Shown here piece by piece: positions 1-36,347 of a DNA stretch of 36,347 bases; position 1 is the first letter of the stretch, and every line of letters starts with the position of its first letter. The translations under genes and the position numbers were made by a program. The DNA lies in IMG/VR virus record IMGVR_UViG_3300011128_000294, positions 1 to 36,347 of that record. One strand, given 5' to 3'. This DNA comes from a virus. Below the pieces are notes generated by a model. That model searched no databases. It was given only the letters and a program-made list of their open reading frames with translations, and had not been told where the DNA came from.

Positions 1-1
1 T

Positions 2-16
2 CATTTACTTTCCTTT
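2..16 (-). promoter_or_regulatory. RBS and start codon of the gene crossing the window ends
   Basis: Read on the minus strand, AAAGGA (16 to 11) is followed by a six-base spacer and ATG at 4..2. The next codon uses base 1 and then 36347-36346, and the frame stays open to 35899. This is the start of the acidic gene before TerL, so the window is a circular molecule opened inside its second codon. Confidence 0.85.
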
Positions 17-17
17 G

Positions 18-446
18 TTATTGGTTTAACTGAGCTTCTTTAAGCTCTAATAATTTATTAACACCAAGTCTTTTATCATAGATAATTCCTAGATCATCTA
101 ACTCCGCTCGAATCTCTTCAAGCTCTGGAACTTCGTTAGTGAGATGTACGGTTCCGCCATCCTCAGAAACTTCAGTTTTAAAACATTTAAAAACATCACC
201 GTAAGGAGAATTTATAAAGTCCTGAAGATTAATGCTAAGATGCCTAACATTGTGAAGACCTACGACAACAATCTTATCTTTAGATGCTTTCTGCCAGTTT
301 GGATTCCTAATAAAAACTTTATCATCCGCAAAAGCGCACTGAGTTTTCTCTTGCCCTCTTAATGAATGATGAACGGTATTCTCTCCCTTGCTGTTTAAAA
401 GTACCGATTGATAAAATGTTACTGATTCTAGTTTCATTGATTCCAT
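18..446 (-). CDS. Hypothetical protein with C-terminal HeH/LEM-like motif
   Basis: 142 aa. I recognise no enzyme family. The last 30 or so residues (ELDDLGIIYDKRLGVNKLLEL) have the spacing of the HeH/LEM helix-extension-helix motif that often ends small phage packaging and head proteins, and such motifs can bind nucleic acid. The rest mixes charged and beta-prone segments with no signal peptide. The start at 446 has GGAG with a good spacer; a second ATG at 437 is less well placed. It lies between a 75-aa unknown gene and the acidic gene that crosses the junction, so it belongs to the packaging end of the late unit. The HeH call rests on pattern only. Confidence 0.75.
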   Translation of the reverse strand: MESMKLESVTFYQSVLLNSKGENTVHHSLRGQEKTQCAFADDKVFIRNPNWQKASKDKIVVVGLHNVRHLSINLQDFINSPYGDVFKCFKTEVSEDGGTVHLTNEVPELEEIRAELDDLGIIYDKRLGVNKLLELKEAQLNQ

Positions 447-449
447 CTT

Positions 450-677
450 TTAACTCTCCATTACTAAAGTTGTTATCTTGCCTTCATTATCGAAGTAATA
501 AGCGTATTCATCAGAACAGAACCTATCCTGAACAACTATTGTTGTTTTTGTTCCCGTTTCCTCTAACACTTTCTGGAATAGCTCAAACCTTCTAGGGGAG
601 CATATTATTTTATTCCTTATTTTTGGTAACTCCATCGGCTTCATGCTTGGGAGCCTTATCTTGTCTATAAAGTTCAT
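450..677 (-). CDS. Hypothetical protein
   Basis: 75 aa, not recognised. It is basic at the N-terminus and has a beta-prone middle (KTTIVVQD) and an acidic, aromatic stretch (SDEYAYYFDNEG). Its ATG overlaps the TGA of the upstream GNAT gene as ATGA and is preceded by AAGGA, so translation is probably coupled. It is a late-unit gene between the TerS cluster and TerL. Confidence 0.7.
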   Translation of the reverse strand: MNFIDKIRLPSMKPMELPKIRNKIICSPRRFELFQKVLEETGTKTTIVVQDRFCSDEYAYYFDNEGKITTLVMES

Positions 678-1120
678 ATTTCCTTAAAGAATAAATACGG
701 GTTAAAGTTAACCTCTTCATAATTTTTTAAAAGCTTGTCTGCTATCCATTGTGCCTTTTGATTTTTGTGAGTGTAAACAGCTTTTTTGCTGGTTTTCGCC
801 TCTTCTATTAAATCTGTTGCTACTCTGTTCTTTTGAAGTGGAGACTTGATGTAAATATAATGAAAAACGTCAAGATCTGCGCTTTCTAAATTGTTATAAA
901 CCAAGTACCCGAATATATGATTTTCATCTTCAGGATCGCAAGCCACTAAAACATTAACCTTTGAGAGAAGTCTGTTGATAATTCTATTATGTTCCGCTGA
1001 ATAGATCCTGTGCTTCATTTCTTTAGGGAAGTTGTTGTTAGATCTATATGAGTTCATCCAAGTGCTAGTGATATATGAAACATCACCAGTTTTCAGAGTT
1101 CTAGTTTTCCATTTTTTCAT
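674..1120 (-). CDS. GNAT-type acetyltransferase-like protein
   Basis: 148 aa from the ATG at 1120; an open frame extends further upstream but would run deep into the HTH gene. GNAT features seen: a core strand ending in GYLVY (about 71-75), then FHYIYIKSPLQ (86-96), which fits beta-4 plus motif A. The acetyl-CoA loop reads QKNRVA (96-101), with Arg where the family consensus Q/R-x-x-G-x-G/A has Gly, so activity is uncertain. Small GNAT proteins of this kind occur near terminase genes in other phages (established pattern). The substrate is unknown. It overlaps the HTH gene by 20 bases. Confidence 0.7.
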   Translation of the reverse strand: MKKWKTRTLKTGDVSYITSTWMNSYRSNNNFPKEMKHRIYSAEHNRIINRLLSKVNVLVACDPEDENHIFGYLVYNNLESADLDVFHYIYIKSPLQKNRVATDLIEEAKTSKKAVYTHKNQKAQWIADKLLKNYEEVNFNPYLFFKEI

Positions 1121-1418
1121 TTTCACCGTACTTTGCTTTATAGATCTCATTACATAATTGATTAATATCAACTTTCTTTTCGGTAGGTTCTTTTTCTGCT
1201 TTAGGCTTCTTGGGTTTCTGAGACTTGAAAAAGTAAGTATCACTTAATTCGTCATGCTCTATTAATCCATTAGCTTTCATATCATCTAATTTATTGAACA
1301 TTGTTTTATATGCAATACCTAAAGCACTAGCAGCCTTAGTTTTATTCTGATAATGATTTAAAACATGAATGATATAACAATTTGAAAGTTCTTTAATTGT
1401 TGGGAAGTCTCTAGTCAC
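1101..1418 (-). CDS. Fis-type helix-turn-helix DNA-binding protein
   Basis: 105 aa. Residues about 9-48 match the Fis/NtrC C-terminal helix-turn-helix (HTH_8): a helix with IIHVLNHY, then NKTKAASALGIAYKTMFNKL, whose alanine-rich turn and recognition helix are typical. The tail (70-90) is Lys/Pro-rich and probably flexible. The start is GTG at 1418, with GGGGA six bases upstream, overlapping the preceding stop by eight bases. Being two genes below TerS it could be a second DNA-recognition subunit for packaging, or a late regulator. It is one candidate for binding the ATTAGAT palindromes, but nothing here links them directly. Confidence 0.75.
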   Translation of the reverse strand: MTRDFPTIKELSNCYIIHVLNHYQNKTKAASALGIAYKTMFNKLDDMKANGLIEHDELSDTYFFKSQKPKKPKAEKEPTEKKVDINQLCNEIYKAKYGENEKMEN

Positions 1419-1848
1419 TACTTTTCCCCATTAGTTCGTCTATTTTCTTTTTAGCTTCACAATTTCCACAATAAGTAGGCCCTACTTGCATAAAAAAACA
1501 ACTACAACTCAACCCCTCCTTAACAATTTCCTCAAGGGCGTGGAGTTTGTCGAAATTCTTTAGATAAGCTTTTGTTAAAATACCAAAACCCTCTAATAGA
1601 TTATCCCTCTCAGCCTCTACGGCTTGGAGTTTTGAAGATATATTAACATTTATATCTTTTGTGATATTCGCTGTGTTTTTCCATCCTTGCAATCCAAGGA
1701 TTTTAAATTTAAGTTTTGTAATTTCTTTCTCATGCTCTTCGGTTAAATATCTCCAAGCTTCTCTAGCAATATCTTTACCTAGATATTTAGGGTTCTTAAA
1801 AACACCGAGTCTCCATTTTTTATATTCTTCCGTTTCCTTATCAATCAT
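1411..1848 (-). CDS. Hypothetical coiled-coil protein with Cys cluster
   Basis: 145 aa, not recognised. The middle (about 35-110) is rich in Glu, Lys and Leu and is probably a long helix or coiled coil. Near the C-terminus four cysteines (CSC, then CGNC) precede a short helix and could bind a metal. The ATG at 1848 lies just after the TerS stop with GAGGA upstream, so the two are probably co-translated. Confidence 0.7.
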   Translation of the reverse strand: MIDKETEEYKKWRLGVFKNPKYLGKDIAREAWRYLTEEHEKEITKLKFKILGLQGWKNTANITKDINVNISSKLQAVEAERDNLLEGFGILTKAYLKNFDKLHALEEIVKEGLSCSCFFMQVGPTYCGNCEAKKKIDELMGKSSD

Positions 1849-1851
1849 AAA

Positions 1852-2376
1852 TTAATCCTCAATCCCTTCTTCTTCATCCTCTTCCATGATCTCTAAAGCC
1901 ATGGCCATGATTTCTTCGTCTGAATACTTGTTCATGTCGACGGTTATTGTCTTTTCATCCTGAAACATATCAGGGGCAGTATTCATTAAATACAATCTTG
2001 CTGAGTTATAATCTGGTGGGTAGCGTTTAGTGGTTTCAAATTGCTCTACAATAGATCCTCGGTGCATACCTTGTGAAACTGAAACAAATTTAGTTTCTGG
2101 ATGCTCGTAACCTGTGGCTCTCTCAAATAGAGCATTAACAACTTTATGAGTAGCTCTAAACCTAGACCCCTTTATCTCTCTGGCAAGATCAGGATCTCTT
2201 TTAAGAATGTTATAAAGTGTGTTTTGACTCCAACCTTGAGCCATAGAAATTTTATCCAAGGGCCAACCCTTTGAAGCCATATCGACTATTTCTTCCCTTT
2301 GCTTTTTGGTGGGAATAATCATTTTTGTGGATGAAGGGATTTTGGATTTCTTTTTAGAAGTCTTTTTCTTTGCCAT
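1852..2376 (-). CDS. terS: Terminase small subunit (putative)
   Basis: 174 aa. It recognises phage DNA and hands it to the large terminase at the portal. It has a Lys-rich N-terminus (1-20), a helix-turn-helix (about 25-60: QREEIVDMASKGWPLDKISM, then SQNTLYNILK), a middle with ATGYEH and RYPPDYNSARLYLMN, and a Glu-rich tail. The ATGYEH to PPD-x-x-x-A-x-x-L-x-N arrangement is typical of a widespread phage small-terminase family. The Shine-Dalgarno is weak (AAGAG at about nine bases). TerL lies downstream in the same unit, but six genes later and only after crossing the window junction. Confidence 0.8.
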   Translation of the reverse strand: MAKKKTSKKKSKIPSSTKMIIPTKKQREEIVDMASKGWPLDKISMAQGWSQNTLYNILKRDPDLAREIKGSRFRATHKVVNALFERATGYEHPETKFVSVSQGMHRGSIVEQFETTKRYPPDYNSARLYLMNTAPDMFQDEKTITVDMNKYSDEEIMAMALEIMEEDEEEGIED

Positions 2377-2414
2377 AACTGATAACTCTTAAACTGATAG
2401 AAAAATAATTAATT

Positions 2415-2639
2415 TTATTTGCTGTTTCTTTTTCTCATTAATTTTTTGGGGGATGAATCAAAATAAAGATCATATTTAACGCCCTGTCTCTCGTATTGCC
2501 TGGGCTTCTTTTTGACCTTTTGGCTATTGGGCTTATATTCCTCATGTGTAGCAACGTCGATTTCTGCACTTAGAACGTCTTGACGGTCTTCTAGTGATAA
2601 TCTTTTCTTTGCTCTTTTTCTCATTACTGATTCAGCCAT
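2415..2639 (-). CDS. Small basic protein, first gene of the late unit, probably leaderless
   Basis: 74 aa, strongly basic (K/R-rich at both ends), not recognised; a nucleic-acid-binding role is possible but unproven. The ATG at 2639 has no Shine-Dalgarno. Instead TATAAT (2651 to 2646) lies six bases upstream, so the transcript would start at or next to the A of ATG. An internal ATG at 2624 also lacks a Shine-Dalgarno. It precedes TerS by 38 bases. Confidence 0.65.
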   Translation of the reverse strand: MAESVMRKRAKKRLSLEDRQDVLSAEIDVATHEEYKPNSQKVKKKPRQYERQGVKYDLYFDSSPKKLMRKRNSK

Positions 2640-2645
2640 ATAGAA

Positions 2646-2673
2646 ATTATATAGATTTTAAAGATTTTAGCAA
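2646..2673 (-). promoter_or_regulatory. Promoter of the late unit
   Basis: On the minus strand TTGCTA (2673-2668), a 16-base spacer and a perfect TATAAT (2651-2646), with the start codon six bases below. An overlapping alternative is TTGTTG-N17-TAAAAT. The 15-bp palindrome 2686-2700 sits just upstream of the -35. The -35 is poor and the -10 is perfect, which fits activator dependence (inference). Confidence 0.6.
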
Positions 2674-2685
2674 ATTACAACAACT

Positions 2686-2731
2686 ATCTAATAATTAGAT
2701 AAGTAACTAGATTTCGATCTAATTAATAACT
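2686..2731. promoter_or_regulatory. Paired 15-bp operators upstream of the late unit
   Basis: Site 1 (2686-2700) is a perfect palindrome, ATCTAAT-A-ATTAGAT. Site 2 (2717-2731) has ATCTAATTA followed by a poor second half (three mismatches). The centres are 31 bp apart, about three helical turns. A further half-site, ACTAGAT (2706-2712), faces site 2 across four bases. Relatives occur at 3436-3483 and 6949-6985. Confidence 0.65.
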
Positions 2732-2831
2732 TTGAGCAATTTTATTAAATTAAAGACTATGAGGGAACAAATAAGCCATAAGAGAAACGTGAAGAATATC
2801 TGTTTATTGCTCATATACCACCTTTTAAGAT

Positions 2832-2859
2832 AAAAACCCCCTAACTTCCTGTCGGGGGG
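2832..2859 (-). terminator. Second terminator after the 3015-3368 gene
   Basis: On the minus strand a run of six C (2859-2854) pairs with five G (2841-2837) across a 12-base loop, followed by TTTTT (2836-2832). The stem is short and the loop long, so it is weaker than the one at 2960-2983. It probably serves as a back-up that insulates the late promoter. Confidence 0.55.
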
Positions 2860-2959
2860 CTATATGGGCCACAAAAAGCGGCCCTAGTATTGAAAACCAC
2901 TATCAAATTCTCTCTTTTCCTTTTTTTAATTTCAACTTATATATTCTGACATTAGGCAT

Positions 2960-2983
2960 AAAAAAGCCCCCAATTCTGGAGGC
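2960..2983 (-). terminator. Rho-independent terminator
   Basis: On the minus strand GCCTCC (2983-2978), a six-base loop and GGGGGC (2971-2966), with one G-T pair, then six T (2965-2960). It lies about 30 bases after the stop of the 3015-3368 gene. Confidence 0.75.
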
Positions 2984-3014
2984 CTATTAAGTGTATGTAG
3001 CAGGGGAGCTTATA

Positions 3015-3368
3015 TTATACGTTTGAAGTGAATGTTTTAATATCCCAATGGCATGAAATAATTTCTTCTTCTTCTAAATCCTCTAAAATACTGCAAAAAG
3101 CCTTAAAGCTAATATTTGAAGTGAAATCCATTCCTGCTTCTTGGATATTGATATGCGCTTTTTCCATGCAAACCCATCCATTGTTGGCTGTTGTGTATCC
3201 GCAAATAAAAGAAACTATAATATCTCTGAAAGTAAAAACAGGGGCTTGTTCGTTCTTGCAGTCAATTTCGATTCTTTGTGTTGTTGGCTGCTTTTGATCG
3301 CTTATTTCTGCCATAGCTTCTGAATTATCGAATCTTTCTTGATCTGCACTTGTCCATTGATTTGCCAT
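3015..3368 (-). CDS. Hypothetical protein between operator regions; candidate regulator
   Basis: 117 aa from the ATG at 3368, chosen because GGAG lies six bases upstream; the ATG at 3380 has no good Shine-Dalgarno. Residues 1-40 are polar. From about residue 50 a helix (RDIIVSFICGY), a second helix with KAHINIQ, then SFKAFCSILEDLEEEEIISC followed by a strand could form a winged-helix-like domain. That is a weak shape argument and no family is recognised. It stands alone on its own transcript, divergent from the exonuclease, with operators in its promoter and two terminators behind it. That is the usual setting of a phage regulator. Confidence 0.65.
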   Translation of the reverse strand: MANQWTSADQERFDNSEAMAEISDQKQPTTQRIEIDCKNEQAPVFTFRDIIVSFICGYTTANNGWVCMEKAHINIQEAGMDFTSNISFKAFCSILEDLEEEEIISCHWDIKTFTSNV

Positions 3369-3408
3369 TTTTAACTCCATGTTAAGGGCTTATTTAATAT
3401 GTATTCAC

Positions 3409-3436
3409 TTTATACCGGCCCTGCAGCTCTGGATAA
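3409..3436 (-). promoter_or_regulatory. Promoter of the 3015-3368 gene
   Basis: On the minus strand TTATCC (3436-3431), a 16-base spacer, TATAAA (3414-3409). The -35 edge touches the operator copy at 3436-3450, so a bound protein would contact or block polymerase here. Confidence 0.45.
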
Positions 3437-3483
3437 TATAAAAATTAGATACCAGGGGGGATCCAGTGATCTAAAAATTAGAT
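3436..3483. promoter_or_regulatory. Paired 15-bp operators in the divergent promoter region
   Basis: Site 1 (3436-3450) ATATAAAAATTAGAT and site 2 (3469-3483) ATCTAAAAATTAGAT differ from each other at one base. Site 2 differs from the perfect palindrome at 2686-2700 at one base. Their centres are 33 bp apart, about three turns. They lie between the divergent genes at 3368 and 3522. Confidence 0.65.
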
Positions 3484-3509
3484 AATGTTCGAAGTTTTGA
3501 CCAGTTGTG

Positions 3510-3515
3510 TATAAT
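3510..3515 (+). promoter_or_regulatory. -10 element of the exonuclease gene (leaderless arrangement)
   Basis: A perfect TATAAT lies six bases before ATGG at 3522. No good -35 is visible at 16-18 bases; the operator at 3469-3483 occupies the region just above. This is the same TATAAT-N6-ATGG layout as at 2651-2636 on the other strand. Confidence 0.55.
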
Positions 3516-3521
3516 ATATCC

Positions 3522-4307
3522 ATGGAACCTAAAATCATTCTATTTGACCTTGAGACTATCCCCGACTTTGAAGAAGCCATGAAAGTATGGTGTCAATTAT
3601 CGAATTATCCCGGCCAGACAATGAAAGCGACTATAACGACTATAATCTGTGCAGGGTGGAAGCAATTTGGGAAAAAGCGTACTCACTGTATAAACGCTTG
3701 GGACTTCCCAGAATGGGATAAGAACATCAATAACGATAAAGAGGTATGTAGAGCCATCTATGAGGTTTTAAAGGACGCAGATGCGGTAATAACTCACAAT
3801 GGGGTTAGATTTGACTGGAAGCACTTACAAACAAGATTAATGATAAATGGATTCCCTCCTCTACCTAAAGTTAAACATATTGACACTTGCCTTGTGGCTA
3901 GAAGAAACCTTCTCTCTTTTAATAATCGACTTGGCTACTTGGGAGAGTGGTTAGTAAGTGATAAAAAGCTTGAAAATGGAGGGTGGGAACTTTGGGTAAA
4001 AGTATCCAAAAGGGTAAAGAAAGCTCAGAAAATCATGACTAAATACTGCAAGCAGGACGTGGATCTTCTGGAAAAAGTATTTATTAAACTAAGACCTTTT
4101 ATCAAAAACCTTCCAAATAGGAACATAGATAAATCAACTCAGAAAATGATAGATGGAATTGAGGTCTGCCCGACTTGCGGAAGTACCGACTTACAGAAAA
4201 ACGGGTGGGCTTATACACAATCCACAAAATATCAGAGATATTTCTGCAAACAGTGTAAAAGCTATTGCCGATGTGATGCTAAAGAAAGAAAAGCTAGGCC
4301 CTGTTAA
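3522..4307 (+). CDS. DEDD-family 3'-5' exonuclease with C-terminal zinc ribbon
   Basis: 261 aa. Metal-dependent exonuclease of the RNase H-like DEDD type (closest to the RNase_H_2/YprB group). Exo I is D9-x-E11 in FDLETIP; exo II is HN-GVRFD (N93, D98); exo III is YCKQD (Y175, D179), so all four acidic residues are present. The last 46 residues form a zinc ribbon (C216, C219, C242, C245, plus C249 and C251) of the kind seen in transposase N-termini, probably for nucleic-acid contact. The in-frame GTG at 3507 lies inside the -10 region, so ATG 3522 is preferred. A role in recombination with RecT, or in degrading host DNA, is inferred. Its 3' end overlaps the convergent gene by 14 bases. Confidence 0.85.
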   Translation: MEPKIILFDLETIPDFEEAMKVWCQLSNYPGQTMKATITTIICAGWKQFGKKRTHCINAWDFPEWDKNINNDKEVCRAIYEVLKDADAVITHNGVRFDWKHLQTRLMINGFPPLPKVKHIDTCLVARRNLLSFNNRLGYLGEWLVSDKKLENGGWELWVKVSKRVKKAQKIMTKYCKQDVDLLEKVFIKLRPFIKNLPNRNIDKSTQKMIDGIEVCPTCGSTDLQKNGWAYTQSTKYQRYFCKQCKSYCRCDAKERKARPC

Positions 4308-4446
4308 GATCCTCTCTTCTCTCATATAGAGCTCTACCAAGCTCGCCCTTCTTTTTAAGGTCAAATTTATTGATAAATTCATTAAATTCATTAATTGCCA
4401 TGACTAAGCCTATTCCGTCTACATGGATAAACTTAGCCTGAGCCAT
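4294..4446 (-). CDS. Small hypothetical protein
   Basis: 50 aa from the ATG at 4446, which overlaps the preceding stop as TAATG, the usual junction in this genome. An ATG at 4494 with AAGGA just upstream would add 16 residues and overlap the previous gene by 49 bases. The protein starts with a strand (AKFIHVDG) followed by helices and a charged tail; not recognised. It is the last gene of the csrA unit and its stop runs into the exonuclease gene. Confidence 0.55.
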   Translation of the reverse strand: MAQAKFIHVDGIGLVMAINEFNEFINKFDLKKKGELGRALYERREDLNRA

Positions 4447-4655
4447 TACTTCTTTATTCCTATTGCTTGGCATATTTCTTGGTATAGTTTCCATTGTTCC
4501 TTTTCTCCTATTTTTAAAAACCTCAAAGCCTTGTCTAGAAGATCTTTTAACTCTTGAACTTCCTGCTCCGACTCTTCCAATTGACCGAAGAGAACTTTTT
4601 CCCCTTCGGTGCAATCACAATTTGCGCTTTTCATGTCACAAATAGAGCAAGTCAT
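4446..4655 (-). CDS. Small protein with N-terminal Cys cluster and coiled coil
   Basis: 69 aa. The N-terminus has four cysteines (CSIC, then CDC, within residues 3-15), probably a small zinc knuckle, followed by a long Glu/Leu/Lys-rich helix (about 25-60). No family recognised. The start overlaps the endolysin stop as TAATG, with GGGTGA upstream. Confidence 0.65.
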   Translation of the reverse strand: MTCSICDMKSANCDCTEGEKVLFGQLEESEQEVQELKDLLDKALRFLKIGEKEQWKLYQEICQAIGIKK

Positions 4656-5344
4656 TATTCACCCGTATAGCCAAGAGTTCTTAAGATAGGGACGCATCCA
4701 ACCTGCTTAGATACTAAATTGTAATCAAAATAGCTTTTAATTTTCCCTAGCCAATTTCTCTTTTCGGTATATTTCCCCTTTGAATAAAACTGAGTACCAG
4801 AAAACAAATATGGGGTTTTTACTGTGGGGTGATACTTCCTATAACCAAGACCATTGTACTTTTCTAAAAAATCAAGAGTTCCTGTAATATCCCACTTTTC
4901 AGGGAATTTATTCTTCTCCCTCTCTAGGGCATCAATAGCAAAACCTTCCCAAGTCCAGTCTTTACCTTTTCCGATACCCTTGGGGACGTATATTGTCCCC
5001 CTCCTGATAACATCAGTTATCTTTTCTCCGTTATGAAGAATCTTATTGAAGGAAAGGGAGCACTCTAGCGCATGAATTGCGCAAATAACTTTAGAAGGAA
5101 CACCAGTAGCAAGGGAAACTTGAACATATCGAGAAGTATATTTTTCATACTCTTCTTTTATATGAATAAGTTGCGGCCTAAAGTGGGTATCCTCATAAAC
5201 TGCGTCCATATACATAGCTTCAAACTTTGTAAGTGGCTTATTGTTTACATCTGTTGTCTTTGGTAAAACTACAGGTGGGGTTTTTACTGGAACCTTAACT
5301 GGCTCCTGAACTGGATTTCTTTTTCTTTTAAAACAATCAAACAT
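4655..5344 (-). CDS. Endolysin, lysozyme-family (COG5526-like)
   Basis: 229 aa. Predicted peptidoglycan glycosidase for lysis. After a basic, Pro/Val-rich N-terminal stretch (5-30), a lysozyme-like domain has the probable catalytic Glu at HALE94, followed by SFNKILHNGEKI and YVPKGIGKGKDWTWEGFAIDAL. That block is characteristic of the phage group annotated as lysozyme family protein. No signal peptide or membrane helix is seen, so a holin would be needed to release it. It lies with csrA and HNH, about 4 kb from the membrane/lipoprotein cluster at 9.0-10.5 kb and on a separate transcript. Confidence 0.8.
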   Translation of the reverse strand: MFDCFKRKRNPVQEPVKVPVKTPPVVLPKTTDVNNKPLTKFEAMYMDAVYEDTHFRPQLIHIKEEYEKYTSRYVQVSLATGVPSKVICAIHALECSLSFNKILHNGEKITDVIRRGTIYVPKGIGKGKDWTWEGFAIDALEREKNKFPEKWDITGTLDFLEKYNGLGYRKYHPTVKTPYLFSGTQFYSKGKYTEKRNWLGKIKSYFDYNLVSKQVGCVPILRTLGYTGE

Positions 5345-5619
5345 TACCTAAACCTCTCTGATGTATATAGTTGTAAAGTTTCCCTATTTCCAAAAAGATC
5401 CCCAAAATTAAAACGGACAATCTCTCTCTCTTTAGGGCAATAAGCTAAAACCTGTTTTTCCATAGTGAGAAGCGAAGGTATATGGCCAACAAAATTAAAC
5501 TGGTGAATATCTTCTCCATTAGTATAGTAAACAGGCGCTCCGGCCTTTAGTTTCTTGGCCCAGGTAAGATCAATACTCTGAGCCTTTTTTAAGTTTTCTT
5601 CTATTTGTGCATCATCCAT
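5344..5619 (-). CDS. Hypothetical protein
   Basis: 91 aa, not recognised. An N-terminal helix (1-25) is followed by beta-prone segments (APVYYTNGED, KQVLAYCPKE, REIVRFNFGD), suggesting a small beta-barrel. The start overlaps the HNH stop by eight bases and the stop overlaps the endolysin start as TAATG, so the three are translationally linked. Confidence 0.65.
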   Translation of the reverse strand: MDDAQIEENLKKAQSIDLTWAKKLKAGAPVYYTNGEDIHQFNFVGHIPSLLTMEKQVLAYCPKEREIVRFNFGDLFGNRETLQLYTSERFR

Positions 5620-6208
5620 TTTCTGAAATCTCCCTTTTGTTAATATCTAATTCAATTGCTTTCATAATTTTATCAGGATCTCCAGAGGCTTTTATATACC
5701 TCTTTCCAAAATAGCACTGGTAATAAACTTTTCCGTAGGTTCTTTTTATTATTGCTACTTGATAGCCCGTTGGAGGCGCTAAACCCGTTTTCCTTTCAAA
5801 AAGAGAAGGGCCCAGAGAAAAATCTCTGTTTAGATTATTTTCGGAATAGCCCACGACTCTAAGATTCTCGAACCTGTTATCTAATTTATCTCTGTTTTCA
5901 TGGTCTACAACTAAGCCAGACCCCCAATGACAAGATCTTTTTAAAACGTCCCAGTGTAAAAAATGAGTATCTGTAGTTTCTTTTCCACTAGAAGGGCATT
6001 TTCTCCAAATGCTTTTAACTACATAGTAAGCAGCCAAAACCTTTTCGCCCTTAACCTTTTTAAAATACTCTTTAACGTAATAAGAATTTGAATCCTTTAC
6101 CAATTGATTAAAATCCTCTTCATCTAGTTTTATTAGATAATTTGGTTTATTAGATAAAGTAAATTCAACAACTCCATTCTTATTGGATAATACGATTGCC
6201 TTTGCCAT
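5612..6208 (-). CDS. HNH endonuclease (HNH_3 type) with AP2-like C-terminus
   Basis: 198 aa. The HNH core is near 115-135: VVDHENRDKLDNRFENLR, the DH...N...D.R.ENLR pattern of HNH_3 phage and homing nucleases, followed by NNLNR. The last 50 residues (GYQVAIIKRTYGKVYYQ, YFGKRYIKAS) resemble an AP2-like three-strand DNA-binding domain, a common partner. The N-terminal 100 residues are unassigned. GGAGG nine bases before the ATG supports 6208. It could be a free-standing homing enzyme or a functional phage nuclease. It overlaps csrA by 29 bases, so it looks like a settled operon member rather than a recent insertion. Confidence 0.8.
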   Translation of the reverse strand: MAKAIVLSNKNGVVEFTLSNKPNYLIKLDEEDFNQLVKDSNSYYVKEYFKKVKGEKVLAAYYVVKSIWRKCPSSGKETTDTHFLHWDVLKRSCHWGSGLVVDHENRDKLDNRFENLRVVGYSENNLNRDFSLGPSLFERKTGLAPPTGYQVAIIKRTYGKVYYQCYFGKRYIKASGDPDKIMKAIELDINKREISENG

Positions 6209-6629
6209 TTTTTAATCCCTCCGATGGATTTTTACGGTTATTAATTTCATCTTTTATATTAGCTATAAATTCTTGATCCATATCAGACCTTCTTAGATAC
6301 TCTTGAGCTAAAGCATATCTCAAAAAGTAAGTAGGCACAGCGGTTATCCTGTAAAAAGAATATTTACCAAAGCCACTTCTAATTTTATTAGATCTATGTC
6401 TGCATGGTTCGTGGTGAGATCTCTTAGATAGATCCTTTTCGATCTTTTTCATTTCTACATGGTCTTTATATAGTTCCGACCTGTCTATTTTAATTTCTTT
6501 TGGGGCATCTATAGAAATTCTGACTGTATTGCTTTTAATAACGTCAGTTATAGTTATTTGGATTAAATCATTTAAGATTATAGTTTCCCCTATATCTCTT
6601 GTTAGAACTAATCCTCTTGGCCTTTCCAT
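6180..6629 (-). CDS. csrA: CsrA-like RNA-binding regulator with C-terminal extension
   Basis: 149 aa from the ATG at 6629 (AAGGA six bases upstream; the ATG at 6635 directly abuts it). Residues 7-57 align along their length with CsrA/RsmA: LVLTRDIGETIIL, a variable strand, VRISIDAPKEIKIDRSELY. The key RNA-contact residues are kept (L9, R50, equivalent to CsrA L4 and R44). CsrA is normally 60-70 aa; here about 90 further residues follow, with an HHEPCRH cluster (72-78), which may bind metal, and a helical end. CsrA dimers bind GGA motifs in mRNA leaders and block translation or alter stability. As first gene of its operon it could redirect host mRNAs or time phage translation. The leader has CAAAGGAATG over its own RBS, close to a CsrA target, so autoregulation is possible. 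Confidence 0.85.
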   Translation of the reverse strand: MERPRGLVLTRDIGETIILNDLIQITITDVIKSNTVRISIDAPKEIKIDRSELYKDHVEMKKIEKDLSKRSHHEPCRHRSNKIRSGFGKYSFYRITAVPTYFLRYALAQEYLRRSDMDQEFIANIKDEINNRKNPSEGLKNGKGNRIIQ

Positions 6630-6715
6630 GGTCATTCCTTTGAAAATGTTAATAACTAATGATTCTCAAAATGCTTTTAAAAGTAAAGATAAAAAAAGAT
6701 GAATGATTTTAATGA

Positions 6716-6743
6716 TTTATAAATGTGGAAAACTTTAAGTTAA
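6716..6743 (-). promoter_or_regulatory. Promoter of the csrA unit
   Basis: On the minus strand TTAACT (6743-6738), a 16-base spacer, TATAAA (6721-6716). It predicts a leader of about 80 bases before the csrA start. No ATTAGAT operator lies upstream of it, so it may fire early without the regulator. Confidence 0.45.
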
Positions 6744-6797
6744 ATGTTAACAACCTGGTCTTTTTTGTTAATAACTTTTGAGAAAAGAATTTTTTTT

Positions 6798-6826
6798 TAG
6801 ACATAGGTAGGCCCGATAAGTATAGG
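6798..6826 (+). promoter_or_regulatory. Plus-strand promoter candidate P1
   Basis: TAGACA (five of six to consensus), a 17-base spacer, TATAGG. Transcription would start near 6833, just before the hairpin and the 27-codon frame. Confidence 0.4.
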
Positions 6827-6841
6827 AACAGATTAAATAAG

Positions 6842-6874
6842 AGCCCTATTTGGCCTTTGATTTGCCATAGGGCT
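6842..6874 (+). repeat. Long hairpin in the leader before the 27-codon frame
   Basis: AGCCCTAT (6842-6849) pairs with ATAGGGCT (6867-6874), and inner GGC pairs with GCC after a two-base bulge, giving about 11 pairs around a loop of about ten bases. It has no T-tract on the plus strand and only a broken one on the minus strand, so it is a poor terminator. Its right arm contains AGGG placed as a Shine-Dalgarno for the ATG at 6878. Confidence 0.55.
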
Positions 6875-6877
6875 TAT

Positions 6878-6961
6878 ATGTGGTTTGATTTGAGAGAGCC
6901 TAAAGGCGAAAGATTTAAAGATTTTAACAAGAAGTCATTTTTTGTCCAATATCAAAATTAG
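6878..6961 (+). CDS. Possible 27-aa leader peptide
   Basis: ATG at 6878 to TAG at 6959-6961; 27 codons, rich in charged and Phe residues (MWFDLREPKGERFKDFNKK at the start). Part of it is the DNA element TTTAAAGATTTTARCAA, also present by the late promoter, so the apparent coding may be accidental. AGGG in the upstream hairpin is a plausible but hidden Shine-Dalgarno. The stop lies inside an operator site. Confidence 0.3.
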   Translation: MWFDLREPKGERFKDFNKKSFFVQYQN

Positions 6962-6985
6962 ATAGTTGCCATCTAATTATTATAT
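6949..6985. promoter_or_regulatory. Paired 15-bp operators upstream of Gp157/recT
   Basis: Site 1 (6949-6963) ATATCAAAATTAGAT and site 2 (6971-6985) ATCTAATTATTATAT, which has one mismatch to the full palindrome. The centres are 22 bp apart, about two turns. They end five bases above the -35 of the second plus-strand promoter candidate. Confidence 0.6.
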
Positions 6986-6990
6986 TTCAC

Positions 6991-7019
6991 TTAGTTATCT
7001 TTATTAATTAATTTATAGA
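6991..7019 (+). promoter_or_regulatory. Plus-strand promoter candidate P2 for Gp157/recT
   Basis: TTAGTT, a 17-base spacer, TATAGA. It is weak on its own and lies directly below the operator pair, the arrangement expected for an activated promoter. Confidence 0.35.
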
Positions 7020-7058
7020 AAGAGAAAAACTTAAAAAAAACCATCGGAGGTTAACAAA

Positions 7059-7592
7059 ATGAGCAGTCAAACCAACAAACTATCACTTTACAATATCGGA
7101 GAGGAGGTTCACGCATTAGATCGTTTATCTGAAGAGCTTGGAGGGGAGATAACTCCAGAACTTGAACAACTTCAAGAAGAATGTACTGCCCTTATTAAAG
7201 ACAAGGTGGATTCTTATGTCGCTTTCACTGAAATGCTAAACGATGATATTGCACTAGCAAAGGATCGAATCAAAAAGTTAAATGCCTTTATAAAGACAAG
7301 AGAAAACAAAATCGAAAACATGAAGCAGTTTGCTTTCATGGCGCTTGATAAGTGTGGACAGAAAGAGTTTAAAGGATCTCTTGCTTCTATTAAGGAAAGA
7401 AAGGCTGCTGACGTTCTTGATCTAGTTGATGCGGATCAAGTCCCTGTAGAGTTTTTAAAGCATATTCCTGCAAGTACAACAGTAGACAAGGCTGCCCTTA
7501 AAAAAGCCATTAAAAACGGCGAATACAGCGGAGAGGCTGCACGTTTAGTCGCAGGTAAAAGAAGTATTAACTTTTCATTCAAATCTTGTTAG
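7059..7592 (+). CDS. Gp157-family phage protein
   Basis: 177 aa. It matches the Siphovirus Gp157 pattern: an N-terminal helix (LSLYNIGEEVHALDRLSEEL), a long coiled coil with repeated KDR/KTR segments (60-110), then a domain with GSLASIKERKAADVLDL and VPVEFLKHIPASTTVDKAALKKAIKNG. Family members are linked to phage resistance or recombination and often sit directly before recT or erf; their exact action is unclear. GGAGG eight bases before the ATG is the strongest Shine-Dalgarno in the window. It overlaps the longer recT frame but not the recT start chosen here. Confidence 0.85.
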   Translation: MSSQTNKLSLYNIGEEVHALDRLSEELGGEITPELEQLQEECTALIKDKVDSYVAFTEMLNDDIALAKDRIKKLNAFIKTRENKIENMKQFAFMALDKCGQKEFKGSLASIKERKAADVLDLVDADQVPVEFLKHIPASTTVDKAALKKAIKNGEYSGEAARLVAGKRSINFSFKSC

Positions 7593-7600
7593 GGGGAAAT

Positions 7601-8731
7601 ATGAACCAGATCGCAAAATTACCATTAGTTAAGCAATTAAATGAGTTAGGGCCGCAATTCTCGGAAATGGCCCGATCTCATAATCTAGTAAACTTTAAAA
7701 CAGAAATAGCCTATGCTTGCGGGATTCTTGAATCAAATAGCTATCTACTAAAGATAGCCCAAAATAATCCTTCTTCTATCAGAAATGCTGTTTTGAATAT
7801 CGCAGGAACGGGAATAACTTTAAATCCTTTACATCAACACGCATACCTTGTCCCAAGAAAGGGAGAGGTTTGTCTGGATATTTCCTATAAGGGACTTATG
7901 CACCTAGCTCAAGATACTGGGTCAATCGTGTGGGTTCACGTTGATATTGTTATGGAGAAAGATACTTTTGAACTTGGACTAGCAGGAGAGAGACCCCTTC
8001 ATAAACTAAACCCTTTCCAAAAAGATAGAGGAAAGCAAGAAGGGGCTTACTGTGTAGCAAAGTTACATGATGGATCTTACATGACTGTTACTATGGGGAT
8101 GGAGGACATTTTCGAGATAAGAGATCAGTCGGAGGCATATAAAGCCTACAAGTCCGGAAAGGTTAGCCAGTGCCCTTGGGTTAATTTTGAGAGTGAAATG
8201 ATTAAAAAAACAGTAATCAAGAGAGCTTATAAATTTTGGCCTAAGGCTGACGTTAGATTTAAAAAAGCGATAGAGGTGGTAAACGAACATGAAGGAATTG
8301 ATTTTCAAAACAATGAAGACGTTATCGAGTATAAGCCTATCGACTACGAGAGAAGATATGAGCAAATCGACAAGATCAAAAGTCTTCTTAGTGAATTATG
8401 TGAAGGGTTTACAAATGAGCAAAAAATCGCCCTTCTCAAAGAAACAACAGGGTTCGTTAACTTTTCTGACGTGGAAATTCAAGACAATAAAAGCTTGGAT
8501 AAAATCGAGCTAAATTTATTAACGAAAAAGACTGACAAGGAAGCAGGGGATAACAACCCCCTTCCTGTAGTCAAAAAAGAAGATGCTATCGAGGCAGAAG
8601 TTTTAGATCCGAAAGTTGAAGAAACTAAGTTGGCAAAAATAGCAAGAGAACTAAAGGAGCAAACTGCCGCGGCAGTAATAGACACAAAACCTAAAAACGC
8701 AAAAAGCGCAACTTTTACAATTAATCAATAA
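7601..8731 (+). CDS. recT: RecT-family single-strand annealing protein
   Basis: 376 aa from the ATG at 7601 (GGGGGA just upstream; the frame opens earlier at a TTG). It anneals complementary single strands in phage recombination. Typical RecT blocks are NAVLNIAGTGITLNPLHQHAYLVPR (about 62-86, given here in shortened sense), CLDISYKGLMHLA, and in the C-terminal half SEMIKKTVIKRAYKFWP. The tail after about 230 is charged and low-complexity, as in many RecT proteins. The usual RecE-type partner is not adjacent; the DEDD exonuclease at 3522-4307 is the only nuclease that could supply 3'-5' trimming, which is inference. There is no SSB gene nearby. Confidence 0.9.
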   Translation: MNQIAKLPLVKQLNELGPQFSEMARSHNLVNFKTEIAYACGILESNSYLLKIAQNNPSSIRNAVLNIAGTGITLNPLHQHAYLVPRKGEVCLDISYKGLMHLAQDTGSIVWVHVDIVMEKDTFELGLAGERPLHKLNPFQKDRGKQEGAYCVAKLHDGSYMTVTMGMEDIFEIRDQSEAYKAYKSGKVSQCPWVNFESEMIKKTVIKRAYKFWPKADVRFKKAIEVVNEHEGIDFQNNEDVIEYKPIDYERRYEQIDKIKSLLSELCEGFTNEQKIALLKETTGFVNFSDVEIQDNKSLDKIELNLLTKKTDKEAGDNNPLPVVKKEDAIEAEVLDPKVEETKLAKIARELKEQTAAAVIDTKPKNAKSATFTINQ

Positions 8732-8740
8732 GGAGAAATT

Positions 8741-8935
8741 ATGACACCATTAGAATTTTTTAAAAACAGGTATAGAGAAATTGAGATCCAGATCGAAAAA
8801 GCTGAGAGCGATAAAAAAGCTCTAAAGTCTTTTCACAAAAGAAAGCATAAGCAATATTTTATTGATAGATCTAAAGAACAACAAACAACCGCTAAGGAAT
8901 GGATCTTTAGCCTTGGGGGATCTCTTGCAAACTGA
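8741..8935 (+). CDS. Small helical protein
   Basis: 64 aa, not recognised. It is Lys/Glu-rich and helical (YREIEIQIEKAESDKKALKS), with an AKEWIF segment near the end. AAGGAG precedes the ATG. It is the last clear gene of the recT transcript. Confidence 0.7.
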   Translation: MTPLEFFKNRYREIEIQIEKAESDKKALKSFHKRKHKQYFIDRSKEQQTTAKEWIFSLGGSLAN

Positions 8936-9002
8936 GGAACATAATATAACGACCTTTATAATCTTTATAATAATCTGTTTATTTGCATTAATTTTCAGCT
9001 AA
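8925..9002 (+). CDS. Possible 25-aa membrane peptide
   Basis: TTG start at 8925 with GGGGGA four to five bases upstream, overlapping the previous gene by 11 bases, and TAA at 9000 just before the terminator hairpin. After eight polar residues comes one strongly hydrophobic span (ITTFIIFIIICLFALIFS), a clear membrane helix. The position and Shine-Dalgarno favour a real gene; the TTG start and small size keep it uncertain. Confidence 0.4.
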   Translation: MQTEEHNITTFIIFIIICLFALIFS

Positions 9003-9030
9003 AAAAAAGGGCCTCTTAATGGGGCCCTTC
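9001..9030. terminator. Two-way terminator between convergent units
   Basis: AAGGGCC (9007-9013) pairs with GGCCCTT (9023-9029) around nine bases. Eight A lie to the left and TTCTTATTTT to the right, so it can end both the plus-strand recT unit and the minus-strand late unit. Confidence 0.85.
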
Positions 9031-9053
9031 TTATTTTATCTATTTTAATTTAC

Positions 9054-9455
9054 TTATTTTAATTTTCCGCATACTTCAAAGGCTAGTTTCTCAACGTCTT
9101 CACCAACAGAAGAAAGGCTGCAACCATCAGAAACCCAACTATCAGGAAGTTTTCCTGTTCCAAGATCCACTAAGTGAGGAAAGGCAAGCTTTACGCCTTG
9201 CTCGCATAGCTGAACAAGTAAAACTGATTTATGAGAACTATTATCTTCTACCTTTAAGCTTTTATCTAATTGTTTTTTTACATCAGAATAAACAGCATCA
9301 CCAGTAGAGCACCCAAGAGAGTGAATAGACGCTTCCTTTACTTTTTCAGAAACTTTCTCAGAGAAACTTTGCTTTAATTCGTTAACCTTTGAAGATCCGC
9401 AAGAAGCCATAAAAAGCAAACTGAGAACTACAAAGAAGGATAAAATTTTCTTCAT
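9054..9455 (-). CDS. Putative lipoprotein
   Basis: 133 aa. The N-terminus is a lipoprotein signal: basic MKK, a hydrophobic core (ILSFFVVLSLLFM), then MASC with Cys19 as the lipid site. The mature part has four further Cys, a helical Lys/Glu-rich stretch and no recognised domain. It is the last gene of the late unit. The neighbouring second lipoprotein and membrane proteins suggest lysis (outer-membrane spanin-like), but it is longer than typical o-spanins. Superinfection exclusion is an alternative. GAGG precedes the ATG. Confidence 0.7.
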   Translation of the reverse strand: MKKILSFFVVLSLLFMASCGSSKVNELKQSFSEKVSEKVKEASIHSLGCSTGDAVYSDVKKQLDKSLKVEDNSSHKSVLLVQLCEQGVKLAFPHLVDLGTGKLPDSWVSDGCSLSSVGEDVEKLAFEVCGKLK

Positions 9456-9758
9456 TTAATTACCTCGTTTTATAAGTGGAAATTTATTTTTCCTTAAACA
9501 TTCAAAATCACCATGAGCGCAAAACATTGGAATAGGTTTACATTTTTCTTTTCTCAAAATCTTTTTAATGCACTTTTGAGAGATCCTACAAAAGCCCTTG
9601 TCTGCTTTTTCGGGGCCGTCTTTATCGGATGAACAATATCTCCATTCCTGTTTTTCAATTGAAACGTCTTTTATATACCATTTGGCCTTGGCATCTAAGT
9701 TAGAAGCACAAGAGGCCATAATAAATAAAAGGAATATTAAGTTTATAAAGTTACGCAT
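9456..9758 (-). CDS. Cys-rich putative lipoprotein
   Basis: 100 aa. Lipoprotein signal with a FLLFIMASC box (Cys17). The mature part is short, basic and rich in Cys (seven more), probably disulphide-bonded in the periplasm. No family recognised. It shares the MASC lipobox with the next gene, but the rest is unrelated. The ATG overlaps the upstream stop by eight bases. A role as outer spanin is possible. Confidence 0.65.
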   Translation of the reverse strand: MRNFINLIFLLFIMASCASNLDAKAKWYIKDVSIEKQEWRYCSSDKDGPEKADKGFCRISQKCIKKILRKEKCKPIPMFCAHGDFECLRKNKFPLIKRGN

Positions 9759-9990
9759 CTAGCTTCTCTTTTGTGTGGGCCTTTTGCTCTAAAGAATATG
9801 AAACTAAAAAAGCTTCTTCTTCTTCTTTTGCTAAAGCAAGCTCGGCATCGTTATAAATTGGAAACATATTATTTTCAGCATCCTTGACTCTCATCAAAAC
9901 AGCATAGTGCTTTTTCTCAAAAGCTATGCGCCTTTCATTGTTCCAAGTCTTCATTCCTTCTAGGATGATTCCTGCAATAATTTTACTCAT
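9751..9990 (-). CDS. Hypothetical protein in the lysis cluster
   Basis: 79 aa from the ATG at 9990; a TTG at 9996 is also in frame. A short hydrophobic start (KIIAGIILEGM) is followed by charged helices with an EEEE stretch. Not recognised. It overlaps the holin-like gene upstream and the lipoprotein downstream by eight bases each. Confidence 0.6.
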   Translation of the reverse strand: MSKIIAGIILEGMKTWNNERRIAFEKKHYAVLMRVKDAENNMFPIYNDAELALAKEEEEAFLVSYSLEQKAHTKEKLDA

Positions 9991-10189
9991 TATCAATACT
10001 CGCCTGAATTTTTACGGCCTCTTTTCCTGCGTCGGCTAAGCCTTGACCGATCATGTATGCAGAAAATAAACCTGTTAATTTTAAAGAAGTTGCTTCATCT
10101 AAACCAAAATACTGAAGAACTAGGCTTAATATACCCAAGATCAATACCTTTAGTTTTTTTGATTGTAATTTACCTAGTAAAAATTCCAT
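9983..10189 (-). CDS. Holin-like small membrane protein
   Basis: 68 aa. One clear membrane helix (VLILGILSLVLQYFGL, about 15-30) and a second, weaker one (LTGLFSAYMIGQGLADAG, about 38-55), then a short charged tail. The layout fits a small class of phage holin-like proteins with a GQG-ADAGKEA-type end. It would release the cytoplasmic endolysin encoded at 4655-5344. AAGGGG precedes the ATG. The holin role is inferred from size and context. Confidence 0.6.
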   Translation of the reverse strand: MEFLLGKLQSKKLKVLILGILSLVLQYFGLDEATSLKLTGLFSAYMIGQGLADAGKEAVKIQASIDNE

Positions 10190-10198
10190 AAGATCCCC

Positions 10199-10456
10199 TT
10201 ATTTTAGAACTGCCTTACAAGTTTCTCTAGCTTCTCTCGGCATCTGTTCCTTTGTTGCGTTCATACAGACTATGATACCAACAGCGCGGACAATTTCATC
10301 TGTTTTTTTATCGTGTGATTTTAGAGTGTTAACCTCTTTTGATACTTTTTTCACTTGAGCTTTTATGTTTTGAAAGTCGACTATACCGCCAAGAAAAGCG
10401 AGAGTTCCAACGCTTAATAATCCAGTTAGATAGCTTTTCCAGTTGATATTTTTCAT
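10199..10456 (-). CDS. Membrane-anchored coiled-coil protein, possible inner spanin
   Basis: 85 aa. An N-terminal membrane segment (YLTGLLSVGTLAFLGGIV, about 9-26) is followed by a coiled coil (KAQVKKVSKEVNTLKSHDKK) and a short C-terminal part with two Cys. Type II topology with a periplasmic coiled coil is typical of Rz-like inner spanins. With the two lipoproteins downstream it would complete a lysis set. Sequence support for the family is weak. It starts as TAATG on the previous stop with GGGGGA upstream. Confidence 0.55.
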   Translation of the reverse strand: MKNINWKSYLTGLLSVGTLAFLGGIVDFQNIKAQVKKVSKEVNTLKSHDKKTDEIVRAVGIIVCMNATKEQMPREARETCKAVLK

Positions 10457-11301
10457 TATTCCCCCAAGTAGCTATTCATTTTAGATATAACCATATCTTT
10501 AGCTCCCTGACTTAAATCAGAATCGGAAGCAATTGAAGAAAGCTCGTCCCTAGCTCCTTCTATATCACCAACATTTAGTAAGTTTTGAACGGTTGATAAT
10601 TTAACAAGAAGTCTTTTGTTTTTTGCTGGGTTTTTTCCGCCAGATCTTATTAAAGATATAAAATCCACCTGAAGAGATCTTGCAAAAGACATATCTTTTA
10701 TTATTGCATTTCTTAATCCTTCTTTAGAATCTTCAATATCTAGCTCGGCTGTCTGGCTACTTAAGCAATCCTTTTTTGTTATGTCTTTTTGTTTAATTAT
10801 TTCAAGCTTTAATAGCTCCATGTTTGGCTCACTGTATCCGCATTTCACCATTCTTCTTCTAAACCTATTCATATTTTTAACAGATAGTTTAAAATCAAGG
10901 TCATTTTTTGTTGAAGATTTCCAACTAGCTAGATCTAGCTCAAACACTTCAAGACTTGGTTTTGATTCCATAAGTAAGCGATCGTAAAACGATAACTCTG
11001 GAAGATTGTCTTCGTTGTAAGATTGATCTATATAGGTAAAAGAATCCTCTTTTGGATTCCATATTGGGCAAACTTCTATTTCCTCTGTTTCCTCATTGTC
11101 TACAGTTAATGGATTACAGGTATCAGGTTGATTGTAGTTACCTAGTGGCTTGTAGGAATAACTAGGAAAAAGTCTTTTGATTAACTCTGGAAGTTTATCA
11201 TCTACAGAGCAAGCATCTATTTCAGCATGGCTTTTTAATCCACAGTTGACAGTTTGCGCTTGAAGGTTAAACGATAAAAGTAGTAATAGAATCCATTTCA
11301 T
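10456..11301 (-). CDS. Secreted hypothetical protein
   Basis: 281 aa. A clear signal peptide (MKWILLLLLSFNLQAQ, cleavage after LQA) and a mature part with several Cys, an acidic region (about 65-100) and a helical C-terminal half. I recognise no domain. It follows the fibre gene with a TAATG overlap and AAGGA upstream, so it is made with the fibre. It might assist fibre folding in the periplasm, alter the host surface, or be a lysis factor. Confidence 0.7.
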   Translation of the reverse strand: MKWILLLLLSFNLQAQTVNCGLKSHAEIDACSVDDKLPELIKRLFPSYSYKPLGNYNQPDTCNPLTVDNEETEEIEVCPIWNPKEDSFTYIDQSYNEDNLPELSFYDRLLMESKPSLEVFELDLASWKSSTKNDLDFKLSVKNMNRFRRRMVKCGYSEPNMELLKLEIIKQKDITKKDCLSSQTAELDIEDSKEGLRNAIIKDMSFARSLQVDFISLIRSGGKNPAKNKRLLVKLSTVQNLLNVGDIEGARDELSSIASDSDLSQGAKDMVISKMNSYLGE

Positions 11302-14300
11302 TATTTAATCCTTGTTAGTTTTAATGTGGCGTAAGTCTCTCTTTCTCCAAATCCTGACTGATCTCCAAAACATCTACTATTGCCAGTATTTGTCTGGACT
11401 CTATGTCTAAGATCAAAGGAGTCAGTTCCGTTTGAATTAATTTCACCATCAATAAAGCTTGCAGCTATCGTATTTGTTCCTAATCCATGACTTGTAGTTC
11501 CTAAGACCTCATCGGAAGACTGGGTAACATTATATATTTTGGCTCTATTACTGTCAGCGGCTCCATAGGTGGGTGAGTGACCTTCAATTTTCCAAGTACC
11601 CTTAGAGAGAGTGATTTCATTTAGAGCTAGCGAAACCCCAGAGCATTGTCCCTCCAGAGTGTCTAGCTGAATAGTTTGTGCCCATGTTCCAGAAACGCAA
11701 GATCCGCCATCTACTCCAGAAGCTTCGGTATGTTTTATAAAACAAGTAGGCTGCGCAATTATCGCAGAACTTGAACCACGCTTCTTGTAGTCTGATCCTT
11801 GTCTGGAGACATGAATTATAAAATCCCTATCTTCAAAAGTTCCTGCATTATCCGATGACCTTATCTCTACAGAGCTTGCACTTAAAGCGGTACTAACAGG
11901 ATTCATAAAAGTTGCGGAAACATCAGTCGAAAGCAAATTAGTATTGACGGAAGGGCTTTGTGTAAAAAATCCCGCTTTAAAATTTACAGTAACAACCCCT
12001 AGAGAATCCCTAGTGCAATCTTCTATAAATTGTGTATTTTGACTAATTACAGAACAAGTTCCATTGTTTTGAATTCTTGCTGAAAAATCATTCTCCCAAG
12101 AGTAGTCTACGATAGGAATAGTTTGGACCGAATTAATTACAGGGTTTTTAGAGGCTGAAAAGTGAAAGTAGCCAGTAGTAGGAGCGCTTCCATCGTCTAT
12201 AGAGAAAAAAGTGCTTGAGGTAACGGAGCCGCTTGCATGAACCCCTGAATTTAATATAAGTTTTCCGCTGTTCGAGTTATAGGATTCTTGAATACCTCTT
12301 GCTGTATCAGCAGAAATTAGATGATATTCCGTATCTATGGAGTTACCAGTTTTGGCAGCCCCAACATATCCCTGATAATCAACACCCTTGATCCCTTTTC
12401 CGATACATACATCATATCTTGATGGAGTGGTGCAAGTTCCTGTTCCGGAAAAAGCCACTGCTTCCATGTTTAATCCGTCTAGGTTTGTGGGTGGATTTGT
12501 TGGGGCGGCGGCACATTGAACCGAAGTGTTTGAAGCTGAAGTTTTGCTATAGGTAGTGTAAGCCCCAACAGGATCGGAGTTACAATCAAGAGCGCCTGAC
12601 CCACTTCCTTTAAATTGAAAAGCTATTGTTTCAGAACCTACAATATCGGAAGCGGATAAAATTTCCCCAGAGTCGGATTTTAATTCATTTGTTTTAATTA
12701 ATCCGGTGTAAACCGTAGTTGACTGAGTGCTGCCCCAGATATCCGATCCATTTTGAGGCGTTTTAAATCCTACAGTATCTTGAACAAAGTTAAGGAAGGA
12801 ATCCCCACCTGTTGCAAGAACCAAAATATCGGAAGTTGTACCTGTATTTCTGGAGGCGTGACCCACTATATTTATTAGAGATAGAGAGTTATGAATAGTT
12901 AACTGCTTTCCATTAACGATAGGAAGGCCAAGTTGGGCCTCTACTGCCGAGACTGAGCCGGTTTCAAAATCAGCCTTTATCATTACAGAGTCGCCTATGA
13001 TTTTATATTCAAAATTATAAGGGGAAACGGCATAAATATCCCCCAAGCCCTGAGAGGTTGGAGAGAATGGAGTCCAATCAGATATTGCATTTATGTTTTT
13101 AATCTTAAGTGGATCATTAGACCACTCACAAGAATCTACAAAAACAGAAGCATCTTCAAGATCAATATTTTTAACAGAGCCCTTCATTACTCCGGTAGAG
13201 TCTACCATCATAATTGCTTGCATCTTTTTCCACATACCGCTTCCGTCATGGAAGACACAATCTTTTTCTTCTGTTCCGTTTTCAGTACAAAGCTTAACCT
13301 TGGATGAATCAGATTTCACCATGCAAGTAAAACCTAAAGTATTTCCTTCATATTGAGTTAGTGTTTTAGATTGCTCTAAAACTGCTGACTGAGATCCAGA
13401 AGCAAATAAAGAAATGGAGTTTTTACCTTCCCAAATATCCGTAGTCTCAAGGGCGAAAGTTGCCGTTCCTGAAGTTACCCATCCAGTATCAAAAGTTTCA
13501 TGCTCAAAAGAACCATTACTTAAGAAAGAGTCGTTTCCTGTTTCTATTCTAAGAATATTTGAAGGAGTAGAGCTAACAAAAGTAGCTTGATCCATGGGAA
13601 CAAATACTTGGTCATAATCTGCAACAGCTAGATCATTTGACCCAAACATAGTTCTAGCTAGATTGATCCACCCTGAGCCATCCCAGAAATTAAACTGATT
13701 ATCATCAGTGTCAAATAGTAAATTTCCTGTCTCTGAAGGAGAAACGGCAACTCTCTGGGCGCTTGTCATTCTTGGTAAAAGAACACCTTTTGAAGTGCTT
13801 TCTATATTTAGAATGGCCGAGTTAAAAGTTGAACTTGTTCCAATACTTAATGATTTCGATGAATCATCCCAGAAAAAACTATTAGGATCATCTAAAAGCT
13901 CGCTAGAAGCTCCAGAAAAAACAACCCCACCAGTAGTTAAGTCAGTGGCTAAAACTGTCGTAAACGAAGGGCTAGCGGCTGTGTGTATGTCCTGCGGTAA
14001 TGATAGAATTATTGATCCTGCGCCATTTAAAACATTTACCTGATTTAAAGTTCCTGTAAGTGTAGAGGAAACGAAGCCCGTCCCCGAGTCACCTATCAAA
14101 AGTTGTCCATCTGTCGCTGTGGTTCCATCGAATCCAATACCGCCATTAACTTGCGGTAAAATACTTGAAACGTCGGCGGAAAGATCCACTGTGCTTGTAG
14201 AAGTTAACCCGTTTGCACCATCTGTTCTAACGAAAGCATTAGCAAGTAATCCTGTATAAGTCCCACTTACAAAAGTTGGACTAGCTCCAAGGTGAATATC

Positions 14301-15119
14301 TTGGGGAGTAGAAAAAGTAATTCCCCCTGGGGAATTTGAAACAATAACCTGATTAGCTGTTCCAGATACTACATTTAGATCGAATCCTGTTCCGTTCCCG
14401 ATAAGAATTTGACCGCTACTTGCTGAACTAGCATCAAGACCAGACCCGCCATGCTCAACAGGAAGAATCCCGTCAATATCAATAGTGGCATTAATATCAC
14501 CCGAATAAAGAACATTAGATCCATCCAACTGAAGAGGCTTGCTGGCCGTAGGGCTAGTAAAGATAACATTCCCCGAGTCCGACACCTGAAGTATTGGAGC
14601 ATTTGAAATATTGTCTACTTCAAACTGCATATTGGCAGTTATTGTAGAGCTAGGGGCCCCAATGTGAAGAGTATCAAAATGACCAGTTCCATCTACAAAT
14701 AAACCAGTTAACCCCGTCCCTACCCCTAAATCATCAATGCAAAATAAAGAATCCTGAAGAACGCCTGTTCCAACATCCCATCTTGGAACGCAATTATCTA
14801 AACCAGATAAACCTATTGCCCCAAAAATAAAAGTTTGCCAATTTACAGTGGCTCCACCATCAGTTTTTTTATACCAGACACCATCATCTTTCTTGATGTA
14901 TGCAGACCCTATGTCCCCATCTTTTGCAACAGCGATAGGACTATCAGTATCATTCGCAATAATTCTAACTTTATCTTTTTTAAAGCGAATACTATTTTTT
15001 AGCATTTTAACATCAGGCCCAGAAGGGATTGCCCCTGTTCCTGCTTGGATTTCTGTCATAAGAAGTACACCAAGAAGGACTATGCAAAACGCTAATATAT
15101 CTTTTTTATTAAATTTCAT
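11301..15119 (-). CDS. Long fibre/adhesin with signal peptide, tail-fibre repeats and a carbohydrate-binding-like module
   Basis: 1272 aa. Residues 1-27 look like a signal peptide (KFNKK, hydrophobic core, EIQA cleavage), unusual for a virion fibre. Two tail-fibre repeats follow (about 218-284 and 320-387: ILP-x-x-x-GG-x-G, GQ-LIG, PQDIH-AS-P-F). LLPRMTSAQR to TDDNQFNFWDGSGW (447-486) is a widespread tail-fibre motif. SNGSFEHETFDTGW (534-547) opens a CBM4/9-like beta-sandwich to about 670. The last 130 residues (LSKGTWKIEGH, then SFDLRHRV) resemble the jelly-roll tip of receptor-binding proteins. GGGG precedes the ATG at 15119; an ATG at residue 21 would drop the signal but has a weaker Shine-Dalgarno. 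Confidence 0.8.
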   Translation of the reverse strand: MKFNKKDILAFCIVLLGVLLMTEIQAGTGAIPSGPDVKMLKNSIRFKKDKVRIIANDTDSPIAVAKDGDIGSAYIKKDDGVWYKKTDGGATVNWQTFIFGAIGLSGLDNCVPRWDVGTGVLQDSLFCIDDLGVGTGLTGLFVDGTGHFDTLHIGAPSSTITANMQFEVDNISNAPILQVSDSGNVIFTSPTASKPLQLDGSNVLYSGDINATIDIDGILPVEHGGSGLDASSASSGQILIGNGTGFDLNVVSGTANQVIVSNSPGGITFSTPQDIHLGASPTFVSGTYTGLLANAFVRTDGANGLTSTSTVDLSADVSSILPQVNGGIGFDGTTATDGQLLIGDSGTGFVSSTLTGTLNQVNVLNGAGSIILSLPQDIHTAASPSFTTVLATDLTTGGVVFSGASSELLDDPNSFFWDDSSKSLSIGTSSTFNSAILNIESTSKGVLLPRMTSAQRVAVSPSETGNLLFDTDDNQFNFWDGSGWINLARTMFGSNDLAVADYDQVFVPMDQATFVSSTPSNILRIETGNDSFLSNGSFEHETFDTGWVTSGTATFALETTDIWEGKNSISLFASGSQSAVLEQSKTLTQYEGNTLGFTCMVKSDSSKVKLCTENGTEEKDCVFHDGSGMWKKMQAIMMVDSTGVMKGSVKNIDLEDASVFVDSCEWSNDPLKIKNINAISDWTPFSPTSQGLGDIYAVSPYNFEYKIIGDSVMIKADFETGSVSAVEAQLGLPIVNGKQLTIHNSLSLINIVGHASRNTGTTSDILVLATGGDSFLNFVQDTVGFKTPQNGSDIWGSTQSTTVYTGLIKTNELKSDSGEILSASDIVGSETIAFQFKGSGSGALDCNSDPVGAYTTYSKTSASNTSVQCAAAPTNPPTNLDGLNMEAVAFSGTGTCTTPSRYDVCIGKGIKGVDYQGYVGAAKTGNSIDTEYHLISADTARGIQESYNSNSGKLILNSGVHASGSVTSSTFFSIDDGSAPTTGYFHFSASKNPVINSVQTIPIVDYSWENDFSARIQNNGTCSVISQNTQFIEDCTRDSLGVVTVNFKAGFFTQSPSVNTNLLSTDVSATFMNPVSTALSASSVEIRSSDNAGTFEDRDFIIHVSRQGSDYKKRGSSSAIIAQPTCFIKHTEASGVDGGSCVSGTWAQTIQLDTLEGQCSGVSLALNEITLSKGTWKIEGHSPTYGAADSNRAKIYNVTQSSDEVLGTTSHGLGTNTIAASFIDGEINSNGTDSFDLRHRVQTNTGNSRCFGDQSGFGERETYATLKLTRIK

Positions 15120-15121
15120 TT

Positions 15122-15511
15122 TTACCCCAGAAAGTTCATAGCTAAATAAGATTCAGGTTGATCTATGTCTTCATCTTTTACCGCCCTTAAGTGAATCTCT
15201 GTTCCAGCGGGCAAAACTAAAGGAACTGTTTCATCAGGAGTTAAAACCATTGTTGCTAGATGATTAGTGCAAGCATTATCAGAGTAAATGTTTACAAATT
15301 CTCCAATGTCAGAAATAACCTGTATCCCTGTTATGTCACCTGATAAACCTACGTTAACCTGAAGCCCTGTTAGGCTTGAAGATCTTGGAATAAGATTAGC
15401 GCCAGTAACTTCAAAAGCTCCGTCAGATCCAATACCTGTAATTTTATCAACAACAGTATTTGAAACGGCTCCCCCGTTTAATGCTAATGGTGGGTATTTG
15501 TGATAAGTCAT
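15122..15511 (-). CDS. Putative virion beta-structure protein
   Basis: 129 aa, Gly/Ser/Val/Thr-rich with no long helices, as in small decoration or fibre-assembly proteins. Segments LTGLQVNVGLSGDITGIQV and TVPLVLPAGTEIHLRAV look like strands of a jelly-roll. The specific role is unknown. It lies between two like-sized structural genes and the long fibre. Confidence 0.65.
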   Translation of the reverse strand: MTYHKYPPLALNGGAVSNTVVDKITGIGSDGAFEVTGANLIPRSSSLTGLQVNVGLSGDITGIQVISDIGEFVNIYSDNACTNHLATMVLTPDETVPLVLPAGTEIHLRAVKDEDIDQPESYLAMNFLG

Positions 15512-15512
15512 G

Positions 15513-15863
15513 TTATGCCCCTAAAGAATGAGCTTTATAAAAAGCGTTTAAGTTTCCAGTTCCACCAGAAAAGCTCCAAGATAGCCTGACATATTTCCAA
15601 CAAATATTTTCAATGTCTATCTCGGCAGATCCCGCAATTCCGACAATATCAAGGGAAGGATCTATTCCTAGCGTTTTCCAACTTCCTACTGCTTTTGTAT
15701 TTGAAACTTGAACAGAGATATTCCCAATAGGGGCCCCCGTCCAGTTTAAATCATATCTAATTCTGTCTAATTGTTCGCAGTCTGTTTCTATTGAAGTTCC
15801 TGCTGCTGAAAGGTCGAAGTTATCAAAGACCTGTTTTTCTGGTGTGACGTGCTTTCTTGCCAT
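15513..15863 (-). CDS. Putative virion beta-sandwich protein
   Basis: 116 aa. The ending YVRLSWSFSGGTGNLNAFYKA and the middle ISVQVSNTKAVGSWKTL recall a common small phage structural fold that measures deviations across strands (often next to tail genes). Function is otherwise unknown. GAGGA precedes the ATG. A 58-bp spacer with no gene separates it from the upstream gene. Confidence 0.65.
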   Translation of the reverse strand: MARKHVTPEKQVFDNFDLSAAGTSIETDCEQLDRIRYDLNWTGAPIGNISVQVSNTKAVGSWKTLGIDPSLDIVGIAGSAEIDIENICWKYVRLSWSFSGGTGNLNAFYKAHSLGA

Positions 15864-15921
15864 TATTTTTTCCTCTTTTGTCAGTTAACAGGTTTTATCC
15901 CGATAGGCTTATGAATTTATA

Positions 15922-16263
15922 TTAACACGCTCTAGCTTCTAGGCTCAACGCTGAAGTTAATTTAATAATAGTCGGGTTAGTTGGTTCCGCGGTAGGTTTC
16001 AGAACAATATCAATAGCATAAGTCCCTTCTTCCATGCCTGAAGTTTGTGTGGCCGTTAAAGATCCCTTAATCTCTCCATTTGAAGGAGTGGGAACAGATA
16101 CACCAGAACCAATTGTTAAACTAACTGGAGTTTCCGTAGGTATGCAAATTTCAACATCACCCGGCCCCGTAACATAATCACTTAAATCAAAAGCACTTCC
16201 ATCTTCATTTTTAAGGAAAATAGAAAATTCTTCCTTAGATCCAATTATTAATTTTTCAGCCAT
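15922..16263 (-). CDS. Putative tail/baseplate accessory protein
   Basis: 113 aa. EFSIFLKNEDGSAFDLSDY near the start, then alternating strands and EEGTYAIDIVLKP, like the small Ig-like or BppU-N-like virion proteins. Not assigned to a named family. It overlaps the previous gene by eight bases, with CGGAG upstream. Confidence 0.65.
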   Translation of the reverse strand: MAEKLIIGSKEEFSIFLKNEDGSAFDLSDYVTGPGDVEICIPTETPVSLTIGSGVSVPTPSNGEIKGSLTATQTSGMEEGTYAIDIVLKPTAEPTNPTIIKLTSALSLEARAC

Positions 16264-16717
16264 CTATAACTCCGGTTATTGTTTTCTTTTCAATTTCGAC
16301 AATTATCTTCTTCTCTTCAATGTTAGCACTAATTCCTTTTTCGTAAACGATAGAAGTTTTAGTATTTGAAGGCTTTATAATACTTGAGATCTTAACATTT
16401 AGATTTTCTTTTACTAATTCGCCTATTGTATCTCTCATAAAAACCTCAGATAAAAAATTAGGGTCGTAAAAATTAGAAGGAGTAGTTGCGTTCTTTCTAA
16501 TAAAATACAGAACTTTTATGCAGTCCAACTCAGGCATCTTTTTTGTTTCATCTGTGTAAGACCCATCACCAGTAGATAATAATTCAAACTCTGGTTCCAC
16601 AATAGTTCCATCTAGTTCTTCAATTCGAGAAAAAACCCTAGTTGTCGGCCTCTTGTCACCGTCGCCCAGTTGGATTTCTAGGCATAAAATATCATCTTTC
16701 TTTTTAAGAGTCGCCAA
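16256..16717 (-). CDS. Hypothetical virion-region protein (TTG start)
   Basis: 153 aa. It must start at TTG 16717 because no ATG or GTG follows within the first half; AAGGTGA lies four bases upstream. An N-terminal beta-rich part (LCLEIQLGDG, TTRVFSRIEE) is followed by ISSIIKPSNTK and a final run of Ile/Glu/Lys strands (KKIIVEIEKKTITGV). Not recognised. It overlaps its neighbours on both sides. Confidence 0.65.
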   Translation of the reverse strand: MATLKKKDDILCLEIQLGDGDKRPTTRVFSRIEELDGTIVEPEFELLSTGDGSYTDETKKMPELDCIKVLYFIRKNATTPSNFYDPNFLSEVFMRDTIGELVKENLNVKISSIIKPSNTKTSIVYEKGISANIEEKKIIVEIEKKTITGVIDG

Positions 16718-16955
16718 TCTTCACCTTTTCGCATTTAACATTTTTGTAAACAGATTCAGTCGGCATCGACCAAAATAAATGTCCAAGAACAATTCCTATT
16801 GATAAAACTATGAAAAACTCTTTTCTGTTTTTATTAACAACCCTTATTACACTTGCGGAAATAGATCCACTTTTTCCTTTTTTCTTTATTATATAAATAT
16901 CGAAAATAATTAAAACTAATGCAATAATTGTTAAAAACCACCATGTTTCAGTCAT
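16704..16955 (-). CDS. Two-helix membrane protein
   Basis: 83 aa. Two membrane helices (WWFLTIIALVLIIFDIYII, and FFIVLSIGIVLGHLFW) flank a basic loop (KKKGKSGS and RVVNKNRK). The size and layout would also suit a holin, so there are two candidates in the late unit (the other is at 9983-10189). The start overlaps the upstream stop as ATGA. Confidence 0.65.
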   Translation of the reverse strand: MTETWWFLTIIALVLIIFDIYIIKKKGKSGSISASVIRVVNKNRKEFFIVLSIGIVLGHLFWSMPTESVYKNVKCEKVKIGDS

Positions 16956-17464
16956 GCAGGAATCCCTAGAATTATGGCCAGTCTAGTTGAAAATTCGTCT
17001 ATTTCTGGCTGAGAAATATTATCATCTGGAGTCATTGATAAAAAAGTAATATAGGCCGTTTTTAATGATCCAGTTACAAGAGAATGAATAAGATCTGGAT
17101 ACTCTGTAACAAGGGCCTCTATCTGAGCATCTGTTTTTTGCATATATAAATTACTTGAAGCGAATTGCGCAAGAATCTCTTTACCTTTTTCCATCGCCCA
17201 TTTCATAGTATTTCTTTCAATACTTTTTCTTATTATAAGATCATAAGTAGGGCCCATTTCATTTATTATAGAAATGACTTGATCCTCTTCCGAGGATTCG
17301 AGAACCTTTGAAAAAATTATCTCTACGTTATCTGGAAAGGCTGACCCATCAGAAAGCAAAACCACTGAACAACTAACAAAGAAATTTCTTAAAGTTGTTC
17401 TAAGTTGAATAGCCTCCTGAAGAACTTCTGGATCTACTGCTTTTGTGTAGTTATATGTTTGCAT
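16952..17464 (-). CDS. Hypothetical protein
   Basis: 170 aa, mostly helical, not recognised. It contains LRNFFVSCSVVLLSDGSAF, a middle rich in Glu and Ile, and a C-terminal stretch with SQPEIDEFSTRLAIILGI. No signal peptide. It starts as TAATG with GAGGG upstream. It lies between a fibre-like virion protein and a membrane protein. Confidence 0.65.
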   Translation of the reverse strand: MQTYNYTKAVDPEVLQEAIQLRTTLRNFFVSCSVVLLSDGSAFPDNVEIIFSKVLESSEEDQVISIINEMGPTYDLIIRKSIERNTMKWAMEKGKEILAQFASSNLYMQKTDAQIEALVTEYPDLIHSLVTGSLKTAYITFLSMTPDDNISQPEIDEFSTRLAIILGIPA

Positions 17465-18006
17465 TACTTAACCCTCAAAATAGTTAGTAAGCAGAAATAC
17501 ATTCTTGAAGTGTTTCCGCCTGAACTTGCTCTAAAATAGAAATCAATGTTTCCGTTGGTTGTAGCAAGTTCCGCCCCTGTTACTTTGTATTTCATCGGGG
17601 CATGGATTCTCTGATCCGTCCCAGTGTCTTTAGGTTCAACTCTAAATTCTTCACCTATTGGAGATCCGTTTAACTCAAGATCGCATATTATATCGTTTGA
17701 TGCACTGGAGTGATTCCATACAAAATGAGCGCTTATTTCATATTCTGCAAGTGGATCTATATCAGCACCAGTATAAGCAAGGGAATGATAAAGCTCTGGG
17801 GTCGTTGAATTGTTAGAATCAAAAGTATCCCGATAAGATGAAAAATAAAGACTTCCGTAGGCGGGCTCAAAACTGCTAGTAACTCCATTCTCATCGGTAA
17901 TTCTTGGCTTCCCATCGGTAGAACTTGCCCAAATCTTAACCCTTCCTATTGTTGGAGGATCTGGAGGAGTAGCCCTAAGTGGTAAATTTATTGTTCCGTC
18001 ACTCAA
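17464..18006 (-). CDS. Putative virion/fibre protein
   Basis: 180 aa from TTG 18006, which has GGGGAGG six bases upstream and overlaps the preceding stop by eight bases. ATG 18021 or ATG 18039 are alternatives with larger overlaps and poorer signals. It begins SDGTINLPLRATPP-PPTIGRVKIW, a typical fibre/appendage opening, and the rest forms a jelly-roll-like beta-sandwich (YEISAHFVWNHSSASNDIIC, NIDFYFRASSGG, MYFCLLTILRV). The likely role is a tail appendage subunit. Confidence 0.65.
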   Translation of the reverse strand: MSDGTINLPLRATPPDPPTIGRVKIWASSTDGKPRITDENGVTSSFEPAYGSLYFSSYRDTFDSNNSTTPELYHSLAYTGADIDPLAEYEISAHFVWNHSSASNDIICDLELNGSPIGEEFRVEPKDTGTDQRIHAPMKYKVTGAELATTNGNIDFYFRASSGGNTSRMYFCLLTILRVK

Positions 18007-18193
18007 TGAAAGCCTCCCCATCAATGTAAAGCTCTCCATCCATAATGGGAGAATGGAGAGTCAGAACTTTATCAGAAGGGATTTTTATATCCTCGTCCGA
18101 TGTAAAAGTTCTACGGACGAAAAGAAGAATATTCCATATCCACTGGCTTTTCTTTTTTCCGTCCAATAAATGTAGAACTTTTGAAAATATCAT
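17999..18193 (-). CDS. Small fibre-like protein
   Basis: 64 aa. The second half (EDIKIPSDKVLTLHSPIMDG, ELYIDGEAF) has the short beta-repeat of collar and fibre tips. The ATG directly follows the previous stop without a Shine-Dalgarno, so translation depends on coupling. It could be a truncated or accessory fibre piece. Confidence 0.5.
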   Translation of the reverse strand: MIFSKVLHLLDGKKKSQWIWNILLFVRRTFTSDEDIKIPSDKVLTLHSPIMDGELYIDGEAFIE

Positions 18194-18703
18194 TTAAAGA
18201 ACAATACAATCTTGAAGATCCATATTGATCTCGTTAGCGCCTACATACTTTCCGATATACTGGTGAATCTTCCCACCGTCAGTCGCAGGATCTAGCGGAG
18301 TAGTGATAACACCACCGGCAGTCCCTAAGTAAGCTCTATCTCCAACAGTTCCAGTGGGAGCATTTGCGTTCGGGCCTTCGTTGTAAATTTCGGCCGTTTC
18401 CGTTACTGCGAATCCTGCCTTAACGTAGCCAATTGCATCCCTTCCGTTTGAGTTATCAGCTTTTCTGGCTTTAAGTGTTCCGCCATCATTCCAAACATTA
18501 ACATAGTCACCGGCAACTAGAGCTTCTGAGGCTTCGGCTGTAATAACATCGGCAGAAACTCCGGCCGGCATTACTGACTCAGAAAGCTTTCCTCCTGCAT
18601 CCAAAGCAGGAATATCTCCTGCGTTCCCAACCCCTGCACTTGTTACAGTGGCTTCTTTTAGTTTCTTCTTACCACCCTCTAGGTGCATAAATTTTTGGGC
18701 CAT
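18194..18703 (-). CDS. Capsid-decoration/tail-accessory type protein
   Basis: 169 aa. The first third (TVTSAGVGNAGDIPALDAGG, LSESVMPAGV) is a motif widespread at the start of phage fibre and head-fibre proteins. The rest (AGDYVNVWNDGG, GYVKAGFAVTETAEIY, GDRAYLGTAGGVI) matches the small beta-barrel seen in decoration proteins. It is therefore likely a surface-exposed virion protein. A strong AAAGGAG precedes the ATG. Confidence 0.7.
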   Translation of the reverse strand: MAQKFMHLEGGKKKLKEATVTSAGVGNAGDIPALDAGGKLSESVMPAGVSADVITAEASEALVAGDYVNVWNDGGTLKARKADNSNGRDAIGYVKAGFAVTETAEIYNEGPNANAPTGTVGDRAYLGTAGGVITTPLDPATDGGKIHQYIGKYVGANEINMDLQDCIVL

Positions 18704-18714
18704 GATTAACTCCT

Positions 18715-19095
18715 TTAAAGTTCGATAGGCTCTTCTATATTAACAAAAATAGAGCCTATTCCTAGACTCTTTCCAATTACTGTACGAAAACCGCTACTTG
18801 GGGCAATGTTTGTAATAGTTCCAAGTGGCCCTAAGTATAACAATTGCACACCTGTAAAGGTGAAAAAAGCATCGTCGATCTGACCATAGTTAACTATGTC
18901 TATTGGATCTCCAATGATTCCGCTATTTATAGCAACCCCAAAGGTTACTGATTTATCTTCGTCTGTAGGATCTGAGATTGCACAAGTTGTATCAGTATCA
19001 AGATAAACGCACTTAAGCGCGGAGATAACTTCCGAAGCTTCCTTAACGTCCTTTATTGTTGGAACTGACTGTGCTTTAGGTGCTACATTTGGCAT
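18715..19095 (-). CDS. Small virion protein, barrel type
   Basis: 126 aa. The N-terminal 25 residues are loose; the remainder repeats the pattern of the previous product (SVTFGVAINSGIIGDPIDIV, FTGVQLLYLGPLGTITN, FRTVIGKSLGIGSIFVNI). The two genes are probably related or functionally paired surface proteins. Specific function unknown. Confidence 0.65.
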   Translation of the reverse strand: MPNVAPKAQSVPTIKDVKEASEVISALKCVYLDTDTTCAISDPTDEDKSVTFGVAINSGIIGDPIDIVNYGQIDDAFFTFTGVQLLYLGPLGTITNIAPSSGFRTVIGKSLGIGSIFVNIEEPIEL

Positions 19096-19096
19096 A

Positions 19097-22000
19097 TTAT
19101 CTCATCATCCTTTGTCCTGCTGTTTCACTTTTTTCAGACCTAGAAGAATCTCCCTTTTTTTGCTTTAGTGGTTTTACTTCTTCTTCTTGACGACTATTTT
19201 TAATCATAGCTTGTAACAAAATCACATTTTCTTTACTTTGATAATGATCCGTTTTAATTCCGAAAACTTTGCTTATTTGAGATCTCTTCTTGAACCCTAT
19301 TTCATTCTTTTTACCTTTTGCTACCTCTTCTAACATTTCCATTTGTATAACACTAAACGCCACAGGGTAAACTCTTTTAAGGACTTCAATTTGCTCGTTA
19401 TTAACGCTTCCATTTTCTAGTGCTTTGAAAATTGTTTTAGGTTTCATTATAGCTTGTTGATACCTTAAGAACTTCATCATTTGGCTATCGCTAGGAATAT
19501 ATTCCCTTATATAAGCCCCTTGGTACGGGTTCTTGGGAACTTTTTCTAATAACATAGCGTATGATGCTTGCATTTTTTGCTGAAGACTATTTGAGGCATT
19601 TGGGAGAGCGGATATTAGTCCCTGATTATTGCTAACAAAGTTTTCCGAAAAAACTTGTGGGTCATAAACACCGTTTTCGATTCTTTTTATTTCGTCCTTA
19701 TATCTTTCCTCTACTGTTTTTGTGGAAGCGCCTTTTATAGAGGCTGTAAAAAAAGAATCTGGAGTCGACTTTAAAAAACCTTTAACCGATTTTGTTATAG
19801 TGTTGCTAAAAGCATCGCCAGACTTCATAACTTTATCGGCATACAGGGCTAGTAAATTTTCCCCGTAGGATCTCGAAAACTCTCTAACAGCTACACCGGC
19901 AAGCGCCCCAGGAACACCGCCTACGGAGGCCCCTGCAAAGCCTGACATATAGCTAGTAAGTCCTAGTTGATTATTTTTTCCCTGCCTGTTGGTTTCTTTT
20001 CTAACCATTTTTTCCGCATCGGTAGAGAGGGCGAATTTCTTTTTACCTTGCTCGTATCTTTTTACAAAATCTCCCGCATCATCAAACTTTTTCATTTGAG
20101 ATATTAGGGAGTTTTCCATAAAGCCCCTAGCGTCTTTTATTAATTCTTTTGAAATTGTTTGTTGGGTATCATGCTTTAGGCCCGGAAATTTATCTAGCCT
20201 AATTCTTGCGTTTCTAAAATCTCTAACACTAAATGGGATCTGCGTCCCAGTTTCAGTTATTCTTAAGTTTCTCCAACTCTCGGCATATTTTAAAACATCG
20301 TCGGCAATACTTTCTAGGCCGGGGAAAGGTTTTCCCGACGCTTTATCAAGAAGCGGTCTATAGTTTTTTTCGATAATAGACTCGGCTATATCTTCACCAG
20401 TTAGGCTTGATTTTAACCCGTTCTTTTCCATGATATTTTCGATTTGATTTATAGCGCTAGTCATTTCATCTAATGACTCTGCATTTCTTACTTGTATGTT
20501 TTCTAAAAAATCATCAAGGGTAGAAAAAGCAGGGTGATTTATTAATTTGTTGTTAACATCAGAGCGCATATTATTTCTTATAAATTCAGCCATTTCCTTT
20601 TGGTATTTGATCGGCTTTTTATTTAAGAAAGATCCGAGCTCTCCCGTCGAGCTAATTAGCTTTAAAGACTTCATTTGGCCAAACGATAACTTATCTCTGG
20701 CGCTCGCTACTGATTTCTTGCTTATGGATCTATGAATTGCACTATCTATAGAGTCTAGGTTTTTAACGACTAACCTAGTCCCAGACTTTATAGAGTTATA
20801 ATCACCCAATGCACTATCGACAAGCTTTGTAACATTACTCGGCTCACCTTCTTTTAATAAATCACTTAACTGATTATATTTTTTTCTTAATTCTATAGAA
20901 TTGTTTTTTCTGTATCTAAACTTTTTTGTTAATGCAGATATTTTTTTTCTGGAAGCTGTAGTTTGTTTCCCTGCTTCAAGATCGGCAATTTGTTGAAGCA
21001 ATTTATTCTGTCTTTCACTGTTAGAATTAATTCTTTTTATAATACCCTTTTTTTGAATATCATTAATTTGCATTTCTGCCGAATTATTAAGAATTTGCTC
21101 TTTATTAACAGCTAGTTTTTCTTCTACTAAAAATTGCCTAAATCCCTTTTTTGAAGGATCGAACTTTTCCATCCTTGTTGAAAGTTTTGGGATTCCTATT
21201 CTTGCTCCAAGTTCGTTTAGTTGATCTGGGCTAGTTATATCTAAAATTCCGCCACTTAATTTAGTTTGATCTAGGTAGACTTTCTTAGTTGAATCTTCGT
21301 ATTTATAAAATCCTGTTTCTTGGTCAAGGTTAAACTCTGCGCCCTTCCCTCCAACGTCGCTTGATAAAGGTCTTGTTTCAAGATCCCCACCTTTTGTAAA
21401 AAGCCTCAAACCGTCTTCAGAGTCGGAAACACCACCTATTTTTTTTATGGATTTCTCTACACTTTTCTTTAATTTTGATCCGGCTCTTATCGCCTTCTCG
21501 CTTGAAGCTCCAATTATTGAACCTCCTGCAAGACCGTAAAGAGAGCCTTCCCCTACATTGTTTAGAAAGCTTTCCGCTACCCATTCCTGATCGCCTAAAG
21601 AGGTTTCTTTTAAATAGTCGGCTCCCGCAAAAAGACCACCCTCTATCGAACCTCTTCCACCTAGTTCGATGGCCTTTTTTACCATCTTGTTTTTAACCCT
21701 GTCGTTTATTATAGCTCTTGCAACAGGATCAAAGCCTTTTCCTAGCTTATCAATAACCCTTACTGGTGCTCCAAGTTTTGAAAAGATTCCAAGTTTTCCT
21801 GCCGGATTAGCAAAAGGGGCCATTGTCCCTGCTACTTCTAAGGCTGTACCAAGACCACCAAGGACACCTTCTCGGCCCTTTATATCTTCTACAGGAACAC
21901 CTACGCCCTTAAGTGCAAGATCACTTAGACCTACTGTTAAGCCTCTTGCTACACTCTCGGCAGATCCGATAACTTTTGAACCTGTTCCGCCGTATTTGTC

Positions 22001-22234
22001 CTGAAGCTTTCTCTGGACTCTTTCCTCTTCGCTTATATAAGAATAAGTTCCGTTAAGAATCTCTGCTACAGCATCAGATGGCGGCAAGGTTCCCGACTGA
22101 CCGGAGCCAATTTCAATAACAGGAACTTCGGAATTTATATCAAATCCATGAGTACCACTTTTAATAGATTCATCAACTAGATTGTCGTCGACTTCTTCAT
22201 AAGTGTTTGTCTCTAGGTTTACAAGATTTGCCAT
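19097..22234 (-). CDS. Large internal/ejection virion protein
   Basis: 1045 aa. The N-terminal 90 residues are acidic and loose. At 90-260 Gly/Ala-rich amphipathic helices follow (GLTVGLSDLALKGVGVP, LGGLGTALEVAGTMAPF, GSLYGLAGGSIIGASS). The middle (370-750) is long, helical and Lys/Glu-rich, then GLTSYMSGFAGASVGGVPGALAGVAV (about 770-795), which resembles membrane-active segments. The size, helix content, glycine zippers and place after the tail gene match podovirus proteins that enter the host envelope with the DNA. I see no lysozyme active site. The start has only a weak Shine-Dalgarno (CGGA). Confidence 0.7.
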   Translation of the reverse strand: MANLVNLETNTYEEVDDNLVDESIKSGTHGFDINSEVPVIEIGSGQSGTLPPSDAVAEILNGTYSYISEEERVQRKLQDKYGGTGSKVIGSAESVARGLTVGLSDLALKGVGVPVEDIKGREGVLGGLGTALEVAGTMAPFANPAGKLGIFSKLGAPVRVIDKLGKGFDPVARAIINDRVKNKMVKKAIELGGRGSIEGGLFAGADYLKETSLGDQEWVAESFLNNVGEGSLYGLAGGSIIGASSEKAIRAGSKLKKSVEKSIKKIGGVSDSEDGLRLFTKGGDLETRPLSSDVGGKGAEFNLDQETGFYKYEDSTKKVYLDQTKLSGGILDITSPDQLNELGARIGIPKLSTRMEKFDPSKKGFRQFLVEEKLAVNKEQILNNSAEMQINDIQKKGIIKRINSNSERQNKLLQQIADLEAGKQTTASRKKISALTKKFRYRKNNSIELRKKYNQLSDLLKEGEPSNVTKLVDSALGDYNSIKSGTRLVVKNLDSIDSAIHRSISKKSVASARDKLSFGQMKSLKLISSTGELGSFLNKKPIKYQKEMAEFIRNNMRSDVNNKLINHPAFSTLDDFLENIQVRNAESLDEMTSAINQIENIMEKNGLKSSLTGEDIAESIIEKNYRPLLDKASGKPFPGLESIADDVLKYAESWRNLRITETGTQIPFSVRDFRNARIRLDKFPGLKHDTQQTISKELIKDARGFMENSLISQMKKFDDAGDFVKRYEQGKKKFALSTDAEKMVRKETNRQGKNNQLGLTSYMSGFAGASVGGVPGALAGVAVREFSRSYGENLLALYADKVMKSGDAFSNTITKSVKGFLKSTPDSFFTASIKGASTKTVEERYKDEIKRIENGVYDPQVFSENFVSNNQGLISALPNASNSLQQKMQASYAMLLEKVPKNPYQGAYIREYIPSDSQMMKFLRYQQAIMKPKTIFKALENGSVNNEQIEVLKRVYPVAFSVIQMEMLEEVAKGKKNEIGFKKRSQISKVFGIKTDHYQSKENVILLQAMIKNSRQEEEVKPLKQKKGDSSRSEKSETAGQRMMR

Positions 22235-22235
22235 A

Positions 22236-23678
22236 TCAATCCGTTTTAAAGTTTTTGTTTCTATATTTACTTTTTCCGCCCAATACCCCTTCTATATCAT
22301 CAACAGAAGTGGCAAGAATAGAATCTTTATATTTAAGAAGAAGATTTCTCATTTCTCTCATTTTTGTAACCTGAACAGATCTATTGTCTCCAACCCTTGC
22401 AATGAAGTTACTAATTGCCTGTGCTTCTCTTTCAGAAACAGCCGCACCAGAAAGTAATAACCCTAAGCCTGTTGTGAACATATTCATACCTGAAGTATAT
22501 TCATCATTACCGATCCACTCAAAAGTATTGTTTCCTTTTTTGAAAGCTCTGGACATCATGTTAAAACCATTAGTGGCAAGAAGAAGTGTTCTGGAGTCTT
22601 TTCGTTGACCCTCACTGAGTTTCATTTCTTTTCTTACTTCTTGTTTTGCCTTGTATTGCTCTAGCGCAATATCTTTATAAAGTTTCCCTAGTTCAACTTG
22701 AAGGATTCCATTTAATTTTCCTAGTTTTGAAACGGCTCTACCATCTTTCGACCTAACCTTAAGGGCTTCTACTTGATTTTTAATGTTTTGAAGATTTAAC
22801 CCGTAAACTATCTTGGCAGTGTCTTTTCTGTCGCCATATATTTTTTTTACCATGGCATACATATTTTTAACTTGATCGCCCTTATTGTTAAAATCAAACT
22901 CTTGAGCTTTAATGTCATTGGTAACTGCGTTTTGCATCATTTGAAGAACTTCAGTTCCACCACCGAATCCATTTAGGAAAGCACCGATTCCCAGAGCAAC
23001 TTTTTGACCTGTTGTTCTGCTATTATACCATCTGTTAGGATCAATTTTACCTTGGATAAACTTCTTTGAAATATCGAGAATCTCATTACCCATATTGTCT
23101 GCATAATCTTGGGCATCCTGAAGATCTTTTTTATATGCTTCTTGGGCTTTCTGTTGCCTTACAAAATCAATATCCGCAGTGGCAATATTTAGATCTTCTT
23201 CAGATGCAGCCTGTGTAGCTTCATCAATATTACCTAACATTTGATTCTGAAAACCTCTAGTAATTTGATCTTTTGCTTGAGAAAGGCCGGGCACTGGCGC
23301 GGATAAAGAACCTTTACCGCCTTGCTGTCCTTGCTGCTGCATATCTCTTGCGCTAATTGCTTGAACGGGCCCCATTGGAACATTTGAAACAGTTTCTCCA
23401 GAGTTTTCAGTCTCCCCCAGAGCTTGATCCGTAACACTTAACGGAGGAAGTTTTTTATTAACCCTATCTGCCACTGGAACAACATCAGGCGGAAGTCTTG
23501 AGGCTTGATAAGTTTGAAGAATTATATCCAAGTCTCTTTGATTGATAGGGCTTTTGGTTCCCGCACTTTCGGTATCAGACATTTGAACGGCCGGAGATCT
23601 CCCCTCGTTCATAATTGTTGGAATATCATCTGCAACAGGCTCCGAAAATTCCGGAGTTACAACTTGTTTTTCTGCCAT
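22236..23678 (-). CDS. Internal virion/ejection protein
   Basis: 480 aa from ATG 23678 (GGTGGA upstream, just after the preceding stop); the frame opens 39 codons earlier but that would overlap the upstream gene. The first 190 residues are Gln/Pro/Gly-rich and disordered. From there on it is a helical domain with IDPNRWYNSRTTGQKVALGI and FLNGFGGG, then a coiled coil (EALKVRSKDGRAVSKL and following). The IDP-R-W-S-TGQK-GIG pattern occurs in ejection proteins of other podoviruses. With its two neighbours it forms a three-gene ejection set. Confidence 0.7.
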   Translation of the reverse strand: MAEKQVVTPEFSEPVADDIPTIMNEGRSPAVQMSDTESAGTKSPINQRDLDIILQTYQASRLPPDVVPVADRVNKKLPPLSVTDQALGETENSGETVSNVPMGPVQAISARDMQQQGQQGGKGSLSAPVPGLSQAKDQITRGFQNQMLGNIDEATQAASEEDLNIATADIDFVRQQKAQEAYKKDLQDAQDYADNMGNEILDISKKFIQGKIDPNRWYNSRTTGQKVALGIGAFLNGFGGGTEVLQMMQNAVTNDIKAQEFDFNNKGDQVKNMYAMVKKIYGDRKDTAKIVYGLNLQNIKNQVEALKVRSKDGRAVSKLGKLNGILQVELGKLYKDIALEQYKAKQEVRKEMKLSEGQRKDSRTLLLATNGFNMMSRAFKKGNNTFEWIGNDEYTSGMNMFTTGLGLLLSGAAVSEREAQAISNFIARVGDNRSVQVTKMREMRNLLLKYKDSILATSVDDIEGVLGGKSKYRNKNFKTD

Positions 23679-23679
23679 A

Positions 23680-24144
23680 TTATCCACCCATTCCGCCGGT
23701 TCCGATAGCTTGACCGGCCCCTTGTGCAAAATCCTTAAATAGATTTCTCCTGTCTTGTTCTTTTTGGAATCCTGACATATCTTGACCGCGGCCACCTATC
23801 AAAAGGTTTCCTAAATTTTGTTCGTTTTGTAACTGTTCCTGAAGTCTCGCTTCTTTTCCCTTTCTAGCTATTTCAGTTCCAGTTCTTTCGCCAGATCTTG
23901 CAATCATCCTAGCTCTTAATGCAGGAGAAACTCCGGGGGCAGATCTTATAGCACTGATAGTATTTTGAAGATTAGAATCTAGCGCTTGCTTTGTCTGTTC
24001 CTCGGCTAAACTAGGAAGCTCCCCTTTTGCTCTTTGTAGCATAATTTGGGAAAGTTCATTTGTGCTAGGATCAAAACCAGATGGCCTGTCTTCATTTCTT
24101 TCAAAGCCAAAAATACTTTTAAAAGGTTTTACAATTCCACTCAT
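23680..24144 (-). CDS. Small internal virion/ejection protein
   Basis: 154 aa. SQIMLQRAKGELPSLAEEQ, then NTISAIRSAPGVSPALRARM, and a Gln-rich tail ending in glycines. This layout (QRA-GE-PSLAE-Q, followed by APGVSPALRAR) is typical of a short protein placed before larger ejection proteins in podoviruses. Its ATG overlaps the GNAT stop as ATGA. Confidence 0.7.
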   Translation of the reverse strand: MSGIVKPFKSIFGFERNEDRPSGFDPSTNELSQIMLQRAKGELPSLAEEQTKQALDSNLQNTISAIRSAPGVSPALRARMIARSGERTGTEIARKGKEARLQEQLQNEQNLGNLLIGGRGQDMSGFQKEQDRRNLFKDFAQGAGQAIGTGGMGG

Positions 24145-24467
24145 TTTATATCCTTTTCAAAAAGAAGATAGCCATCCCGACTATCTAAAAACTTAAACCC
24201 AAAAGCCAGAATTAGCTTTAAAGATCTTGTTACGTTTATCTTACCACCTGTGTTGATTGTGGTGGTTAGTTTGGTGCATCCGGCTTGTTTTGCGTTATCC
24301 TCTACGCATTTTCCTAGCCAAGTTGCCTTCCCGTTTCTTCTTCCTTTTTTATCAATGTAAACGTCTTGAATATAGCAGAGATCTTCTATAATTTCGTAAG
24401 AAGCCCAACCATGAGAAGATTCGATTATTTGAAAACCTTGCTCTCTATAATAATCTAAAGGATTAAT
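24141..24467 (-). CDS. GNAT acetyltransferase with probable ATT start
   Basis: About 108 aa. The open frame on this strand has GNAT motif A (IQDVYIDKKGRRNGKATWLG: V-D, then R-R-N-G-K-A for acetyl-CoA) and motif B (VTRSLKLILAFGFKFLDS), ending at TGA that overlaps the next ATG. There is no ATG, GTG or TTG before the conserved core. The frame is open from just inside the tail gene. ATT at 24467 is preceded by AGGGG at six bases and overlaps the tail stop TAA. It gives INPLDYYREQGFQIIES, a sensible GNAT N-terminus. A frameshift from the tail gene is less likely. The function is unknown; a modified host or virion protein is conceivable. Confidence 0.7.
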   Translation of the reverse strand: MNPLDYYREQGFQIIESSHGWASYEIIEDLCYIQDVYIDKKGRRNGKATWLGKCVEDNAKQAGCTKLTTTINTGGKINVTRSLKLILAFGFKFLDSRDGYLLFEKDIK

Positions 24468-27372
24468 AGTCCACCCCTGCCCTAGTTTTAAAAGCGCCTC
24501 TTTTTCTTCCTACAATAAAAGTAAGATCCGTTAATTGATAAGATTCGCCTATCGTTCCGTCGTTAACGTCTTCTATAGATATTTTAATTGCTTGGCATTT
24601 TTGTTTTTTTAAATGCAAGTTAAACTGATAGGTTCCATCGTTTCCACCTTTTTCAATAGATGAGTCGCTAGGCCTATTTAAAACCTCATACCCTGAAGAA
24701 TCCGGAGACAATTCCAAAACTCTATCAGCATAAGAATGATAGTCATAATAGGCGCTAACTTTCATTTTATGGGAGCTTTTATATTCTCCAAGTATTAACA
24801 TTCGATAAACCCTTTGAAGTTCTTGAGGGCCAGATATTTTAAGCCATCCCGTATCAATACGCTGCTTAATAAATTTTCCATCATCGCCATAATTTTCATG
24901 TTCAATAAAGAATTTTCCATCTTCTTTAATTATAGCCATTTTTCCTCTATGAATAAAACAGCCTAATGACTCAAAATTGGTAAAATTAGACCACTGGCTA
25001 TAATAATAATCAAAAACGATGGCATTTCCGTCAAAAGTAGTCCATCTGACCTGATTAATATCTTCCATTAGGATTGCTCCCGATATTTTCAGGTTATTAA
25101 AGGCCTCTACAGGGGCTCCTATGTATTCCGCCTTAAGTGTCCTTGCTAGAACATAGATTCCTTTCTCTGACTGAAATAAAAGGCCCTGACCTGTTGAAAC
25201 TATAGATCTTGGGCTTATGCACCCTATATCTGTTGTTATTAGCTCAGGTTCTGAGAAAGTTCCTCCATTCAGATTTGCTGTTCCATCGCCATTTATATTT
25301 CCCGTTCCGTCTGGGCCATCCCCAAATATTGCAAGAGTAGTATTTCTTTTAAAAACAATTAACTTATTATCCATCCCCGCAACGGCAACAAGACGATCAG
25401 TCCTTCTGTTTTGATTATCTTCAACATTCAAAGTCTGATAGTTATTAAATTGAATCCCTTCCCCGATGATATACTTTTTAGAAAAAAGGATTTCGTTCGT
25501 ATCTTCTGACCTAACACCAAATAAACGATTATTTGAAAATCCGTAAGACAATATAGCTGGCATTGTTTGATTTGGGAGATTGTTTCCCGAAGTATAGAGC
25601 AAAATATTTCCATCTGTTGAAGTTGTAACATCGGTAGTTGTAACTATGTCAGAGTTTCTGTTGTTGGCTACAAATTCATCTATTAGTAGATAATTAAGAT
25701 CGCTATCTAGTTTTCGATAAATTCTTATAAGTATTTCAGAATCATTCATGTGAGAAACTTTTAAGCTTCTTACATTCATAGTTATTCCGTTTCCGCCGGC
25801 ATTTGGAATTGAGACTTTTTCAGAAGGTTCGCTTCTTATTATATTTCCGTTCGGTTCGGTGTATTCATAAACAGCTATATAATCGTAGGTTCCTGCCGGT
25901 ATACTTGAAGCACCATCTTGATTTATAAATGTTATCTCTGGTCTTGATAAGAACTGAGACTCGACAAGAGACTCTCCGTTAAACCGAGAAGGTAAAGATC
26001 CAGGAAGGAAAGTATTTTTTCCAAATTCTACAAAATCCCCCGCTTCTTTGAATGAAAAATCAATGGATGATTTCTTTAAAAATTCTTTATCATCAATATA
26101 TGCAATTTCGTAATCTGAAGTTACTGGGTTCAAAGTCCTTGTAGCAAAAGAGTTTCCATCTGTTGTGTCAAAGTTGTTAATCATAGCTTGAGGATTAAAA
26201 AACTCATCGACAATAAGCCAGTTTATGTTTAGTGGTAAACTCTGTTTTATCATTACGTAAGGTTTTCCACCGTAAGCGAAAGATTTAGAAGCAAGCTCTA
26301 TCCCTTTTCTTGGCGTGGTTCCTGTTGATAGAAAGTTAAATAAGGAAAATTCAACCATTCCAGATTCAGAGCTATTAAAATTATAATAAAAATAATAAAG
26401 AGAGATTGTACCTGTTAACGTGTCTCCAGTATTAGCAACAACGGTGGTCGCTAAAACGTCGGCGGAATTATCAGAAAATTGAAAGTTATCCCTTTGGGTC
26501 GTGACTACATTTAAAGAAGTATCAATCGAGAAATATCTGCACCACCTAGTACCGCCCCTTGATACAACAAAAGCTATATGAATCTCTCCATCGCTGTAAA
26601 ATGCTGTAGGGTTTGAACTAACGTGAAGAACGTCTGGCCCCACAGGGTATGTTTGGCTAGATATAACTGCACCGTCTTTATCTAGCTTATAAGCGCTTAT
26701 CTGAGAAACTGTATTATAGACAACGTAAATAAAAGATCCGTCCGTAGTTATGTCAAATCTCGACGAAGTGTCAGTTATTGGATAGGACACTAGGGCCCCA
26801 GTAGTATGATTTCTAAAAGATAGTCTAGTTGAAACACCACCCTCCCAACCAATAGTTATAATATTTTCCAAAAGACTTATTATAATTGGATTAGTGTCAC
26901 CTATTGACTCGCTTTTAATAACTCCACTTTCCGAGTCTCTTACAAAAACTCTTGAGGGGATAGTTTCTGTCGAATCTGTTACAACATAGCCTTCTTCTGT
27001 TAGAGTCTTGGCCATTCCTGCCATTTCGTATTTATCGCTAGTATTAGAAATAAACTCAGAAGATAAGGTTGAAAGGGCAAGATCTTGAACCTTTCTCCAT
27101 TTAGAAATCGAATCAATATAGGTATATATTCCAGTATCGGTAGCAATTAGAGCTTGATTTTGATAGCCGAATGAATACTTGCCGGAGGTAATTGTTCCGC
27201 CCCCCTCTATATCTCTTGAGAGCGAGTTTAAGCCCTTTCTTTTTTTAGGTGTGCCTTTTCCTGCATGGGAGCAGTTTTGCATCAGAGAAGGACGAAGAGA
27301 GAGCTTTTCGTCTGTCTTTGTGTCTACTCCGTCAGTTAAATTAATTGCTACTGGAACTTTTTCTAAACTCAT
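24463..27372 (-). CDS. Tail/stabilisation protein (beta-propeller-like)
   Basis: 969 aa. It opens VPVAINLTDGVDTKTDEKL, then SLMQNCSHAGKGTPKKRKGLN, the characteristic start of a large podovirus tail protein with propeller-like blades (repeated ATDTGIYTYID, LLFQSEKGIYVLAR, DNKLIVFKRNTT). It has the role of T7 gp12 or P22 gp10, forming the lower tail tube or hub. The C-terminus adds a beta domain (LGEYKSSHKMKVSAYYDYHS). It starts as ATGA on the previous stop. The end holds the AGGGG that seems to serve the next gene. Confidence 0.8.
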   Translation of the reverse strand: MSLEKVPVAINLTDGVDTKTDEKLSLRPSLMQNCSHAGKGTPKKRKGLNSLSRDIEGGGTITSGKYSFGYQNQALIATDTGIYTYIDSISKWRKVQDLALSTLSSEFISNTSDKYEMAGMAKTLTEEGYVVTDSTETIPSRVFVRDSESGVIKSESIGDTNPIIISLLENIITIGWEGGVSTRLSFRNHTTGALVSYPITDTSSRFDITTDGSFIYVVYNTVSQISAYKLDKDGAVISSQTYPVGPDVLHVSSNPTAFYSDGEIHIAFVVSRGGTRWCRYFSIDTSLNVVTTQRDNFQFSDNSADVLATTVVANTGDTLTGTISLYYFYYNFNSSESGMVEFSLFNFLSTGTTPRKGIELASKSFAYGGKPYVMIKQSLPLNINWLIVDEFFNPQAMINNFDTTDGNSFATRTLNPVTSDYEIAYIDDKEFLKKSSIDFSFKEAGDFVEFGKNTFLPGSLPSRFNGESLVESQFLSRPEITFINQDGASSIPAGTYDYIAVYEYTEPNGNIIRSEPSEKVSIPNAGGNGITMNVRSLKVSHMNDSEILIRIYRKLDSDLNYLLIDEFVANNRNSDIVTTTDVTTSTDGNILLYTSGNNLPNQTMPAILSYGFSNNRLFGVRSEDTNEILFSKKYIIGEGIQFNNYQTLNVEDNQNRRTDRLVAVAGMDNKLIVFKRNTTLAIFGDGPDGTGNINGDGTANLNGGTFSEPELITTDIGCISPRSIVSTGQGLLFQSEKGIYVLARTLKAEYIGAPVEAFNNLKISGAILMEDINQVRWTTFDGNAIVFDYYYSQWSNFTNFESLGCFIHRGKMAIIKEDGKFFIEHENYGDDGKFIKQRIDTGWLKISGPQELQRVYRMLILGEYKSSHKMKVSAYYDYHSYADRVLELSPDSSGYEVLNRPSDSSIEKGGNDGTYQFNLHLKKQKCQAIKISIEDVNDGTIGESYQLTDLTFIVGRKRGAFKTRAGVDY

Positions 27373-27530
27373 GGATTTTCCAAGTTGTAAACGCGCTCTT
27401 GGAGATCTAAAACAAGCCTTTTTAACTGGCTTATAGTTTCGTCCACGTTTTCTTGAAACTTCTGAACGGTTCTATCTTCGATACGCTCTTTTTTAAAGTC
27501 TTTAATTTCTTCGGGAGAGTCAAATTCCAT
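27369..27530 (-). CDS. 53-aa coiled-coil protein
   Basis: ATG 27530 overlaps the adaptor stop as TAATG (GGGA upstream); TGA overlaps the tail ATG as ATGA. The product is one long helix (KKERIEDRTVQKFQENVD, then a Leu-heptad stretch ending RVYNLEN). The double overlap and codon pattern make it a real gene. It may be a tail-assembly chaperone or small connector; not recognised by family. Confidence 0.75.
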   Translation of the reverse strand: MEFDSPEEIKDFKKERIEDRTVQKFQENVDETISQLKRLVLDLQERVYNLENP

Positions 27531-28228
27531 TAATTTATCCCGTCTAAATAGTCCGAATTATTTTGAGAAACGTCAGAAACTCTCTGAGATCTTCCTGCGT
27601 CCCTATTTCTTGCTGAAGAATTTATTCTTTTAATTAGATTAGCTTTCTCTAGTGATAAGGCGGAAATGTCCGACTCTTCTTTGGATAGCATTTTTATAGC
27701 AGTATCAACGATAATATACTGTTCCCATCCATTTATAGCATCGAACTCATCTGCATCATCTTCTAATACAGGAGCATGAGGGATATAAAAGATTTGAATA
27801 TTTTTTGCTGAAGTAGCCGAAGGAATAAACCAGATTTTACGGCCAATAATTCTATATCTAGCGCTTGATGCTCCAGATTGTCCCCAAGTGTATAAATAAG
27901 AGTTTGAATATTTATTTCTTTCAGAGAACATAAATTGTCTAAGTGAAATAGCTTCTTTTGCGCCGATAATTAAATCAACGCCTCTCGCTTTATAAAAATC
28001 TCTTGGAAGATTGTAAACGTCTTTAGATCCGTCTATTGATAGTTCATAAGGTTTTGGATTAGTAAAATAGTCTTCTCCATATTTAAGAACTAATAAGTCG
28101 TAAAGCTCTGCTAGTGATTCATTTATATATACAACAAGTTCCGAATCATCAACAAAGCCAGAGTTTTCCATGTCGGCCCTTTGTCTGCATCTTGTTTTTA
28201 ACTCTCCAAGATTAGTAGGTCTGGCCAT
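27530..28228 (-). CDS. Head-tail adaptor/connector protein
   Basis: 232 aa. It begins NLGELKTRCRQRADMENSGF, then ELVVYINESLAELYDLLV, a standard opening of podovirus adaptors (P22 gp4- or T7 gp11-like position). It continues with YELSIDGSKDVYNLPRDFYK and IIGRKIWFIPSATSAKNIQI. It would join the portal to the tail hub encoded next. AAGGGG precedes the ATG. Confidence 0.75.
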   Translation of the reverse strand: MARPTNLGELKTRCRQRADMENSGFVDDSELVVYINESLAELYDLLVLKYGEDYFTNPKPYELSIDGSKDVYNLPRDFYKARGVDLIIGAKEAISLRQFMFSERNKYSNSYLYTWGQSGASSARYRIIGRKIWFIPSATSAKNIQIFYIPHAPVLEDDADEFDAINGWEQYIIVDTAIKMLSKEESDISALSLEKANLIKRINSSARNRDAGRSQRVSDVSQNNSDYLDGIN

Positions 28229-28266
28229 AGAATCCCCTTAGAATAAAAAACCAGAAGGAGGACGTT

Positions 28267-28533
28267 TTAAGTCCATCCCCCTGATTCCATTTTTTCCATT
28301 TCTGGTTTTTGCTCTTCTTTTTTTTCTGACTTGTACAAAGTCATTTTAACAAAAGATTGGAGGGCCATTTTAAGGGCTTCTCTATCTCTTTTGTCAAAGG
28401 CGCTCATAATTTCATCGGTAGCAGAAAGAAGCCCCATATCGGAGTTATGAGGTTCACCCATTTCCGCAGGAGCTTCGCTACTGTTTACGATTAATTGGCC
28501 AGTGTTTTTGGCATCACCCATTAGGCCGATCAT
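28267..28533 (-). CDS. Small hypothetical virion-module protein
   Basis: 88 aa. Polar first half, then a helix (SATDEIMSAFDKRDREALKMALQSFVKMTLY) given here only in outline, and a Lys/Glu tail ending in GGWT. Proteins of this type (one amphipathic helix, acidic) are common between capsid and connector genes. No function assigned. It starts as TAATG with GGAG upstream. Confidence 0.6.
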   Translation of the reverse strand: MIGLMGDAKNTGQLIVNSSEAPAEMGEPHNSDMGLLSATDEIMSAFDKRDREALKMALQSFVKMTLYKSEKKEEQKPEMEKMESGGWT

Positions 28534-28901
28534 TATCGCTCCACAGATGAATTTTTTACTTCCGCCTTAATAGCTAAAATCGAACCATTTAAAGGATCTG
28601 TAGGAGCACCGGCAACAGCGCAAGTAAGCTCAAAGCTACCGTCCACAGATACACTGTCAGAAGTCACATGAAAGCTAAGATCTTGGATCGCTCCAATTTG
28701 CATAACATGAACGTCTAACAATCCCTGAAATTTTTCGATAAGAGTGCAAGTGTAAACACCTGCGCCAGTTCTAACCACGTCCATTGAAAGCTTTTTCAAA
28801 GGAGTAGCTACACCGGCAGCACCAATAGAAACTTTTTCATGGAGAGAAACAGATCCTCTTTCTCTTGATCCATGATCTCTATGATAAGTATGTTTTCCCA
28901 T
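28533..28901 (-). CDS. Small virion/decoration-type protein
   Basis: 122 aa. A polar, basic start (GKHTYHRDHGSRERGSVSLHE) in the sense of an extended arm, then beta-rich sequence (GVYTCTLIEKFQGLLDVHV, SFELTCAVAGAPTDPLNGSI). It is the first gene after the capsid terminator. It probably decorates the capsid; inference from place and fold. Confidence 0.65.
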   Translation of the reverse strand: MGKHTYHRDHGSRERGSVSLHEKVSIGAAGVATPLKKLSMDVVRTGAGVYTCTLIEKFQGLLDVHVMQIGAIQDLSFHVTSDSVSVDGSFELTCAVAGAPTDPLNGSILAIKAEVKNSSVER

Positions 28902-28923
28902 TCTTTACCTCGTTTAAAAGTTT

Positions 28924-28943
28924 AAAAAAGGGGCCTAAGCCCC
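28924..28943 (-). terminator. Terminator just after the major capsid gene
   Basis: On the minus strand GGGGC (28943-28939), four-base loop, GCCCC (28934-28930), then six T (28929-28924). It lies 15 bases after the capsid stop, inside an otherwise continuous unit. It likely lowers downstream expression relative to capsid. Confidence 0.75.
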
Positions 28944-28957
28944 AATTTTATTTGGAA

Positions 28958-30178
28958 TTAGCTAAGTGAAATAACAGCGTTCCAACCCGGAGCATTACAA
29001 CCAAGTTGACGGTATCCACCAACTCTTAGCTCTACTGCATCCGCATCATTTTCACGAAGTAACTTGTTTCCATCAAGGTCAAGGATTCTAATTGCCTTTT
29101 TAAGAGAGTAACACTTCCAAGTTTTCATTGTAAGCATATAGGCTCTATCTGAAGGACAAAAAGGATCTGCAATAACATTGATAGTCCCTTTGTTTGATTT
29201 AATTTGAATACCTTCAAAACCAATATCTGCACGACCAAAAGCCTGAGATACCATGTATTGAACTTTAGACCCTAAAGCTTTTTCTAGGTTTTCAAATTGA
29301 GAGTAATTGATAAAACAAACGTCTGCACGTCCACCTTCTCTATTAACTCTTGAAGCTCCTTTGATTAGCGCCTCTTCGATTGGTAAAGCCGTCCCGTCTA
29401 CACGAATACCACTTAAACGAACCGGATCGACTGAACGATCAACACCAAAAAAGTTGTCCCCAGGAGCCGGAGCAGTAGTAGGAAGCCAAGCTTCTAGCCC
29501 TGCTTCAGAAAGGTTTCTGTCACCGTCAACAAAGATATAATCTAGGGCAGCGGTAGCAGCCGGAAGAGTACCTGTGGCAACAGCGAATGTTCCAAGATCT
29601 CTATCTACAGAAACAACAGTACAAGTCCCGACTCTTTCAATACCGGCAGACTTTGCGGCCGCAGTAGTAAGAGTTTGACCGATCTCAAAATAAACAATGT
29701 TATCAGGATCAGAAAGAGTTACTGTATCAAAACCAACCGGAGCACCAACAGCGATAGAAGCAATTTGCCCAATAGTTCCTGATTGATCCGAAAATAAACC
29801 AGAAGCGAAAGAGTTAGTCGCAGACTGAATAGCGCCATCAATTTCAACCGTTAGAGCTTTTAGGAAAGCGCCTTGGTTAGTTTCTGAAGCTTCGGCAGTC
29901 TCATTGTCGATAGTAGCTAGTGAATAATCTCTAGCACGAACAAGAGTAAAGGCCTTTAGCTCTGAACTTGTTTTATTTGATTTTGCATTTGAAAAAGTTC
30001 TCGATCTTCCTTGTGGGTTTCCATGGATGATTGGAAGCTTCATATCTTCCCCATAGAAATTTTCGTCTTTTGAAAGCATTGCTAAAAACGGGTGATCTTT
30101 GTACACCATGTTTTCAACCATAGTGTTTGAATAATACTGTTTTAATGCCGGAGCATATTTAGTCAAATTTAGCATCAT
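28958..30178 (-). CDS. Major capsid protein (HK97 fold)
   Basis: 406 aa. Main shell protein. It begins LTKYAPALKQYYSNTMVENM, then HPFLAMLSKDENFYGEDMKLP, the N-arm of one podovirus capsid family. A glutamate-containing loop, a helix with ALTVEIDGAIQSATN, and an inserted beta domain (about 150-225: FEIGQTLTTAAAKSAG, VVSVDRDLGTFAVATG) follow. At the end CFINYSQFENLEKALGSKV and NVIADPFCPSDRAYMLTMKTW are the P- and A-domain strands. Two ATGs, 30178 and 30175, are both usable; the second has the better distance from GAGG. Confidence 0.9.
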   Translation of the reverse strand: MMLNLTKYAPALKQYYSNTMVENMVYKDHPFLAMLSKDENFYGEDMKLPIIHGNPQGRSRTFSNAKSNKTSSELKAFTLVRARDYSLATIDNETAEASETNQGAFLKALTVEIDGAIQSATNSFASGLFSDQSGTIGQIASIAVGAPVGFDTVTLSDPDNIVYFEIGQTLTTAAAKSAGIERVGTCTVVSVDRDLGTFAVATGTLPAATAALDYIFVDGDRNLSEAGLEAWLPTTAPAPGDNFFGVDRSVDPVRLSGIRVDGTALPIEEALIKGASRVNREGGRADVCFINYSQFENLEKALGSKVQYMVSQAFGRADIGFEGIQIKSNKGTINVIADPFCPSDRAYMLTMKTWKCYSLKKAIRILDLDGNKLLRENDADAVELRVGGYRQLGCNAPGWNAVISLS

Positions 30179-30199
30179 TTACCTCGCTAAAAGTTAGCA

Positions 30200-31156
30200 C
30201 TAGCCTTTAGGGATAGCACTTAAAGCCCTATTAAACCTCTCTTCCTCAGTCATTTTCGTTTCGTCGATATGCTGATTCTGAGTAGTTGTTTGGGTCATTT
30301 GGTTTGTTAGCGTTTGCGGCTGATTTGACTGATTACCACTATTTAACTGATTTTCTTCTACGCTTTTCGGGATACTATTTTCTTTGATCTTTTGAATCGC
30401 GGAAAATAAATATTCCCTAGTGTGCTCAGATTGTAACACTTTATCTATTTCCGATGCAAGATGCTTTTCGGCCATAGCCGAAGCTTGCTCAGAATTTAGC
30501 ATATTTTTATCTGCATAATCGTAGCCATAATCCTTTGCATCCTTTTGATATTGTTGCTCTATTATATTAAAAACCAGTTCGGATTGATCCATTCCACTAG
30601 ATAATGGAAATTCTGAAGATTTTTCAGTTAGAAAGTCTTTGATAGAGCTTTTAAACTCATTTGTTTGAGTTTCTAATTGCTGCTGCTCTTTTTCTTTGGC
30701 CGTATGGCCATTAAATTCATCCATTAATTCTTTTTTAAGATCTTCTTTATATTTAACAGGATCAAAACCTTCGGAGCCCGGAAGATTATCGTTTTTATCC
30801 GATTCGTCACCACCACCCATAAATTCTTTAACAACATCATCAATCCCATTTAATCTTTCAGATCTCTGATTGTTAAATTCCTCTCTCTCTTTTCTTAGTT
30901 TTTCTTTTTCAAGATAAACATTTCTTTCTTGAGCAGTTAATTGCTCCCACTGTTGGGAAGTTGGAGCCGGTTTTTCATCTTCTTCTTTTTCTTCAACAAT
31001 TTGGTCCTGCTCATTACTTGGAGCCCCTTGGTCTTCATTTCCACCTTGATTGAAATGCTCATTTGCAATCTGGTCAATCGTTGGTAAAGCGCTAGAAGAG
31101 GTTCCCTGTTGATTCACTGAGGGGTTTACTGTCTGGTTGATCGTTTCTGTACTCAT
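30200..31156 (-). CDS. Scaffolding protein
   Basis: 318 aa, highly charged and Gln/Glu/Ser-rich with little hydrophobic core, as in podovirus scaffolds. A helix region at 60-105 (LTAQERNVYLEKEKLRKERE), an acidic middle, a helical part (140-260) and MTEEERFNRALSAIPKG at the end, which is a common scaffold C-terminus that binds capsid subunits. It directly precedes the capsid gene and starts 64 bases inside the kinase-like gene. Confidence 0.8.
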   Translation of the reverse strand: MSTETINQTVNPSVNQQGTSSSALPTIDQIANEHFNQGGNEDQGAPSNEQDQIVEEKEEDEKPAPTSQQWEQLTAQERNVYLEKEKLRKEREEFNNQRSERLNGIDDVVKEFMGGGDESDKNDNLPGSEGFDPVKYKEDLKKELMDEFNGHTAKEKEQQQLETQTNEFKSSIKDFLTEKSSEFPLSSGMDQSELVFNIIEQQYQKDAKDYGYDYADKNMLNSEQASAMAEKHLASEIDKVLQSEHTREYLFSAIQKIKENSIPKSVEENQLNSGNQSNQPQTLTNQMTQTTTQNQHIDETKMTEEERFNRALSAIPKG

Positions 31157-32252
31157 TGTTTTCTTCTCTCATGTTTTGGAGCTTCATCGCTCTATTAAAA
31201 TTACTTCTCTTAACTAATTCGTTCTTTGGGAGATCACCGCCCCCAATTACATCAGACCCAGAAGGATCTATAAAATCTGTCATAACTTCATTTCTCGCAT
31301 TTGCATCTTTTGAAGTTAACAGCGAAGCCCCAAGAACTATAGGGCCAACAAAAGGTAAAACAGAAGGGAGTTTTCTTCTGATTGTTCCTGCTGTCTTCTT
31401 TGTTATATTTTTCGGAATAGCCTTTAAGTGTCTACTTAGTAACTCTTTCCTTATTTCTTTTTTAGATCTATTTGAGGGAGAAGGATCTTTAAATTGTCCT
31501 GCATCTAAAATTTTAGAATTACCAGACTCATGATCGAAACCTATATTTGCATCTCTTATATCTATAGGGTCGTAAATAGTTTCCGAATTAACCTTTCCTG
31601 TTAGTATTTCCTGATCTCTAACCGTATTAGGTAATTGATCCAAATGATCTTGAATCAGGTTCTCTTTCTTTGAAGTTTTAACCCTCATTATCTCGGGAGA
31701 TATTCCCTTGTCCGCTAAATCGCTTTCTATAAAGAATCTATTATTTAAAAACTCCGAGTCAGGACTATAAGGGCTATTTCTTGGCCATTTTATAAACTTA
31801 TCATCCACCTTTACGCCTTCAGCGAACGCGCCTTTTCCTTTTGTTATAATTGCCTCAATCTTAGACGACAAATCTTTCTCTTTTATTGATAACTGTTCGA
31901 GTGTTGAAAACATTTTAGCCCTTTCTTTTTTCCCATCCCTGAAGGACTGAGAACTATCTAGGTATTTTCTAACCTCTAATTTTTTAGAGTTAATATTTTT
32001 CCATTCCTCTTGAACTTTTCCGAGATTTTCCGCTCTGGTCTTAAAAAGATTCTTAGCCTCTCTCGTTTTCTTTACAGCGTCGATTCTTTTCAGGTTAATG
32101 TCTGGCTTAAATTTCTCAATCTCAGAAGCAGATCTTTTTTTTAAAACTTTCCTTATTTCCCTATCTGTTAAGTGATTAAATTCTACGGGCTTCTTTTTGC
32201 CTTCGATAAAATCTTTAACCGATTGCAAAGCCTTCGGAGTCTTCTTTTCCAT
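31092..32252 (-). CDS. Protein with a compact protein-kinase-like core
   Basis: 386 aa. The N-terminal 130 residues are basic and helical. From 137 to 252 the order of kinase motifs can be followed: a glycine loop (G139-K-G141-AFAE-G146-V), a lysine strand (KFIK155W), an alpha-C-like helix (168-180 with E176), GISPEIMRV, a hinge-like strand (ENLIQDHL), a catalytic-loop-like D231-IRDA-N236-IGFD, and KILD250-AG in place of DFG. This is a small kinase-like fold with the Lys, Asp, Asn and Asp retained. The C-terminal lobe beyond is not recognisable. A hydrophobic stretch follows (296-312). Lying between portal and scaffold, it may be a virion passenger delivered to the host. The domain is my inference from motif order; no family search was possible. 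Confidence 0.6.
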   Translation of the reverse strand: MEKKTPKALQSVKDFIEGKKKPVEFNHLTDREIRKVLKKRSASEIEKFKPDINLKRIDAVKKTREAKNLFKTRAENLGKVQEEWKNINSKKLEVRKYLDSSQSFRDGKKERAKMFSTLEQLSIKEKDLSSKIEAIITKGKGAFAEGVKVDDKFIKWPRNSPYSPDSEFLNNRFFIESDLADKGISPEIMRVKTSKKENLIQDHLDQLPNTVRDQEILTGKVNSETIYDPIDIRDANIGFDHESGNSKILDAGQFKDPSPSNRSKKEIRKELLSRHLKAIPKNITKKTAGTIRRKLPSVLPFVGPIVLGASLLTSKDANARNEVMTDFIDPSGSDVIGGGDLPKNELVKRSNFNRAMKLQNMREENNEYRNDQPDSKPLSESTGNLF

Positions 32253-34108
32253 TATAAGCTCTCAGGTAAAGCACCCTCAGTCGGTATTGGTGCAACTTCC
32301 GATAATTGATCTAAGGCTTCCTCCTCAGGAACAACACCCTCTTCTAGTGGGTCAATGGTGGGCTCTTCTACTGGTGGGTTAATAATTAAAATAGCATCAT
32401 CAATCCATCTAATAAAAAGCTCCAGTTTTTCCTCTGGAAGATTCATTCTCTTGTATCTTAAATAAGCCGACTGCATAACAGGAAGGGCATACTCAAGATC
32501 TTGGATCTCTTCAGGGGCGCTATATTTCCCTTCGTCGACAATATCCTCAATTGTTGCATTTATATCATTAACAATGGCAGTCTCAAGTTGTGTAACAGCC
32601 TTAAGGTCTGGATAGTCAAGAAGTGAGTAAGCTTGCCTCTTGTTTAAAAAGTTAATACTCATTAGATCTTGAATATCCGCAAGCTTCCCTGAAGGAGTGT
32701 CTTGAAGTAGGTTAGTTGGATAAACTTTCATAATGTATGAATCATCATCCATGTGAACGTCTTCCCATTTAATTAGCCTTAATCCGTTTTGACCTAATGC
32801 TTTTACTGCCATTTTAGGATTGTCTTTAGCTTGCTGTTTGCTCATTTTGATAACTTTCTTGGAACACCTCATGTAAAAATCTTCCCATCTTTGGGAGACA
32901 ACAGAGAAGCGCTCTGACTCTATGTCGTGAAAAGTTCTTAAAGCTTTTCCAGAGTCAAGGCCGGGCTCTTTCTTGGAAGTGGCAGACATTTGAGAAAGAC
33001 CGATAATTTCATAAGCTCTTGCATACAGTTTATCTAATTGAAGAAATAGCTCTGGCGGAACATTCATTAATTGTCTTGATTCTGGCATAGTCCCAGAGAA
33101 GTAAATTAGGCTTCCTACTTCGTTATTTAGTTGAGTTTCCACGACTTCAGATCCATGCTCTAAGAAAATCTTAGGAACGCCGCCTAAGTGCAAAGATAAT
33201 TGGATCGTTTTAAGAATTTTGTTCATTTCTATTTGGATTCCTGTCAATTGCTCAGAAATACCTTGTGCCCAATACCCAAGAAGTCGTGGAGCCCAACCAA
33301 ATTTCTCAAAAGGGAAATAATCAACGTCATATTCTTCGTCTAACATCGTTCCATGCTGTACCGATATACAATGCCTACCCTTTTCGAGAATCGTTTCCTT
33401 GCCGTTCTTATCCATTCCCATGATAGGAAGTCTCCAAGACTCGACAACTTTAATAATATCTGGTGTAAATTGATCGTATAAAAAAGAACCTTCGGCATCT
33501 GTAGAACTGCTGTGAATTGCAATCTTGTGTTTTGGGAACATGGAGGACACCACGTCTTTTGTGAGGAATTTTACTCTGTGCATCTGCCGAGGTTCTCCAT
33601 ATATAGCTTCGTCTTCATCGACGACTATTTCTTCTGGAAAAACTCTTTCACAATCTATCTGATTCTTATTATTGATAAAGAAGTGCAAGATCCCGTCGCC
33701 AAAAACTCCGGCATCTCTAAAAATATCAATTCCTTTATTGTAAATATCCATTTGATAAAAGGAGCCAGAGATATACTTTTCTAAATTTCTGGCCTTTGTA
33801 CCCATTTCCCACAATCCATCTTCTGTTAAAAACGTGGGCTTGGGTCTATTTTTGGCAATTCTTGCCGTAGCCGTATCAATGGCAGATTGAACAATATTCA
33901 AGGTTAGTTTATTTAAAGATCTAATCTTTTGAAACTCTCCTGCTCTTAATCCTAAAACCTCTGAGTTTCCATATAGTCTAAAGTTTCTTAAGTTCTCTTC
34001 AGATCTCTGGCTCTGCTTATAATCCCAGTGCTTTAAAGAGTTAAAAACTAACTCATGCACTTTGCCCTTATCAGCTTCCCACCAGAATGATTTTTGCTTT
34101 TCTTTCAT
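32252..34108 (-). CDS. Portal protein
   Basis: 618 aa, within the usual length for podovirus portals. It begins WWEADKGKVHELVFNSLKHWD and NLRNFRLYGNSEVLGL, then TLNIVQSAIDTATARIAKNRPKP, a very common portal block. KGIDIFRDAGVFGDGILHFF and PEEIVVDEDEAIYGEPRQ follow; a helical region with EQLTGIQIEMNKILKTIQ forms the crown side, and an acidic tail ends the protein. It forms the ring for DNA entry and binds the terminase. GGGGAAAAG precedes the ATG. Confidence 0.88.
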   Translation of the reverse strand: MKEKQKSFWWEADKGKVHELVFNSLKHWDYKQSQRSEENLRNFRLYGNSEVLGLRAGEFQKIRSLNKLTLNIVQSAIDTATARIAKNRPKPTFLTEDGLWEMGTKARNLEKYISGSFYQMDIYNKGIDIFRDAGVFGDGILHFFINNKNQIDCERVFPEEIVVDEDEAIYGEPRQMHRVKFLTKDVVSSMFPKHKIAIHSSSTDAEGSFLYDQFTPDIIKVVESWRLPIMGMDKNGKETILEKGRHCISVQHGTMLDEEYDVDYFPFEKFGWAPRLLGYWAQGISEQLTGIQIEMNKILKTIQLSLHLGGVPKIFLEHGSEVVETQLNNEVGSLIYFSGTMPESRQLMNVPPELFLQLDKLYARAYEIIGLSQMSATSKKEPGLDSGKALRTFHDIESERFSVVSQRWEDFYMRCSKKVIKMSKQQAKDNPKMAVKALGQNGLRLIKWEDVHMDDDSYIMKVYPTNLLQDTPSGKLADIQDLMSINFLNKRQAYSLLDYPDLKAVTQLETAIVNDINATIEDIVDEGKYSAPEEIQDLEYALPVMQSAYLRYKRMNLPEEKLELFIRWIDDAILIINPPVEEPTIDPLEEGVVPEEEALDQLSEVAPIPTEGALPESL

Positions 34109-34134
34109 CTTTTCCCCTTTTTAGGCATTATACA

Positions 34135-34500
34135 CTAGGTTACACTATAAAATAAATCAGCCTCTAGTTTTTCCTTTTCAGCCTGTAATTTCTCTTCGGA
34201 AGTAAGCTTTTTCGGTGGCTTAACTTCTCCAGAACTAGGAACGATAAACGCAGCCGGATGAAAGGTCATTTCTATTCCATGAATTTTTATATTTGTTATT
34301 TTGTTTTCAATAGCATGAGAAGTCAGAGCTCTAACATCATCCATTATCCTGCTGCTTTCCATTTTTGGATCTTGGCATGGCCCCTTTTCGCAAATGTCGG
34401 CATCCTGTGGGGTTTCAGAAACCTCTGTTCCTGGCATTTCAACAGCCTTAGCCTTTTTCTTCCTAATAGTCCTTGCTTTCTTTTTAACTGATTGTACCAT
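34135..34500 (-). CDS. Small hypothetical protein overlapping the TerL 3' end
   Basis: 121 aa. A Lys/Arg-rich start (1-20), a Cys pair (CEKGPC), then a folded part (RALTSHAIENKITNIKIHGI, MTFHPAAFIV) and a Lys/Glu tail. GAGGA six bases before ATG 34500 is the strongest signal here, which makes a 157-bp overlap with TerL in another frame. An internal ATG at 34362 would reduce the overlap to 19 bases but has no Shine-Dalgarno. Small genes between TerL and portal are common; function unknown. Confidence 0.65.
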   Translation of the reverse strand: MVQSVKKKARTIRKKKAKAVEMPGTEVSETPQDADICEKGPCQDPKMESSRIMDDVRALTSHAIENKITNIKIHGIEMTFHPAAFIVPSSGEVKPPKKLTSEEKLQAEKEKLEADLFYSVT

Positions 34501-35915
34501 TCGTCTTCCTCTATCTGTTTCTTAAGTTGTTTAGCTTCTCGCTTTTCTAAATCATCCATATATTCATCTGTATCTTTGTTATGTTTTTTCTTTGGAGGGG
34601 TATAGAGATAATGCCTACATTCTCTCCAAGCATAAAGGGTCGCATCAGATAAATGGTTCTGGCATCTTCCGTCTTCAGTGTCCTTGTCTTCATTTTTCCA
34701 TTGAAGAGATCCCCATTCTGTTATTAACTCTCCAGTATCGCTAGGAAGTAGCATTAACCTTGCTTCTAAAACATCATCTCGGAGCAGCCGTAAATAGGTA
34801 GCCTTGTCGCTTTTCTCGGCTGAGTGTAGCGGTATCTGGTGGTGATTTTTAATCTCTTCAACACCTTGTTTGTTTGCACCGTCAATAATGATCTTTGTAA
34901 TCTGAAATTTGCGCTGGATATTTCGTATCTGTTTGGCAACACCCGTGAAGTCAAGTTCCGATTCTTTGCTTGCATGGATAACGTATGCCTTGGGGTGCTT
35001 AGGAGTGTAGGCAATAACGGAAAAAGCTGTCGCGTCGTTGTATCCCAAATCCACGCCCAACACATAGAACCATCGTTTATCTTGAGGTAATATATCTGCA
35101 TAATTCCTTTGATCCTTGTCCAACTTGATTATTAATAAATCATCATCGGAACACCATTCATTTAGATAGTGGGTTCTGTACCATGAAGCTTCGACCACTA
35201 AAGGATTCTGCTTAATCATATCATTGATTTCAAGAGTCCATTGTTTCTTCATGTGTGGGTTTTCGTATGCAGTCCATTTATAGACTTTCCAGTCTCTACC
35301 TTTTTCAGTCCCTTCGGTTACAGCTTCAAAGAATGTGTTAGGGATATTTTCACAAGTACCCAGAAGGGTTAGCCAAGAATTAGGGGCTAAATCGGTTAGA
35401 GCCGGCATAATCATCTGGTAACAAAGTTTTTTCATGTCTTGGGTTATTGAACCGGCTTCATCTATTGAAAACTTTCTAAGCTTTTGACCTAGAACTTTTC
35501 TCATTTCTCTTGCTGAAGAATCTAGTCCAATTAGCCTTGTCCTAGATCCGTTAGGATGAAATATTATCTTTTTAGTTTCATTGAATTTGCAATCATACTT
35601 ACCGATCCTATTAAGATCCTTAAAAACGTCCCAAATAATTTCCGCAACAGAGTCCCCAGTTAGGCCAGCATAAACGGTTCTACTCTTTGGAAACTCTTCG
35701 CAAATTTCCATGTGCTCTATTGCTTCTGTATATGATTTTCCTGAACGTCTAGTGCAGTTAATTGCTTTGAATCTACTCGAACGATCCTCTAAAACTTCAT
35801 TTTGTTTTAAGAAGTTAGGATCTCGTAAGCGGGTCAAGCCACCTAAGACTTTGACCCGCTGTTTACGTCGCCGAACTAACTCGGCTAAAATTTGTTTTTT
35901 ACTTGGTTCTCGCAC
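34344..35915 (-). CDS. terL: Terminase large subunit
   Basis: 523 aa, GTG start. ATP-driven DNA packaging motor and headful or site-specific nuclease. Walker A-like CTRRSGKS (54-61), Walker B FSIDEAG (D151, E152), coupling motif LLGTCEN (184-190). The nuclease domain has GVDLGYNDAT (D288), IIIDGAN (D344) and HLSDATLYAW (D423), so three metal acids are in place. The ATPase and nuclease order is standard. The GTG overlaps the acidic gene by 17 bases. The final 50 residues are basic and lie in the overlap with the next gene. Confidence 0.92.
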   Translation of the reverse strand: MREPSKKQILAELVRRRKQRVKVLGGLTRLRDPNFLKQNEVLEDRSSRFKAINCTRRSGKSYTEAIEHMEICEEFPKSRTVYAGLTGDSVAEIIWDVFKDLNRIGKYDCKFNETKKIIFHPNGSRTRLIGLDSSAREMRKVLGQKLRKFSIDEAGSITQDMKKLCYQMIMPALTDLAPNSWLTLLGTCENIPNTFFEAVTEGTEKGRDWKVYKWTAYENPHMKKQWTLEINDMIKQNPLVVEASWYRTHYLNEWCSDDDLLIIKLDKDQRNYADILPQDKRWFYVLGVDLGYNDATAFSVIAYTPKHPKAYVIHASKESELDFTGVAKQIRNIQRKFQITKIIIDGANKQGVEEIKNHHQIPLHSAEKSDKATYLRLLRDDVLEARLMLLPSDTGELITEWGSLQWKNEDKDTEDGRCQNHLSDATLYAWRECRHYLYTPPKKKHNKDTDEYMDDLEKREAKQLKKQIEEDEWYNQLKRKQGLLGRKRLRLLKCQEQRFLKPHRMPTFAKRGHAKIQKWKAAG

Positions 35916-36347
35916 TTAGGACTTTCTCAACTTGGTTGAAAACTTCTTCCCACTGCTTAAGGCTCATGTCTACCCATCCACCTTTGTATTTTTGCGAGAT
36001 ACGGATACAGGCACCCTCTTGACCGCCACCAATCTGAACACCATCAGGAAGGGCCACAGAACTAGATTCGCTAGAATGTTCGTCCACTTCGTCAGAAGAG
36101 ACTTTTTCTTCTTCTCCTGTTTCTGAACTATCTTCGCTATCTGAAGGGCTCCGTCCTCTTCCATCGTTTTGTAGAGTGTCGGATTCAGAATGTCCAGCTT
36201 CGGAAACTTCGCTAGGATCTCCTGCTTCGCTTTCGCTCGATACTGGCTCTCCATCACTTGAGCTATTTTCTCCGTTTGAGATTTCGCCTTGATCTTGCCC
36301 TTCTTCTGTTTCTGATTCTTCCAGTTCAGGGTTTTTCGTTTCGTCAT
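35899..36347 (-). CDS. Acidic Ser/Glu-rich protein upstream of TerL (start lies across the window ends)
   Basis: 150 aa when the junction is closed: ATG at 4..2, second codon from base 1 and 36347-36346, then open to TAA at 35899. Residues 1-100 are strongly acidic (Glu, Asp, Ser, Gly), probably disordered; from about 101 a folded part VALPDGVQIGGGQEGACIRI, then KGGWVDMSLKQWEEVFNQVE. AAAGGA six bases before the ATG supports the start. The acidic arm could mimic DNA or bind a motor or capsid partner, as a guess. A Lys-rich frame over the same bases (35970-36347) is not real. Confidence 0.8.
   Translation of the reverse strand, partial: DETKNPELEESETEEGQDQGEISNGENSSSDGEPVSSESEAGDPSEVSEAGHSESDTLQNDGRGRSPSDSEDSSETGEEEKVSSDEVDEHSSESSSVALPDGVQIGGGQEGACIRISQKYKGGWVDMSLKQWEEVFNQVEKVLSARTK

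Follow-up and report, generated by a model that had tools for sequence, protein, structure and literature searches.

The window, i.e., the whole stretch of DNA that was analysed, is a virus record with a length of 36,347 bases; in it, Pfam and PHROGs identify genes for TerL, a portal protein and an SU10-type capsid protein. The gene for P0001 lies in the head module between the portal gene and a scaffold-like gene on the minus strand, as the original prediction had placed it. The genes of this region are:

28958..30178, minus strand: major capsid protein (MCP) of the SU10 type (PF17236, E 7e-8, and relatives)
30200..31156, minus strand: scaffold-like protein (phmmer E values down to 1e-23 against ORFs at the corresponding position in relatives)
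31092..32252, minus strand: P0001, an ORF of 386 amino acids with the putative kinase-like core (ORF confirmed at these coordinates)
32252..34108, minus strand: portal protein (PHROG 156, E 9e-13; P22_portal match below threshold)

The ATG of P0001 overlaps the stop codon of the portal gene (TAATG), and the two genes are thus translationally coupled. Downstream, the P0001 ORF overlaps the scaffold-like ORF over 65 nt, and its base composition and codon use are in line with those of the neighbouring genes. A GNAT-like acetyltransferase ORF is located at window positions 674-1243. In many relatives a similar ORF immediately precedes TerL, and the contig may therefore have been cut inside a genome that is circularly permuted.

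Relatives were gathered by their capsid protein (n = 90), and 86 of them have both portal and capsid genes resolved on the locus. In the relatives the scaffold-like ORF comes directly after the portal gene; in the closest ones (L012-L014) it begins 3 nt past the portal stop codon. According to phmmer, a P0001-like ORF is present in none of the 86 resolved loci. Homologues of P0001 or its core were not detected by tblastn of phages and plasmids, in viral contigs or in genome contigs, and a search of 50 whole relative virus records and of 379 bacterial genomes of one phylum, which had no positive control, found none for P0001 either. The P0001 gene is an accessory insertion, which was probably acquired by its own lineage. 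Because it is absent from the 86 resolved relatives and the 50 whole records, head assembly in this group does not depend on it. Identity as a head-assembly protease was considered and dropped, as P0001 has no family match and the gene is missing in relatives.

Extra ORFs between the scaffold and capsid genes were found in two other relatives, L053 (5067-5717, 216 amino acids) and L074 (5457-5954, 165 amino acids). They are unlike P0001 (phmmer) and indicate that the head region accepts accessory genes. In L009 and L010 (about 6862-8882) the capsid gene seems to be split into parts of 105 and 287 amino acids by a zinc-finger-like ORF of the HNH type (201 amino acids), which suggests that the major capsid gene is interrupted by an intron or an intein-like element.

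Five regions of P0001 were located, all on the minus strand:

31845..32129, minus strand: N-terminal long helical, coiled-coil-like region, residues 42-136 (single-sequence AlphaFold; weak spectrin-repeat match)
31788..31838, minus strand: G-loop-like GKGAFAEGV and candidate beta-3 lysine K155, residues 139-155 (sequence; ordered-motif test)
31713..31763, minus strand: predicted alpha-C-like helix, residues 164-180, with the candidate glutamate E176, before GISPEI (low-confidence models)
31497..31562, minus strand: catalytic-loop-like D231-IRDA-N236 through K247-ILD250-AG252 (sequence; shuffle test)
31314..31370, minus strand: hydrophobic segment, residues 295-313 (hydropathy; borderline transmembrane)

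The spectrin-repeat match in Pfam is below threshold and of a kind typical for coiled coils. A hydrophobic segment had been proposed at residues 296-312; the most hydrophobic 19-mer of the protein was computed at 295-313 (Kyte-Doolittle 1.73). The kinase-like residues named in the original prediction (G139/G141, K155, D231, N236, K247, D250 and G252) are all in place, and the motifs follow each other in kinase order (G139-K-G141-A-F-A, K155, D231-IRDA-N236, D250-A-G252). P0001 has two of the marks of the protein kinase superfamily (PF00069-like), a glycine-rich loop followed by a strand-3 lysine, and D-x4-N with a metal-binding D-x-G at kinase spacing. The distance between these last two motifs is the same as in real kinases of viral contigs and bacteria. 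Further parts of the sequence would also fit a kinase: GISPEI follows alpha-C, LIQDHLD could form strand 5 and the hinge, and NIGFD and KILDAG could form strands 7 and 8.

Other parts are atypical. The histidine or tyrosine of the HRD motif before the catalytic aspartate is absent in P0001 and P229 is found at that position; in the G-loop, G146 replaces the V57 valine. The hinge-like Q201 is separated from D231 by only about 30 residues, which is too short for normal alpha-D and alpha-E helices. The helical C-lobe that should follow D-x-G is absent, and there is no room for one: past residue 252, a single short helix (264-277) is predicted ahead of the hydrophobic segment.

Such a motif set could also arise by coincidence, in which case P0001 would be a helical orphan with a hydrophobic tail, an accessory protein of the virion or of ejection, and would contain G-x-G, K, D-x4-N and D-x-G by chance. 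We searched with a relaxed pattern (G-x-G-x-x-[AGSTN], then hydrophobic-K, then D-x4-N, then D-x-G) and with a stricter form. The relaxed ordered motif occurs in nine of 100,000 shuffles of P0001 and the stricter form in none of 100,000, figures that are lower than the true chance of the motif set because both patterns were written post hoc with the P0001 sequence already seen, and because the gene had been picked from among many ORFs. The open frames of 100 amino acids or more in all collected loci number 3,373, and 30 of them contain the relaxed motif, namely P0001 and 29 frames that read as protein kinases. The motif is also insensitive, detecting 11 of 21 Ser/Thr kinases and no member of the APH or PolyVal sets. 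It matches none of the 1,254 frames of at least 150 amino acids outside kinase loci and 10 of 25,080 shuffled copies.

The catalytic segment D231-N236/D250-G252 has no match in shuffled windows, but taken alone it is less specific than the ordered set. A DNA pattern with its exact spacing matches 16 stretches in all viral contigs, and only three of these are kinases (L095 and L105, which share one kinase sequence, and L102), the other 13 being non-kinase. The G-loop pattern has 20 matches, none of them in a kinase. In viral contigs the exact DIRDANIG codon pattern has two, of which one lies in a long tail protein that is unrelated and the other in a short stretch that is out of frame. The post hoc pattern, the mostly non-kinase matches to the local catalytic pattern, and the missing canonical histidine and alpha-E would all agree with coincidence. 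Against it stand the full ordered set, which matches no non-kinase among the 3,373 frames and only few shuffles, and the additional fits of GISPEI, LIQDHLD and NIGFD/KILDAG.

Profile searches and modelling bear on the same question. P0001 has no kinase match in Pfam, PHROGs, NCBIfam, PADLOC or PDB sequences, and this lack of family, PDB and homologue support is what a chance resemblance would predict. Local HMMs of bacterial Ser/Thr kinases, APH enzymes and 20 phage Kinase-PolyVal domains score P0001 no higher than shuffles; since these HMMs (PF00069-, APH- and PolyVal-type) also largely miss one another's families, their negative result is weak evidence. AlphaFold was run without an alignment and gave two models, one of residues 132-287 (pLDDT 50) and one of the full-length protein (pLDDT 55). 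Only the N-terminal coiled coil is confident in the latter, where the pLDDT is about 70-92 for residues 61-140 and falls to about 50-60 for residues 42-60. In the low-confidence model of residues 132-287 the alpha-C position is helical and the catalytic loop is flanked by strands on both sides, as in a kinase, and a helix at about 166-181 is found in both models. The full-length model, likewise of low confidence, runs a helix through residues 108-146, across the would-be beta-1 and G-loop, which together with the poor model quality speaks for coincidence. Of the minimal kinase or pseudokinase originally proposed, the specific and ordered motif set stands, whereas a kinase family match and the HRD histidine are lacking. 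Judged from the sequence, coincidence is not the favoured reading of the motif set; we regard it as rather unlikely, and a kinase-like core in P0001 as more probable than not.

A kinase without a C-lobe would not be the first in phages. The Kinase-PolyVal domains (PF18762) are described as kinase domains of polyvalent proteins from phages and conjugative elements that have lost the whole C-lobe and kept the active site; the hallmarks given are a glutamate before strand 2, a glutamine in the final strand of the N-lobe and an insert between the histidine and the catalytic aspartate (Iyer et al., 2017, PMC5512222). P0001 might therefore be a stand-alone form of such a kinase. It is likewise phage-encoded and lacks the C-lobe with active-site residues kept. 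Compared with the hallmarks described there, Q201 (in the strand preceding the hinge) and E145 (immediately ahead of strand 2) are plausibly placed, in a register that only a structure would fix. However, P0001 has no histidine before D231 and no insert before the catalytic aspartate. The 30 residues from Q201 to D231 are shorter than the equivalent stretch in the aligned members, D-A-G is kept where these mostly have I-D-[PTAN], and P0001 is a medium-sized stand-alone protein in a head operon. The HMM of 20 Kinase-PolyVal members picks up the outlier L131 at 27 bits but ranks the P0001 core 187th among shuffles and decoys. L131 is also the one match, below threshold, of PF18762 in 284 genomes, and tblastn with L131 found nothing. 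Because the insert and a profile match are lacking, P0001 was not assigned to Kinase-PolyVal; membership was rejected on sequence and appears very unlikely.

Related domains were seen elsewhere in the viral contigs. The motif HNxLFPxxxYxxxGF, which we take to be a mark of Kinase-PolyVal, matches about two dozen stretches (L132-L160) with Kinase-PolyVal-like reading frames, often within very large polyvalent proteins. In L095 (690-2267; the kinase end is the same in L105) a kinase-like domain (YAIDTHPGNVG...FKLFDVG) is fused to a RadC/JAB domain; Pfam identifies only RadC and misses the kinase part. By motifs alone, this fusion resembles P0001 in that the motifs stop at D-x-G, no C-lobe follows and the HRD histidine is replaced, and it differs in the fused RadC domain.

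The location of the gene was compared with known phage systems. T7 gp0.7 is not a head-operon gene. It is described as a phage protein kinase that acts on host proteins (PMC5512222) and does so early in infection (PMC8008677), whereas P0001 is encoded in the head operon; the two were compared by description only. MuF-toxin proteins are reported to be encoded just downstream of the portal gene (Jamet et al., 2017, PMC5576092). As in that description, the P0001 gene directly follows the portal gene and the protein has an N-terminal non-enzymatic part and an enzymatic-looking part; in contrast, the enzymatic-looking core of P0001 is central instead of C-terminal and no immunity gene was seen. Identity as a MuF protein was rejected, as there is no match to PF04233 or PF06152 in Pfam.

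The closest parallel in position comes from the Gratiaviridae, phages for which a HipA-like kinase between portal and MCP is reported (Benler et al., 2021, PMC8008677); the same source describes only two phage protein kinases as characterised. The placement of P0001, considered unfamiliar at first, thus has a precedent. In both cases an accessory kinase or kinase-like gene occupies the same place of the late head operon, but P0001 lacks the C-lobe and the adjacent ATPase and glycosyltransferase of the reported Gratiaviridae arrangement. This parallel raises the alternative that P0001 is a late-expressed kinase which stays unpackaged and acts inside the producing cell, or an abortive-infection or superinfection factor there (compare 933W Stk and what has been suggested for the HipA-like kinase of Gratiaviridae). 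The late-operon site between portal and MCP reported in PMC8008677 and the accessory distribution of P0001 agree with this. On the other hand, Pfam and NCBIfam profile searches give no match of P0001 to the HipA family, nor is there a Pkinase match, no linked ATPase or glycosyltransferase adjoins the gene, and attachment to the virion with later ejection would be just as compatible with the coiled coil and hydrophobic tail. We consider such an intracellular role unlikely.

The reading that we prefer, to which we give about an even chance, is that P0001 is an accessory late-gene effector working through a minimal or degenerate kinase core. The gene, inserted between portal and scaffold, would be expressed with the late head operon. 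In the protein, a helical coiled coil would form the N-terminus, followed by a protein-kinase-like core, minimal or degenerate, and by the hydrophobic segment towards the C-terminus; the core would comprise the N-lobe, the catalytic loop and the D-x-G strand and end there, with no C-lobe. In the role most probable for it, that of a phage effector, P0001 would bind ATP and phosphorylate a host target, or would bind such a target as a pseudokinase; it may ride in the head and be ejected, as is thought for polyvalent and MuF effectors. What the analysis shows is the ORF with its motifs, its accessory status and its place in the operon, whereas the kinase fold, phosphotransfer, packaging, ejection and membrane passage are inferred for P0001. 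The most far-reaching version, a free-standing family of C-lobe-less phage kinases that is carried in the capsid, ejected through the membrane by means of its own hydrophobic segment and phosphorylates host proteins at the start of infection, appears doubtful to us.

For P0001, the stripped-down kinase form and the placement both have precedents, which are given by the parts compared of PMC5512222 and PMC8008677. For the two together, in an orphan flanked by a coiled coil and a hydrophobic segment, no precedent was found in the portions of the literature compared. Should P0001 be a pseudokinase or its resemblance a coincidence, it would be a warning against reading proteins by motifs only. If the kinase interpretation is true, P0001 would be a test case for the minimum size of a functional kinase and for the question whether kinases are delivered by phages along with their DNA.
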